A DNA stretch of 64,000 nt from contig QCIF01000004.1 of NCBI GenBank assembly GCA_003216835.1, positions 1-64,000 of the forward strand, read 5' to 3'. The stretch comes from Prochlorococcus sp. AG-402-K10 (GTDB taxonomy: Bacteria > Cyanobacteriota > Cyanobacteriia > PCC-6307 > Cyanobiaceae). A program made the translations under genes and the position numbers. The notes under the pieces were generated by a model that had not been told where the DNA came from, ran no database searches, and saw only the letters and a list, made by a program, of their open reading frames with translations. Within the stretch, counting starts at the first letter, position 1. Each line of letters begins with the position of its first letter. Of the stretch, positions 1-64,000 are shown piece after piece.

Positions 1-1059
1 AACGCCAAAATAGAAGTAATTGGTGTTGGCGGTGGTGGAAGTAACGCAGTCAATAGGATGATTGATAGTGATGTGGGAGGTGTATCATTCAGGGTCCTTA
101 ATACTGATGCTCAAGCACTATTGCAATCTTCTGCTGAGCGAAGAGTTCAACTAGGACAAAATTTAACAAGAGGGCTTGGGGCCGGAGGTAATCCAAGTAT
201 TGGGCAAAAAGCTGCTGAAGAATCTAGAGAAGAGCTACAACAAACATTAGAAGGATCAGATCTAGTTTTTATAGCTGCGGGCATGGGTGGAGGTACTGGA
301 ACAGGGGCGGCTCCTGTAGTCGCTGAGGTGGCCAAACAGAGTGGGGCCTTAACCGTAGGAATAGTTACTAAACCATTTTCTTTTGAAGGGAAAAGAAGAA
401 TGCGTCAGGCAGAAGAAGGGATTTCGAGATTAGCCGAAAATGTTGACACTCTAATAGTTATCCCAAATGATCGATTAAAAGACGTTATAGCAGGTGCCCC
501 TCTTCAAGAAGCATTTAGAAATGCTGATGATGTTTTAAGGATGGGAGTCAAAGGCATAAGTGACATAATTACATGTCCAGGATTAGTTAATGTTGATTTT
601 GCAGACGTAAGGTCAGTCATGACAGAGGCGGGCACAGCGCTTCTTGGTATAGGTATCGGTTCTGGCAGATCCAGAGCGTTGGAAGCTGCACAAGCAGCAA
701 TAAATAGTCCTTTACTAGAGGCCGCAAGAATTGATGGCGCCAAAGGTTGCATTATTAACATTACTGGTGGTAAAGATATGACATTGGAAGATATGACCTC
801 AGCATCCGAAATTATTTATGATGTTGTTGATCAAGAGGCAAATATCATAGTTGGAGCTGTTGTTGATGAAGCAATGGAGGGAGAAATACAAGTTACTGTA
901 ATAGCTACTGGATTTGAAACAGATCAACCTTTAAAGCAACAAAGGCTAAAAAATAGATTATCAAATGAACCACTTTATAATAATTCCGAAAACAAAGATA
1001 CTGGAGCAAGCATTCCAGAGTTTTTGAGATTCAGGCAGAATAAAAAAGATATAGATTAA
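1..1059 (+). CDS. ftsZ: Cell division protein FtsZ (5' truncated by window edge)
   Basis: Frame 1 is open from base 1 ([20 protein letters not shown]...). Tubulin/FtsZ signature [15 protein letters not shown] present. Confidence 0.98.
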
Positions 1060-1074
1060 TTAGGTAAAATAAAG

Positions 1075-1170
1075 TGACTCGGTTATCTCGCCTGCCTCAA
1101 GCATCCCTTGTGGCTGCTACCTTCCGGTCCTGACCAGATTTAGGCGTTAAAACCGCGAAAGGCCGAGTCA
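1075..1170 (-). ncRNA. ffs: Signal recognition particle RNA (4.5S-type)
   Basis: Reverse complement contains the SRP domain IV core GGTCAGGACCGGAAGGTAGCAGCC. Ends pair as TGACTCGG/CCGAGTCA. Confidence 0.93.
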
Positions 1171-1215
1171 TAAGCATCCTAGCAATTCTTTTAAAAAAAA
1201 GATACATAGTTTATT

Positions 1216-1989
1216 ATGTTGCCTTCAGAACTAATTAAGTATAAACAAAATTATCAAAAAATTATTGCATTAACTGCATGGGACTCTATTTCAGCTTCTT
1301 TAGCAGAGCAATCTGAAGCAGATCTTGTTTTAGTAGGAGATTCTTTAGCAATGGTTTGTTTAGGGTACAAATCCACGTTGCCAATAACATTAGATAATAT
1401 GATTTATCATACTAATGCAGTTTCGAGAGGGTTTACCAAAGAGATTGAAAAACAGCCCTTATTAGTATGCGATATGCCATTTCTTACTTATCAATGCGGA
1501 GAAGAAAAAGCCGTAGAATATGCAGGGAAAATAATTAAAAACACTTACGCAAAAGCTGTGAAGATTGAAGGGGCCGAACCTGAGATACAAAATGTTATTT
1601 CTAGAATTATAAGAATGGGCATACCTGTAATGGGGCATCTAGGTCTTACACCACAAAGCTATCTAAATCTTGGGTTAAAAAAACAAGGAAAAACTTTAGA
1701 GAGTCAGGAGAAAATCAAGAGAGAAGCTTCTATTCTTGAACAATTAGGATGTTTTTCTATAGTTTTAGAACACATCCCTGAGATGCTTGCAAAAGAGATA
1801 CAAAACGACTTAGCCATTCCAACAATAGGAATTGGTGCGGGAAATTATTGTGATGGTCAAATAAGAGTTACTGCAGATTTATTAGGTCTTAATAATGATC
1901 AACCTCCATTTTGCCCGCCAATTATTGAAGGGAAAAAGTTCCTAAGAGAAAAATTAAAAAAGTGGGTAGCCTCAGAGAGACTTAGTTAA
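1216..1989 (+). CDS. panB: 3-methyl-2-oxobutanoate hydroxymethyltransferase
   Basis: ORF with PanB motifs (LVGDSLAMVCLGY, GHLGLTPQS, PTIGIGAG). Confidence 0.95.
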   Translation: MLPSELIKYKQNYQKIIALTAWDSISASLAEQSEADLVLVGDSLAMVCLGYKSTLPITLDNMIYHTNAVSRGFTKEIEKQPLLVCDMPFLTYQCGEEKAVEYAGKIIKNTYAKAVKIEGAEPEIQNVISRIIRMGIPVMGHLGLTPQSYLNLGLKKQGKTLESQEKIKREASILEQLGCFSIVLEHIPEMLAKEIQNDLAIPTIGIGAGNYCDGQIRVTADLLGLNNDQPPFCPPIIEGKKFLREKLKKWVASERLS

Positions 1990-3205
1990 TTTTATCCCAC
2001 CACTTAAACATCGAAATAAGAATTTGATTACTTAATTCCATACCTTTTGGATCACTTAACAGGAACCTATTACCATTTCTAACTAATAGACCACTTTCTA
2101 AATACATCTCCCATTCTTTTAGTAAACTCCTTAAATTAATTTCAAATTCTTTTTTCTCCCATTTTTGTTCTTCAAATAGTTTATAAATATCTACACCTTC
2201 TCTAAGTCTCATACCCAACATAATTTTCTCATCTAGTTCCCTATAAAGAAAACCTTTATTAACGAGTGAAGAATCTAAGCTATTTTCACATTGATTAATT
2301 ACCCATTTTTTGTATTCCTTACTAATTCTTGGTCTAGTAAACTTTTCCCCCCAAGGAGAACTAGTTGAACCTTGCCCAAAGCTCCACCATCCTAACCCAG
2401 TCCAATAGACCCTGTTATGCCTAGATTGATGTCCAGGAAGACAATAATTTGAAATTTCATATCTAGAATATCCTGATCCTTTTAAAATAAAATTTGTGGA
2501 TTCACTATTCCTAAAAGCATCATCATCACTAGGTAATTGTAATTTACCTAAAGCAATTAATTTTTTAAAAACAGTTCCATTTTCTATATTTAAATCATAA
2601 ATCGATATATGCGGAGGAGAAAAATTTACTGTTTTTTTCAAGTCTTCTTGCCATTCTCTAAAACCACTAAGTGGTAAATTTTGAATTAAATCTAAACTCC
2701 AACTCTTTATAAGGCCAGAATCGTATGTTTTCTTTAACCATGAACAACATTTTTCAACATCTTCTCTTAAATGTCTTCTTCCCGCATTTTGAAGTATCTG
2801 ATTATTAAAACTTTGTGCTCCAAGGCTAAATCTATTTATTCCAGCATTTATGAATCCGTAAAGATCATCTTGATTAAAACTCGCTGGATCAACCTCCATA
2901 GTAATTTCTGCACCATAATCCAAGCCATAATTCTCTTTAAAAAGGATTATTAAATCTTTAATTTGCTGAGGACATAAAATTGAAGGTGTCCCACCACCAA
3001 TATAAATTGTTGAGAGAGGGGATTTATGTTTAATTGACAATATTTCTTTATACAAAAAGTGTAAATATTCTTTTATGGTTTTACTTCCGTACCCTTGAGA
3101 ACTTTCGATTTTATTACCTAAAGGTATTACTGCAAAATCACAATAAAAGCACCTTCTATGGCAAAAAGGGATATGTATATAAGCACTTCTTGGAAACTTA
3201 TTCAT
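1982..3205 (-). CDS. hemW: HemW/HemN-like radical SAM protein
   Basis: YIHIPFCHRRCFYCDF radical SAM CxxxCxxC motif, IYIGGGTPS, RFSLGAQSF. Confidence 0.9.
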   Translation of the reverse strand: MNKFPRSAYIHIPFCHRRCFYCDFAVIPLGNKIESSQGYGSKTIKEYLHFLYKEILSIKHKSPLSTIYIGGGTPSILCPQQIKDLIILFKENYGLDYGAEITMEVDPASFNQDDLYGFINAGINRFSLGAQSFNNQILQNAGRRHLREDVEKCCSWLKKTYDSGLIKSWSLDLIQNLPLSGFREWQEDLKKTVNFSPPHISIYDLNIENGTVFKKLIALGKLQLPSDDDAFRNSESTNFILKGSGYSRYEISNYCLPGHQSRHNRVYWTGLGWWSFGQGSTSSPWGEKFTRPRISKEYKKWVINQCENSLDSSLVNKGFLYRELDEKIMLGMRLREGVDIYKLFEEQKWEKKEFEINLRSLLKEWEMYLESGLLVRNGNRFLLSDPKGMELSNQILISMFKWWDKIN

Positions 3206-3301
3206 AAATTAATTATATTTTTTAGCTAAAAAATTATATTGAGGATAGTAAAAAATAAAATCTTTATTTACTCAATTAATAAATCCTTGTAGATTAGATA
3301 T

Positions 3302-4411
3302 ATGACAGATATTTTAGTATTAATTCTATTTATATTATCTGGAGCTGCTTCAGGATGGCTTGGGGTTGATCTATTACCTGTAGATATACTCAAAGAGGTT
3401 TCTAATGTAGAGGGTTTTAGAATCGTATTAGCAATAATAGGTTTTTTTTTAGGACTAGCAGCTGGCTTTGTATTCTTACAACTTAGAAAGACATTTCTAG
3501 ATCAAATACGAACAATGCCAACAGATTTACTCATTAGTAGATCTGTTGGATTGATTTTAGGATTACTTGTAGCGAATTTACTTCTTGCTCCGATATTGTT
3601 AATTCCTTTTCCGAGAGAAGTATTTTTTGGGAAGCCCTTAGCCGCTATATTGAGCAATATTTTCTTTGGTGTCCTTGGATATAAGTTGGCTGATACTCAT
3701 GGCAGAACATTATTGAGACTATTCAACCCTAATAATACAGATGCATATTTGGTAACCGAAGGGATTCTTCCAGCTGCAAGCCCAAAAATCCTTGATACCA
3801 GTGTAATTATAGATGGCCGAATAAATGGTCTATTAAATTGTGGTTTATTAGAAGGGCAACTCATTGTTGCACAAAGTGTAATTAATGAATTACAAACCTT
3901 AGCAGATTCGAGCAGTAATGAAAAAAGATCTAAAGGAAGAAGAGGTCTCAAATTATTAAAAGAACTAAGAGATTTATATGGAAGAAGACTTGTAATAAAC
4001 CCAACAAAATATGAAGGTAATGGAGTAGATGAAAAACTCTTAAAAATTACTGAGGATATGGCAGGCACCCTGATAACAGCAGATTATAATCTCTCTCAAA
4101 TTGCGGAAGTAAAAGAATTAAAAGTTATGAATTTAAGCGATTTAGTTATCGCATTGAGGCCAGAGGTGCAGCCAGGAGAATCACTTAATATAAAAGTTGT
4201 AAGAGAGGGAAAGGAAAAAATGCAAGGAATTGGATATTTAGATGACGGAACAATGGTAGTTATTGATGAAGCGAAAGAATTTGTTGGAAGCAGATTAGAT
4301 ATTGTAATCACAGGCGCTTTACAAACTCCTACTGGAAGAATGGCATTTGGAAAACTAATAAATAATCCTGAGTCAAACAAATCTTTTAAATCTCCTGCAA
4401 CAGAGGGCTAA
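3302..4411 (+). CDS. PIN/TRAM domain membrane-anchored protein
   Basis: N-terminal hydrophobic segments, PIN domain (KILDTSVIIDGRI, TADYNLSQIA), C-terminal TRAM-like region. Confidence 0.88.
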   Translation: MTDILVLILFILSGAASGWLGVDLLPVDILKEVSNVEGFRIVLAIIGFFLGLAAGFVFLQLRKTFLDQIRTMPTDLLISRSVGLILGLLVANLLLAPILLIPFPREVFFGKPLAAILSNIFFGVLGYKLADTHGRTLLRLFNPNNTDAYLVTEGILPAASPKILDTSVIIDGRINGLLNCGLLEGQLIVAQSVINELQTLADSSSNEKRSKGRRGLKLLKELRDLYGRRLVINPTKYEGNGVDEKLLKITEDMAGTLITADYNLSQIAEVKELKVMNLSDLVIALRPEVQPGESLNIKVVREGKEKMQGIGYLDDGTMVVIDEAKEFVGSRLDIVITGALQTPTGRMAFGKLINNPESNKSFKSPATEG

Positions 4412-4442
4412 ATCTAGCTAGAATCAAATCAATATTAATTTA

Positions 4443-5114
4443 GTGGTACATATGACTGTATCTGCTCCTTATTACGGCGAGAATACCGTTATGAGGACTC
4501 CACCTCCAGATTTACCCTCTCTATTACTAAAAGAGAGGATAGTATATCTCGGTCTGCCTTTGTTTTCAGATGATGACGCCAAAAGACAACTAGGAATGGA
4601 TGTTACTGAGCTTATTATTGCTCAGCTTCTGTATCTAGAATTTGAGGATCCGGATAAACCTATATTCTTTTATATAAATTCAACTGGAACAAGTTGGTAT
4701 ACTGGCGACGCAGTTGGATTTGAAACAGAGGCATTTGCTATTTGCGACACCATAAGCTACATAAAACCACCAGTTCATACAATATGTATTGGACAAGCAA
4801 TGGGTACTGCTGCCGTTATTCTTTCATCAGGAACAAAAGGTCAAAGAGCCGCTCTCCCTCATGCATCTATTGTGTTACATCAACCTATCAGTGGGGCAAG
4901 GGGACAAGCTACAGATATTCAGATAAGAGCCGAGGAGGTTTTAAAAAATAAGAAATCAATGCTTGAGATCTTATCTCGTAATACAGGTAAAACGATTGAA
5001 GAGCTATCAAAAGATTCAGACAGAATGAGTTATCTAAACCCTCAAGAGGCTTTAAATTATGGGGTTATTGATAGAATACTAACAAGTAAAAAAGATTTAC
5101 CAAATAAAATTTAA
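4443..5114 (+). CDS. clpR: ClpR-type ATP-dependent Clp protease proteolytic-subunit-like protein
   Basis: ClpP fold, but the catalytic Ser region reads GQAMGTAAVIL instead of GxAASMGAxLL. Confidence 0.88.
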   Translation: MVHMTVSAPYYGENTVMRTPPPDLPSLLLKERIVYLGLPLFSDDDAKRQLGMDVTELIIAQLLYLEFEDPDKPIFFYINSTGTSWYTGDAVGFETEAFAICDTISYIKPPVHTICIGQAMGTAAVILSSGTKGQRAALPHASIVLHQPISGARGQATDIQIRAEEVLKNKKSMLEILSRNTGKTIEELSKDSDRMSYLNPQEALNYGVIDRILTSKKDLPNKI

Positions 5115-5146
5115 CTATTACTACCAACTAATTTCTTTTTAAAATT

Positions 5147-5755
5147 ATGCCAATAGGAACTCCAAGCGTGCCTTACAGACTTCCAGGAAGTCAATATGAA
5201 AGGTGGGTAGACATATATACAAGATTAGGTGTTGAAAGAATTTTATTTCTTGGACAAGAAGTTAATGATGGAATTGCTAATAGCCTTGTTGCTCAAATGC
5301 TTTATCTTGATTCTGATGACAACACAAAACCAATATACTTATATATAAATAGTCCAGGAGGCTCAGTTACAGCTGGCTTAGCAATATACGACACTATTAA
5401 ATACGTCAAAAGTGATGTGGTAACTATTTGTGTCGGCCTTGCAGCCTCAATGGGCGCCTTTCTACTAGCTGCTGGCACTAAAGGTAAAAGAGTAGCTTTA
5501 CCTCACAGCAGAATAATGATACATCAACCTCTTGGAGGTACTTCACAACGTCAAGCGAGTGACATAGAAATAGAAGCCAAGGAAATTTTAAGAATTAAAG
5601 ACATGTTAAACATGTCTATGGCAGACATGACTGGACAATCATTTGAAAAAATAGAAAAGGATACTGACAGAGATTATTTTCTTAGTGCTGAAGAAGCAAA
5701 AAACTATGGGTTAATTGACAGAGTAATTACGCATCCAAGCGAAGCAAATCAGTGA
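5147..5755 (+). CDS. clpP: ATP-dependent Clp protease proteolytic subunit
   Basis: [32 protein letters not shown], catalytic Ser and His present. Confidence 0.95.
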
Positions 5756-5857
5756 AATTATTTAAATATTAATTTTTAAATAAAGTATTTTTTTATTTTA
5801 TTTACACTTTTAATGTCTAAAATATGAATTATTCATAAAGTATAGAAACTACAACTA

Positions 5858-6847
5858 ATGACACAACTCTTTTATGACACAGATGCTGATCTAAGTCTCT
5901 TAAATAATAAAACGATCGCAATAATAGGATATGGTTCTCAAGGCCACGCACATGCTTTAAATCTTAAAGATAGTGGAATGGATGTAATTGTTGGATTATA
6001 TAAAGGTAGTAAATCTGAAAGCAAAGCCATTAATGATGGATTACAAGTCTTTAATGTATCTGAGGCATGTGAAAAAGCAGATTGGATTATGATTCTGCTC
6101 CCTGATGAGTTCCAAAAAGAAGTTTATAGTCAAGAAATAGAGCCCAATTTAAAAGAAGGTAAGATATTAAGTTTTGCACATGGCTTTAATATAAGATTTG
6201 GCCTAATCAAACCGCCTGAATTTGTCGATGTCGTCATGATTGCTCCCAAAGGCCCTGGACACACAGTGCGTTGGGAATATCAAAATGGTCAAGGGGTTCC
6301 AGCTTTATTTGCAGTAGAACAGGATTATTCTGGCAATGCGAGGTCATTAGCAATGGCCTACGCAAAAGGTATAGGAGGAACAAGAGCTGGCATTCTTGAA
6401 ACTAATTTTAAAGAAGAAACTGAAACTGATTTATTTGGAGAACAAGCCGTCTTATGCGGAGGTCTCTCGGAGCTGGTCAAATCTGGCTTTGAAACTCTTG
6501 TTGAAGCAGGTTACCAACCTGAGCTTGCTTATTTCGAGTGCCTACATGAAGTCAAGCTAATTGTTGATTTAATGGTTAAAGGAGGATTATCTCAGATGAG
6601 AGATTCAATCTCAAATACTGCAGAATATGGGGATTATGTAAGTGGTAAAAGACTTATAAATAGTGATACAAAGAAGGAAATGCAGAAAATTTTAAAAGAC
6701 ATCCAAGATGGCACCTTCGCTAAGAATTTTGTGGAAGAATGTGAAAGAAACAAGCCTTTAATGACAAAATTAAGAGAAGAAAATTCTAAACATGAAATAG
6801 AGAAAGTAGGTAAAGGTCTCCGTGCTATGTTCAGTTGGCTGAAATAA
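5858..6847 (+). CDS. ilvC: Ketol-acid reductoisomerase
   Basis: [47 protein letters not shown]. Confidence 0.97.
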
Positions 6848-7848
6848 ATCTGTTTTTAATATTAATTGGCGCGATTGGTTTTGATTTATTAATCGGCGAT
6901 CCGAAGTTTATAATCCATCCTGTACAAATAATTGGCATTTATGTAAAAAAAATTACTAACTTCTTCATTAATAATTTTGGAGAAAATAAAAAAATATTAT
7001 TTTGGGGTGGATTATTTATTGCTCTATCAACTATTGCGATTAGTTATAGTTGCGGAAAATTAATAGAATTAATCTATTTTCAGTCAAAGAATAATATCCT
7101 TAGTGGAATATTAATATTTTTAGGACTATCAAGTTGCATAGCCTCCAAATGTCTTATTTCAAGTGTTCGAGAGATTGCAAACCTTCTAGAGAATCAAGAA
7201 ATTAATGATCAAAACGAAAAGATAGTAAAAGCTAAAGTTCAAGAAATTGTAAGCAGGGATGTGAGTTCATCTTCGAATGAACATCTTTTGAGATCCAGCA
7301 CTGAAAGTCTTACTGAAAATTCAGTTGATGGCATATTTGGACCAATGTTTTGGATATTTTTCGGATTCGTTTTAATTAAGTTTTCAATTTTTTTACCAGG
7401 TCCATTGTCGCTTGGGTTTTCTTATAAAGCTATAAGTACCCTAGATTCAATGATAGGTTATAAATATGATTACTTTAAATATTTAGGTTTTTTTAGTGCA
7501 AAAATTGAAGATAATTTTACTTTCATCCCTTCTAGATTAGTTTTAATAACATTACCCTTAGTTAGCTATAGAATTAATGAATATACATCTCTCATAAAAA
7601 AAAGTTACCTAGATGGTAAAAAGTATAATTCTCCTAATTCTGGGATGTCAGAGGCTATATTTGCATATACTTCAGGTATAAAATTAGGAGGTAAAAGTAA
7701 ATACAAAAATAAAATTATTGAAAAACCAATAATCAATCCAAATGGAGATATTTGTACTAAAGAAAAGATTAATCTTATTTGTGGATTAATTCTAAGGTTA
7801 CAGTTTTTATGGATAATATGTTTTGTTTTAATTTTCTTCATAAGTTAA
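6835..7848 (+). CDS. cobD: Adenosylcobinamide-phosphate synthase
   Basis: CbiB/CobD membrane protein motifs ([37 protein letters not shown]). Overlaps the ilvC end. Confidence 0.9.
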
Positions 7849-7905
7849 AATTTAATTGCCGAATAAAATAGCTATTAACTTACTATTATTAATAAAAATA
7901 TTTTA

Positions 7906-8184
7906 ATGAAAGAAGAAAATCACCCAATAGGAAATTCAAACGAAAATTCAGACAATTCTTTTTTTGAAAATCCAAATGAAGATTTAGACAATAAAGCTGC
8001 TGATAATAAATATTCAAAATGGGTTGATAATAAAGGAGATGAAGTAAAAAATGTTTTTGGATTTAATAGCAGTGCAGAGCTTGTTAATGGCAGAGCCGCC
8101 ATGATAGGGTTTTTAATGCTCTTATTAACCGAATTAGTTCTTAAAGGGAAACCTGTAACTTCTTCAATATTTGGCATAAATTAA
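7906..8184 (+). CDS. High-light-inducible (Hli/Scp) protein
   Basis: C-terminal chlorophyll-binding motif AELVNGRAAMIGFLMLLLTELVLKG. Confidence 0.88.
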   Translation: MKEENHPIGNSNENSDNSFFENPNEDLDNKAADNKYSKWVDNKGDEVKNVFGFNSSAELVNGRAAMIGFLMLLLTELVLKGKPVTSSIFGIN

Positions 8185-8186
8185 AA

Positions 8187-8399
8187 ATGGAAGAAAACAA
8201 ATCTAAACCATTAAAAATCATCCTCTACATTTCAGTTTGGGTTATAATTTGGGGAACATTAGGCTCTTTCATAGACTATCCTCTCTATAAAAACCATATC
8301 TACCAGGAGGGGAGCATATATCAATATCTTACCTTTACCATTACAGCAGTAATAACAATATTAGGGGCCAACTTTCTTTATAAGAAAATTACACTATAA
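8187..8399 (+). CDS. Small hypothetical membrane protein
   Basis: 70-codon ORF just downstream of hli, two hydrophobic segments. Confidence 0.7.
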   Translation: MEENKSKPLKIILYISVWVIIWGTLGSFIDYPLYKNHIYQEGSIYQYLTFTITAVITILGANFLYKKITL

Positions 8400-8666
8400 A
8401 AACTTATACCTAAATTTTCTGATTATTTTAGCTGGTTTTGTTTTGTCTAGATCATCGTATAGTATCCACTGATGTGTTTCAGTATCATGATCGCAAGCAT
8501 AATTTTCAGATTCGGGGCCATAGGTATTGATCAATGAATGACATAACTGATCTGCCTCGAAAGCTGAATCATAACCTGTTAAGAAGTATATTAAAAATCC
8601 AACAAGTATTATCGAAATAAGGACTTGAAAAAATAAGTTAACTATCTTCATAAAAATTACCGACAA
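8394..8666 (-). CDS. Hypothetical protein with N-terminal hydrophobic segment
   Basis: 90-codon ORF. Confidence 0.65.
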   Translation of the reverse strand: MSVIFMKIVNLFFQVLISIILVGFLIYFLTGYDSAFEADQLCHSLINTYGPESENYACDHDTETHQWILYDDLDKTKPAKIIRKFRYKFL

Positions 8667-8711
8667 AATTTAAATATATCACTTCAAAAAATTTTCTAAC
8701 TAAAAATAAAA

Positions 8712-8957
8712 CTAACGCCCAATATTGAAAACAAAATCGCGGAATTGTTGATTATTTAGATACAAAATCACTAAAAGTATTAAACCTATATTAAGGCCTA
8801 GTACTATTGATCCAATTATATTTATTTGTTTTTTACCAGGTAATGTATAAGTGATTTTTTTTTCCTTAAGAATAGAAGCTATACCTCTTTTCTCTTTTTC
8901 CAAATCCTTGTTAGGTCCATCATTTTTAACTTCACCATCAGAAAAACCTTTTACCAT
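8712..8957 (-). CDS. Hypothetical single-TM protein
   Basis: 81-codon ORF with charged N-terminus and one TM (IIGSIVLGLNIGLILLVILYL). Confidence 0.65.
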   Translation of the reverse strand: MVKGFSDGEVKNDGPNKDLEKEKRGIASILKEKKITYTLPGKKQINIIGSIVLGLNIGLILLVILYLNNQQFRDFVFNIGR

Positions 8958-9011
8958 TAGAAATTAATTTTTAAATTAATAATATTCTAACTCAAAAATT
9001 TATCTGAATAA

Positions 9012-9323
9012 TTAACAATTTTTAATCACATATGGAAGGGAAATACCATTAAGTCTTTTGGGGCCCTTGTTAAAAAAGTAACCTTGAATAAGTTCTGTCT
9101 GTAAACCCAAAATACTTGACTGACATTTGAATCTATTTCTTTCAAACTCTACTATCTGCATTTTCTCGATATGCATAATGAGTTTTTTACAATCTTTTTT
9201 TTTGGGCTCTCTAAGGCATTTATTTGATTTTTTTAAAAGCTCTGTCTTGGTTTGTATTATCTCAGAGATAACAGGATTAGGTATTAGGACAAAATTAAGG
9301 CATAAAAGAATTATGAATTTCAT
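9012..9323 (-). CDS. Hypothetical protein with signal peptide-like N-terminus
   Basis: MKFIILLCLNFVLIPNPVIS leader followed by a Cys-containing body. Confidence 0.6.
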   Translation of the reverse strand: MKFIILLCLNFVLIPNPVISEIIQTKTELLKKSNKCLREPKKKDCKKLIMHIEKMQIVEFERNRFKCQSSILGLQTELIQGYFFNKGPKRLNGISLPYVIKNC

Positions 9324-9378
9324 TATTTTTAAAGAATAGAAATTTTCAATACCCTCTTAAAAGTGTTTCTTTAATTAA

Positions 9379-9405
9379 TAAAAAAGGTGCTCTTTTAGAG
9401 CACCT
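9379..9405 (-). terminator. Rho-independent terminator of hupB
   Basis: AGGTGCTCT-TTT-AGAGCACCT perfect 9-bp stem. On the minus strand it is followed by a T-run. Confidence 0.85.
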
Positions 9406-9439
9406 AATAATCCAAAAAGAATCAAGGTTTAATTAAATA

Positions 9440-9715
9440 TCAGCCTTGAACTCTATCTTTAAAAAGCTTCCCTGCTGAGAAAGTAGGTACTCTTTTTGCA
9501 GGAATTGCAATTTTTTCGCCAGTCTTAGGGTTTAATCCCTGCCTAGCAGAACGATCTCTTGGCTCGAAAGAACCAAATCCCAGTATGGAGACTTTTTTGC
9601 CTTCCACTACTGAATCAACAATAGTTTCAATAGCTGCATCAACAACTAAAGAGACATCTGTTTTTGTGAGCTCAGTACGAGCAGCAACAAGATTTACTAA
9701 ATCAGCTTTGTTCAT
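9440..9715 (-). CDS. hup: HU-family DNA-binding protein
   Basis: MNKADLVNLVAARTELTKTD..., GFGSFEPRDRSARQGLNPKTGE. Confidence 0.96.
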   Translation of the reverse strand: MNKADLVNLVAARTELTKTDVSLVVDAAIETIVDSVVEGKKVSILGFGSFEPRDRSARQGLNPKTGEKIAIPAKRVPTFSAGKLFKDRVQG

Positions 9716-10345
9716 TGAATTTTTTGTAAAACAGAGAATTAAAAGACAAGAGTTTTTACATCAAGCCTAAAAACCTCAATCTTGCACATCATATGGAGCA
9801 AATACAAATACGGCAACCGAAAATAACGCTGGCGCAAAGCTTTATACAAAATTTGGGGGCATTTTTAGCTTTAGAATTTTGACCTTAGTTCTCAAGTTTT
9901 TAAATAATTCCTAAAAAGTACCGTAGAACAAAGCAGCTAAAAGCCTTGCAGTAACTAGTTTCCTCTAAAAGGTAAATAACTTCTTGTCTTATTAAAGAAA
10001 TATTGAAATTCTATAAATTTAAGCATTTAGACTATTTATTATTTTTTATTAATTTTCCGATATATTTTCTTCTCAGCACATGAAAACGCAAAATTTATAT
10101 TTTGAATTCAAGAAAAATAATTTTTTTTCAATAGTTTAGGAAGATTCTACAAAAGATATTTTCTATTAAGCAAATAGATAATCACAACTCATTGAGTTAT
10201 AGAAATAAGATTCCTTAAACTTAAAAAAATATTGATTAGAGAAACATTAAATTTGATTTTTTTTTAAAATTTTACAATTATGATTCCAATATTGGATTAA
10301 TTTCTTTGAATCTTCTCATCCCTATATTAAAAAACATAAAAAACA

Positions 10346-12379
10346 GTGAATTATATAAATAAGGGTAAACCTCTACCTTTAGGGAGTTCAATCACGTCAA
10401 AAGGCGTTAATTTCTCTTTAATAGCAACAAATGCAGAATATATAGAAATTTTATTGTTCGAGAAAGAAGACGCAGTTTTACCAAAAAAAATATTTAAATT
10501 AGATCATAGTCATAAAACCGGTAATTACTGGCATGCTGAAATAGGTAATATAACGGAAGGTTGTATATATGCTTTTAGAATAAAACAGAAAAACAATGGG
10601 ATAAATAATAATTATGAAAAGAAAGTCTTAATTGATCCTTGCTCAAGGGGTATTACTGGATGGAGTACATACAAAAGAGAAAATGCACTTAGAAAACATG
10701 ACAATAGCGATTCTTGTCTGAAAAGTGTTGTCTGTAATAGAAAATTGTTTAATTTTCAAGATTACCCTAGGCCAAATTATTCTTGGGAAGAAACAATTAT
10801 TTATGAACTACATATAAAAGCTTTCACTATATCCTCCAATGAAACGGGTAGTTGTTTTAAGAAATTCCTAAAAAAAATTCCATATCTCAAGGAACTTGGC
10901 ATTACAACTATTGAATTACTTCCAATATTTTGCTTTGATCCCACTGATGCTCCTAATGGGTTAGATAACTTCTGGGGTTATAGTCCTATTAATTGGTTTA
11001 CTCCACACTTTGAATATTTATCTAATGTATCTGCTGAAGACAATCGAGAAGAATTTAGAAAATTAGTAGAAGAATGCCATAAAGCAGATATTGAAGTTAT
11101 TTTAGATGTCGTATATAACCATACTTCTGAGGGAGATTCTGAAGGGCCAACAATTTCTTGGAAAGGAATTGATGAACATCTTTACTATTTCATCGGTAAA
11201 GATAAAAATTATCAAGATGTTTCTGGATGTGGAAATACCATCGCAGCCAATAGAGGATTAGTCAGAAAATTAATCATTGAATCATTAAAATGTTGGGCAA
11301 ATGAATTTGGTATAGATGGTTTTAGATTTGATTTAGGTATTGCCTTGACTAGAGGGGAAAATCTGATACCACTTGAAAACTCACCCTTTTTCGAAGATAT
11401 TGAATGCGAACCTGATCTTGCAGACATTAAATTAATTAGTGAACCATGGGATTGTGGTGGTTTATATAAATTAAGTGATTTCCCTTCTAAGAAAACTCTT
11501 ACATGGAATGGTCATTTCAGAGATGACTTAAGAAGATTTTGGAAAGGAGATAAAGATACTGCCTGGAAGATGAGTGATAAAATCAAAGGCAGTCCATCTC
11601 TTTACAAAGGAAATAATACCTTACCAAAATCTATAAACTTTATAACTTCTCACGATGGATTCACCCTTAAGGATTTAGTAACATTCAACAGAAAACATAA
11701 TTTTGCAAATAAAGAAACAAATAGAGATGGAGATAACCATAACAATTCATGGAATCATGGAGTAGAAGGTCCCACCACAGAAATATCAATTAGAGATCTA
11801 AGGAAAAGACAGCAGAAAAATCTTCTTCTGAGTTTACTTATCTCAAGAGGAGTGCCTATGTTATTGATGGGAGATGAAATCGGGAGATCTCAAGGAGGGA
11901 ACAATAATTCTTGGTGCCAAAATAATCCATTGGGATGGATGAATTGGGATAATAGTCAACAGGATTTGGAGTTGTTCAATTATTTTAAATTTTTAATAAA
12001 ACTAAGAAAAAAACTTATAAAGCTTCTAAACCCTGAGTTCTTGATAAGTGAACAGAACATAGAAAATATTCCAGAATATTATTGGCATGGTGCAAAGTTA
12101 GACAATCCTGATTGGAGTAGCTGGTCCCATACTGTTGCATTTAGCATAAACAAAGGGGAAGCAAATCCTCTTTTATGGGCAGGTTTAAATGCTTATTCAA
12201 AAAATATCGATTTTTGCCTGCCTAAATCTAAAGGTAATTGGCTAAAAGTAGTTGATACAAATCTTCCTGAGATTATAGAGCCTTTCCCTATAATCAAAGA
12301 ATCAATCAATATTAAGAGTAGAAGCTCTATATTAATTATTTCAGATGAAGTATTTGGAACAAAAAATAATATATTCTAA
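10346..12379 (+). CDS. glgX: Glycogen debranching enzyme / isoamylase, GTG start
   Basis: GH13 motifs (DVVYNHTSEG, GFRFDLGIAL, ISEPWD, INFITSHDG). In-frame stop lies just upstream of the GTG. Confidence 0.92.
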   Translation: MNYINKGKPLPLGSSITSKGVNFSLIATNAEYIEILLFEKEDAVLPKKIFKLDHSHKTGNYWHAEIGNITEGCIYAFRIKQKNNGINNNYEKKVLIDPCSRGITGWSTYKRENALRKHDNSDSCLKSVVCNRKLFNFQDYPRPNYSWEETIIYELHIKAFTISSNETGSCFKKFLKKIPYLKELGITTIELLPIFCFDPTDAPNGLDNFWGYSPINWFTPHFEYLSNVSAEDNREEFRKLVEECHKADIEVILDVVYNHTSEGDSEGPTISWKGIDEHLYYFIGKDKNYQDVSGCGNTIAANRGLVRKLIIESLKCWANEFGIDGFRFDLGIALTRGENLIPLENSPFFEDIECEPDLADIKLISEPWDCGGLYKLSDFPSKKTLTWNGHFRDDLRRFWKGDKDTAWKMSDKIKGSPSLYKGNNTLPKSINFITSHDGFTLKDLVTFNRKHNFANKETNRDGDNHNNSWNHGVEGPTTEISIRDLRKRQQKNLLLSLLISRGVPMLLMGDEIGRSQGGNNNSWCQNNPLGWMNWDNSQQDLELFNYFKFLIKLRKKLIKLLNPEFLISEQNIENIPEYYWHGAKLDNPDWSSWSHTVAFSINKGEANPLLWAGLNAYSKNIDFCLPKSKGNWLKVVDTNLPEIIEPFPIIKESINIKSRSSILIISDEVFGTKNNIF

Positions 12380-12380
12380 A

Positions 12381-12451
12381 AGCGGGCGGCGGGAATCGAA
12401 CCCGCATCTTCAGCTTGGAAGGCTGAGGTTTTACCACTAAACCACGCCCGC
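12381..12451 (-). tRNA. tRNA-Gly (TCC anticodon)
   Basis: Reverse complement GCGGGCGTGGTTTAGTGGTAAAACCTCAGCCTTCCAAGCTGAAGATGCGGGTTCGATTCCCGCCGCCCGCT folds as a 71-nt cloverleaf. 3' CCA not encoded. Confidence 0.97.
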
Positions 12452-12512
12452 AATAAGTAATAGAATTACCATTGCAATAATACATTATCAAACAAACAAC
12501 AAAGTAAAAAGA

Positions 12513-13907
12513 TTGGAAAATTCACACTCAGCAAATATAACTAGATCAACTACAAGACTAATGATCTCTTACGGTTTAGGAGATGCAGGGACTGGATTAG
12601 TAGCAACTCAATTTGGTTTTTTTCTATTTAAGTTCTTTATTTCAGCAGGTTTACCCGTAATAATTGCAGGCTCAATATTAATGTTAATAAAAATATGGGA
12701 TGCGATAAATGATCCATTAATAGGATGGTTAAGTGATCGAACTCAATCAAGGTGGGGGCCGAGAATCCCTTGGATGGTCACGGCATCTGTACCTCTTGGT
12801 TTTTCTTTAGCGGCAATATGGTGGACTCCAACAGGTTCAGTAATACAAAAGACTATTTACTATGCAATAATTTCCATCATAGTAATGACCGCTTATACAA
12901 GTATTAATCTTCCTTTTTCAGCTCTATCGACTGAAATTTCTGAGAAAACTTCAGTTAGAACAAGATTAAATGCTTCAAGATTTACTGGTTCAATAATAGC
13001 AGGATTAACTGGTTTAATAATTGCTGGATTTGTTTTAGGTTCTGAAGGATCCGCAAATAATGATTATTTTCTAATGGGCAAAATTAGTGGGTTTATTGCC
13101 GTAATAACTACTTTAATATCATGTTGGGGACTAGCTCCATATGCTAAAAAAGCCAGAAGGCCATCTGGGAAAGTAGAAGCTATAACACTTCAATTCAAAA
13201 GAATCTTCAGAAATAAGAAATTTCTTAAAGTTATTTCACTTTATATTTTACTATGGTGTGCCTTGCAACTAATGCAAACCGTAGCCCTAATTTATGTAGA
13301 AGATGTACTTAATGTACCGAAAGATATTGCGACATGGATTCCAATCCCTTTCCAAATTAGCGCTCTCATAGGGTTACAAATATGGACAAGAGTATCAAAT
13401 AAATTGAATAGAATCACAGCTTTAAACTATGGAGCGATTATGTGGATAATTTCATGTACAGCAGCTTTGTTTTTACCTCCTTTAGCTATAGGTTCAGGAG
13501 TTGATAATGCGATATTTCTAAATACTAGTAACCTCATTTTATTCATATTTTTAATTTTCATAATTTGTCTTATTGGTATTGGTGCTTCAACGGCTTTTCT
13601 TATCCCTTGGTCACTTCTTCCTGATGCAATAGATCAAGATCCAGAGAAACCAGCGGGAATTTACACTGCATGGATGGTACTTATTCAGAAAATTGGCATC
13701 GCACTAAGTGTTCAAATATTGGGTTTCTTGTTATATATTTCTGGTTATCAATCATGCTTTGTTGACCAAAACAATCTTAATATTATTGAACAATGCACTT
13801 CAGCTCAATTAACTATTAGGTTATGCATAGGTTTTATACCTTCTGTATTGGTAGTAATTGGTATTTTAATAATGAGAAAATGGGATCAAAAATTAATCAC
13901 AAACTAA
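12513..13907 (+). CDS. MFS/GPH-family sugar transporter
   Basis: Multi-TM protein with DAINDPLIGWLSDRTQSRWGPRIPWM, typical of the GPH (melibiose-like) family. Confidence 0.88.
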   Translation: MENSHSANITRSTTRLMISYGLGDAGTGLVATQFGFFLFKFFISAGLPVIIAGSILMLIKIWDAINDPLIGWLSDRTQSRWGPRIPWMVTASVPLGFSLAAIWWTPTGSVIQKTIYYAIISIIVMTAYTSINLPFSALSTEISEKTSVRTRLNASRFTGSIIAGLTGLIIAGFVLGSEGSANNDYFLMGKISGFIAVITTLISCWGLAPYAKKARRPSGKVEAITLQFKRIFRNKKFLKVISLYILLWCALQLMQTVALIYVEDVLNVPKDIATWIPIPFQISALIGLQIWTRVSNKLNRITALNYGAIMWIISCTAALFLPPLAIGSGVDNAIFLNTSNLILFIFLIFIICLIGIGASTAFLIPWSLLPDAIDQDPEKPAGIYTAWMVLIQKIGIALSVQILGFLLYISGYQSCFVDQNNLNIIEQCTSAQLTIRLCIGFIPSVLVVIGILIMRKWDQKLITN

Positions 13908-13916
13908 TATAGAAAT

Positions 13917-14672
13917 ATGTACTATCCACAGTTTTTTCAAAGACTTCTAAGCAGCCTAATAATTGGTGGGCAAGCAATCAATTTTATCTTTAAAGGTAAA
14001 ATTTCCAAAAATGATCTATTTGAGCAACTTATGGAGGCAGGTCCTGGAAGTTTATTGATTGTATTGATAACAGGAATTGCTGCTGGCACAGTTTTTAATA
14101 TTCAAGTGGCATCACAACTTACCAGCATGGGGCTTTCAAGTGAAATAGGCGGGTTACTAGCAGTAGGAATGGCAAGAGAAATGGCTCCTCTTCTCACTGC
14201 TACTTTAATGACGGGGAAAGTTGCCACCGCTTATGCGGCTCAACTCGGCACTATGAAAGTCACAGAGCAAATTGAGGCTATAACTATGTTAAGAACTGAA
14301 CCTATCCAATATTTAGTAGTTCCAAGGATACTATCAATGGTAATAATGTCTCCCATACAGTGCCTTTTATTTTTATCTGTAGCTTTATGGAGTGGACAAA
14401 TTTGGAGCACAATTTTTTACAACGTTCCTCCAGTAATTTTTTGGACATCTGTAAGATCAGGTAATATCAGCTTAACAAGTACAGACTTAACTTCTATGTT
14501 AATTAAAGCTGTAGTATTCGGATTGCTTATTTCAATTATTGCCTGTGGATATGGATTATCTACAAAAGGGGGGCCAAAAGAAGTGGGCACAAGTACTACA
14601 GGTGCGGTTGTAATGACTCTTGTTACTGTATCTTTAATGGATGTAGTTCTAACACAAATCTTATTTGGATAA
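13917..14672 (+). CDS. MlaE-family ABC transporter permease
   Basis: GMAREMAPLLTATLMTGKVATAYAAQLGTMKVTEQIEA signature of MlaE/YrbE permeases. Confidence 0.92.
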   Translation: MYYPQFFQRLLSSLIIGGQAINFIFKGKISKNDLFEQLMEAGPGSLLIVLITGIAAGTVFNIQVASQLTSMGLSSEIGGLLAVGMAREMAPLLTATLMTGKVATAYAAQLGTMKVTEQIEAITMLRTEPIQYLVVPRILSMVIMSPIQCLLFLSVALWSGQIWSTIFYNVPPVIFWTSVRSGNISLTSTDLTSMLIKAVVFGLLISIIACGYGLSTKGGPKEVGTSTTGAVVMTLVTVSLMDVVLTQILFG

Positions 14673-15081
14673 ATCTATTATGAACACTAAATCAACAAAA
14701 CAAGAACCAATAACAATATCGCCTGCATTTCAATTGCCAATAATTCTAATTATTTTAAGTTTTATGCTTTTATTTCTTAATATTGGATATTGGCCAACAA
14801 TAGTTTCAGGCTCATTTAGCTTTTTTTTATTGCTACAAACATTTACCTTAAGAATAAAAATAACAAATGAGGCCTTTGTCGTTTTACAACTAGGTAAAGA
14901 GATAAGGACTTTCCCTTTTAAAAACTGGATTTCGTGGAAATTATTTTTTCCTATAATCCCTGTTATTTTTTATTTTAGAGAAAAGTCTAGTCCTCATTTA
15001 TTACCTATACTATTTAATCCAGAGCAATTAAAAAATGAGCTTTTTAAAAAAGTTGAATCGCTAGAGATTAAAAGTTCCTAA
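14665..15081 (+). CDS. DUF3119-type membrane protein
   Basis: Two TM segments plus FPFKNWISWKLFFP...YFREKSSPHLLPILFNP. Overlaps the mlaE end. Confidence 0.75.
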   Translation: MDKSIMNTKSTKQEPITISPAFQLPIILIILSFMLLFLNIGYWPTIVSGSFSFFLLLQTFTLRIKITNEAFVVLQLGKEIRTFPFKNWISWKLFFPIIPVIFYFREKSSPHLLPILFNPEQLKNELFKKVESLEIKSS

Positions 15082-15116
15082 TATTCAATGTTTGCTTAAC
15101 TACTTCAATTAATTAA

Positions 15117-16334
15117 ATGGCCAATACAAAAATTACAAATAATAATCCTGAAAAGGAACCAATATCAGATAAAGCAATCAAAGAAGGGAAAACTACAGAA
15201 ATTCCAAATAATAATCCTGAAAAGGAACCAATATCAGATAAATCAATCAAAGAAGGGAAAACTACAGAAATTCCAAATAATAATCCGGAGAAGGAACCAA
15301 TATCAGATAAATCAATCAAAGAAGGGAAAACTACAGAAATTCCAAATAATAATCCGGAGAAGGAACCAATATCAGATAAAGCAATCAAAGAAGGGAAAAC
15401 TACAGAAATTATTAGAAAAAACACCCCGCAAAATAAAAAAGTTTTTTCAACAAACAAACAAAAAGATATCTCAGTTGATGAAATTTCTAATGAAATTTTC
15501 AAGGATCTTATTATAAAAAAAGACTACTTAGTTAAAGAAATAAAAGACTTAGAAGCAAAAAAAATTGAACTTAATAAAGATATTGAATCTAACTTCAAAG
15601 GACAGTCAGATAATATCGCCAAAAGAGTTAAAGGTTTCCAAGAGTATTTAACTGGTGCTTTGCAGAATCTTTCACAAAATGTAGAAAAACTTGAATTAAT
15701 CTCTCAACCAATAATTGTAAAGCCATCTCCACTTGATAAAAAAAAGCAAGCTCCTAGCAAAAATGAAGTAGTGAATATTCCTGCACTCTCTGAAACATTT
15801 AAACCAGATGAACGAATTATAAGAGACTGTTTTTCAACCTTTACAGAACAACCTGATTTTTATGCCGAGCCTTGGAAATTAAGACGCAGTCTTGATTCGT
15901 CAGATATTGAAATTATGGATGATTGGTTCTTTAATATGGGCGGCAGAGGTTCTATAGAAAGTAAAGGTTCAAGGCAGAAAAATGCTTTATTATCTGCAGG
16001 TTTAATATCTATTCTTGGTGAATTATATGGAGACCAGTTTCAGACGCTTATATTAGCTTCCGAGCCTGAGAGATTAGGAGAATGGAGAAGAATTCTACAA
16101 GACTCGCTTGGTCTCACAAGAGATGACTTTGGACCTAATAGTGGAATTGTTCTCTTTGAAAGGCCAGAAGGTGTTATTGAAAGAGCTGATAGATTAGAGG
16201 CTAATAATGAATTACCCTTTATTATTATTGACGCATCGGAAACATCAGTTGAAATTCCAATCCTCCAATTCCCATTATGGCTTGCCTTCGCCGGCACAGA
16301 TGCTGAAATTTACGATGATCTTGAGCTAAACTAA
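15117..16334 (+). CDS. DUF3086-type protein with N-terminal 23-aa tandem repeats
   Basis: Conserved-looking C-terminal domain ([34 protein letters not shown]). N-terminal [12 protein letters not shown](A/S)[10 protein letters not shown] repeated four times. Confidence 0.8.
15138..15413 (+). repeat. 4 x 69-bp in-frame tandem repeat
   Basis: Copies at 15138, 15207, 15276 and 15345 differ at only a few bases. Confidence 0.97.
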
Positions 16335-16338
16335 TCTA

Positions 16339-16932
16339 ATGAATATTTCAATAATTTTAATAAGTTATTTGTTAGGATCTATCCCTACAGGGTTTTTAAT
16401 TGGGAAATACCTAAAAAATATAGATTTAAGGCTTATAGGTTCGGGATCAACAGGTGCAACAAATGTTTTAAGAAACGTGGGCAAATGGCCTGCCCTTTTT
16501 GTTTTTATTATTGACGTAGGCAAAGGTTTAATTTCAGTAAAAATAGCTCAATATTATGCAGATCAAGGCTTAATTGAAGTATTAGCGGGCATATCCGCTA
16601 TCTCAGGTCATATATGGCCCATATGGCTGAAAGGGAAAGGTGGCAAGGCCGTAGCTACTGGTTTAGGTATGTTTTTAGCTCTTTCTTGGAAAGTTGGATT
16701 AGCGTCTCTAGGAATCTTTTTAATCGTTTTAGCAAAATCTAAATTTGTATCTTTATCTAGTATTTCCGCTGCACTCTTATTACCCATTTTTATGTTTTTT
16801 AATATAGGTAATTTTATTCATCCTTATTTTATTATTAGCTTGATTGTGTCATTGTTAGTTATTTGGAAACATAGAACAAACATACATAGATTGATTAAAG
16901 GAGAAGAATCAAAAATCAATCAAAATAAATAG
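16339..16932 (+). CDS. plsY: Acyl-phosphate glycerol-3-phosphate acyltransferase
   Basis: [52 protein letters not shown]. Confidence 0.95.
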
Positions 16933-17641
16933 ATTTACATATATCTAAGAAAGTCTTATTAGGATCTATAGCTTGTGAGATTGATCGTCCAATAACCAAC
17001 TTGGAAGCTCCATTATTTATTGCTTGATTAGGAGTCATAATTCTATTTTGATCATCTTTATTTTCAATCTTTGTTCTAATACCAGGTGTAATTAGTTCAA
17101 AATTATTTTTGTAAATGGACCTCAACATTTTTGCTTCCCAAGGAGAACAAACACATCCATCTAATCCAGCATCATGAGACAACTTTGCAAGTCTTAATAC
17201 GTTTTGCTCAATTGAATTTTTCCTATCAAGATCAGTTTGAAAATCTTCAAGAGAAAAACTAGTTAATACTGATATGCCAACAATAAAAGGAGGTTTTTTT
17301 TTAAATGCTTTTGCTCCTTCTAAAGATGCCTTTTTTGACTGCTTAAGAGCTTTAAAACCTGCTGAAGCATGAACAGAAATTATATCAACCCCTAATTTTG
17401 AAACTTGGTAACATGCTGCGCTCATAGTATTTGGAATATCATGAAACTTTAAGTCTAAAAATATATTCTTATTTAACCCTTTCAATACCTCAATAACTCC
17501 TGGTCCTTCTCTAATAAAAAGCTCTAAACCAACTTTTACCCACTTAATTTTGGGGCACTTTTCTAGGAGTGATGTTGCTTGATTTATATCTAAACCATCA
17601 ATTGCCAGTATGATTTTATCTTCTGGATTAGATCTTTTCAT
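16916..17641 (-). CDS. pyrF: Orotidine 5'-phosphate decarboxylase
   Basis: [29 protein letters not shown]. Confidence 0.94.
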
Positions 17642-17646
17642 TGGTT

Positions 17647-18885
17647 TCAGTTCTCAAACCTTTTTATTGTTTTTTTACCAATTTGTAAAATCTTACCTAC
17701 TAAATCCTCTTTCGTATCAAATGTCATATCTGGATTTAGTATTTTTTCACTATCAATTTTTACTCCTCCACCTTTAATGGATCTCTTAGATTCACTACTA
17801 GATTTAAATAATTTTAAAGCACTTAGCAAATAAAAAAATTTAACTGGAAAAACTATTTCATTTAATGAAATCTCTGGAATTTCTCCAACTTCTTCTTTTT
17901 GTCCAAGGAATAATTTTTCGCAGTTTGATTGCGCTTTCAATGCTTCTTCAAAACCGTGGAATAAAGTAGTAACTTCTAACGCCATTCTTCTTTGTAACTC
18001 ACGAGGATTTTCTTCCTTAAGAACACTTAAATCTAATTCTGTAAGCAACTCAAAATAAGAGGGGATGACAGTGTCAGGAACTTTTTCTAATTTTGAATAC
18101 ATTGAAAGAGAATCTTCGGTCAAGCCTACAGTATTAAATTCAGATTTACTCATCTTCTTAATTCCATCTAAACCTGTCAATATTGGAAGCAATATTCCAT
18201 ATTGAGGGTCTTGTTTAAAATGCCTTTGAAGATCTCTACCAATTGCAATATTAAATTTCTGATCTGTACCCCCAAGCTCAATATCTGATTGAACTGCTAC
18301 CGAATCATAACCTTGCAATAGTGGATATAAAAATTCATGCAAAGAAATTGGGATTTGAGAATTATATCTTTTATTGAATTCCTCCTTAGCTAGCATTTGA
18401 CTAACTGTTGCGCTCCCCATTAATTCAATTATCGAATTAAGATTTAATCCTTTTAACCATTCACTGTTATATCTAATTTCTATTCTATCTTTCGAATCAA
18501 AATCTAAAATAGATTCATTAGGTGGCTTACCCATTCCTAATTGGGTTAGATATGTTTTTGCATTGTCGTTAACTTGTTTTTCCGATAACTGCACTCTTGT
18601 TTTATTTTTCCCAGTTGGATCTCCTATTTGAGCAGTAAAATCACCAATAATTAAAACCGCAATATGTCCATTATCTTGAAAAGCCCTTAGTTTTTTAAAC
18701 AATATACTGTGCCCTAAGTGAATATCGGTTCCAGTTGGATCGATTCCAAGTTTAACCCTTAACTTTCTATTGTTTTTTTCCGCATCATAAATTCTTTCGG
18801 CAAAAGTTTGATCTTTGCTCGTCATTGGAAAGTATTCTTCAATTCCTCTTGAGAGCCATTTTGGCAACATTAATTTTTCGTCCAT
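17647..18885 (-). CDS. tyrS: Tyrosyl-tRNA synthetase
   Basis: [16 protein letters not shown] (HIGH-like), KKMSKSEFN (KMSKS), C-terminal S4-like region. Confidence 0.95.
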
Positions 18886-18905
18886 TAATTTTTTAACTGT
18901 TAAAT

Positions 18906-19229
18906 TTAAGACGTTTTATCAAGTTCATCCTTCATTCTTATCAAGGTTTTATTCATCTGATCGAACATTTGATCAGGAGTAATCCCAAATTGGCTTAACT
19001 GTGTCTTTAATTGCTCTACTGTCATTTTTGCTTGAAAATCTTCAGATAATTCAAATCTCTTCATAAAAACTTTATAACGATCCATAAGAGATTCCATTTT
19101 TTTTATAAACATTATTTTACCTTCTCTATCAAATTTTCCATAATCAGAACCAAGCTTCATAAGTTCTTGATAATCTGTAAAAAGCTTTTTAGCTTCTTCT
19201 TGTACAATGTCAGATTCAAAAAAACCCAT
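18906..19229 (-). CDS. DUF1825-type protein
   Basis: [27 protein letters not shown]..., typical cyanobacterial DUF1825. Confidence 0.82.
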
Positions 19230-19379
19230 TTTTTATTTTTTATCTTCGCAAATTTAGTTCTACTCCAAGATAACAAGAATCTTTTAAATTAATTAGAACA
19301 TTAATAAAATTTTAGTTTATAAATAATTATCTGATTTATTTTAATTCAGAATTAAATTTAGTAGACATGATTTTTAATT

Positions 19380-19988
19380 TTGGAAAATTTCAACATAAAT
19401 AATATTTCAAACCAAAATAGACAATTTGAATTATTTGGTTCAAATACAAATACATCAATTAATTTTCAACAAACAAATAATTTAAAGCTCAAGGGTGAAA
19501 CATTAATTGAATGGAGAAATAAAATACACAACCACCAAATCACAATTCCAGGAGATAGTCACAATAAAACTTTTCAACAAACAATTCTTCCTGTAAAAAG
19601 TTTCAATGAAAAAAAAATTGATCCGTTTTCCTTACAGCCTCTATCACTAAACTTTTGGAGATCTAATCAACATATACATAATGGTCCAGCAATGTATTTT
19701 GTAATCGACACTATGATAAGTTCTAAAATCATCCTTTATATAGGAGAAACAAATTCTGCAAATAAAAGATGGAAGGGAGAGCATGACTGTAAAAATTACC
19801 TAACGAACTATAAAGAAGCACTAGCGCAAAGTAATCTCTCAAGTCATCAAGATATACGTTTCTTCTTAGATGTGCCTAAAGAAGTAAAATTAAGACGTAA
19901 ACTAGAACAGCAACTAATATATTTATGGTTACCACCATTTAATAAAGAAACGCGAGATAGGTGGTCAACTACTTTCACAAACAACTAA
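19380..19988 (+). CDS. GIY-YIG nuclease-like domain protein (TTG start)
   Basis: C-terminal ILYIGETNSANKRWKGEHDCKNYL...LEQQLIYLWLPPFNKE resembles a GIY-YIG fold. N-terminus is Asn/Gln-rich. Confidence 0.6.
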   Translation: MENFNINNISNQNRQFELFGSNTNTSINFQQTNNLKLKGETLIEWRNKIHNHQITIPGDSHNKTFQQTILPVKSFNEKKIDPFSLQPLSLNFWRSNQHIHNGPAMYFVIDTMISSKIILYIGETNSANKRWKGEHDCKNYLTNYKEALAQSNLSSHQDIRFFLDVPKEVKLRRKLEQQLIYLWLPPFNKETRDRWSTTFTNN

Positions 19989-20012
19989 CAGTTAATTAAA
20001 TCTATTTTAAAA

Positions 20013-21491
20013 ATGCAATTTTCCACTTTCCAAAAAGATCTAGATGAATGGCAAGGTTCTTCTTTAATATTTGGAGTTGTAAAAGAGGAAATCGAAAGCC
20101 AATTAGAAAAAATAAAATTTGTTGTTAACCCAAAATTATTACTAAAAAAAGTTAAGGCAAAAAAATTTAAAGGAGAAAAAGGGGAAATTTTAAATTTTGA
20201 ATTTTTAGATCAAAAATTAGAAACTTTAATAATAATTGGTCTTGGCAAATCAAAAGAGCTTAATAAAAGTGATATCAAAAACTCTTTAGGAGATCAAATT
20301 AGAAAGATTGTTGATAAAAATGAGAAAACGAGCATCTTGCTGCCTTGGAAATTAATTAATTCACAAGTAGAAATACATCACTTAGCAGAGTCAGCAAGAT
20401 TATCAGCTTATAAGGACAATAGATTCAATAAGAAAAAAGATGAAAAGAAGGTTCTTAAAGAAATAGAATTTTTGAATTTAAATAAATATGAGAATATTTG
20501 CTTCGAAGAAACAGAAAAAATATGTGAAGGTGTAGAACTAGCTAGAAGACTTGTAGCTGCACCTCCAAATAGCCTTACGCCCCAAGAGATGTCTATAACA
20601 GCCTCTCAAATAGCAAAAGATCATGATTTAGAAATAAAAATTTTAGATGCGAAAGAATGTGAAAATTTAGGAATGGGTGCATATCTAGCTGTAGCAAAAG
20701 GTTCTGATCTAGAGCCTAAATTTATACACCTTACTTTAAAGTCAGATGGGCCAATTAAAGAAAAGATTGCACTTGTTGGTAAGGGTTTAACCTTTGATTC
20801 TGGAGGATACAACCTTAAAGTAGGAGCATCTCAAATTGAAATGATGAAATATGATATGGGCGGGAGCGCTGCAGTGTTAGGAGCAGCAAAAGCACTTGGA
20901 GCTATAAAACCAAAGGGACTAGAAATTCATTTTATTGTTGCAGCCTGCGAAAACATGATAAATGGATCTGCAGTTCATCCAGGAGATGTAGTTAAAGCAT
21001 CAAACGGGAAGACAATTGAAATAAACAACACTGATGCAGAGGGTAGGCTTACATTGGCTGATGCGTTAACTTACGCATCAAATTTAAAACCAGATTCAAT
21101 AATTGATCTTGCAACGTTAACAGGTGCGATTGTTATTGCTTTAGGGAATGATGTAGCTGGTTTTTGGAGCAACAATAACGATCTAGCAAAAGAATTAAAA
21201 AACGCATCAGCCGAAGTAGGAGAAGAATTATGGCAAATGCCTTTAAAGAAATCCTATAAAGAAGGTTTAAAGTCCCATATAGCTGATATGAAAAATACAG
21301 GCCCAAGAGCTGGTGGTTCTATAACTGCTGCCTTGTTTTTAGAGGAATTTTTTGATAAAGAGATCAAATGGGCTCATATAGATATAGCAGGTACGTGTTG
21401 GACTGATAAAAATAAAGGTATTAATCCATCAGGAGCTACGGGTTTTGGAGTTAAAACTCTAGTACAATGGATTAAAAACAAATTAGATTAA
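20013..21491 (+). CDS. pepA: Leucyl aminopeptidase (M17)
   Basis: [27 protein letters not shown] signatures. Confidence 0.96.
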
Positions 21492-21500
21492 AAATTAGTA

Positions 21501-22106
21501 TTATTCAGACCAAAGATCTAACGATCTAGCTTTATCTCCCCATAACTTATCCAATCTCTGATCTCTACCACAAGAAAATCTATAGAACTTATATTTTAAT
21601 TCATTTCTATCAGCAAAATTCTGATGATAATCTTCAGCTAACCAGAATTTATTCTTTGATTTAAGTTCAACATAAATTTTTTCTAGCGAAACACCCAATT
21701 CCCTAGAGGCATTAACTAAGGCATTTTTTGCTTCATTCTTCTCGTGTGAATCATTAAAAAAAATTACGGGCCTGTAAGAATCTCCCCTATCGCAGAATTG
21801 GCCTTCACCGTCAAGAGGGTCAACATTTCTCAAGTAGAGTCTTAGTATTTCAGGTAAACTTACTGCTTTGGAATCATAATCAACCAAAACGACTTCTTGA
21901 TGACCAAAATGATTATCGTAAGTAGGGTTTTGTAAATTTCCACCCGAGTATCCACTTTTTACTGAATTAATCCCCTCTAAGGACTCTAGATCATGTTCTA
22001 AACACCAAAAACATCCCCCTGCAAGAATGACTTCTTCCGCAAGAGTGTTTACAGGGTTAATTAAAATTGAGAGAACAATAATTAAAGAAAAAAGATATTT
22101 CATCAT
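21501..22106 (-). CDS. msrA: Peptide methionine sulfoxide reductase A with signal peptide
   Basis: AGGCFWCLEHDLESLEGI...GYSGG; hydrophobic N-terminus. Confidence 0.93.
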   Translation of the reverse strand: MMKYLFSLIIVLSILINPVNTLAEEVILAGGCFWCLEHDLESLEGINSVKSGYSGGNLQNPTYDNHFGHQEVVLVDYDSKAVSLPEILRLYLRNVDPLDGEGQFCDRGDSYRPVIFFNDSHEKNEAKNALVNASRELGVSLEKIYVELKSKNKFWLAEDYHQNFADRNELKYKFYRFSCGRDQRLDKLWGDKARSLDLWSE

Positions 22107-22119
22107 TTAATTATAAAGT

Positions 22120-23298
22120 TCAAATTATGGAATTAATAATTTCTTTAGCAGCTCTTTCGACTACACCTTCTTCACCCAATTCTTTTTTTAATAAAGCATA
22201 ACCTTTCTTTATTTTTATTTTTGCGGATTTTCCTTCAAGAATTCTGCAAGCTTTAGAAAAGATTTTCTTTTCTACAAAGTTTTGCTGCACGAATTCAGGG
22301 ATAACAAATTGCTTAACTAGTAAATTTACTGGAGAAATAAATCTTACTTTAAATTTGAGAATTCTTCTAGCGATAAAAGCAGTTACTCTACTTACTTTAT
22401 ATCCAACAATCTGAGGTATTCCATATAAGGCCAATTCCATATTAACAGTTCCTGATTTACATAAAGCCATCGAAGTTAATGAATAAATATAAGGCTTTAA
22501 TTCTGAATTATTTGATTTAGAAATAACTTTTCCATAAACTTGATGTTTTTTCAATGCCTTTCTAAATTTCTCATCAAAAGCCTTCCTACAAGATGGTATA
22601 TAAACAACTAGACTGGGATATTTTTGTTGTAATTTTTTAGCCGCCTTTAAGAAAGTAGGTAATATATATCTTAATTCCTGAGGTCTTGAGGCAGGCATTA
22701 TTAGTAAAATGTTTTGATTTGCACGAAGTTTTAAAATTGACCTGGCATCTCTCTTAGAGGGAAGTTTTTTTGTCAAATCTATCATTGGATGTCCAATCCA
22801 TAAAACATTCCCACCTTTTCTTTTATAAAAGCTTGCCTCTTGTTTGAAAATTGCAAAAATTTTATCAGAAAACCTTACTAAATCTATCGTAGTATTATTC
22901 CCAACTCGCCATGCCCACTCTTGAGGAGCGATGTAGTAGTAAATTGGAATTTTAGGATTTATTCTTTTTAACTTTCTCCCAATCTTTATATTAGGACCCA
23001 TATAGTCTATTAGTATAAGACAATTTGGTCGGTTTCTCTCTAGGGATTGTAAAAATTTTTTTTGGATTTTTATCATAGGAAAAATATGAGGCAAGACTTC
23101 CCAAATACCTATTGCACTAATAGAAGTAGTATCTTTTAGAATTTTTACTCCCGCTTTATGCATTCTTTCTCCTCCTAGACCTGTAATTTCCAAATCTATT
23201 GAATGTTTTTTTGCTTCAGCAAATAATGCTTTGGATAATAAACCACCATGTAAATCTCCAGAAACTTCTCCAGTACTGATGTATATCTTTTTATTCAT
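22120..23298 (-). CDS. lpxB: Lipid-A-disaccharide synthase
   Basis: STGEVSGDLHGG, PQEWAWR, CKSGTVNMELALYGIPQIVGYK. Confidence 0.95.
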   Translation of the reverse strand: MNKKIYISTGEVSGDLHGGLLSKALFAEAKKHSIDLEITGLGGERMHKAGVKILKDTTSISAIGIWEVLPHIFPMIKIQKKFLQSLERNRPNCLILIDYMGPNIKIGRKLKRINPKIPIYYYIAPQEWAWRVGNNTTIDLVRFSDKIFAIFKQEASFYKRKGGNVLWIGHPMIDLTKKLPSKRDARSILKLRANQNILLIMPASRPQELRYILPTFLKAAKKLQQKYPSLVVYIPSCRKAFDEKFRKALKKHQVYGKVISKSNNSELKPYIYSLTSMALCKSGTVNMELALYGIPQIVGYKVSRVTAFIARRILKFKVRFISPVNLLVKQFVIPEFVQQNFVEKKIFSKACRILEGKSAKIKIKKGYALLKKELGEEGVVERAAKEIINSII

Positions 23299-24149
23299 AA
23301 ATTTATAGTAGGCATTGGGCCTCTTCTTCCCTTAGCTATAGAATGTTTTACAAAATTGCAAAGTTTTGAAGAAAAAGGATCTAATCTATCTTGCATTGCT
23401 ATTTCCAATGAATGAGAAATTACATCATCAGATTTAAAGAGTAAGTTCCAAGTCCTTTGCAATAACTTTAAGTCAAAGTCTTTATTGTTTAGCAAGCCGC
23501 TCCTTTTTATTCCTACCCTATTCAATCCTCTTAATTTTCCTGGATGGCCTTCTGCCAAGCAAAAGGGAGGTACATCCCTATCTACTCTTGTCATGCCTCC
23601 AACCATTGCTAAAAATCCTATATGCACAAATTGATGAATACCTAAGCAACCACCAATAATAGCTTTATCTTCTACTATTACATGACCAGCAATTTGGACA
23701 CTATTTGATAAAACGATTCCATTCCCGAGTTCACAATTATGTCCTATATGTGCATAAGCCATTAATAAATTATTGTTGCCAATTATTGTTTTTTCTCCTT
23801 CGTTAGTTGCTTTATTAATAGTTACACACTCTCTAAAAGTATTGTTATCGCCAATTATTACTTCAGTAGGAGCTCCTTGATATTTTAAATCTTGGGGCTC
23901 AAGTCCAATAAATACATTTGGGAAAATTCTATTATTTTTACCTATTTTAGTTTTTCCTTCAATTACAACATTGGGTCCTACTGCTGTACCTTGCCCAATA
24001 ATTACATTTGGGCCAACAATAGCTCCTTGAGCAATAGTGACTCCATCATGTAATTCAGCACTTGAATCTACAAAAGCGTTTGGGTGCACTTTGACGCCAT
24101 TAAATCTTGACTTTAGGTCAGTATTTTTAATCTCCATATTACTAATCAA
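23295..24149 (-). CDS. lpxA: UDP-N-acetylglucosamine acyltransferase
   Basis: Left-handed beta-helix hexapeptides, [34 protein letters not shown]. Confidence 0.95.
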
Positions 24150-24600
24150 CTAATGAAAACATTAATTCGCCTGAACAAACCAACTTCCCATCTACATTGG
24201 CTTCCCCTTTTACCTTCCCAAATCTTTGTCTTTTAATACTTAACAATTCACATGTAATTACCAGTTGATCACCAGGGATTACGGGTTTTCTAAATTTGAC
24301 CTTATCAATGCCTGCAAAAACAAAAAGTCCTTTAGGAAGATCAGGCATTTGCGTTACTATTATCCCACCCACTTGTGCCATTGATTCTACGATAAGTACT
24401 CCTGGCATTAAAGGTCTATCTGGGAAATGTCCTTGAAATTGAGGCTCATTTATAGTTACATTTTTAATTGCAACAGCTTTTTGCCCTGGTACATTCTCTA
24501 TTACTCTGTCTACTAGAGCGAAAGGATATCTATGAGGTAATAAACCTAGTATGTCCTCTGAAAAGAGTTGATCATTTTCACTAGATAATTTCTTGTCCAC
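24142..24600 (-). CDS. fabZ: 3-hydroxyacyl-ACP dehydratase
   Basis: [37 protein letters not shown]. Confidence 0.96.
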
Positions 24601-24618
24601 AACTTAATAAAGATAAAA

Positions 24619-25455
24619 TTAATTTTTTAGTGTTGAGGCCAATAAAGAGTTTAAAGAATGTGATCCCTTATAAACTAAAATTTGAGCCTTAGGTAACCCT
24701 ACCAAAGCCAAGTCCCCAATTAGATCTAAAATTTTATGTCTTATTGGTTCATTATCAAATCTTAATGGTGGATTAACCCATTTATCTCCATCACAAACAA
24801 GTGCATTATCCAAACTACCACCTTTTATTAATCCTAGTTCACTTAATTCTTGAAATTGATCCTTAAAACCAAATGTTCTTGCAGGAGCAATCTTTTCAAC
24901 AAAGCATTTTGGATTTAAATCGATTACGAAAGTTTGGTTACCAATTGCTTTATACGGAAAACTTATAGTAGATATAATTGTAGTTTTCTCAGAAGGAGTT
25001 AAAGCAATAACTGAACCCCCTTTATTTAATATAATTGGTGTTTTAATCTCTTGAAAAAAGTTATCTGGTATAGGTACTTTTTTAATACCAACTTTTTCAA
25101 ATGCTTTTACCCACTGAATAGCTGATCCATCAAGGAGTGGTATTTCTCTCCCATCGACTTCAATATGTATATAATTCAATCCACAGCCAGCCAATGCGGA
25201 TAATAAATGCTCAATAGTATACAAGTTTCGTCCACCTAATTTCACTGCAGTACAAAGCATTGTACTTCCAATTAAATCCTGAGTTAGCTTAAAGATCTCG
25301 CAAGGCTTATCAGAAAAAGATATATAATATCCTTCCTTTTCATAAGGAGAAATTTTAACTTTTGTTTTTTCTCCACTATGTAGACCTATACCTTCTCTGG
25401 AGATAAAACCAGAAATAGTATAACAAGCATCATAATTAGTAGGCCAAGAAAACAT
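24619..25455 (-). CDS. lpxC: UDP-3-O-acyl-N-acetylglucosamine deacetylase
   Basis: GLHSGEKTKVKI, TIEHLLSALAGCGL, RHKILDLIGDLALVG. Confidence 0.95.
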   Translation of the reverse strand: MFSWPTNYDACYTISGFISREGIGLHSGEKTKVKISPYEKEGYYISFSDKPCEIFKLTQDLIGSTMLCTAVKLGGRNLYTIEHLLSALAGCGLNYIHIEVDGREIPLLDGSAIQWVKAFEKVGIKKVPIPDNFFQEIKTPIILNKGGSVIALTPSEKTTIISTISFPYKAIGNQTFVIDLNPKCFVEKIAPARTFGFKDQFQELSELGLIKGGSLDNALVCDGDKWVNPPLRFDNEPIRHKILDLIGDLALVGLPKAQILVYKGSHSLNSLLASTLKN

Positions 25456-27588
25456 TTAAAATTTCCATCCTACTCCTAGTGTATATCTCATATCACCACT
25501 TAAGTCTTTGCTAGCTATATCCAACCTTAATGGTCCAATTGGAGTCTTTACCCCAATTCCTCCTCCCAAAGAAAAACCTGAACCTGCTTTATTTAATAAT
25601 TTACCGGGTTTCCCAGGAACATCATTCTGAGAACCCATATCAGTTCCTACATCTGCGAATAAAGAAGCTGATAGCATTCTCCAAAGAGGGAATCTATATT
25701 CTGCAGTTGCCTCAATAAAACTTTTGCTTACAGAAAGATCACATGCTCCCCAACCTCTTACAGATGACGATCCTCCCATACAAAATGACTCATAAGGAGG
25801 TAATTCACCAAGAATAGTTCCAGCTTTAAATTGAACACCAAAAGTCTGAGAACATTCTTCATTAGTTGCATCTTTAGACCTACATTCTTTTGTTAGATTA
25901 ATCAATTTTGTAGGAATAAAAAATGAATATGCAGCTCTCATTCTGTTAAAAGTTGGCGAATTATTTCCCATTGAAATAAACTGTTCACTTCCTAGGGTGA
26001 ATTTATTACCAGAAGTTGGGCTTACAGAATTATTCAAATTATTTCTAGATGTACTGAAAATAAAACTAACTAAAGTATTTTCCGCAGGGCATGATCCATC
26101 TTTAGGAGAATATCCAATACAAATAATTTCATTTATATTTCCCGTTGTTGGGGTTGTATCTCCATAAGGTTTTTTATTATCACTACCATCAATCATTTTC
26201 ACTTGTTGAAAGTTCATTCCCCCAAGGACTCTCCATTTTGCAACTTTAAAAGGATCACCACCGTTAAGAGGTCGTGAGAAAGAAAATCCTCCGCCAGTTT
26301 TTTCGAGAACTATAGATGAAAATGCATCTGAACTAGAAGTAGTTTTATCATCAACTGCATATATTCTTCCATTCTTTTCACTCCTAAATTCTTGGGGATA
26401 ATCTCTGCTTAGAAAAATATTAGTTCTAAACGAGGTCCTATACTTGTCCCCTTTAATCCATGGGTCAGATAATGCGAAATTATAAGTTGTTGAATAATCT
26501 CCAAAATTAAGGTTTAGATTAGTTGACCATGCTCTACCTAAAGCATTATTTTCCTGTAAACCAATTGAAGCAAAGATTCCTGAACTATTACTATAGCCAA
26601 TACCTCCTGTTAGTGATCCTGTACGTTGTTCACTCAAATCTAAAATAATTATTACTTGACCAGTATTTAAGTTATCGGGGCCAAGTGATACTTTGACATC
26701 ATCAAACAAAGAAGTCGCATAAAGCCTTTTTATATCCGCCTCTAATGTTTTTCTATTGAAGATTGAACCAGGAGTTGTTTTTAATTCTCTCTTTATTACC
26801 CAATCTTTGGTTTTCCCTTTTCTGGGTTTACCATCAATCAATACTTCTCCATCTGACCCTAAAAAACGTAACTTAATATCAGAAACTATTCCTTCCGATA
26901 CATTTAGAGTTACAATTCCATCCTCAGAAATTCTTTCAGGACCGGTAATTCTTGATAAAGAATAACCGTTATCTTCATACCAATTCTTTATCATGTTTAT
27001 CTTATTTTGAAGTTCATTTAAATTAAGAGTGGTTCCATAAAAATTATTAAAAATGTCTTCTACATATTTTTTAGGGATTACAGATTCTCTTGGATTCAGT
27101 ACAACTTCCTTTAAAATCGGATTCGGCACTACTTTTACTATTAGCCTCACTCCTAATGGTCCATCTTTAGACTTTATTTGAACGCCTGAAAACCATCCAC
27201 TAGCATAAATTGAATTTAGATCATTTTTTAGAATTTGATTATTAATAACACTTCCAGGTTTTATACTCATAGAATCATATGCAGCTAACTCTAATTTTTT
27301 ACCCTCAGGATGTTTTTCCCACCCTTTAATAATTATTTCTGAAATAAGAACACTTTCTTCATTAAGCTTTTCACCATTATCTGCAATCAAGACATTATTC
27401 TTTGGTTGAAGATCAAATGTTAAAAATAAATCATTTTCATCTTTATCAATAATTTGAGGTTTTATTGTTTCTCCTGCTTTATCAGACAAATACTTAGCAG
27501 CGAGTTCTGAATTGTTTGATATCAATATTAAGTTGAAACAAGCGATACTTGTAATAACCTTTCTATATTTCAGAAGATCTTTTTGCAT
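25456..27588 (-). CDS. bamA: Omp85/BamA-family outer membrane protein
   Basis: POTRA-like repeats and C-terminal surface-antigen barrel (GGIGYSNSSGIFASIGL, SSVRGWGACDLSVS). Confidence 0.92.
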   Translation of the reverse strand: MQKDLLKYRKVITSIACFNLILISNNSELAAKYLSDKAGETIKPQIIDKDENDLFLTFDLQPKNNVLIADNGEKLNEESVLISEIIIKGWEKHPEGKKLELAAYDSMSIKPGSVINNQILKNDLNSIYASGWFSGVQIKSKDGPLGVRLIVKVVPNPILKEVVLNPRESVIPKKYVEDIFNNFYGTTLNLNELQNKINMIKNWYEDNGYSLSRITGPERISEDGIVTLNVSEGIVSDIKLRFLGSDGEVLIDGKPRKGKTKDWVIKRELKTTPGSIFNRKTLEADIKRLYATSLFDDVKVSLGPDNLNTGQVIIILDLSEQRTGSLTGGIGYSNSSGIFASIGLQENNALGRAWSTNLNLNFGDYSTTYNFALSDPWIKGDKYRTSFRTNIFLSRDYPQEFRSEKNGRIYAVDDKTTSSSDAFSSIVLEKTGGGFSFSRPLNGGDPFKVAKWRVLGGMNFQQVKMIDGSDNKKPYGDTTPTTGNINEIICIGYSPKDGSCPAENTLVSFIFSTSRNNLNNSVSPTSGNKFTLGSEQFISMGNNSPTFNRMRAAYSFFIPTKLINLTKECRSKDATNEECSQTFGVQFKAGTILGELPPYESFCMGGSSSVRGWGACDLSVSKSFIEATAEYRFPLWRMLSASLFADVGTDMGSQNDVPGKPGKLLNKAGSGFSLGGGIGVKTPIGPLRLDIASKDLSGDMRYTLGVGWKF

Positions 27589-27636
27589 AGAATTATAATT
27601 GAAGATAAAATGTAAAAATTTTTGGATTAAATTGAG

Positions 27637-28374
27637 TTAAATGAAATTATCGATTCTTCTATTAATTTCACTATACGCTTCAATTAAACCACCTAAATCA
27701 TTTCTAAACCTATCTTTATCTAGACTGACCATTATATCATTTTTCTGATTAAGATCCCATAATCTACAATTATCTGGGCTTATTTCATCACATAAAATGA
27801 TTTCGTTTTTTGAATTGTAACCAAATTCAAGCTTGAAATCTACAAGATCAAGTTGTATCTTATTAAAGAAATTTTTAAGAATTGTATTTATTTTTAAAGT
27901 CAAATCAATTATAAAATCTAAATCTTTAATATCTATTATATCAAGTAATTTAATTCTATCTCTTGTTAAAAGTGGATCATTAAGTAAATCATTTTTAAGA
28001 TAAAAATCAATTAAGGGCTTTTCTAATACAGTTCCAGGTTTTATTGTTGTCTGTTTACATAAAGAACCAAAAGCAGTATTTCTTAGAACCACCTCTAAAG
28101 GAATAACATTTATTTTCTGTGCAATCATTGAATTCTCATTTTTAATTTCAAGATAATGAGTAGGGATATTATTTTTTATAAGAAGATCAAAAATCTTTGA
28201 ACTTATGAGGCAATTTAGTTTCCCTTTACCTTTGAATTTAGCTTTTTTAAGTGCATTAAAAGCTGTAGCATCATCTTTAAATTCAATTATTACTTTATCT
28301 GATTCATTATGAGCAAATACTTTTTTAGCCTTTCCTTCATAAATCATTTCCAATCTATTATTCATCAATAGCAC
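27637..28374 (-). CDS. purC: SAICAR synthase
   Basis: YEGKAKKVFAHNESDKVIIEFKDDATAFN, DEISPDNCRLWD. Confidence 0.96.
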   Translation of the reverse strand: MLLMNNRLEMIYEGKAKKVFAHNESDKVIIEFKDDATAFNALKKAKFKGKGKLNCLISSKIFDLLIKNNIPTHYLEIKNENSMIAQKINVIPLEVVLRNTAFGSLCKQTTIKPGTVLEKPLIDFYLKNDLLNDPLLTRDRIKLLDIIDIKDLDFIIDLTLKINTILKNFFNKIQLDLVDFKLEFGYNSKNEIILCDEISPDNCRLWDLNQKNDIMVSLDKDRFRNDLGGLIEAYSEINRRIDNFI

Positions 28375-28503
28375 CTCTTTGATTACTAAATTTAAAATTT
28401 TTAATTAACATATTTACTAGAGATCTAATTGTTTAGAAAGATTAGATTGTTTACATTTTAACTGATTATTCATCGAAACCTAGGACCTATAGAAAACAGA
28501 TTT

Positions 28504-29835
28504 ATGAGTATTAATTCAAAGCATCCCAAAAGTTTTATTAAATTAGAAAATGTTTTAATAATTGGTAATGGAGGGAGAGAAAATTCTTTAGCTTGGGCTA
28601 TTCAAAAAAATGAACTAATCAAAAAGATTTTTGTAATCCCTGGGAATGCTGGATCACAAAAAATAAACAAATGTGAAAGAATCCTGTTAGATATAAACAA
28701 TAATGAAGAATTAATCAAAAGGCTAAATTTCTTAGATATTGATTTAGTCGTAATAGGGCCAGAAATCCCATTAGCAAAAGGCTTAGGTGATACTCTTCGA
28801 GAGAATGGCTTCAAGGTATTTGGGCCAGGTAAAGATGGAGCAAAATTGGAATATAGCAAGTCTTGGGCAAAGGAATTCATGCAAAGAGCTAAAATTCCTA
28901 CGGCTAAATTCTGGAAAATAAATTCACTAGAAGAAGCGACTGAGGTTATTAATAAATCTAAAAGGCCATTAGTTGTAAAAGCTGATGGATTAGCTGCAGG
29001 CAAAGGTGTTTTTATTCCTCAGACAACAGATGAATGTCTAGAAGCAGCAGAAGCAATATTTAATGGGAAGTTTGGTAATGCTGGGAAAGTGATTGTTCTT
29101 GAAGAAAGAATTGAAGGGCCGGAAGTATCAGTGTTTGCTCTTTGTGATGGAGAAAAATATATTTTACTTCCATCAGCACAAGATCATAAACGTCTTAACG
29201 AGAAAGACCAAGGTCCAAATACAGGTGGAATGGGAGCCTACGCTCCTACACCACTCCTAAACAAAGACTACCTTGAAAGAATTATCAAACAAATCATAAA
29301 ACCGACAATCAAGGAGTTACAAAAAAACAATATTGAATATCGAGGTGTTCTTTATTTTGGACTAATGCTCACTAAATCAGGTCCGAAGGTTATAGAGTAT
29401 AACTGTAGGTTTGGCGATCCAGAATGCCAAACAATTATGCCTTTAATGGATAAGGATTTTGTAATTCTTCTGCAAAAATGTGCTATGGGAAAATTAATTG
29501 GTAATGAAGCAATTAATGCTTCTAAAAAAGTTAGTGGCTGTGTAATAGCAACGTCGAAAGGTTATCCTCTCGAATATAAGACCGGCTACCCTATTAATAT
29601 AGGAACAATTGATTATGAAAATTGTCAAATTTTTGATTCAGGAACTCGTTTAAGTGAAAATGGTGATGTTCTAACGGATGGAGGCAGAGTTTTAAGTATT
29701 GTTTGTCAAGATAAGGATTTTGATAAAGTTTTTGAGAAGGCTTACAGAAATATAAAACAAATAAATTTTGAAGGTATTTATTTCAGAAATGATATAGGTC
29801 ATCAGGTGAGAACAAAATTCTCAAGGGAGAATTAG
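28504..29835 (+). CDS. purD: Phosphoribosylamine-glycine ligase
   Basis: LIIGNGGRENSLAWA, VKADGLAAGKGV, QDHKRLNEKDQGPNTGGMGAYAP. Confidence 0.97.
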   Translation: MSINSKHPKSFIKLENVLIIGNGGRENSLAWAIQKNELIKKIFVIPGNAGSQKINKCERILLDINNNEELIKRLNFLDIDLVVIGPEIPLAKGLGDTLRENGFKVFGPGKDGAKLEYSKSWAKEFMQRAKIPTAKFWKINSLEEATEVINKSKRPLVVKADGLAAGKGVFIPQTTDECLEAAEAIFNGKFGNAGKVIVLEERIEGPEVSVFALCDGEKYILLPSAQDHKRLNEKDQGPNTGGMGAYAPTPLLNKDYLERIIKQIIKPTIKELQKNNIEYRGVLYFGLMLTKSGPKVIEYNCRFGDPECQTIMPLMDKDFVILLQKCAMGKLIGNEAINASKKVSGCVIATSKGYPLEYKTGYPINIGTIDYENCQIFDSGTRLSENGDVLTDGGRVLSIVCQDKDFDKVFEKAYRNIKQINFEGIYFRNDIGHQVRTKFSREN

Positions 29836-29839
29836 TCTC

Positions 29840-31879
29840 ATGCTTGATAATAATGATAGCGATAATTCAGATTTTAGTCTTACTGAAAATAATATGAAAA
29901 CTAATTATTGGATTAATAAATTATTAATTTGGTGGAGCGGGTTTAGCTTAAGAACAAAATTGTTAGCGATAGCTACTCTTGTAGTAAGCCTTCTAATGAC
30001 AGGGATAACATTTTTTGCGCTTAATAGCATTCAAAGAGATGCAGGTATGAATGACACCAGATATGCAAGAGATCTAGGGCTATTACTATCAGGGAATGTT
30101 ACGGAATTAGTTGCTAATAATCAAAAGAACGAAATCTCTAATGTTGCAGAGAAGTTTTGGAGATCCAGTAGAAATTTACGTTATATATTTTTCACTGATG
30201 CTGATGATATTGTCCAACTTGGCATACCAATAAGCGCTACGCCAACAACGTCGGATAGTCAGTTCCAATTAACACGAAAATTGAGACTACCCTCGGAGCT
30301 AAAAAAAAGGCCACAATTCCCTCTAGTAAGGCAGCATGCAACGCCACAAGGTCAAGTAACAGATGTCTTTGTTCCTATGCTATGGAAAGGCAGATATCTC
30401 GGAACTTTAGCTTTAGGAGTTACTCCTAATAAAAAAGCTTTAGCAAGTTCAGCACTAACTAGAGAAGTAACAATAGCAGTATTCATTTCTATTTGGGTTT
30501 TGGTAATACTTGGAGCAGTATTTAATGCACTTACAATTACTAGACCTGTTCGAGAATTAGTCAAAGGTGTTAGGGAAATTTCTAAAGGCAACTTTAAATC
30601 GAGGATTGCTTTACCTATGACTGGAGATCTAGGGGAACTTCTAAATGGATTTAACAGAATGGCCTCTCAATTAGAAAATTATGACGAGGCAAATATTGAA
30701 GAACTAAAAGCAGCTCAAATAAAACAACAATCTCTAATAGCGACTATGGCTGATGGAGCAATATTATTAGATTCTAAGGGTAAGATTGTTCTTACCAATC
30801 CAACAGCAAAAAGATTATTTCGCTGGGAAGGAAGATTCTTAGAAGGAAAATATATTTTAAATGAGATTCCTGAAATCTTATCTAATGACCTACATCCAAA
30901 TATAGAGTCTATTCTAAACAGAGAAAAGGAGAATGATGACTTAAGAATTAGTTTAGGAGAACCAGCTAGAACTTTAAGAATTGTTTTACAATCTGTTTTA
31001 GATACAAATAAAGTCGAATTAAAAGGGATTGCAGTAACAATTCAAGATTTAACGAGAGAAGTAGAACTTAATGCAGCACAAAATAGATTTATAAGTAACG
31101 TTTCGCATGAGTTAAGAACACCACTATTTAATATAAAAAGTTACGTAGAGACTTTATATGATTTAAAAGATCAACTCTCTAACGAGGAGCAACTTGAATT
31201 CTTGGGTATTGCAAATTCAGAGACCGATAGACTAACAAGACTGGTGAATGATGTACTCGATTTATCAAGATTAGAGTCAGGGAAGATAATTCAATTAGAG
31301 TCAATGGACATCAAACCTGCAATAGAACAAACTCTTAGAAATTATAGACTTAATGCGACTGAGAAAAATGTTTCATTAGCTCATGATATAGAAGAAAACA
31401 TTCCATCAATTCTGGGAAATTTTGACTTGCTTCTACAAGTTTTTGATAATTTACTTGGTAATGGTTTGAAATTTAGTCCCAAAAAAAGCACTCTCATGAT
31501 AAGAGCTTATACTTGGCCTGATTACTGCCCTGTGTCACCAATAAGCGATAATAAAGATGATGGACCACAATGTGAGTTAATTTCACCATTACCAAAAGTA
31601 AGAATTGAAATTGCTGATACAGGTTCTGGCATATCTCAATCTGAACAAGATAAGATATTTGATCGATTTTACAGAGTAGAAAACGCAGTTCATACTGAAC
31701 AAGGTACAGGTTTAGGTTTATCCATTGTTAAAGGAATCATTCAGAAACATGGTGGAGAAATTCGTATGGCTAGTGAATTGGGGGTAGGAACAACCTTCTG
31801 GTTCGATTTACCACTTGAACAATCGGACCAAGAAGAATTAATTACACAAACTATGAACAATAATTCTGAAAGCTTTTAA
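29840..31879 (+). CDS. nblS: Sensor histidine kinase, NblS/Hik33 type
   Basis: TM-HAMP-PAS-HisKA (FISNVSHELRTPLFNIKSYVETL)-HATPase architecture. Confidence 0.88.
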   Translation: MLDNNDSDNSDFSLTENNMKTNYWINKLLIWWSGFSLRTKLLAIATLVVSLLMTGITFFALNSIQRDAGMNDTRYARDLGLLLSGNVTELVANNQKNEISNVAEKFWRSSRNLRYIFFTDADDIVQLGIPISATPTTSDSQFQLTRKLRLPSELKKRPQFPLVRQHATPQGQVTDVFVPMLWKGRYLGTLALGVTPNKKALASSALTREVTIAVFISIWVLVILGAVFNALTITRPVRELVKGVREISKGNFKSRIALPMTGDLGELLNGFNRMASQLENYDEANIEELKAAQIKQQSLIATMADGAILLDSKGKIVLTNPTAKRLFRWEGRFLEGKYILNEIPEILSNDLHPNIESILNREKENDDLRISLGEPARTLRIVLQSVLDTNKVELKGIAVTIQDLTREVELNAAQNRFISNVSHELRTPLFNIKSYVETLYDLKDQLSNEEQLEFLGIANSETDRLTRLVNDVLDLSRLESGKIIQLESMDIKPAIEQTLRNYRLNATEKNVSLAHDIEENIPSILGNFDLLLQVFDNLLGNGLKFSPKKSTLMIRAYTWPDYCPVSPISDNKDDGPQCELISPLPKVRIEIADTGSGISQSEQDKIFDRFYRVENAVHTEQGTGLGLSIVKGIIQKHGGEIRMASELGVGTTFWFDLPLEQSDQEELITQTMNNNSESF

Positions 31880-31891
31880 AATTATCAAATT

Positions 31892-33430
31892 TTACTTATC
31901 TAATGTATTATCAACTCCTTTAAAAACATTTGGAATATTTTGATCAGGTACAACTCGATGAGGCGCCCCACTGAATATTTGTTCAAAATTAGAGAAGGAA
32001 TCCTTGATCTCAGGGCCTCGATTTGTAATTATAAATTCTCTAATCCTTTTGTCATGCCATGAACCTCTCATTTTAAAGACATTTAAAGCTCTGGCCATCT
32101 CCCCTTTAATTTCGACATATTGAAGCAACAATATAGTATCAGTAATTGTTGAGATATGAGAATCAGTAATAGAGTGACTTCCCATAAATTCTTCTGCAGT
32201 ATTTGTAAAGAAGCCAGCTATTTCTTCTTGTTTTGAATATCCAGTAACACCAATTACAAACTGCCTAAATGCATTTAAACTAACGCCTCTAGCCAATGCT
32301 GAAAGAGAATCAATCGCCATTCTCTTTGGTTTAAATTGATTAATTTGGGTTTTTATGATTTGCAAATGATCTTCTAAACCAGTTGATTCAGGATATGCGC
32401 AAATAATTTTTAATAACCCATCACTTTCCATCTTTTCAAAATCTATGCCCCAACTTGTTGCATTCCTCAGCAACTGAGCTCTAGATTCTTCATATGCGAA
32501 CAATATTGCTCTTTCATTATTGTTATAAGCATCTTCTATGAATTTCGATACAAGCATTGTCTTCCCAGTACCAGTTGCTCCTGTCGCCAAGATAATAGAA
32601 TCTTGAAAATACCCTCCGCCGCACATATCATCAAGATCTTTAACTCCAGAGCTTATCCTAATATTTGAAGATCTCTGGGTTAATCGCATCGCTCCAAGGG
32701 CAAAAACACTAATACCATCTTTTCCCATGGTGAATGGGAATTCCCCCTTCATATGCACAGTGCCTCTTAACTTTAAGACTTCTAATGTTCTTCTTCTCTT
32801 TTCTGACTCCAGAACATTTCTTAACAAGACAACATTATCAGATACGAATTCCTCCACTCCATATCTGGCAATAGGTCCATAATCATCTACCCTTTCTGTT
32901 GTCATAACAGTAGTAACTCCTATTTCCTTTAATCTCGCTATAAGTCTGAAAATTTCTCTTCTAACAACATAAATCGCATCATATTGCTGAAAAACCGCCG
33001 TTATTGAATCTATAGCAACCCTTTTAGCTTTGTATTTTCTTATAGCATAACTTATCCTCTCAATCAAAGCAGACAAGTCAAAGTTACCTGCGACATCTTG
33101 ACCATCGGGATCAGGTGAAGCATCCAAAATAAAAAGCTTATTTTGATCAATTAATTCTTGCAAATCCCAGCCGAAACTAGCAGCATTTCTTATGATATCT
33201 AAAGGCGATTCTTCAAATGTAATAAAAATCCCAGGTTCATCAAAATTACAAATTCCATAGTATAAATATTGAATCGAAAAGACAGTTTTACCAGTTCCAG
33301 ATGTACCACTAACAAGAGTACTTCGAGATACAGGTAACCCTCCTCTACAAACATCATCAAAGCCTTCTATGCCAGTAGGCAATTTTTGTACCTGCATTTT
33401 ATTTGATTTGCTAAAATTTTTATCTTTCAT
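31892..33430 (-). CDS. kaiC: Circadian clock protein KaiC
   Basis: Two RecA-like domains (GTSGTGKT, GATGTGKT) and phosphosite motif ITDSHISTITDT. Confidence 0.98.
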   Translation of the reverse strand: MKDKNFSKSNKMQVQKLPTGIEGFDDVCRGGLPVSRSTLVSGTSGTGKTVFSIQYLYYGICNFDEPGIFITFEESPLDIIRNAASFGWDLQELIDQNKLFILDASPDPDGQDVAGNFDLSALIERISYAIRKYKAKRVAIDSITAVFQQYDAIYVVRREIFRLIARLKEIGVTTVMTTERVDDYGPIARYGVEEFVSDNVVLLRNVLESEKRRRTLEVLKLRGTVHMKGEFPFTMGKDGISVFALGAMRLTQRSSNIRISSGVKDLDDMCGGGYFQDSIILATGATGTGKTMLVSKFIEDAYNNNERAILFAYEESRAQLLRNATSWGIDFEKMESDGLLKIICAYPESTGLEDHLQIIKTQINQFKPKRMAIDSLSALARGVSLNAFRQFVIGVTGYSKQEEIAGFFTNTAEEFMGSHSITDSHISTITDTILLLQYVEIKGEMARALNVFKMRGSWHDKRIREFIITNRGPEIKDSFSNFEQIFSGAPHRVVPDQNIPNVFKGVDNTLDK

Positions 33431-33504
33431 GGTTTTTTGTACAAAAAAATATTATTAATAAGATTTAAATTACATTTTTCATTCTTAAGTATAAAACTTT
33501 TTAA

Positions 33505-33825
33505 TTATTTTTTCTCTAAACTATATTCACTTTCATTTAATTCATCAAAAAGCAAATCTAAACCAATTAAAACTTTCTCTCTATCCGACAAATCACCAAT
33601 AATTTTTCTTACAGGTGGTGGTAATATTTTGGCGAGGGTTGGGGTAGCCAAAATCTTATCCTCTTCTGCAAGTTGTGGTTCTTTAAGCACATCAATAACT
33701 TTTAAGGCATAAACTCCTTTAAATTCATTTTCTAAAATTTCTTTAAGAGTATTTAATGCCCTCACTGAATTAGGAGTATTCCCTGCGACATAGAGTTTTA
33801 AAATATAAGTCTTTCTTAATGACAT
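33505..33825 (-). CDS. kaiB: Circadian clock protein KaiB
   Basis: [26 protein letters not shown]...[33 protein letters not shown]. Confidence 0.97.
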
Positions 33826-33920
33826 TTTTCTAATTCCTCAAATTGATATAAAAGATTTAAAATATATCTTGACTTATTACACTACAAAATAAGAAAATAA
33901 ACAAACCTTTATGATTGCTT

Positions 33921-33954
33921 ATTAGGTTAAATCAAAATTATTTTTGAACCTAAT
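33921..33954 (+). promoter_or_regulatory. Inverted repeat in rplU leader (candidate)
   Basis: ATTAGGTT...CAAAA-TTAT-TTTTG...AACCTAAT, ending about 14 nt before the rplU ATG. Confidence 0.4.
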
Positions 33955-33968
33955 AGCGTCTTCTAGAT

Positions 33969-34484
33969 ATGACTACTTCTAAAAACTCCTCCAACAAATC
34001 ATCAGCAAATAATGAATTTTATGCAATAGCAGAGACTTCTGGCCAACAGTTTTGGTTTGAAGTTGACAAATATTATGATATTGACAGATTAAATGCCAAA
34101 GAAAAAGACAAAATAACACTTGAAAAAGTTTTACTAATAAAGGATAAAGACTCGATTTCTATAGGGAAACCATATATTAAAGATGCAAGAATTCAATTAG
34201 AGGTAGTCTCACATTTAAGAGATAAGAAAATCATTGTCTATAAGATGCGTCCTAAGAAAAAGACAAGAAGGAAAATAGGCCATAGACAAGAACTTACAAG
34301 GGTTATGGTAAAATCAATTTCTATAGGCAAAAGTTCTCCTAAAGTTTCTTCAAAAAAAGAAGCTGTCAAAAAGGACACTAAACCAACAACTTCAAAAAAG
34401 GTAGCTGTCAAAAAAGACGCTAAACCAACAACTTCAAAAAAGGTAGCTGTCAAAAAAGACGCTAAACCAACAACTTCAAATTAA
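33969..34484 (+). CDS. rplU: 50S ribosomal protein L21 with repeat-containing C-terminal extension
   Basis: L21 core ([14 protein letters not shown]...[27 protein letters not shown]) followed by a Lys-rich repeat tail. Confidence 0.93.
34350..34475 (+). repeat. 3 x 42-bp in-frame tandem repeat in rplU
   Basis: [14 protein letters not shown] / [14 protein letters not shown] / [14 protein letters not shown]. The last two copies are identical at DNA level. Confidence 0.95.
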
Positions 34485-34492
34485 AAAAACTA

Positions 34493-34753
34493 ATGGCACA
34501 TAAAAAAGGTACAGGTTCCACTAGAAATGGAAGAGATTCAAACTCCAAAAGACTTGGTGTAAAAGCATATGGAGGAGAAAAAGTTACTGCCGGATCAATT
34601 TTAATCCGTCAAAGAGGTACTTCTTTCTTACCTGGAATCAACGTAGGGAAAGGTAAGGATGATACTCTTTTCGCATTGAAAGAGGGTACCGTGAGTTATG
34701 AAAGCATCAAAAGAAATTTAAGAAATAGAAAAAGAGTTAATATAATTCTTTAA
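34493..34753 (+). CDS. rpmA: 50S ribosomal protein L27
   Basis: [29 protein letters not shown]. Confidence 0.98.
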
Positions 34754-35487
34754 GATTTCTTATAAGCTCTTGTAGTTATAAGAATGGGATGAAAAACTTC
34801 TATAAAATTTAATTGAAGTTTTTTAAAAAACCCTTCGATAATTTCATTATCGTCAATATGAAATGGATATTCATTGTTTTCTCCCTTATAGAAATACCAA
34901 TTAAATAGTGCAATAGACTTAGAATCCATAATTTTATTAAAAATATCAAGTTGAGAAGCAGGATCAGGAAGATGTTCCAATACATCTAGACAAACTATTG
35001 AATCGAATTTAGATATTTCTGTTTCTTGAATTGTCTTGCAAAAGGTGATTTTATTTTCCAATCCTAATTTCTTAGCCCTATATTCAACAAAGATTCGATT
35101 TGTTTGATTAATATCTACGAAAAAAACATGCTCTACCTTTGAAGACATGGCATTGGCTAAGGCATGCGTCCCTATCCCACCACCAAAATCTAAAACTAAC
35201 TCTCTTGAAAATCTCTGTTGAAGCCTTAATGTATCAGCAATATAATCTTTACTGGAAATATGCCAAGCAGCTAAATCAGCCAGATGCTTATCTCCTACAA
35301 TGTCTTCATAAAAATCTGATACTTCACCCAAAGCATCTCCAGGATGCAAACTTGCCAAGTTGATCTTTGCGTTTTCCAGGAAGTCCTCTAAATCAGATTC
35401 TTCAATAGAAAGGAATTCTATTAAATGAGATTTCAAATTAAAAGCATCATTAAGGAATTCTTTTAATATGAAATCATCGTTTTTCAA
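34750..35487 (-). CDS. Class I SAM-dependent methyltransferase
   Basis: [28 protein letters not shown]. Confidence 0.82.
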
Positions 35488-35564
35488 TTGCCTAATTTTT
35501 AATTTCCAATATAAAAATAATAAGATAGTAAGAAATCATCATCAAAGTATTCTTAATATTAAAA

Positions 35565-36482
35565 ATGGAAATTAAGGATGGGTTCTTAGTAATTAATAAA
35601 GAGAGAGGATGTACCTCTCATGATTGTGTTAAACAAATAAGGAAGTTAATAAACAAAAAGAAAGTTGGTCACACCGGCACTCTTGATCCCGAGGTAACAG
35701 GGACATTACCAATTGCGATAGGAAGTGCGACAAGATTTATTCAATATTTACCTCAATGGAAAACATATATAGGACAAATAAAATTAGGATTAAGAACAAA
35801 TACTGATGATATTCAAGGGAGAATAATTAATAAGAAGGATTGGCCAAAAATTAGTAGCGAAAGTTTAGATAAATATTTAAATAATTTTCGAGGAATAATC
35901 AAACAAATCCCTCCAAAGGTCTCTAGCGTTCATATTAATGGTGAAAGGGCCTATAAAAAGGCTTTGCAGAATGAAGATTTTGAATTATCTCCTAGAGAAG
36001 TAAAAATAGAGGAACTCTTACTAATGAAATGGAATCAAGCAAATGGAATAATAGAATTAAAAATTAAATGTTCAGCAGGAACATATATAAGATCGATCGC
36101 CAGAGATTTGGGTACAATTTTAAATTCCGAGGGTTGTCTTTTTAAACTAAAAAGAATTTCTGCTTGTGGATTCCATGAGCACGATTCTATAAAAATATCT
36201 GATATAAAGAAAAACCAATACAACACCAGCAATTTAATTATGCCAACAATTTCTGCACTTGATCATATCTCAACATTAGTTTTAATTAATAAAGAAGAAA
36301 TCAATTTTTGGCAAACAGGAAGAGTAATCAAGTTTGATTCGAATAACTTTACTAAAACCTGCTCTTTTGATTACAAAAAACCTATTAAAATTATCGATCT
36401 TAAAAAGAATCTTCTTGGTATAGGCTTTATTAATGAAGAGCAAACTAATTTAAATCCTAAATTAGTTCTTAATGCAAAATAA
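35565..36482 (+). CDS. truB: tRNA pseudouridine(55) synthase
   Basis: [39 protein letters not shown]. Confidence 0.96.
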
Positions 36483-36486
36483 TTGT

Positions 36487-37677
36487 TTATAAGAAATCTT
36501 CTTTGAAAGGTTTAACATCTACTTCCTTATAGAAATGTTTTAAAATTTGTTCTGCTTTAAGTCCTTTAGAAGCCATATATTTTGCACCCCATTGACTCAT
36601 ACCTACTCCATGACCAGATCCCTGACCTATAACTATGAGACTCTTTTCAATAGGAAAAATCTTATTCTTTTGGTCTTCAATAAATTTAAACCTCACAAAA
36701 GTACTCTTAAGATTCATTCTTCTTCTTAAATCTACCCCAGACATTTGTTCAGAACGATATTCGCCATAAAGTCTTACATTTTTTACTCTACCTGTATCAG
36801 TTATATTTGTAATCTCTATATTTTTTATTCCTCCAATCTTAGGGAACAAATTTTTTAATTCTTCATCGGAAAATCTCTTCTGCCATCGCAGTTTTGGATT
36901 TTGTTTATCAAAGTCTTTTACACTAGATAAATATTGATATTTATTCTTCCATACATCTTGACTATTTTCTGTCATACCTCCTGAACTACTATGAAATACA
37001 GCATTAATCAATTTATTCTTATATATCAAGACTAAAGATCTTGTACTTCGTACTGCTCTGATGGTTTTAGAAGTCCTTGATTCCAAACCATTGTAAACTT
37101 GACTTCTCTCCGTCGAATCAATGTCATAAAAAAGATTTCCTTTTTGCTTTAAAGCATATGTCCGAGAAGCAATAGCCTGCGCTTTCAATGCTTCAATAGG
37201 CCATTTAGTTGGCATCTCTGAACCAACCACACTACTAAGGTATCTTTCAATCCCAAGAACGTTAACTATTAATATTTCAGCATCTAGTATGTATAGATTA
37301 ATTGTACCTGAATATCTTTTCTGACCGACCCAAATACCTCTCCCATCAGAAGATTTAACTTGCAATTTTTGTTTATTTTTTAAATCATATATTTTTTGTT
37401 TATTTTGATCAAAGAATAAAATTTTTCTATTTTTTTGATTTTTTAAAGTTAAGCCTCTTATTTTTTTATTGGGAAAACTTTTTCCCTTTATAATTAAAGG
37501 TATAAATCTATCTGATCTAATTCTTACCTTATTATTTTTTGCTATTAGGACCCTTATTATTGGCTCTTTGGAGGCATAAACAGAATGATTGTAAAAAATA
37601 CATAAAAATACAATACCTGCTACATAAAATTTAAGTGAAGTTTTTACAGATTTAAATATCACTTTGTTTAAAAACAA
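36487..37677 (-). CDS. SpoIID/LytB domain protein
   Basis: YLSSVVGSEMPTKWPIEALKAQAIASRTYAL, GQGSGHGVGMSQWGAK. Confidence 0.9.
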   Translation of the reverse strand: MFLNKVIFKSVKTSLKFYVAGIVFLCIFYNHSVYASKEPIIRVLIAKNNKVRIRSDRFIPLIIKGKSFPNKKIRGLTLKNQKNRKILFFDQNKQKIYDLKNKQKLQVKSSDGRGIWVGQKRYSGTINLYILDAEILIVNVLGIERYLSSVVGSEMPTKWPIEALKAQAIASRTYALKQKGNLFYDIDSTERSQVYNGLESRTSKTIRAVRSTRSLVLIYKNKLINAVFHSSSGGMTENSQDVWKNKYQYLSSVKDFDKQNPKLRWQKRFSDEELKNLFPKIGGIKNIEITNITDTGRVKNVRLYGEYRSEQMSGVDLRRRMNLKSTFVRFKFIEDQKNKIFPIEKSLIVIGQGSGHGVGMSQWGAKYMASKGLKAEQILKHFYKEVDVKPFKEDFL

Positions 37678-37749
37678 GTTTTAAATTTGCCTTAGTTTGA
37701 CTAAAAGTCTAGATTTAATCTAGGTATCAAAACAAAAATATCATAATAA

Positions 37750-38688
37750 GTGAACATCACCTTCTTAGGAACAAGTTCTGGAGTGCCAACTTTAACAAGA
37801 AATGTCTCTTCCTTAGCTCTTAAATTATCTCAATCTTCTGAAGTATGGCTATTTGACTGTGGAGAGGGAACGCAACATCAAATAATGAAAAGTAATATTA
37901 AATCCTCTCAAATCAAGAAGATATTTATTACACATATGCATGGTGATCATATTTATGGTTTACCTGGTCTCTTGGCAACCCTAGGACTATCAGGCAACAG
38001 TAATGGAATTGAAATTTACGGACCTAAAGATCTAAGAGGTTTCATCACTTCTGCTCTTAATAGCAGTTATTGCAAGTTGTCTTTTCCATTGCACTTTGTA
38101 GAAGTTGAAGATTATGCCTCACAAAATAAATTTTTATTTGAAAACGATAAATTAAAAGTTAATTGCGCATGTCTTAAACATAGATTGCCTGCGTATGGTT
38201 ATCGAGTAAACGAGAAAGATAAACCAGGCATATTTGATATCAAAAAAGCAGAGTATATGAATATACCTCCTGGGCCAATCTATGCAGAACTTCAACAAGG
38301 TAAAACAGTGAAGCTAGAAAATGGGAGATCTTTTAATGGGAAAGAATTTTGTGGACCGCCTAGAAAGGGTGAAAGTTTTGTTTATTGCACAGATACGGTC
38401 TTTAGCGAATCAGCGGTATCTTTATCAAAAAACGCTGATTTACTGGTTCATGAATCTACATTTTCTAAAGAAGACGAGAAAATGGCTTATGAAAAATTAC
38501 ATTCCACAACAATCATGGCAGCACAAACAGCATTATTATCTAATGCAAAAAAATTGATCATTACACATTTAAGTCCAAGATATACTAACCGAAGTTCAAT
38601 CACACCAAGGGATTTGCTTAAAGAGGCTCAGAAAATTTTTCCCAATACTTACCTCGCTAAGGACTTTTTAACTTCAGAAATTAAATAA
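37750..38688 (+). CDS. rnz: Ribonuclease Z (GTG start)
   Basis: LGTSSGVPTLTRNVSSL, FITHMHGDHIYGLPGLL, HLSPRY. Confidence 0.95.
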   Translation: MNITFLGTSSGVPTLTRNVSSLALKLSQSSEVWLFDCGEGTQHQIMKSNIKSSQIKKIFITHMHGDHIYGLPGLLATLGLSGNSNGIEIYGPKDLRGFITSALNSSYCKLSFPLHFVEVEDYASQNKFLFENDKLKVNCACLKHRLPAYGYRVNEKDKPGIFDIKKAEYMNIPPGPIYAELQQGKTVKLENGRSFNGKEFCGPPRKGESFVYCTDTVFSESAVSLSKNADLLVHESTFSKEDEKMAYEKLHSTTIMAAQTALLSNAKKLIITHLSPRYTNRSSITPRDLLKEAQKIFPNTYLAKDFLTSEIK

Positions 38689-38759
38689 ACTGCAACAGTT
38701 CGTGAGAAGTAGGGTTGTAAATGACCAACCCATGAAATAATAGTCTTAGGTTTTTCTAT

Positions 38760-39323
38760 TTGATGTCGATCGAAATGGTTACTTTTTTTTCGTTCCTAAA
38801 CAAGTCTCTAAAAAGACTTATGATTTTACTTCCATTGATTGTTGGTTTAATCTTAAATCCAATCTCTGCAAATGCACTATATCCTAGTGATCCTTCGTCA
38901 GTAGATGTATTGAAAGGTAATCTTCATGGACAAGATCTTCAAAATACTGAATATGTAAAATATGATTTATCTGGTCAAGACTTAGGGGAGACTAATCTTC
39001 AAGGTGCATATATGAGTGTAACAACTGCAGAAAATGCAAGTTTCCAAGGAGCCAATATGGATGGCCTAATTGCATATGCCACTCGTTTTGATAACGCTGA
39101 CCTTTCAAATGCAATTCTTACAAATGCCGATCTATTGAAAAGCTTTTTTGATGGAGCCAACATAGACGGAACAGATTTTACTGATTCAAATCTTGATCTA
39201 GCCCAGAGAAAATCATTATGTTCAAGAGCAACAGGTACTAATCCAAAAACAGGGGTAAATACACTTGATAGTCTTGAATGCGATGGTTTAAAAGGTTATA
39301 TACCTGCAACCCCAAAAGCTTAA
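38760..39323 (+). CDS. Pentapeptide-repeat protein with signal peptide
   Basis: Hydrophobic leader ending ISANA; A(D/N)LxxA-type repeats. Confidence 0.85.
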   Translation: MMSIEMVTFFSFLNKSLKRLMILLPLIVGLILNPISANALYPSDPSSVDVLKGNLHGQDLQNTEYVKYDLSGQDLGETNLQGAYMSVTTAENASFQGANMDGLIAYATRFDNADLSNAILTNADLLKSFFDGANIDGTDFTDSNLDLAQRKSLCSRATGTNPKTGVNTLDSLECDGLKGYIPATPKA

Positions 39324-39339
39324 TTTAAAATTAATTTAC

Positions 39340-39699
39340 TTAATTAGGGTAAATGTTACCAGGTTCTTTTGAGCCTGGTTTTTTGCTGTACCACCATTCT
39401 TGTATTTCAGAAGAAAATTTGATTGAGAAGAGGGTAATAACTGTTTCAACAGATTTTGAACCAGGCTCCAAAATCTGAACCGAGTATGAAGGACATTTTC
39501 TTGAAGCCATATCTGCTACAAATCTAGAGCCTATTCTTCTCCAACTTGGCTCTTTGCTGCGCCAAGCTAACCTAGAACAGGGCCAAGGCAACTCTTCTCT
39601 ATCATAAAGCCTACAACATGGGCCTATAACTTTATAACTATACTGACCTCCATAACTTGATTTAATCGTTCCTGTTTTAAAGAATTCAAATTTATTCAT
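39340..39699 (-). CDS. Conserved-looking hypothetical protein
   Basis: Track start is TTG at 39708, but ATG at 39699 is in frame two codons downstream and more likely. Compact basic protein. Confidence 0.7.
   Translation of the reverse strand: MNKFEFFKTGTIKSSYGGQYSYKVIGPCCRLYDREELPWPCSRLAWRSKEPSWRRIGSRFVADMASRKCPSYSVQILEPGSKSVETVITLFSIKFSSEIQEWWYSKKPGSKEPGNIYPN
39358..39384 (+). terminator. Rho-independent terminator of the pentapeptide gene
   Basis: ACCAGGTTC-TTTT-GAGCCTGGT-TTTTT, 9-bp stem with one G-U pair. Confidence 0.8.
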
Positions 39700-39706
39700 T
39701 TTTCTC

Positions 39707-39734
39707 AAAAAAAAACCACCTCATTAGAGAGTGG
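39707..39734 (-). terminator. Putative terminator of petF
   Basis: On the minus strand CCACTCTC-TAAT-GAGGTGG followed by a T-run. Stem is imperfect. Confidence 0.55.
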
Positions 39735-39780
39735 CAGAAAAAATTTAATTTATCAACTTAATAAAGTTAATTTTTTATAA

Positions 39781-40080
39781 TTAATACAATTCTTCCTCAG
39801 CATGAGTTGTAATTGTTACATCTGATGTTGGATAAGCCACGCATGTAAGGACAAACCCAGCTTCTAGTTGATCATCATCCAAGAAGCTTTGGTCAGACTG
39901 ATCTACACTTCCTGATGTGACCTTACCAGCACATGTTGAACAAGCTCCAGCTCTACAAGAATAGGGAAGATCAATGCCCTGTTCTTCTGCAGCGTCTAGA
40001 ATATATTGATCATCAGGTACTTCAATGGTTGAGTTGAGTCCTTCACCTTCGCTGATGAGTGTAACTTTGTAAGAAGCCAT
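39781..40080 (-). CDS. petF: [2Fe-2S] plant-type ferredoxin
   Basis: [53 protein letters not shown]. Confidence 0.97.
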
Positions 40081-40220
40081 TTAAAAAAAAAATTGTTGGT
40101 TGTTAATACCTATCAAATACATTTTTAACATTGATTAGGCCGATATGTGAGATTTTGAAGTAAAAAATGACACAATAGAATGTATTAAAGGGAATTAATA
40201 AGAAAAACTTATACATAAAA

Positions 40221-41126
40221 TTAGGTTGTTAGCTTTTTTGCCGCAATGCTCACCCAATCTTTTCTAGAGGATACATCAATTAATTTAAATTGATTGAGAC
40301 TCAATATTTTTATAATTTCATCTTTTTGTGAATTTAAAATTCCGCTCAGGATAACTGTCCCAGTATTTTTTAAACACATACTCATATCAGGGATTATGTC
40401 TTTTATTACTTCAGCAAGGATATTACATAAAATAACATCGAATCCATTCAGTAAATATTCACTTTTCACTTCATTAAATGATCCTAAATATGTATTAATG
40501 TTGTCTAAATTACCAAAATTTAGTTGGAAATTAGATCTAGTAGAATTTATTGCAAGATAATCATTATCAATAGCACAAATTTCTTTAGCTCCCAGTGATC
40601 TCGCAGTAACACTCAAAATACCACTTCCACTTCCAATATCTAATACCCTTTTACCTGATAAAGAAATATGTTCCATTTTTTCTAGACAAAGATATGTAGA
40701 GGGATGGCTTCCAGTACCAAATGCTGCTCCAGGATCTATTTTTATAATTTTCTTATTTTTAAATTTTTCATCCAAATTTATCCAGCAAGGCAATATAAGT
40801 AAATTCTTTCCTACTTCTTCTGGCGCCCAATATTTCTTCCAACTTGTTAACCAGTTTTCTTCTTTAATAACACTCCAATCAAAAATTTTTTTAGCAAAGT
40901 CATTTATATTTAAAAGCTCGCTAATTATAAATTCAAGATTATTTCTTGCAATCTCATCCCAGTCTGCAATTGGGAGCCAAATATTTACTTTTTTTCTATC
41001 TAAAGTTTTCAATAAATATTCAAATGAATAACTAAAAATCCCTAAATCATTTAATTTCCAAATGAGAATTTCTTCTGAATTACTGCCTATTTCAAAGCTT
41101 AGTTTATACCAATCTTTTTTTGCCAT
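40221..41126 (-). CDS. prmA: Ribosomal protein L11 methyltransferase
   Basis: [33 protein letters not shown]. Confidence 0.94.
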
Positions 41127-41155
41127 TAATTGCCATTAAATTGAATAGAAATTAT

Positions 41156-42742
41156 TTATAAAGTTACTGGATTAGCACTAGTGATCCCCTCAACTTCAAT
41201 AATAGTCTCAAGCAAATCATTAGGTATTGGATCATCAATGCTAAGCACCATAACCGCTTCTCCTCTAACAATTTTACGCCCAACTTGCATAGAAGCAATA
41301 TTTACATTATAGCTACCCAATAAAGATCCCAACTTGCCTATAATTCCTGGCATATCTCTATGCCTAGTAACTAACATATATCTACTCGGCGAGACATTAA
41401 CTGGATATTGATCAATACTAATAATTCTTAATTCCCCATCTGCAAAAATGCTTCCTGCCACACTATGTTCACCATTATCGCCATAAGAAGTTAACTGAAG
41501 GGATCCGCTTGCAAATTCTGGCCTTGCCTCATCTTTACTCTCCAGAACCAAAATACCTCTTGAATCTGCCTCTAAAGAAGCATTTACATAATTTATCCTA
41601 TCTCCCAGGGCCTTACTTAGTAGACCTTTTAGACTAGCTATTATTAATGGTTGGGAGGGATGTTGAACAAATTCACCTTGAAGCTTTACCTCTAATTTTT
41701 GAATCTGCCCCCCAGAAAGCTGGCTTATCAAAAGGCCCATTGTTTCGGCCAACTGTAAATGAGGTTTCAAGCTATCCATAATTTCAGGATTTAAACCAGG
41801 AATATTCACAGCAGTTCTAGCAGATAGGCCAAGCAAAACATCTCTTATTTGTTCAGCAACATCAATTGCTACATTTTCTTGAGCTTCTGTTGTAGATGCT
41901 CCCAAGTGAGGTGTAAGAATAAGATTTTTATCTACTTTAAGTAGTGGCGAACTAGAGCATAGTGGTTCTTCTGAGAAAACATCTATTGCTGCTCCTCCTA
42001 TCAATGATTGATTCAACGCTTCTGCTAAAGCTTCTTCATCAATTATTCCTCCTCGAGCACAATTAATGAGTTTTGCGCTTTTTTTCATACTTTTTAATAC
42101 CTTCATATCAACTAAATTTTCTGTCTCAGATGTGCGAGGTAAATGTAAGGTTACATAGTCAGATTCTTTGAATAAAAGATCTAATTCAGAAAGTTTTACT
42201 TGTAATTGTTGTGCTCTTTCATTTGAGACAAATGGATCGTATCCATAAACATCCATTCCAAGTGCATTAGCTACTTTAGCTACATGTGCTCCTATTTTTC
42301 CTAAACCTACAACACCTAATTTTTTCTTAAAAAGCTCATTACCAACAAATTGCTTTCTTTCCCATTTACCCAAAAAAGTACTGCTGTTTGCAATTGGGAT
42401 ATGTCTAGATAATGCCAACATCATAGCTATAGTATGTTCAGCAGCAGCTATAGTATTACCTCCAGGAGAATTGACTACAAGTACCCCTTTTTGGGTTGCG
42501 GCTTTAACATCTACATTATCAACTCCAACACCAGCTCTACCAATTATTCTAAGTTTCTTTGAAGAGTGAATAACTGCCTCTGTTACTTGAGTACCAGAGC
42601 GTATCATTAAAGCATCATATTCATTGATAATTGATGCTAATTCAGAGTTTGAAATTCCTATTCTCTGATCAACTTGGGCTACTTGTGAAAGAATATCAAT
42701 TCCTTTTTGATCTATTGGATCTGTAATTAGAACTTTTGTCAT
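41156..42742 (-). CDS. serA: D-3-phosphoglycerate dehydrogenase
   Basis: NVDVKAATQKGVLVVNSPGGN, LGVVGLGKIGAHVA, C-terminal ACT domain. Confidence 0.96.
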   Translation of the reverse strand: MTKVLITDPIDQKGIDILSQVAQVDQRIGISNSELASIINEYDALMIRSGTQVTEAVIHSSKKLRIIGRAGVGVDNVDVKAATQKGVLVVNSPGGNTIAAAEHTIAMMLALSRHIPIANSSTFLGKWERKQFVGNELFKKKLGVVGLGKIGAHVAKVANALGMDVYGYDPFVSNERAQQLQVKLSELDLLFKESDYVTLHLPRTSETENLVDMKVLKSMKKSAKLINCARGGIIDEEALAEALNQSLIGGAAIDVFSEEPLCSSSPLLKVDKNLILTPHLGASTTEAQENVAIDVAEQIRDVLLGLSARTAVNIPGLNPEIMDSLKPHLQLAETMGLLISQLSGGQIQKLEVKLQGEFVQHPSQPLIIASLKGLLSKALGDRINYVNASLEADSRGILVLESKDEARPEFASGSLQLTSYGDNGEHSVAGSIFADGELRIISIDQYPVNVSPSRYMLVTRHRDMPGIIGKLGSLLGSYNVNIASMQVGRKIVRGEAVMVLSIDDPIPNDLLETIIEVEGITSANPVTL

Positions 42743-42841
42743 TTAAGAGTTATTCTTTAATCTTTTACTTTAACTTAATCTATAGTATATGTATCTTATT
42801 TTATTAATTTGAATAACACACAAACATTTGAGGAATGAAAT

Positions 42842-43408
42842 TTGACTAAAAGTATTCTGATATTTGAAAACCTTGATAAATGTATTGATTTATTTAATGT
42901 TTTCAAAGAAAAGTCAGTATTGCTCTCTGAGGCAATATTGGTATCACCAGTTGAAGAAAAAATCACTCCTGATCAACACGAATTACTAAATTCAACCTCA
43001 AATAAATACTTTAGATCAGACAAAATCGAAAATATAAGGATACTCAATCCAAAGCTTGATAGAAAAATAAGGCAAGCATACATGGCTAGATGGCTTATGC
43101 CTTTTGGTTTTATAGCAGGCATAGCCTTTTCTCAAATGACTAATTTATCTACTTTCAGCTTCATTGGATTAAATAATATAGGAGAATCTTTAATAGGAGG
43201 TCTTTTAGGAATGGGTTCAGGATATTTAGGGAGTATTTTTTCTGCTGCAAGTATCAACCTTAATAGGAATAAAGAATTAAGATCAGTTTTTAATTTTAAC
43301 AAAGAAGGAAAATGGCTTGTTCTTCTTGAGAATCAAATTGGATGTGAATTACCTTGGACTTTAATAAAACAATCAGGTCCGCAAGATATTATTTTTTTAG
43401 AAAACTAA
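42842..43408 (+). CDS. Hypothetical protein (TTG start) with a Gly-rich membrane segment
   Basis: 188-codon ORF abutting the downstream S4 gene. Two hydrophobic stretches. Confidence 0.75.
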   Translation: MTKSILIFENLDKCIDLFNVFKEKSVLLSEAILVSPVEEKITPDQHELLNSTSNKYFRSDKIENIRILNPKLDRKIRQAYMARWLMPFGFIAGIAFSQMTNLSTFSFIGLNNIGESLIGGLLGMGSGYLGSIFSAASINLNRNKELRSVFNFNKEGKWLVLLENQIGCELPWTLIKQSGPQDIIFLEN

Positions 43409-44200
43409 ATGGTTGAGCTAAAAAAATTATTAAATAATTCTAATAACGAAAAAGAACTTAGGGAATTAATATATATTTCTAATTTAGCTTTGAAACATTG
43501 GGAAACTTATTGGACTGGATTTAATTCCACATATGTATGCGAAGAGATTCTAAAAGAATTTCAAAATTTAAATGATTTTAGATTCTTTTTATATGGAGGA
43601 TATAAATCTGCACAAAGATCTAAAATTGCATGCTATAGAGAAGACAATCGTCCGGAAGAAGAAGAGCTAATAAAAAGTTTTCCCGCAAAAGGAATTAAAA
43701 TTAGTGGTAATTTTTTATTCGATAATGCTACACAAGATGACTTTAGATCTATGCTCATTCAAAATGGAGTAATTGAAGAAAAGATTGGAGATATCTGGAC
43801 TATTGGTGATAGAGGCGCTCAAGGGATTATTGATAATTTAGATATTGAAAATCTAAATGAAAAGTTTTTTTATTTAAGAGACGTAAAAGTAAAAATAAAT
43901 ATAGTTAGCTTAAATGAATTAAAAATACCTGTTGGCAGATCAAAAAAAATCATTAATACTGTAGAGGCTTCAAAAAGATTAGATGCTATAGCTTCTGCAG
44001 GATTTAGAATTTCCAGAAAAAAAATACTAGAAAGGTTAGAAACTGGGGCTCTTAGATTAAATGGTACTAAAGTAAATAAACCAACAATTACTTTAAAAAT
44101 AGGTGATAAACTTCAACTAGAAAACAAAGGCTTTGTCGAAATTCTAGATTTAGAAATCACCAAAAGAGAAAGATGGAAAGTTAAATTACTTAGAAAATGA
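43409..44200 (+). CDS. S4-domain (YlmH-like, photosystem II S4) RNA-binding protein
   Basis: ASKRLDAIASAGFRISRKKILERLETGALRLNGTKVNKPT S4 motif. Confidence 0.88.
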   Translation: MVELKKLLNNSNNEKELRELIYISNLALKHWETYWTGFNSTYVCEEILKEFQNLNDFRFFLYGGYKSAQRSKIACYREDNRPEEEELIKSFPAKGIKISGNFLFDNATQDDFRSMLIQNGVIEEKIGDIWTIGDRGAQGIIDNLDIENLNEKFFYLRDVKVKINIVSLNELKIPVGRSKKIINTVEASKRLDAIASAGFRISRKKILERLETGALRLNGTKVNKPTITLKIGDKLQLENKGFVEILDLEITKRERWKVKLLRK

Positions 44201-44251
44201 AACATAACCTGCTATTTTCATATAAGGAGTTATAAATAAAACTCTTTAAAA

Positions 44252-44323
44252 GGGCGATTAGCTCAGTGGTAGAGCACTACCTCGACACGGTAGTGGTCAC
44301 TGGTTCGAATCCAGTATCGCCCA
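44252..44323 (+). tRNA. tRNA-Val (GAC anticodon)
   Basis: GGGCGATTAGCTCAGTGGTAGAGCACTACCTCGACACGGTAGTGGTCACTGGTTCGAATCCAGTATCGCCCA, 72-nt cloverleaf. CCA not encoded. Confidence 0.97.
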
Positions 44324-44387
44324 TTAAAATTTAGATAACTAAATCAATAACCACATAAAATAATTTAATTTTTTAGATTAGCTAGCA

Positions 44388-45005
44388 ATGAAACTTAACC
44401 AATTAATTAACCTCCATAAGGGCATGACCGCTTTTGTCGTTTTAGGGCTCATGTTTTTTTATAATAATTTTACGATCGCTCCTTTAGTTTACTTAGCTTT
44501 GCATGGTACTTATGGATTACTTTGGTTACTAAAAGAGAAAATATTTCCTGATCCTTATTTTAAAGAAAACATCAATTTTTTAACTTCAGTTACTGGTTTT
44601 ATTTTCCTTGGAAGTTACTGGATAGCTCCATATATACTAATCTCATCTCAGAAATCTGTTCCAGATTTCATAATAGCTGCATCTATATCCATAAATATAA
44701 TTGGTGTTTTTTTACACTTTGCCAGTGATACGCAAAAATATTTTTCTCTGAAATTTAAAAAAGATTTAATTAAAGAAGGATTTTTCAAAAATGTAAGGAA
44801 CACAAATTATCTCGGTGAAATCCTAATTTATCTATCATTCGCCATCCTTTCTATGAGTTTTATACCATTTGCAATTCTTGCAATATTTTTCTTTGGAGTC
44901 TTTCTACCCAGAATGATAAAAAAAGACAATTCACTCACAAAATACGCAGCATTTAAAGATTACAAGAAAAAAACTGGTCTTATTTTACCTAAATTTAATG
45001 CTTGA
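44388..45005 (+). CDS. Integral membrane isoprenylcysteine-methyltransferase/DUF1295-like protein
   Basis: Multi-TM protein with FKNVRNTNYLGEILIYLSFAILS. Confidence 0.65.
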   Translation: MKLNQLINLHKGMTAFVVLGLMFFYNNFTIAPLVYLALHGTYGLLWLLKEKIFPDPYFKENINFLTSVTGFIFLGSYWIAPYILISSQKSVPDFIIAASISINIIGVFLHFASDTQKYFSLKFKKDLIKEGFFKNVRNTNYLGEILIYLSFAILSMSFIPFAILAIFFFGVFLPRMIKKDNSLTKYAAFKDYKKKTGLILPKFNA

Positions 45006-45183
45006 AAATAACTTGCCAAGTTGGAGGCAAGATTTAAAATCTTCCATCAGAAAAGAAGGTGAATCTCCTTCTAATAGATGGGTTCAGTTTGCTACAGTTA
45101 ACGATAAAACTAATGCTTATTTAAGTATTTATACTTATCGGCCTAAGAATTACTTTTGCTGGTTCAGGATTTACCTAAGATAA
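44998..45183 (+). pseudogene. Truncated pyridoxamine 5'-phosphate oxidase-like (PPOX) gene remnant
   Basis: LPSWRQDLKSSIRKEGESPSNRWVQFATVNDKTN resembles the N-terminus of cyanobacterial PPOX-like proteins. The ORF ends after 61 codons and the next gene starts about 90 nt later. Confidence 0.6.
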
Positions 45184-45274
45184 AAAATTAGCTCACGATA
45201 ATGCCTTCAAGTATTTACAGTGAATTAGTAATTACGTTTTGATTAAATTTCAAAGCAATTTGCAGGATTACTAA

Positions 45275-46204
45275 ATGACTGCCACAATTTCTAGACTTAA
45301 AACGTCTAATTGGACAACATCTGATATACCTAATCTAAGGGGCAAAACAGCACTTATAACTGGAGCAAATAGTGGCCTCGGATACTACACAGCAAAAGCT
45401 TTTGCCGAGAAAAATGCTGATGTTATCGTTGCATGTAGAACGCTTGAGAAGTCTAATCAAACTATAAAAAAACTTAGAGCTTTTAATCCTGATGGAATAT
45501 TTACTCCACTAGAATTAGATTTGTCAGATTTAAATAATGTAGTTGCAGTTGAGCCTAAAATCTTTGATAGTTTTGAAAATCTCGATTTGTTAATTAATAA
45601 TGCAGGCATAATGCACCCTCCAAGAACATTAAGTGCTCAAGGATATGAGATACAGTTTGCAGTCAATCATTTAGCTCATATGCTTTTGACATTGAAGCTA
45701 CTTCCTTTAATTGAAAAAAAAGAAAAATCCAGAATTGTAACAGTTACTTCTGGTGCACAATTTTTTGGCAAAGTTGGCTGGGGGAATCTCAAGGCAGAAA
45801 GCTATTACAACAAATGGGAGTCTTACTCCAACAGCAAATTAGCAAATGTAATGTTTGCAATGGAACTAAATGAAAAATTAAAAGAGAAAAATCTATTGTC
45901 TTTAGCTGCTCACCCAGGTATCGCAAAAACAAATCTTTTTTCTTCTCAAAAACCGAAACCCAGCCCAATCGAAACTTTCTCCATGGGTTTGTTTAGTCCT
46001 ATCTTTCAATCTGCTGAGATGGGGGCTTTACCACAACTTTTTGCGGCTACTTCCCCAGAGGCAAGGGGAGGGGATCATTATGGCCCTAAATTTAATTTCA
46101 GAGGTCATCCAAAACTATCTCCTACTTCTCCTTTCGCTATGAATAAAAAAGAAAGAAAAAATTTATGGGAGAAGAGTCTTGAAATAATTAGTAATTTCTT
46201 ATAA
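45275..46204 (+). CDS. Short-chain dehydrogenase/reductase
   Basis: KTALITGANSGLGYYTAKAFAEKNADVIVACR, LINNAGIM, YSNSKLAN. Confidence 0.92.
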   Translation: MTATISRLKTSNWTTSDIPNLRGKTALITGANSGLGYYTAKAFAEKNADVIVACRTLEKSNQTIKKLRAFNPDGIFTPLELDLSDLNNVVAVEPKIFDSFENLDLLINNAGIMHPPRTLSAQGYEIQFAVNHLAHMLLTLKLLPLIEKKEKSRIVTVTSGAQFFGKVGWGNLKAESYYNKWESYSNSKLANVMFAMELNEKLKEKNLLSLAAHPGIAKTNLFSSQKPKPSPIETFSMGLFSPIFQSAEMGALPQLFAATSPEARGGDHYGPKFNFRGHPKLSPTSPFAMNKKERKNLWEKSLEIISNFL

Positions 46205-46555
46205 GCTTTTCATTTTTACTAATTTAAGAAAGTAATTCAAAATATAAAACTTGCTCTCTGCGAGTTTCATAAATTATGTTAAAGCGACATAAGTTTTTCA
46301 TCAAACTTTTTGATAGTTGAATAAAACCATCAAGATTTCATTGAAAATCGCTCTAAACCTTTGATGGAGTTAAGAAATTTTCTAATAAATCACCTGGAGC
46401 CTTTCTCTCTCATTTTTTAAAAAACCAAGAGAATCAATATTTAGCATTATCTTTCCTTTAATGTCTTTGATTAAGAAAAACATCCTAGGATAAATTATTC
46501 GTTCATGATTGAATAAATCCCTAAAGACATTATTATTAATCTAATTTAAAATTTA

Positions 46556-47956
46556 ATGAAAGATAATAAGTATTTAAGTAAACCCAAAAAAACCAATTTT
46601 GTTATTGGATTAGGAAAATCTGGATTTTGGGCTGCTAAGTTTTTAAGAAGCATAAATAAGAGAGTAATTGTTTGGGAAAGTAATGATAGTAAAGAAATCT
46701 TAGAAAGAAAAAAAGAGCTCGAAAAACTGGATATATTTGTTTCTATCAATAAAGAATTTATATTTGAAGAAATTAATCCATGGTTAAAAGAAATTGAATC
46801 TGTTGTTGTAAGTCCATCAATACCTAGTGATCATCAAACGATACTTAAACTAAAACAAAATGGAGTCAAAGTAATCGGAGAAGTAAATATTGCATGGGCA
46901 AGTTTATATGATACAAATTGGATCGGAATTACAGGCACTAATGGGAAAACTACTGTTACTCACTTACTAAGCCATATACTATGCAAAAATAATTTATTTG
47001 CTCCATTTGCTGGTAATATTGGCACTCCATTATGTAAATATGCTCATGCTAAAAAACATGAGAAAATTGACTGGGTTGTAGCTGAATTAAGCAGTTATCA
47101 AATAGAAATAGCTCCCGAAGTGAAACCTAAAATTGGAATTTGGACTACCTTCACAGAGGATCATCTTGAGAGACATAAAACCCTTGAAAATTATTTTAAA
47201 ATAAAAAAAAGTTTGCTAAAAAATTCAGAATTTAGAATTTATAATTATGACGATGAAAACTTAAGAAGAAACTATCAATCTCTCTCAGATGGAATTTGGG
47301 TCACAACTTTTTTAAATAAATCAGCTATAGAAAAATGTGATTATTGTATAGATGATCAAGAATATATCCTAGAGAGAAATGAAAGACTTTTTAAGCTTGA
47401 TAATTTTATTTTAAAAGGGAATCATAATTTTCAAAATCTCTTATTAGCTATTGCTGCAGCAAGAAAAATTGGTTTATCTGCAAAAAATATTAAGGATTCC
47501 TTATCTAGTTATAAACAACTCCCTCATAGATTAGAAACAATTTATAAACAAAATGATCTGGAAATAATTAACGACAGTAAATCTACAAACTTTGATTCTT
47601 CTATTGCTGGAATAAAGTCAATTAATGGTGAACTAATAATAATTTCTGGAGGGAGACTCAAAGGCCATCAATATAGTGAATGGATAAAAGTTTTAAATAC
47701 AAAAGCCAAAACTGTTTTTCTTTTTGGAGAGAGCTCAAAAATTCTAAAAAAAGGGCTAATTGATGGTGGATTTACAAAAGATATTTTTGAATTTCCAGAT
47801 CTTACAGAATTAATAAACTTTATTTTCCCTTATTTAAAAAAGAATAAAGTTAATACATTATTATTCTCACCAGCATGCTCAAGTTTTGATCAATTTAGCA
47901 ATTATGAAGAAAGAGGTGATGTTTTTAAGAGATTAATTAAAGAAACTTTTAATTAA
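46556..47956 (+). CDS. murD: UDP-N-acetylmuramoylalanine-D-glutamate ligase
   Basis: [44 protein letters not shown]. Confidence 0.96.
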
Positions 47957-48077
47957 ATTATAAAGTTAAGTATTAATATACTTAGAATTAATAATCTGGT
48001 CGGTCATCACAACCAATAGATCACTAGCAAATATACAGTTAATTAGTTAGATTTTAATTATAAATCTGGTATTAAAA

Positions 48078-48392
48078 ATGAGTGAATCTAACAATTTACC
48101 TCAATCAATAAGCCATAAAAAATTAAGCTATTTGATGCTTAACGCACAAAAAGATGTTTCTTTTTCTGATGAACTAGGAAATATTGATGATACAGAAAAA
48201 AGAGAATTTAATGATTTAATTAGTAATTGGGAGAACATAACCAAGGATGTAATCAAAACAATATCAAAAAGAAACAAGAATTTATTAAATGATAAATCTT
48301 CAAATTCATTAATTGCTCTGGGAGCTATGGAAGTTCATCTTAATATGGCATTACAGGCACTCAATGCATTTAACAAAGACTCTGAAGAATAA
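48078..48392 (+). CDS. Hypothetical protein
   Basis: 104-codon ORF, soluble and helix-rich in appearance. Confidence 0.7.
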   Translation: MSESNNLPQSISHKKLSYLMLNAQKDVSFSDELGNIDDTEKREFNDLISNWENITKDVIKTISKRNKNLLNDKSSNSLIALGAMEVHLNMALQALNAFNKDSEE

Positions 48393-48396
48393 AAAG

Positions 48397-49125
48397 CTAT
48401 AAAGACGCCATCGAAAACAAAAGAAAATCTACTTCTTCTTCAGTTTCTATAGAAAAATCTTTGGCATTAGAGGCCTCAAACCCCAAACCATCCCCCGAAG
48501 ATAGACCAACATCTAAAGAATTATATTTAGACCTTACAAGTAAATTACCATCAATTATTTGTATCCAATTAAATTTTTTTATTTCTGAGGGCAAATGTTT
48601 TTCTTTGAGAGGCTTATATCTACATCGCCATATAGCAATATCTTGATTAATAAAAAGTTTATTTCTCTTAGGCTCTGACGAAATAATAAGATGTTCCCCA
48701 AAAGTTTTTTCAATTGACCTTTGCTTATAATCTGGTTTGAGATTCTTTAGATTCGGGAATATCCAAATCTGAAACAACTTACAGACTTTATTTTCTTCAT
48801 TTTGCTCACTATGTGTGATTCCAGTACCAGCAGACATCACTTGAACTTCATTTTCACGAATTTTTCCTAAGTTATTTAATGAATCTCTATGAGTTATTGT
48901 ACCTTTTGTGACAAAAGTAATTATCTCCATATTGGAATGAGAATGGCTGCCAAAACCAGAATTAGGAGAAATAATATCTTCATTTATGACTCTAATTTTT
49001 CCGAAATTGTCCCAAGATGGATCTCTATGTTCCGCAAAAGAAAATGTATGTATTGACTTAAGCCATTCTCTACTTGATATAAACCTTTCACTAGATCTTC
49101 TCATTTTAATAACTTTAAAGGTCAT
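48397..49125 (-). CDS. Pirin-family protein
   Basis: MRRSSERFISSREWLKSIHTFSFAEHRDP, GFGSHSHSNMEIITFV, QVMSAGTGITHSEQN. Confidence 0.93.
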   Translation of the reverse strand: MTFKVIKMRRSSERFISSREWLKSIHTFSFAEHRDPSWDNFGKIRVINEDIISPNSGFGSHSHSNMEIITFVTKGTITHRDSLNNLGKIRENEVQVMSAGTGITHSEQNEENKVCKLFQIWIFPNLKNLKPDYKQRSIEKTFGEHLIISSEPKRNKLFINQDIAIWRCRYKPLKEKHLPSEIKKFNWIQIIDGNLLVRSKYNSLDVGLSSGDGLGFEASNAKDFSIETEEEVDFLLFSMASL

Positions 49126-49220
49126 AAAATATTTTTAGGCTATTATCAAAAATTTTAAGAGAGAAATTTTCTACAAGAAAGATTATTAGCTATAAAAGGT
49201 GATTAAATATAATTATTTAT

Positions 49221-49349
49221 TTATTGATTTATCTTACTTTGCGCTTTATTAGCTTTAGTAATTATTTTCTTTGCTTCTTCTCTTGTAGAACATTTTTCGG
49301 CCTCAACATTTAAGTTTTTTAATTTATTTAATTGCTTTGAGAGTTTCAT
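49221..49349 (-). CDS. Small hypothetical protein (42 aa)
   Basis: Manual translation MKLSKQLNKLKNLNVEAEKCSTREEAKKIITKANKAQSKINQ. Confidence 0.55.
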   Translation of the reverse strand: MKLSKQLNKLKNLNVEAEKCSTREEAKKIITKANKAQSKINQ

Positions 49350-49434
49350 ATTGTTTTAAATTAATAATTAAAAGTAACATATATTTCATTAAATAGCTCA
49401 GGTTTGCTAATTAAACAAAATTGAATTCAAATTG

Positions 49435-49968
49435 TTATTCCGATTTTAGTATAGATTTATCAGAACAATATAAAGGATGAATTGGATTATGTTTCATTGT
49501 TTTTTTAATAAAAAGTGGTCCAAGAGGTTTCTCAAAATGATCTTTTTTTATTGAATAAAATTTCATGATCATTTTTGAAACTCTTTTATTTCTATTAAGA
49601 AATGTGCCTTTATTGCCCCAACCCAACCATAAATGACAATTTTTATTTTCTGACCAATGTTTTAGATTATTATAAATAAACTTATTATTTAGGTAGCCAA
49701 TGGGTTTTTGATGAGTAAATAGTTTTTGGGGATTACTAGAGATTAAAGCAAAAAGATTGAGAAGTTTTAGTTTGCCATAATTGTAATTTCTGCAAATTTT
49801 GATTATTTTCTTGGTTGTATTATCAAGGTAAAAAGAATCCGATAGTGAAGGATTTAAACCAATAAAAATTATTTCTTTTTTAGAGTTAGAGATTTTATAA
49901 CTTAAACTCCATCTATATTTTTTATTTTTACTTATAATGCAATTTCTTTCTAATGACAAATTTTTCAA
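49435..49968 (-). CDS. DUF1643-type protein
   Basis: EIIFIGLNPSLSDSFYLDNTTKKIIKICRNYNYGKLKLLNLFALISSNPQ. Confidence 0.82.
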   Translation of the reverse strand: MKNLSLERNCIISKNKKYRWSLSYKISNSKKEIIFIGLNPSLSDSFYLDNTTKKIIKICRNYNYGKLKLLNLFALISSNPQKLFTHQKPIGYLNNKFIYNNLKHWSENKNCHLWLGWGNKGTFLNRNKRVSKMIMKFYSIKKDHFEKPLGPLFIKKTMKHNPIHPLYCSDKSILKSE

Positions 49969-50450
49969 CCCAGACCAACCCCTCTAGCCATAAGAGTTGC
50001 AAAAAGAGGTATTGTCGCAAAGCCAACTAATTCTGTTGTAATTATAAATCTAAACCTCTTAACAAGATTTTCAGAAATTTCTGGTAATTTATTTTTGCTT
50101 AGTGGTATTGCCCATAAAATGTAGGTTGTTGTTGGGTATAAAGAAAGTAAGCCAACTAATACGTAAAGAGACACCTTAATCCAAAAAACAGGATTAGCAG
50201 TATAAAAATCTCCTCCTTGTCCAAAATATTTAACACGTAAAATACCAGTAACCAATATTGCTACTCCTGCCAAACCGTAAACCACATCTGCAATAATCAT
50301 TGAAATTGTCTCATTTCTATTAAGATCAACTTTAAGAGTTAATCTTTCAAATAAAAGTGAGCCAAAACACAATATTATCCCTAAATAATGTATATATGCT
50401 ACTAGTGCACTTTTAGCAATTTCACCTGTCAATAAAGTTCCTATTAACAT
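49965..50450 (-). CDS. DUF2214-type membrane protein
   Basis: Four-TM pattern with AYIHYLGIILCFGSLLFERLTLK...KVSLYVLVGLLSLYPT. Confidence 0.78.
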   Translation of the reverse strand: MLIGTLLTGEIAKSALVAYIHYLGIILCFGSLLFERLTLKVDLNRNETISMIIADVVYGLAGVAILVTGILRVKYFGQGGDFYTANPVFWIKVSLYVLVGLLSLYPTTTYILWAIPLSKNKLPEISENLVKRFRFIITTELVGFATIPLFATLMARGVGLG

Positions 50451-50538
50451 TTTTGAGTCTAAATTTATACAATACTAACCACCTAAAAAAGGAATTGTTT
50501 AGAAATAGAATATATAAGTTAAAAATCAGGAATTAATC

Positions 50539-51300
50539 CTAGGATTCGAAAAAACGTTTTTGACCTTCTTCAAAAAAATCTTTTTTATTCCATACCTCTA
50601 TAACATCTGGGAAATGCTTTTCCATGCAATTATCGCAAACTCCATGGCTAAATCTTATGTCACTAATTTTTGAAAGATATTTTTCTAAATGCATCCAATC
50701 TCCTTCTTTATTTTTTACTTCTTTGCAATACGAACAAACCGATAAAATCCCTTCCTGTTTATGTATATTAGTCAATGCATCTAATAAATTTAGTGATTTC
50801 TTTCTTAGTTCTAGAAAAGATACTATTTGCCTAGATAATATTTCCATAATATTAAATTGCTTACTAGTTAGATTCCCTGGTTTTCTGTCAATAACACATA
50901 GAGTTCCTAGCTTATTACCGTCACTATTTCTAAGTGGAAAACCAGCATAAAAACGAATATTCGGATCTCCCGTAACCAATGGATTGTTTATAAATCTCTG
51001 ATCTTGTAATGCATCATTAATAATCAATGGCGAATTTTCTTTTATTGCATGGGTACAGAAGGACCAATCTCTTCTGGTTTCAGATATTTGAAGTCCAACT
51101 TTAGCTTTAAACCATTGCCTATCTTTATCTACCAAAGTCATTAAAGAAATAGGAACATTACAAATTGAAGAGGCAATTTTTATAATGTCGTCATAACATG
51201 CTTCTGGGTTAGTTCCCAATATTCTGTATTCTGCTAAGGCTTTTAACCTCTCTTCTTCTTCTGAACTTTTAGATATAATTTTCTTCATTAGGATCTCCAA
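50539..51300 (-). CDS. GAF-domain protein with C-terminal CxxC...CxxC motif
   Basis: GAF (SLMTLVDKDRQWFKAKVGL, FCTHAI, FYAGFPLRNSDGNKLGTLCVIDRKPG) then CSYCKEVKNKEGDWMHLEKYL...FSHGVCDNCMEKHFP. Confidence 0.88.
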   Translation of the reverse strand: MEILMKKIISKSSEEEERLKALAEYRILGTNPEACYDDIIKIASSICNVPISLMTLVDKDRQWFKAKVGLQISETRRDWSFCTHAIKENSPLIINDALQDQRFINNPLVTGDPNIRFYAGFPLRNSDGNKLGTLCVIDRKPGNLTSKQFNIMEILSRQIVSFLELRKKSLNLLDALTNIHKQEGILSVCSYCKEVKNKEGDWMHLEKYLSKISDIRFSHGVCDNCMEKHFPDVIEVWNKKDFFEEGQKRFFES

Positions 51301-51370
51301 TCCTTAAAATTTTAGAATCAAATTTTCCTAGCAACACTTTTCCTGCTGAAAATTAATAAAAATAATATAA

Positions 51371-52618
51371 TTAATGATTTTTTTCTTTATCTTGCAACTG
51401 TGCGATCGCCTTTCCAGCAAGCCATCCGCTTGTCCAACAATGTTGAAAATTAAATCCTCCTGTAATACCATCAACATCTAAAACCTCACCAGAAAAAAAT
51501 AATCCAGGGCATATTAAACTCTCCATACTTTTAAAACTAACTTCATTAATTTTCACTCCTCCAGAAGTAACAAATTCCTCGCCAAATGGACCTTTACCAG
51601 AAATAATATATTTATCTTTTAAAAGACAATCTATAATCCTTTCTCTTTCATCAGCAAGCAAATCTGACCACTTCTTATCTTTATTAATATCGAGTTTATT
51701 TAATAAAAATATCCATAATCTTTTCGTTAAGAATGGGAGTGGTCTGATATTAATTAAATTCAATTTTCCTTTATTTACTTTTATAAAATTCATTTTTTCT
51801 TTTAACTCTTTGTATTCTAAATTTGACCATTTAATTATTAACTCAAAATTATATTTCTGCTCAAACATTTCTCTTGCAGCAATTGATGAGAGTTTTAATA
51901 CAGCAGGACCACTAAAACCCCAATGAGTTATTAATAAATCGCCTCTATTTTGATAAGTCTTATTATTTAGTTTAATTGCTATATCTATATTCTTAATAGA
52001 TACACCACTGCATTCATTCAACTTTGGTTCTTTTGTAGAAAAAGTAAAAAGTGATGGCACAGGTTTTACTATGCTATGGCCAAGATTTTGAGCCAATTTA
52101 TATCCACTTGGATTGCCACCAGTAGAGAGAATAATATTTCTCGAAATTATGTTTTCCTTGTGACGACTAAATATATTGAATAGATTATCACCAGTTATTA
52201 ATATTTCCTTAACAAAAAATCTAGTTAATATTTCCACATTTCTTTTAATGGCTGCTTTTGTTAAACAATTTATTACATCTGAAGATAAATTTGAAACTGG
52301 AAATACTCTTTGATCTTCTTCAATTTTTAATTTTAATCCTCGTTTTTCAAACCAATCAAATACATCTCCAGCTGCAAAACGATTAAATGACTCCAGAAGC
52401 CTAATCCCCCCTCTAGGATAATTTTCAGCTAATTCATTAGGTATCCATGTTGCATTAGTAACATTACATCGGCCACCTCCACTTATTCTTACTTTTTCCA
52501 TAATTTTAGAGGTGCCTTCAAGAATTATTATTCGCTTAACTCCATTTTCAGCGGCCGTAATTGCCGTCATAAAACCTGCTGCTCCTCCGCCTATTACAGC
52601 TAAATCAAAAGGATCCAA
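51371..52618 (-). CDS. NAD(P)/FAD-dependent oxidoreductase (HI0933/BaiN-like)
   Basis: FDLAVIGGGAAGFMTAITAAENG, SGGGRCNVTN, GEVLDVDGITGGFNFQHCWTSGWLAG. Confidence 0.93.
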   Translation of the reverse strand: MDPFDLAVIGGGAAGFMTAITAAENGVKRIIILEGTSKIMEKVRISGGGRCNVTNATWIPNELAENYPRGGIRLLESFNRFAAGDVFDWFEKRGLKLKIEEDQRVFPVSNLSSDVINCLTKAAIKRNVEILTRFFVKEILITGDNLFNIFSRHKENIISRNIILSTGGNPSGYKLAQNLGHSIVKPVPSLFTFSTKEPKLNECSGVSIKNIDIAIKLNNKTYQNRGDLLITHWGFSGPAVLKLSSIAAREMFEQKYNFELIIKWSNLEYKELKEKMNFIKVNKGKLNLINIRPLPFLTKRLWIFLLNKLDINKDKKWSDLLADERERIIDCLLKDKYIISGKGPFGEEFVTSGGVKINEVSFKSMESLICPGLFFSGEVLDVDGITGGFNFQHCWTSGWLAGKAIAQLQDKEKNH

Positions 52619-52806
52619 AAAATTTCTGTATGCATATGTCTTAATTTGATAATAGCAAGCTGATTTTAAGAAAGAATTGTCGGAGTAATTATTTATAAAA
52701 TAAATATAAAAAATCTTTCTAAAAGATATATTCTAATTAATTAGAGTTTAATTTTTTCTTGGAGAATAAATACCCATTAGTTCTTTTTATCGATTATTTT
52801 AATTAG

Positions 52807-53037
52807 ATGATTTTAATATTTTCCTACGTTAAATATTCTGAGGCTAGCTTTCCCATGACTGGCCAATATGCATTACTTTTACTCTTAACTACATTTGTAT
52901 GGATTCTTCTTTGGTTTGGTTATAGGCAGAATAAAATAAATGATGAAATAAAAAAGAAAGAAAAAGAGGTGCGAATTAATGCAAAAGTTGAGAGAAGAAA
53001 AAAATTAGAAAGTTTATACCCAAAGAGAAAAAAATAA
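52807..53037 (+). CDS. Small hypothetical membrane protein
   Basis: 76-codon ORF, one TM then a Lys-rich helix. A later in-frame ATG at 52855 is possible. Confidence 0.65.
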   Translation: MILIFSYVKYSEASFPMTGQYALLLLLTTFVWILLWFGYRQNKINDEIKKKEKEVRINAKVERRKKLESLYPKRKK

Positions 53038-53065
53038 GTTTAAGGAAATTAGAAAGAATTAAAAT

Positions 53066-53221
53066 CTATTTAATAGTATTAACTTCATAATTATTTGATG
53101 GTTCAGATCTTACTTGAATGAGTTTTGATATTTCTATATTTAAATCCTCTTCAGATTTAAAACCCAGCTCATCAAAATTCTCAGAACCTAAAGAAGCTAT
53201 ATAGGTATTTTTTATTTTCAT
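53066..53221 (-). CDS. Small hypothetical protein (51 aa)
   Basis: Manual translation MKIKNTYIASLGSENFDELGFKSEEDLNIEISKLIQVRSEPSNNYEVNTIK. Confidence 0.5.
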   Translation of the reverse strand: MKIKNTYIASLGSENFDELGFKSEEDLNIEISKLIQVRSEPSNNYEVNTIK

Positions 53222-53437
53222 AATCTAATCCTTTTAACTTATATTAGATTTTTAATTAATTAATGTCATTACTAAATGATTGATTAAATACATTTCTATT
53301 AACTTAAGGAAATAATATTTTTACTGGCATATTATTTTTAGGTTTATCTTTAATTATTTTCTTATTTTAAATTAGATGTAATAAATACTCATGTTAATAG
53401 AAAACACAACAAATAAAATTATTTTAGAAATATTTAG

Positions 53438-53557
53438 ATGATGAAAATTTTAAAGAAAAAAAAACTTGGAATTTTTGAATTATATATAATCTTCTTTAGC
53501 TGTATCTATACAGGATTTTTAGGTTATCAAACTTTATTAAAAACATTATTTAATTAA
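53438..53557 (+). CDS. Small single-TM protein (39 aa)
   Basis: Manual translation MMKILKKKKLGIFELYIIFFSCIYTGFLGYQTLLKTLFN. Confidence 0.5.
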   Translation: MMKILKKKKLGIFELYIIFFSCIYTGFLGYQTLLKTLFN

Positions 53558-53558
53558 A

Positions 53559-53693
53559 TTAATTTATTTTTTGCCCTATTTTTATTAATTCACCACCATC
53601 TTGATCATCATCATCATTTGAAGAGAAAAATAAGAAAAATATCCCTAGTGAGGCTATAGATAAGGAGATTGATAATGCAGAGAGCTCATCCAT
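53559..53693 (-). CDS. Small single-TM protein with DDDDQDGGELI tail (44 aa)
   Basis: Manual translation MDELSALSISLSIASLGIFFLFFSSNDDDDQDGGELIKIGQKIN. Confidence 0.6.
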   Translation of the reverse strand: MDELSALSISLSIASLGIFFLFFSSNDDDDQDGGELIKIGQKIN

Positions 53694-53735
53694 AAATTAA
53701 AAAATTTTTTTAATAATAATTGAAAATAAATAAAT

Positions 53736-53757
53736 GACTGTAAATTAATTTACAGTC
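53736..53757. terminator. 22-bp perfect palindrome (terminator or operator candidate)
   Basis: GACTGTAAATTAATTTACAGTC, flanked by A/T runs. Confidence 0.45.
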
Positions 53758-53822
53758 TTAAAATTTAATTTTTAATTGATAAATCACAAATTATACATAT
53801 ATTGTTTTATAAATAACTTGTT

Positions 53823-54104
53823 TTGTTAGTGGAAGTTCTTATCAAATCCCCTTGTAGCGCAAGCGTCATCATACAATATGGAATTAAAAATTGGCCTATT
53901 TGGGAAGGTGAACTAAGTAAATTCTCATGGCATTACAATGAGAAAGAAATTTGCCTAATAATCGAAGGAGAAGCAAGTATAAAGACTAAAGAAGGAAATA
54001 GTTACATTATCAAGTCAGGAGATTTAGTTGAATTTCCAAAGGGAATTTCTTGTGAATGGCAAATAACTAAAAAAATAAAAAAACATTATAGATTAGGTAA
54101 TTAA
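53823..54104 (+). CDS. Cupin (DUF861-like) protein, TTG start
   Basis: WEGELSKFSWHYNEKEICLIIEGEASIKTKEGNSYIIKSGDLVEFPKGISCEW. Confidence 0.82.
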   Translation: MLVEVLIKSPCSASVIIQYGIKNWPIWEGELSKFSWHYNEKEICLIIEGEASIKTKEGNSYIIKSGDLVEFPKGISCEWQITKKIKKHYRLGN

Positions 54105-54196
54105 ATGTTAAAAATATAATTAGAACTCTTTCAAAAGTACAATAAAAGATAACATAAAATTATTTAAAGATTATCTAAATATTATAGATTGATATT

Positions 54197-54367
54197 ATGC
54201 CTTTCACTGATCAAGAATATTTCGAAGTTATCGAAAAAAACGAAGTCGTAAAAGAAGCTTATGAAAAAATTAAGGAAATTTGTAGCGATTTAAGAAAACA
54301 AACTGATTGTCCCGAAGAGGACTTAGAAAATTTTCTCCAATTTATTTCTAGGCAATGGAATAAATAA
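54197..54367 (+). CDS. Small hypothetical protein (56 aa)
   Basis: Manual translation MPFTDQEYFEVIEKNEVVKEAYEKIKEICSDLRKQTDCPEEDLENFLQFISRQWNK. Confidence 0.55.
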   Translation: MPFTDQEYFEVIEKNEVVKEAYEKIKEICSDLRKQTDCPEEDLENFLQFISRQWNK

Positions 54368-54396
54368 TTTCTTAACCTAATACTAAGATTTAAGTC

Positions 54397-54519
54397 TTAA
54401 CTTTTAGGTCCAGTATTCATGCTTGAAGTTCCCTTTGCAGCAGAAACATAGAAATAGAAACCTACAATTCCAGATATACCAAAAATTGCAGCTAAAGGAT
54501 CAAAAGAAAATGAAAACAT
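54397..54519 (-). CDS. Small single-TM protein (40 aa)
   Basis: Manual translation MFSFSFDPLAAIFGISGIVGFYFYVSAAKGTSSMNTGPKS. Confidence 0.55.
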   Translation of the reverse strand: MFSFSFDPLAAIFGISGIVGFYFYVSAAKGTSSMNTGPKS

Positions 54520-54819
54520 AGAGTTTATAAAATCAAGATAAATACTAGGTTCTGAAAACAGATTTCACAATTATTATTAAGTATCAAAAATCACAATTAG
54601 ATAATTCATTTTGTATTTGTCGAATTATTTACAGAATAAAGAGAAAATATAAAAAAATTTATATATAAATCCGAAGAAAAATAATGTTAGATTAATATCC
54701 TTAATAATGAAGGCTATGACTGCAAAAAGATTTAATAAGGAATTTTTTTAACAACTCCTAAAAGGCACAATTAATCAAACAATCCACGGATCATGTTTAT
54801 TTTGTTTAAACTCCATTCT

Positions 54820-54996
54820 ATGGGAGATTTCTATTCATCAACATCAACTAGTTCATTAACGGCTATATTATGGTGCTTTTACCCTATAGCAATTTTAGTG
54901 ATTTTTGAACTTTTACTGGGTGGAGGTTTTGATGATGACAATGATGATCAAGATGGAGGAATGTTAATACCGGCTTACTCTAGTTCAAAAAATTAA
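54820..54996 (+). CDS. Small single-TM protein with DDQDGGMLIPAY tail
   Basis: MGDFYSSTSTSSLTAILWCFYPIAILVIFELLLGGGFDDDNDDQDGGMLIPAYSSSKN. Track start is 54793; the 54820 ATG seems more natural. Confidence 0.6.
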   Translation: MGDFYSSTSTSSLTAILWCFYPIAILVIFELLLGGGFDDDNDDQDGGMLIPAYSSSKN

Positions 54997-55061
54997 CTAT
55001 AGATCAAATAAAAACAACTATAATAAGTAAAGGCTAAAATAATAGTAGATTTTAAAGTTAC

Positions 55062-55190
55062 TTGGAAACTAATTTAATTTCATTAGTTCTTTTATCTTTT
55101 TTTATAACCTCATTTCTCTCTTGGCTGGTTTTAAGAACTTTAAAAGAAGGCAGGCAGGCTCTTAGTGAAATAAGAGAAGATAAAAATTAA
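55062..55190 (+). CDS. Small single-TM protein, TTG start (42 aa)
   Basis: Manual translation (M)ETNLISLVLLSFFITSFLSWLVLRTLKEGRQALSEIREDKN. Confidence 0.5.
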   Translation: METNLISLVLLSFFITSFLSWLVLRTLKEGRQALSEIREDKN

Positions 55191-55230
55191 TAGTATTTTT
55201 ATAGTAATTTTTTATAAAATTCTTAATACA

Positions 55231-55353
55231 ATGGCTAATTTAGGTCAAAATATTAAGAAGCAAATAGGAATGCTTCTCACTTCTATTCTTTATATTTTTA
55301 TTCATTTATATTATGTCACTATTATTGATAGCCTTAACAAATTAAAAAAGTAA
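55231..55353 (+). CDS. Small single-TM protein (40 aa)
   Basis: Manual translation MANLGQNIKKQIGMLLTSILYIFIHLYYVTIIDSLNKLKK. Confidence 0.5.
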   Translation: MANLGQNIKKQIGMLLTSILYIFIHLYYVTIIDSLNKLKK

Positions 55354-55434
55354 GAAATAAATAATATTAATTTTGTTGCTTGTATTGAGAATTTAAGTTA
55401 TTAATTTAATATTGTCCCTAAATCTTTTATATAA

Positions 55435-55599
55435 ATGCAAGCTGAATCTTCCAATATTTTTACTGAAAAGGATAATTCTAAAACTATAAAAATTGACAAA
55501 GAAAAAATTATTTGCAAAGATGGTTTTTGCTCATTACCAAGTAATAACGAATCCTCAAAAATAGATAAAAATGATATAAACTTATTTGATCCTATCTAG
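55435..55599 (+). CDS. Small hypothetical protein with CKDGFC motif (54 aa)
   Basis: Manual translation MQAESSNIFTEKDNSKTIKIDKEKIICKDGFCSLPSNNESSKIDKNDINLFDPI. Confidence 0.5.
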   Translation: MQAESSNIFTEKDNSKTIKIDKEKIICKDGFCSLPSNNESSKIDKNDINLFDPI

Positions 55600-55672
55600 T
55601 TAGTAAAAGTTATAATTAAAAGTTTGAGATAGAATTTGTTTTATATAAGTTGATTTCATGCCTTAATGATTT

Positions 55673-56008
55673 ATGCTCAAGACTATTTTTAATGCATATA
55701 AAGAGTTTTGGTTAAACGCTACCGACTTCAAAAGCGCTACAAAACGATCAGATTGGTGGTGGGTTCAATTAGCTAACCTACTTATTTCTTTCTTAACTAT
55801 CCCAATATTCTTAAGAACTTTTGGCTTCAATGTCTATGGGATTATATGCATTCTTCCTCAATTAGCTATGGATATAAGAAGAATTAAAGATTTTGGAAAA
55901 GATTGGAAATGGATTTTTATAAATTTAGTACCAATTTTTGGCTGGATATTGTGGTTTATCTGGCTTGGATTTGGAGAAACTGGTCGCGGCAAAACTAAAT
56001 TTATATAG
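55673..56008 (+). CDS. DUF805-type membrane protein
   Basis: AYKEFWLNATDFKSATKRSDWWWVQL...RRIKDFGKDWKWIFINLVPIFGWILWFIWLGFGETGRG. Confidence 0.85.
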   Translation: MLKTIFNAYKEFWLNATDFKSATKRSDWWWVQLANLLISFLTIPIFLRTFGFNVYGIICILPQLAMDIRRIKDFGKDWKWIFINLVPIFGWILWFIWLGFGETGRGKTKFI

Positions 56009-56283
56009 AAATTTATAAATTCGCCAACAGACTCTTAATCTCTTTGATAATGAACTAAGTTTAAATTAGTCTAAGATTATTTTATGTAAGGGTTTTTTAT
56101 CTTTTTAACCCTTAAAAAGGTCAATGAAGCTATTAAATTCTTCATCTTATTTTAGAAATAATATTTTGTTTTAATACAAAAATAATAAAATTGAATATAT
56201 TTTGTATATTCAAAAAACAATTAATTGCTTTAATACTTTATTTTAAAAAGGCTAATAAATTTAGCATATATATTTCAGTAAAA

Positions 56284-56601
56284 TTATTTATTTTCTTTTT
56301 TAAAATCTACAAATCTGACCTTATTTCTTGACTCTAACTGAATCTTTAGAATTCGAAAAACATGCCATTCGCATTCAGTTAATTTCTGAAACTGATCAAG
56401 GGTATATTTATCTTCTTCATCAAATTTATCCAAAACATTTGAAATTGCATTTCTATTAACGGATATAAAACTCTCAGCAACATCTTCGGGACTCTTCCCA
56501 GAATCAAAATCCTTAAAAGCTTCATAAGAATTCAGTTTTCTCGTCAACCAACTAAACCATAGTTCATTCTCAATATTTGCTTTATTTATTATTTTCTTCA
56601 T
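56284..56601 (-). CDS. Hypothetical protein (105 aa)
   Basis: ORF with balanced composition. Confidence 0.6.
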   Translation of the reverse strand: MKKIINKANIENELWFSWLTRKLNSYEAFKDFDSGKSPEDVAESFISVNRNAISNVLDKFDEEDKYTLDQFQKLTECEWHVFRILKIQLESRNKVRFVDFKKENK

Positions 56602-57038
56602 AAAAATATTTTTACTAATATAATGATTGTTATTTTTTGATTTTTTGACAGCTGTAAAATTACTTATATTTGTCTTTTTTTAATTATTTTAATTAAAAAT
56701 ATACTAAATTATTCTAATGATTATGAGAAAAACTAAAATTTTAAAATAGAATTTCAGCAAAAAAAGTTTACTTATTCACTTCAGAGAAAAATTAATAGAA
56801 GGAATAATAATTTTTTGAAAATCTATTTTCACTGCCATTCTATTAAATTATCTCCCCTTTTTAGTAATGCAATTTTGTTATTAATTTAGCTATATCGTTT
56901 TTATAGCTATTAAAAATAACTTAATTTTATGTAAAAAAGAAATTCAAGACAATAAAAAAGCCTTAATAAAAAGCAAATATAAGGTTTCGAATTCAAGATC
57001 TGAATGTTTTAAATAGGAATTCTGGTCTATAAGGAGTC

Positions 57039-57194
57039 ATGGATAAAGAACATCTAGTTGAATTAATTTCTAATAGCCTGATTTACGAAAGTAAAAATTC
57101 TGAATCAAGAAGGGAGCATATTGAATTTAAAAATTATTTAAAGCAATTAAATCTTGATCAATTAAGGACAATGTCTAAAGAGTTTATTCTTTAG
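57039..57194 (+). CDS. Small hypothetical protein (51 aa)
   Basis: Manual translation MDKEHLVELISNSLIYESKNSESRREHIEFKNYLKQLNLDQLRTMSKEFIL, preceded by AAGGAG. Confidence 0.55.
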   Translation: MDKEHLVELISNSLIYESKNSESRREHIEFKNYLKQLNLDQLRTMSKEFIL

Positions 57195-57618
57195 TTTTTA
57201 TTAAAATCAAAAATGAAATAAAATTATAATCTAGATTGAAAACTAATCTTCCCAGTATCAAAAATTTAAATACCAATAAAATCAAACTTGATTTTAAAAA
57301 CTTGTTATTTTCCTTAGCATCTTAAATCAATTATTAAAAATGCATAAATTAGATTTTATTAAAAATAATATTTTCAAAAAGTACCTATTAGCCGCTTTAG
57401 AAAAAAAAAAGAAGGGAGGAAGAAATTTAGTACTATTAAAATGATAAAATGTTTTTCAATTAATTAGAATCCAATATAATTAAAAAAAAAATTTATTATG
57501 TTTTGATTTTATTAAAAAATTGATTCAAATAAGAATCACTAATAAATTAATTATTTATGAATTAAGCACTACTTTTTCAACTTATTAATCTACAGAGAAA
57601 TTATTAAACAATCAAAAT

Positions 57619-58725
57619 ATGTCCCAAATAAAAAGAAATGAATTTTTAATTAAACCATTCTTAAAAAGAAATAATTTCAGAGCTTCATATCAGATTATTA
57701 TTACGATTATTCCAATAATTAGTCTCTGGTTAATTGTTTACCAATTAATAAACTCTACTTTTTTATCACTGACAAAAGTTTTCTTATTAATTCCCATTGT
57801 TTTTCTTCTAACCCTTTTATCCTCAAGAACATTCTCTTTAATGCATGATTGCGGGCATAATTCTTTATTTCAAGAACGTAGATTAAACAATTTCTTTGGA
57901 TTTTTTCTTGGTGTATTGAATGGTATTCCACAAAAACCATGGTCTAATGATCATGCATTTCATCATAGAAATAATGGCAATTGGGAAATTTATAAAGGTC
58001 CAATAGATGTTTTAAGTCTGGAGGATTATAATTGTCTTTCAAAAAGAGAACAACTATTTTATAAGCTAAGTAGAAATTGGGTAATGCTTTTCCCAGGAGG
58101 TTTTTTCTATTTAATTTTAAAACCTAGATTAGGTTTGATTCTTATTATTTTTAATCTGACTAAATCTATTTTGAAAGAAACTTTTATCAAAATTAAAAAA
58201 AGAAAATTTTCTAAACTTTTAAATATCAAATCAAGGGTTAAACCCCCTTTCTCAGATTATGGAGATAATTTTTGGGAATTATTTGACTTAATAGCAAACA
58301 ACATAATTGTTATACCTTTATGGATATTTATGTGCAAATGGTTAGGTGCAGTTTTCTTCTTAACTTTCTATTCAATCATATCTACCTTTTCTGCTGCGAT
58401 TTTAATATGTGTTTTTTTCGTTCAGCATAACTATGAACAGTCATATGCAAGTAATACAGAAAATTGGGATATCGTTAATGGTGCTATTCATGGTAGTAGT
58501 AATTTAAATATCCCAAATTGGCTAAATTGGTTTTTAGCTGATATATCATTCCATAGCATTCACCATCTCTCAGAAAGAATACCAAATTACAATCTAAGAG
58601 CATGCCATGAAGCAAATATTAATTTACTTCATCAATCAAAAGTTCTAAATTTAACTGATTTTCCAAACTGTTTCAAATATATAATTTGGGATAGCAAGAA
58701 TGAAAAATTAATTCCAATAAAATAA
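57619..58725 (+). CDS. Membrane fatty acid desaturase family protein
   Basis: Histidine boxes MHDCGHNS, HAFHHRNN and HSIHHLSERIPNY. Confidence 0.85.
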   Translation: MSQIKRNEFLIKPFLKRNNFRASYQIIITIIPIISLWLIVYQLINSTFLSLTKVFLLIPIVFLLTLLSSRTFSLMHDCGHNSLFQERRLNNFFGFFLGVLNGIPQKPWSNDHAFHHRNNGNWEIYKGPIDVLSLEDYNCLSKREQLFYKLSRNWVMLFPGGFFYLILKPRLGLILIIFNLTKSILKETFIKIKKRKFSKLLNIKSRVKPPFSDYGDNFWELFDLIANNIIVIPLWIFMCKWLGAVFFLTFYSIISTFSAAILICVFFVQHNYEQSYASNTENWDIVNGAIHGSSNLNIPNWLNWFLADISFHSIHHLSERIPNYNLRACHEANINLLHQSKVLNLTDFPNCFKYIIWDSKNEKLIPIK

Positions 58726-58728
58726 AAA

Positions 58729-58881
58729 TTAATTAAACCTTCTTCTTAATTTTCTTTTTAAAGGAATACTACTATAAGCATGAGTTCCAATAGATGGAGG
58801 TAAGTCATTCCTTATAGGATGAATAAAAGCATTTGCCATACTCTCTAACATTTTAGAAAGCCAATTCATTAATGATTTCAT
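58729..58881 (-). CDS. Small basic protein (50 aa)
   Basis: Manual translation MKSLMNWLSKMLESMANAFIHPIRNDLPPSIGTHAYSSIPLKRKLRRRFN. Confidence 0.55.
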   Translation of the reverse strand: MKSLMNWLSKMLESMANAFIHPIRNDLPPSIGTHAYSSIPLKRKLRRRFN

Positions 58882-59202
58882 TTGAAAATCTAAAAAGTAT
58901 ACTTTATTATCATCTAACTAAACTCGTTAAAAGTAAATCAGTCTTTATGCTGATTTTTAAATAGGAACTTTTATAAGGCATTAAAAAATAAGAAGTATTT
59001 ATATTGTAAAAATGCATACTTAAAACAAACTATTACTCATTTACAAGTCTTTTAAAATTTTTCTATTACTGAGGTTTAAGCCTAAATAAGTTAAAGCTCA
59101 AGCTAGTAAATAATACTTATTTTCTTCTAATTAACTTAATAAATTAAATTTTAAATCATAATGCCGTGCTATATATCTATTCCAAATTAACGTATTAGTT
59201 TT

Positions 59203-59361
59203 ATGAAGGATTCTGTTATTTGTTCTAATCAAAACGCAGAAATGGATGCCATCAATTCATATTTTGAATGTATTACTGAATGCAGTATTGTAGATGGCCA
59301 TCAAGAATGTGTTACTCGTTGCGTAGAAATTCATCTAAAAGGAGGAAATCAAAATGAATAA
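59203..59361 (+). CDS. Twin-CX3C small protein (52 aa)
   Basis: Manual translation MKDSVICSNQNAEMDAINSYFECITECSIVDGHQECVTRCVEIHLKGGNQNE. Confidence 0.6.
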   Translation: MKDSVICSNQNAEMDAINSYFECITECSIVDGHQECVTRCVEIHLKGGNQNE

Positions 59362-59506
59362 AAAAAATTATGCACAAAGAAAAACAACTTTGAAATGGAA
59401 CTCTAATGGGGAGCTTTCAGAGATTGATATGTTAAGAATTTTAGATAAGATTTCTGGGGATGAACTGAATCAATGCGAATTAACTTGTGATTCGGATCAA
59501 GATTAA
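59354..59506 (+). CDS. Small hypothetical protein overlapping the twin-CX3C ORF (50 aa)
   Basis: Manual translation MNKKNYAQRKTTLKWNSNGELSEIDMLRILDKISGDELNQCELTCDSDQD. Overlaps the previous ORF by 8 nt; GGAGG lies upstream. Confidence 0.6.
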   Translation: MNKKNYAQRKTTLKWNSNGELSEIDMLRILDKISGDELNQCELTCDSDQD

Positions 59507-59792
59507 AACTAATTGGTCACTTTTTTTAGACTTAAAAATAATTATTTACCGGAAGATTTAAGCAGCTATATATTACTTTAATTAGTCTCTAATCTAAAAC
59601 AATTTGGATTAAAAAATTTTCTTGCAAAACTTTTAATACAATTTTTATTCTCCTGATATCACTGAATTTAATTACCTTTCCCTCGAAAAAGAATTTCCCA
59701 AAAAATCAATAAGATTTTTTATATTCAAACTAATTTTGTTTTTAGTATTTAAACCTATATAAAATACATATTTCCTATTGAAGACAAAACTA

Positions 59793-59945
59793 TTATGATT
59801 CATCAAGATGATTCTGAGGTTTTAAGTTTTTAACAAGGTTTTTACTTATCTCCTCGCTTGCTATTTCAAATGGCTCGATTCTTCCTAGATCTCCATGAGT
59901 TGGACAATAGTAGGTCATTAACATCCATTTTTTATCTTTATTCAT
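59793..59945 (-). CDS. Small hypothetical protein (50 aa)
   Basis: Manual translation MNKDKKWMLMTYYCPTHGDLGRIEPFEIASEEISKNLVKNLKPQNHLDES. Confidence 0.5.
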   Translation of the reverse strand: MNKDKKWMLMTYYCPTHGDLGRIEPFEIASEEISKNLVKNLKPQNHLDES

Positions 59946-60141
59946 AATAAATACCTTAAATAGATGTACTTATGTAGATAGTAAATAAGATGGAATTTCA
60001 AGAAGTTGGATTATTTTAATATTTTTTTCTTCTTTGCTTAATAATAAATAAAGTTATAACGAGATTATTCTTATTAGATATAAATACGCATGACTTTTAA
60101 AAAAATCAATGCTATGCATATGTTAATTTAAAAATGAATTT

Positions 60142-60273
60142 ATGTCTTTAGAATCAATATTTTTGGTTGTTGCTCCCATTTGTGTTTTTACATTAGGAGT
60201 TATTGTGCTGCCTATTTTGGTTAAGCCAAGAAAACAATCTGCATTACCTAAGAGATACGTTCGCAGTCTATAA
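60142..60273 (+). CDS. Small single-TM protein (43 aa)
   Basis: Manual translation MSLESIFLVVAPICVFTLGVIVLPILVKPRKQSALPKRYVRSL. Confidence 0.55.
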   Translation: MSLESIFLVVAPICVFTLGVIVLPILVKPRKQSALPKRYVRSL

Positions 60274-60395
60274 ATTTATAATATTTATTTTTTCTTAAAA
60301 GTTTCAATCTACACATTGCTTTAATAAAGAGATGCTGTGATAGATAATAGAAAATATAAATTGATTTTTATTTAACTAAATACTTACCTAAAAAT

Positions 60396-61556
60396 TTGAG
60401 TAATATTAATTTCTCTGGCCTTAAAGGCAAAGCACTTGAAATAAAGATAAGTGATATTCCAAGTTTAAAAGAATTTCAGAATATCATCCCTGATCAATAT
60501 TTCAAGTCTATAACAAGGGTTTCCTTAAGATACCTTTTACAAACAATCTTAATTCAATCAGCAGTCATATACATAGGATTATCAATTCCTTTTACTCCCA
60601 AAATGATTCCAATTTGGATTCTTTATGCCTTTATATCAGGAACTACTGCGATGGGATTCTGGGTAATTGCCCATGAATGTGGGCATGGGGCATTCTCAAA
60701 GAACAAGATTTTAGAAACCACAATAGGTTATATACTCCATTCATTACTCCTTGTTCCTTATTTCTCTTGGCAACGATCACATGCTGTTCATCATCGTTTC
60801 ACCAATAATGTGACAAATGGAGAAACACATGTTCCATTGGTTGTTTATGGGAATGGGATTACCGAAAAAGTTGGAGGTGAAAAGGAACTTGCCTTTTCTA
60901 GTTACCTAGGTAAGAAAAACTATGGACTTCTTCAACTTATTTTACATCTAATTTTTGGTTGGCCTGCTTATTTATTAACTGGGAGCACTGGAGGCATAAA
61001 ATATGGAACTTCTAATCATTTTTGGCCAATAAAACCATTTTCCAATGCATTATGGCCTTCAATTTGGACCAGGAAAGTTTGGATATCAGATATTGGGGTA
61101 AGTTTAACAATATTTGGGCTTATCTTTTTAGTATCTAATTATGGAATTTTTCCAATAATGGGTATCTATTTTGGCCCGTTATTAATTGTTAATTGTTGGT
61201 TAGTAATATATACCTGGCTCCACCATACAGATTCAGATGTCCCTCATCTATCCAATTCAGAATTTTCATTTATGAGAGGAGCATTTCTATCTATTGATAG
61301 ACCTTACGGCAAAATTCTTAACTTTTTGCATCATAATATTGGTTCCAGTCATGTAGTGCATCATGTATGTCCAACTATTCCCCATTATCATGCTAAAAAG
61401 GCTACTTCTTTAATACAAAAAGCCTTTAAAAAAGCTTATCTTTATAATCCAGACCCTATACATAAAGCTCTCTGGAATGTGGCTTGTAATTGCGTTGCTG
61501 TTAAATCAGAAACCGATAAGGGAAAGTATATATGGCAGTCTTCTTATAAAGAATAA
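60396..61556 (+). CDS. DesA-like (delta-12 type) fatty acid desaturase, TTG start
   Basis: HECGHGAF, HAVHHRFTNN and HVVHHVCPTIPHYHA boxes. Confidence 0.9.
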   Translation: MSNINFSGLKGKALEIKISDIPSLKEFQNIIPDQYFKSITRVSLRYLLQTILIQSAVIYIGLSIPFTPKMIPIWILYAFISGTTAMGFWVIAHECGHGAFSKNKILETTIGYILHSLLLVPYFSWQRSHAVHHRFTNNVTNGETHVPLVVYGNGITEKVGGEKELAFSSYLGKKNYGLLQLILHLIFGWPAYLLTGSTGGIKYGTSNHFWPIKPFSNALWPSIWTRKVWISDIGVSLTIFGLIFLVSNYGIFPIMGIYFGPLLIVNCWLVIYTWLHHTDSDVPHLSNSEFSFMRGAFLSIDRPYGKILNFLHHNIGSSHVVHHVCPTIPHYHAKKATSLIQKAFKKAYLYNPDPIHKALWNVACNCVAVKSETDKGKYIWQSSYKE

Positions 61557-61686
61557 TCTTAAAACATAATGTTTAAAAACTTTTAATGTCACTTTAATTT
61601 GCGTAAATCTGAAAAAAATATAAAAAAACAAGCACATATTTTCTTTTTATCTTAGAAAACATATAAACAAATAAATTTAATAAATT

Positions 61687-61848
61687 ATGAGTGGAGACAA
61701 TTTACATGGAAAACAACCGATTAAATTCTATTCAGAGATGATAACTCTTACTAAAGTTGAATTATTAAAAAGACAATTAAGTTTAGGAGAAAAAGTTTCA
61801 GATTTAGATCAAAAATACAAAGAATTTAGTGAAAAGTTAGCAAGCTAA
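61687..61848 (+). CDS. Small hypothetical protein (53 aa)
   Basis: Manual translation MSGDNLHGKQPIKFYSEMITLTKVELLKRQLSLGEKVSDLDQKYKEFSEKLAS. Confidence 0.5.
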   Translation: MSGDNLHGKQPIKFYSEMITLTKVELLKRQLSLGEKVSDLDQKYKEFSEKLAS

Positions 61849-61892
61849 TTTACTTGTAAAAATTCTAAGTAAAAATTAAATTCTTTAGAATT

Positions 61893-62516
61893 TTATACAG
61901 ATACTTTTTCGTAAATTATCGAAAGATTATTAGCTGGCATAAAAATTATCTCTTTTTGAACTAAACCATTATTATATGCTTCTTCATTAACGTTATCCAA
62001 ATTTCTAACTCCCCATTTATTGTTTTGCATTTTTAATGATTTATCAAATAAATCGTTACTTTGACTTATATGTTCATTACCAATTTTAAATGGTCCATAT
62101 AACATCAAATATTTTCCATTACTAAGCAATTTGCCAGACTCTTTAAATAGTGATCTCGTACAATTCCAAGATGATATATGAATCAAATTAATCGCAACAA
62201 TTACTTGAAGAGATAAAACTAGCTCTGGTGAAATTTCCCAAGGGGTAATCTCAACATCTAGTTCCAAAGGTTGAGGCATTTTCATATTTAATTTTTCATG
62301 AAGAATCCAAGAACTTATACTTTGCCTATGGCGTAAATCTCGATCACTAGTTTGCCATATTGTTTTTGGGAAGCGTTTTTGAAAACTTACTCCATGTTCT
62401 CCACTACCACTTCCAATTTCTAAAATAGATCCATTGTTTTGAATAATTCTTGATAAAACATCCCCTATATAAGTTCTATTTCTCTTAGTAGCAGGAAAAA
62501 AAAGTCTATTATCCAA
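61893..62516 (-). CDS. DUF938-type SAM-dependent methyltransferase
   Basis: LFFPATKRNRTYIGDVLSRII...ILEIGSGSGEHGVSF. Confidence 0.88.
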   Translation of the reverse strand: MDNRLFFPATKRNRTYIGDVLSRIIQNNGSILEIGSGSGEHGVSFQKRFPKTIWQTSDRDLRHRQSISSWILHEKLNMKMPQPLELDVEITPWEISPELVLSLQVIVAINLIHISSWNCTRSLFKESGKLLSNGKYLMLYGPFKIGNEHISQSNDLFDKSLKMQNNKWGVRNLDNVNEEAYNNGLVQKEIIFMPANNLSIIYEKVSV

Positions 62517-62572
62517 ACTAAAATCACTTGAAAAGATGCAGTAAAATAAAATTAAATCATATACTTAGATTA

Positions 62573-62737
62573 TTACTTAGCTCTTCTTAATTTAGGAGCT
62601 TTATAAAACATTATTTTCAAACTAAAGAATAATATTGACACTGTTAGAGCAGGTAATAAATACAGGATCCAATCAGAACTAAATAAAGAAGGAATACTTG
62701 AAAAAACTAAATGCATGTAATAAGTAGGAAAGGACAT
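62573..62737 (-). CDS. Small single-TM protein (54 aa)
   Basis: Manual translation MSFPTYYMHLVFSSIPSLFSSDWILYLLPALTVSILFFSLKIMFYKAPKLRRAK. Confidence 0.55.
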   Translation of the reverse strand: MSFPTYYMHLVFSSIPSLFSSDWILYLLPALTVSILFFSLKIMFYKAPKLRRAK

Positions 62738-63081
62738 AAGTCTTGTAAAATTAATTACTTCATTAATAGCAATTATTAAAAATAAAAAATATTCTTTTTC
62801 ACAAAAAGCCCAAACCTTAATAAATCAAGAGACGTCTTTATACTTGAAGACTGTCCTTAAAATATATATTTTTGAAAACTTAAACTAATATATAATTTCA
62901 TAATTAATTTGAGAAGAAATTTAAATCTTAGAATAACTTTCAGGGACATAAGATAGGCATAAAGAATACACATATGTATCAGAAATGTCTAGACAAATCC
63001 AAAGTCGTACCTATAACGGATATTTTCTTCACGTATTTATATAAATGTGTTATATTTATTTACATAATTTATTTAAAAAAA

Positions 63082-63189
63082 ATGACTCCTGAAGCAGAAA
63101 AGTTTAATGGTTGGGCAGCAATGCTCGGTTTCGTAGCAGCCGTTGGTGCATATGTAACAACTGGTCAAATCATTCCTGGCTGGTTCTAA
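63082..63189 (+). CDS. High-light-inducible protein, short form (35 aa)
   Basis: MTPEAEKFNGWAAMLGFVAAVGAYVTTGQIIPGWF. The longer ORF start at 62974 is not needed. Confidence 0.88.
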   Translation: MTPEAEKFNGWAAMLGFVAAVGAYVTTGQIIPGWF

Positions 63190-63329
63190 TGAAAAACACT
63201 AAAACTAAATTAGTTGAAAAAGAGAAAATTGTAGCTGAAAAACTAAATGGTAGATTTGCCATGATGGGTTTTCTTGCACTTGTTGGAGCATATGTAACAA
63301 CAGGTCAAATAATACCAGGATTTATCTAA
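63189..63329 (+). CDS. High-light-inducible protein (46 aa), translationally coupled to the previous hli
   Basis: TAATG overlap; ...AEKLNGRFAMMGFLALVGAYVTTGQIIPGFI. Confidence 0.9.
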   Translation: MKNTKTKLVEKEKIVAEKLNGRFAMMGFLALVGAYVTTGQIIPGFI

Positions 63330-63620
63330 ATAATTTATTTTTTATTGGAATTAAATTTATAGTTATTTTTAAATTAATATATTAATTTATTTAGTAAAAA
63401 ATATAAGGGAATTTTTTTTAAAGAGATTACAAATAATTTTGAATCTTAAATTAGGTTACTTAGAGTATTTTATTTAATTAGTTTAGTAAAATAAATTTTT
63501 TTTATGGTCAATAATATATCCATATAAACCTAAAGTAAAAAGCTAATAAATCAGTATAAAAACTCTATCCCCCCCAAAAAAAAAGTATTAGACTAAGAGA
63601 AATGATTGGAGGTAAATCAA

Positions 63621-63722
63621 ATGTCCAACATCGGTTTAGAATTAGTATTCTGGCTAATCTTCATAACATATCTTATAGCAAGACTTACACAAACCAAGAA
63701 AGGTTATAAACAACAATATTAA
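63621..63722 (+). CDS. Small single-TM protein (33 aa)
   Basis: GGAGGT upstream of ATG; MSNIGLELVFWLIFITYLIARLTQTKKGYKQQY. Confidence 0.6.
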   Translation: MSNIGLELVFWLIFITYLIARLTQTKKGYKQQY

Positions 63723-63738
63723 TTAAGGGTATATAATA

Positions 63739-63888
63739 ATGGCTTTAAATGATAAATTCATTATTCCAAATAACAATAAGCAAAACTTCAAAAATGATTT
63801 AGAAGCAAAATCTGTTTTAGAAAGTTATTGGGATGATGTATGCAAAAAGAATCCATCTAAGAAAGAATGTCTAGTTTATTGCGACTAG
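63739..63888 (+). CDS. Small protein with CP12-like C-terminal motif (49 aa)
   Basis: Manual translation ...KSVLESYWDDVCKKNPSKKECLVYCD. Confidence 0.6.
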   Translation: MALNDKFIIPNNNKQNFKNDLEAKSVLESYWDDVCKKNPSKKECLVYCD

Positions 63889-63912
63889 ATTTATTTATTT
63901 TAATTAAAAAGT

Positions 63913-63944
63913 TTTCTTAAAAACTAAAATTAGTTTTTAAGAAA
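63913..63944 (+). terminator. Strong inverted repeat / terminator-like hairpin
   Basis: TTTCTTAAAAACTAA-AA-TTAGTTTTTAAGAAA, nearly perfect 15-bp arms downstream of the 63739 ORF. Confidence 0.55.
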
Positions 63945-64000
63945 GTGCTAAATTGATTTATGTATTTACAGGAAAACATGAGGGTAAAGCTTGAACCTGA

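Follow-up and report, generated by a model that had tools for sequence, protein, structure and literature searches.

The mini-protein gene and its neighbours

The window analysed here is a stretch of 64,000 nucleotides, positions 1-64000 of contig C4 of a 1.53 Mb Prochlorococcus genome (G000). At 63739..63888 on the + strand it carries an open reading frame, from ATG to TAG (stop included), that is real and translates into a protein of 49 amino acids, MALNDKFIIPNNNKQNFKNDLEAKSVLESYWDDVCKKNPSKKECLVYCD, referred to below as the mini-protein. We found that this protein joins a variable N-terminal part to a CP12-type tail. The former, residues 1-28 (63739..63822, + strand), has no counterpart in CP12, as seen from pN/pS and hhalign, and no family match in Pfam or NCBIfam. 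The latter, residues 30-49 with the sequence YWDDVCKKNPSKKECLVYCD (63826..63885, + strand), is supported by homology to the CP12 C-terminus, by pN/pS and by invariant residues. It reads C-KK-NP-SKK-EC-L-VY-C-D, just as the first-pass annotation of this DNA had it, and its CP12-like character is backed by Pfam, PDB and profile matches. The Cys pair of the tail is C35-KKNPSKKE-C44 (C-x8-C with a central Pro), encoded on the + strand at 63841-63843 (Cys35) and 63868-63870 (Cys44), and the protein terminates with Y47-C48-D49-stop (Cys48 at 63880-63882, + strand), so that the tail lies at the extreme C-terminus and the final residue is acidic. These are three Cys within 49 residues, with none ahead of residue 35. 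An AlphaFold2 model has low confidence (pLDDT 59, pTM 0.25), and the helices that it places at residues 11-23 and 30-37 are unreliable at this pLDDT; the short variable N-terminus is probably disordered.

Two hli-type genes are found upstream on the same strand, at 63082..63189 (MTPEAEKFNGWAAMLGFVAAVGAYVTTGQIIPGWF) and 63189..63329 (MKNTKTKLVEKEKIVAEKLNGRFAMMGFLALVGAYVTTGQIIPGFI), which bears out the placement of the gene near hli genes in the first-pass annotation. Both were identified by a motif scan; the first has a sub-threshold match to Pfam Chloroa_b-bind (E 0.074), and the second matches the same model with E 0.00097 and 20.1 bits against a cut-off of 22.3. A 33-residue single-helix membrane protein without a Pfam match, MSNIGLELVFWLIFITYLIARLTQTKKGYKQQY, is encoded at 63621..63722 (+ strand), 16 bases upstream of the mini-protein gene, and is the probable operon partner of the mini-protein. 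The order of hli pair, 33-residue membrane protein and mini-protein gene is conserved at this locus. The membrane protein is upstream in all 11 query-type loci, with a gap of 16-24 bases in nine and of about 215 in two, and the hli pair is present within 1.3 kb upstream in nine of the 10 loci where it can be assessed, the exception being genome G061; the eleventh locus is left out of the hli count because its contig starts too close to tell. The same gene order is found in Prochlorococcus genome G015 (L045), and a second paralog in the host genome (C4:87735) also adjoins an hli cluster. A scan for promoters and terminators at the mini-protein locus gave sites no more frequent than in shuffles.

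Small membrane proteins starting with M(S/T/N)N(I/L)GLE recur beside genes with a CP12-type tail, in hli clusters, in divergent orientation and on one viral contig (63621-63722 in the window; L049 3390, L050 5085, L051 3082, L078 1210, L080 1213 and viral contig L174 4562). In the longer ones among them, the C-terminus carries a Cys pair (FC-KS-S-PYC). Proteins of this type may be functional partners of the CP12-tail family.

Homology of the tail to CP12

Among 24,736 Pfam-A models, CP12 (PF02672) is the sole match of the mini-protein (E 0.0054), with an alignment that spans profile positions 47-69 of 70 and a score of 17.9 bits, which is below the gathering cut-off of 22.7. The same model is matched by 8 of 33 diverse relatives at E<=1, the best being the mini-protein of the window. 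NCBIfam gave no match for the mini-protein, its best PHROG is phrog_627, and of 177,635 PDB sequences it matches that of the CP12 peptide in 3b1j/3b1k alone (E 0.013). Furthermore, the DNA pattern for C-x2-N-P-x3-E-C-x2-Y has two sites in the 1.53 Mb genome, namely the canonical CP12 and the mini-protein, and the reversed control pattern has none.

Against a CP12 HMM built for this analysis, the mini-protein scores 21.6 bits. The best of 11,800 plain shuffles of family proteins reached 13.8 bits; for 11,800 shuffles with Cys and Pro fixed, the 99.9th percentile lay at 16.4 bits, with 23.0 as the highest single score. That such constrained shuffles now and then score as high as the mini-protein, that the common stretch is only about 20 residues long and that the Pfam score is under the cut-off would all fit convergence, in which a hairpin of the Cys-Pro-Cys kind, short and serving for instance as a metal or structural motif, would look like CP12 without common descent.

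Three tests used a family profile made from the 33 diverse relatives, with no CP12 among them. Searched against the PDB, this profile finds CP12 chains as its top seven matches (E 2.3e-4 to 0.064), followed by an unrelated eighth (E 0.23). Compared by hhalign with a profile of CP12 sequences, it gives a probability of 94.4% (E 9e-8), in an alignment that runs through the last residue and takes in no more than the last 21-23 columns. We also ran it over 116 cyanobacterial genomes, where 55 matches at E<=0.01 lie outside the taxonomic family of the window; 49 of these 55 are Pfam CP12 loci, and of the remaining six the two that were read are CP12 too, so that CP12 accounts for at least 51 of the 55. 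Because a profile free of CP12 finds CP12 in the PDB, by hhalign and in genomes, and because intermediate forms exist, we conclude that the tail is almost certainly homologous to the CP12 C-terminus. The HMM similarity on which the first-pass annotation had staked its motif is therefore clear profile to profile and falls short only for the single sequence. Convergence is very improbable and is largely refuted by the sequence comparisons above: the family profile matches CP12 and almost nothing else in the PDB and in genomes, and graded intermediates exist. A metal site is also disfavoured, since conservation among the 33 relatives does not extend to the third Cys, and a site made of three Cys was rejected on this ground.

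The mini-protein keeps N38, P39, E43, L45, V46 and Y47 of CP12, and the tail is all that it has of CP12. The N-terminal Cys pair, which docks PRK in CP12, is absent, and so is the AWD_VEE core; the missing middle had already been recognised in the first-pass annotation. That annotation had also singled out a change from Arg to Leu in the tail, a point that does not hold. The host genome encodes one canonical CP12, at C2:92478-92681, which ends FCEANPDEPECLVYDD and is likewise without the N-terminal Cys pair; cyanophage CP12 ends ECLVYED or ECLVYDD and the CP12 peptide of 3b1j ends ECLIYDD. Since all of these share the Leu, it is no departure from CP12. The true departure is Cys48, which replaces the penultimate acid of CP12 and is confined to the branch of the mini-protein and to phages. 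Elsewhere in the family, in Synechococcus and other Prochlorococcus, the residue before the last is, like that of CP12, mostly Asp or Glu (YDD, YED, YES).

A multi-copy family in hosts and phages

The mini-protein is not isolated but belongs to a multi-copy family that cyanophages carry too. We found relatives in 177 of 200 sampled Prochlorococcus genomes (E<=1), and the host genome holds five members, the mini-protein and four paralogs. With a stricter threshold of E<=0.01, 121 of 300 genomes of the taxonomic family, from 34 of 59 genera, have matches, at most 8 in any one genome; some of the weakest may be CP12 or other proteins. Most members are 44-75 residues long; their N-termini are unlike one another (MALND..., MKLTTPF..., MVTICSGFF...) and are joined to a common C-terminal tail, (Y/F)W-x3-C-x3-P-x4-C-x2-(Y/F)-x-(D/E). 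W31, C35, P39 and C44 are invariant across the 33 diverse members, in agreement with the Cys conservation that the first-pass annotation had expected for orthologs. Many paralogs have neither the invariant Asn of CP12 nor the Glu that precedes the second Cys, and their sequences indicate that not all of them can bind alike.

Selection is strong on the tail and weak elsewhere in the mini-protein. In nine query-type genes, pN/pS is 0.28 for the tail and 0.75 for residues 1-28, and in the four closest genes 0.19 and 0.75; a trio of very close genes has no such contrast (0.54 vs 0.57), all values being uncorrected proportions summed over non-independent pairs.

In many Prochlorococcus genomes the main tail gene is followed, some 200-350 bases further downstream, by a member of a second group of paralogs, MKLQTQFTVP...C-x3-P-x4-C-L-V-C-C-(N/D), in which Cys takes the place of the tail Tyr (L062, L064-L067, L069-L074, L077, L078 and L080, and also G015:C1:1346707, L154). 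An MNLK-S-AIQDK gene has a CP12-like tail in its G015 copy (YWDNECELNPSNPHCLEYDD; L152 1501-1689), and a similar gene of the host, at about 90996-91160 of contig C4 (L039 8997-9161), ends without one; tails are thus gained or lost as modules. Elsewhere in the host genome, at C2:183085-184229 (L057, L058), there are two tail genes and, as a third MKL-type ORF, one that has no tail; of the two tail genes, one breaks off just short of the final residues. Their neighbours, named by eye, are an AlpA/excisionase-like ORF of 63 residues and a large Z1-type helicase/endonuclease-like ORF, which suggests a mobile or defence island.

On the phage side, IMG/VR holds 28 distinct full-length viral versions of the family. 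Phage P-TIM68 encodes a full-length member, AIR93482.1 (annotated as hypothetical), downstream of a heat-shock gene, and also a canonical CP12, AIR93425.1, in which HP stands where NP is expected (FCEMHPDEPECLVYDD), an intermediate form. A further intermediate is found in Prochlorococcus phage P-SSM2, where the last 24 residues of PSSM2_066 (AY939844.2 53636-53902, annotated as hypothetical) are a CP12 tail (E 9.8e-7, above the Pfam cut-off) on an unrelated body of 64 residues. Two other readings of the phage copies were rejected. A replacement of phage CP12 by the mini-protein is ruled out for P-TIM68, which carries both, and an N-terminal fusion to phage Hsp20, seen when tblastn placed MKLTTPF under hsp20 of P-SSM2, proved to be a separate short ORF that starts at the end of hsp20 and stops ahead of any tail. 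As a side result, we identify phrog_627, whose function PHROGs v4 gives as unknown, as the family of cyanophage CP12, given that a phage protein annotated as CP12 hits it at E 8.6e-44.

The mini-protein shares with CP12 (PF02672, including the Prochlorococcus and cyanophage forms) the C-terminal Cys pair eight residues apart, NP, EC, VY and the final Asp, the placing of this motif at the very end of the protein, and homology at the profile level across its last 21-23 residues. It differs in having neither the N-terminal Cys pair nor the AWD_VEE core, in its length (49 residues against about 72-75), in its unrelated N-terminus, in the Cys for the penultimate acid and in being multi-copy. CP12-like tails are known on the GapB subunit of plant GAPDH and on adenylate kinase 3 (PMC4436894, PMC9406205). 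Like these two and like PSSM2_066, the nearest parallel found in this analysis, the mini-protein carries the tail module alone at the C-terminus of another body. However, GapB and adenylate kinase 3 bear the tail on an enzyme on which it acts in cis, whereas the body of the mini-protein is 28 residues without a domain, so that any action would have to be in trans. The eight CP12 classes of Stanley et al. (2013) depend on which of the two Cys pairs a protein has and on whether it has the core (PMC3906501). With its C-terminal pair only, the mini-protein is nearest to the CP12-C types, as compared by the description in that review (PMC3906501), which describes no multi-copy tail-only family; a member was possibly counted in the original lists, for example as CP12-C(M). 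Our literature search, in which the Stanley classification was known through the review PMC3906501, returned no multi-copy tail-only family in host and phage.

GAPDH as a candidate target

Previous work has shown that CP12 uses its C-terminal Cys pair for docking to GapDH2 and its N-terminal pair for docking to PRK, and that in Synechocystis a CP12 devoid of the latter continues to regulate GapDH2 in vivo (PMC9623430). In GapB the tail alone suffices for redox closure: once oxidised, it shuts the active site by way of Arg77 and its own last Glu. The residue that does this in Chlamydomonas CP12 is the penultimate Glu, which contacts a GAPDH arginine (PMC4436894). Roles in CP12 docking have been assigned to Arg77, Ser188 and the S-loop Arg of GAPDH (PMC3728087). 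We detected a single GAPDH in the host (contig C3, L162), which retains SDRN (Arg77) and GDQR..SHRDLRRARA (Ser188 and S-loop Arg), the correspondence of these residues being mapped by eye.

On these comparisons GAPDH is probably the target of the mini-protein. We lean, somewhat less firmly, towards the mini-protein being a tail-only, redox-gated GAPDH ligand, unable to recruit PRK and maybe a competitor of CP12. The "decoy" of the first-pass annotation may apply in this last sense, and its alternative of a PRK ligand is unlikely, the N-terminal Cys pair that docks PRK (PMC9623430) being absent. Speaking against a GAPDH ligand is Cys48, which stands where CP12 has the penultimate acid; the last residue, Asp, is comparable to the last Glu of GapB. 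Further weak points are the many paralogs that have lost the CP12 Asn and Glu, the canonical CP12 that P-TIM68 retains, and the low pLDDT of the AlphaFold2 model.

In the mechanism that we propose, oxidising conditions would form a CP12-type disulfide between Cys35 and Cys44. This would give the tail a shape in which its final residues reach into the active site of the host Gap2-type GAPDH, presumably lowering its NADPH-dependent activity, and reduction by thioredoxin would release it. The mini-protein is without the N-terminal PRK-docking part, and for this reason no GAPDH-CP12-PRK complex is expected: it would cap GAPDH without building that complex, acting as a brake on GAPDH only, and at a sufficient level would compete with CP12.

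The same observations could also be read as a tail of CP12 descent that has switched to a new partner, be it a different NAD(P)-dependent enzyme, the adjoining membrane protein or a light-stress complex, with the paralogs as adaptors for different targets. We regard this as somewhat unlikely. It would account for up to 8 paralogs per genome with N-termini unlike one another, for the loss of the CP12 Asn and Glu in most paralogs, for the M(S/T)N(I/L)GLE membrane protein that recurrently adjoins in several loci and for a P-TIM68 that carries CP12 and the mini-protein; that this phage keeps its canonical CP12 hints at a different or additional role of the mini-protein. It fits less well with a mini-protein that retains N38, P39, E43, L45, V46 and Y47, with a tail that remains extreme C-terminal in relatives that end YDD or YED as CP12 does, and with docking residues that are preserved in the host GAPDH.

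For GAPDH regulation, the adjoining hli genes suggest use under light or redox stress, conditions under which the mini-protein would be expressed. Synechococcus elongatus without CP12 is sensitive to high light (PMC8309167), and for the mini-protein a high-light role is a tentative proposal. The hli neighbourhood would also suit a thiol buffer close to the photosystems: a small dithiol protein, present in abundance, that serves as redox sink or thioredoxin substrate and has inherited its likeness to CP12 but lost the contact with GAPDH. Three Cys per 49 residues and a downstream-type paralog ending C-x8-C-LVCC are in line with such a sink, but conservation extends past the Cys to W31, P39 and Y47 and shuffles with Cys and Pro fixed seldom attain the score of the mini-protein, which makes it quite unlikely.

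If GAPDH is the target, the copies in phages would redirect carbon and NADPH to the same end as phage CP12, which is highly expressed during infection in the light (PMC5082946). Taken further, marine picocyanobacteria and their phages would possess and exchange an expanded repertoire of tail-only GAPDH regulators, by which carbon fixation is throttled without involvement of PRK, and in the host's branch the Cys at the tip, located at the point of entry of the CP12 tail into the active site of GAPDH, would be a second redox switch or form a mixed disulfide with the catalytic Cys. This extended scenario is speculative and, in our estimate, unlikely as a whole.

Current understanding makes CP12 the main small-protein switch of the Calvin-Benson cycle and sees in cyanophage CP12 a means by which phages halt carbon fixation. 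If tail-only proteins do bind GAPDH, Prochlorococcus would have several extra switches that current models miss, overlooked as the mini-protein scores under the Pfam cut-off and finds no match in NCBIfam, some of them beside light-stress genes and some in phages that also bear CP12. Under this hypothesis, the modelling of how host and phage control the use of NADPH would change.
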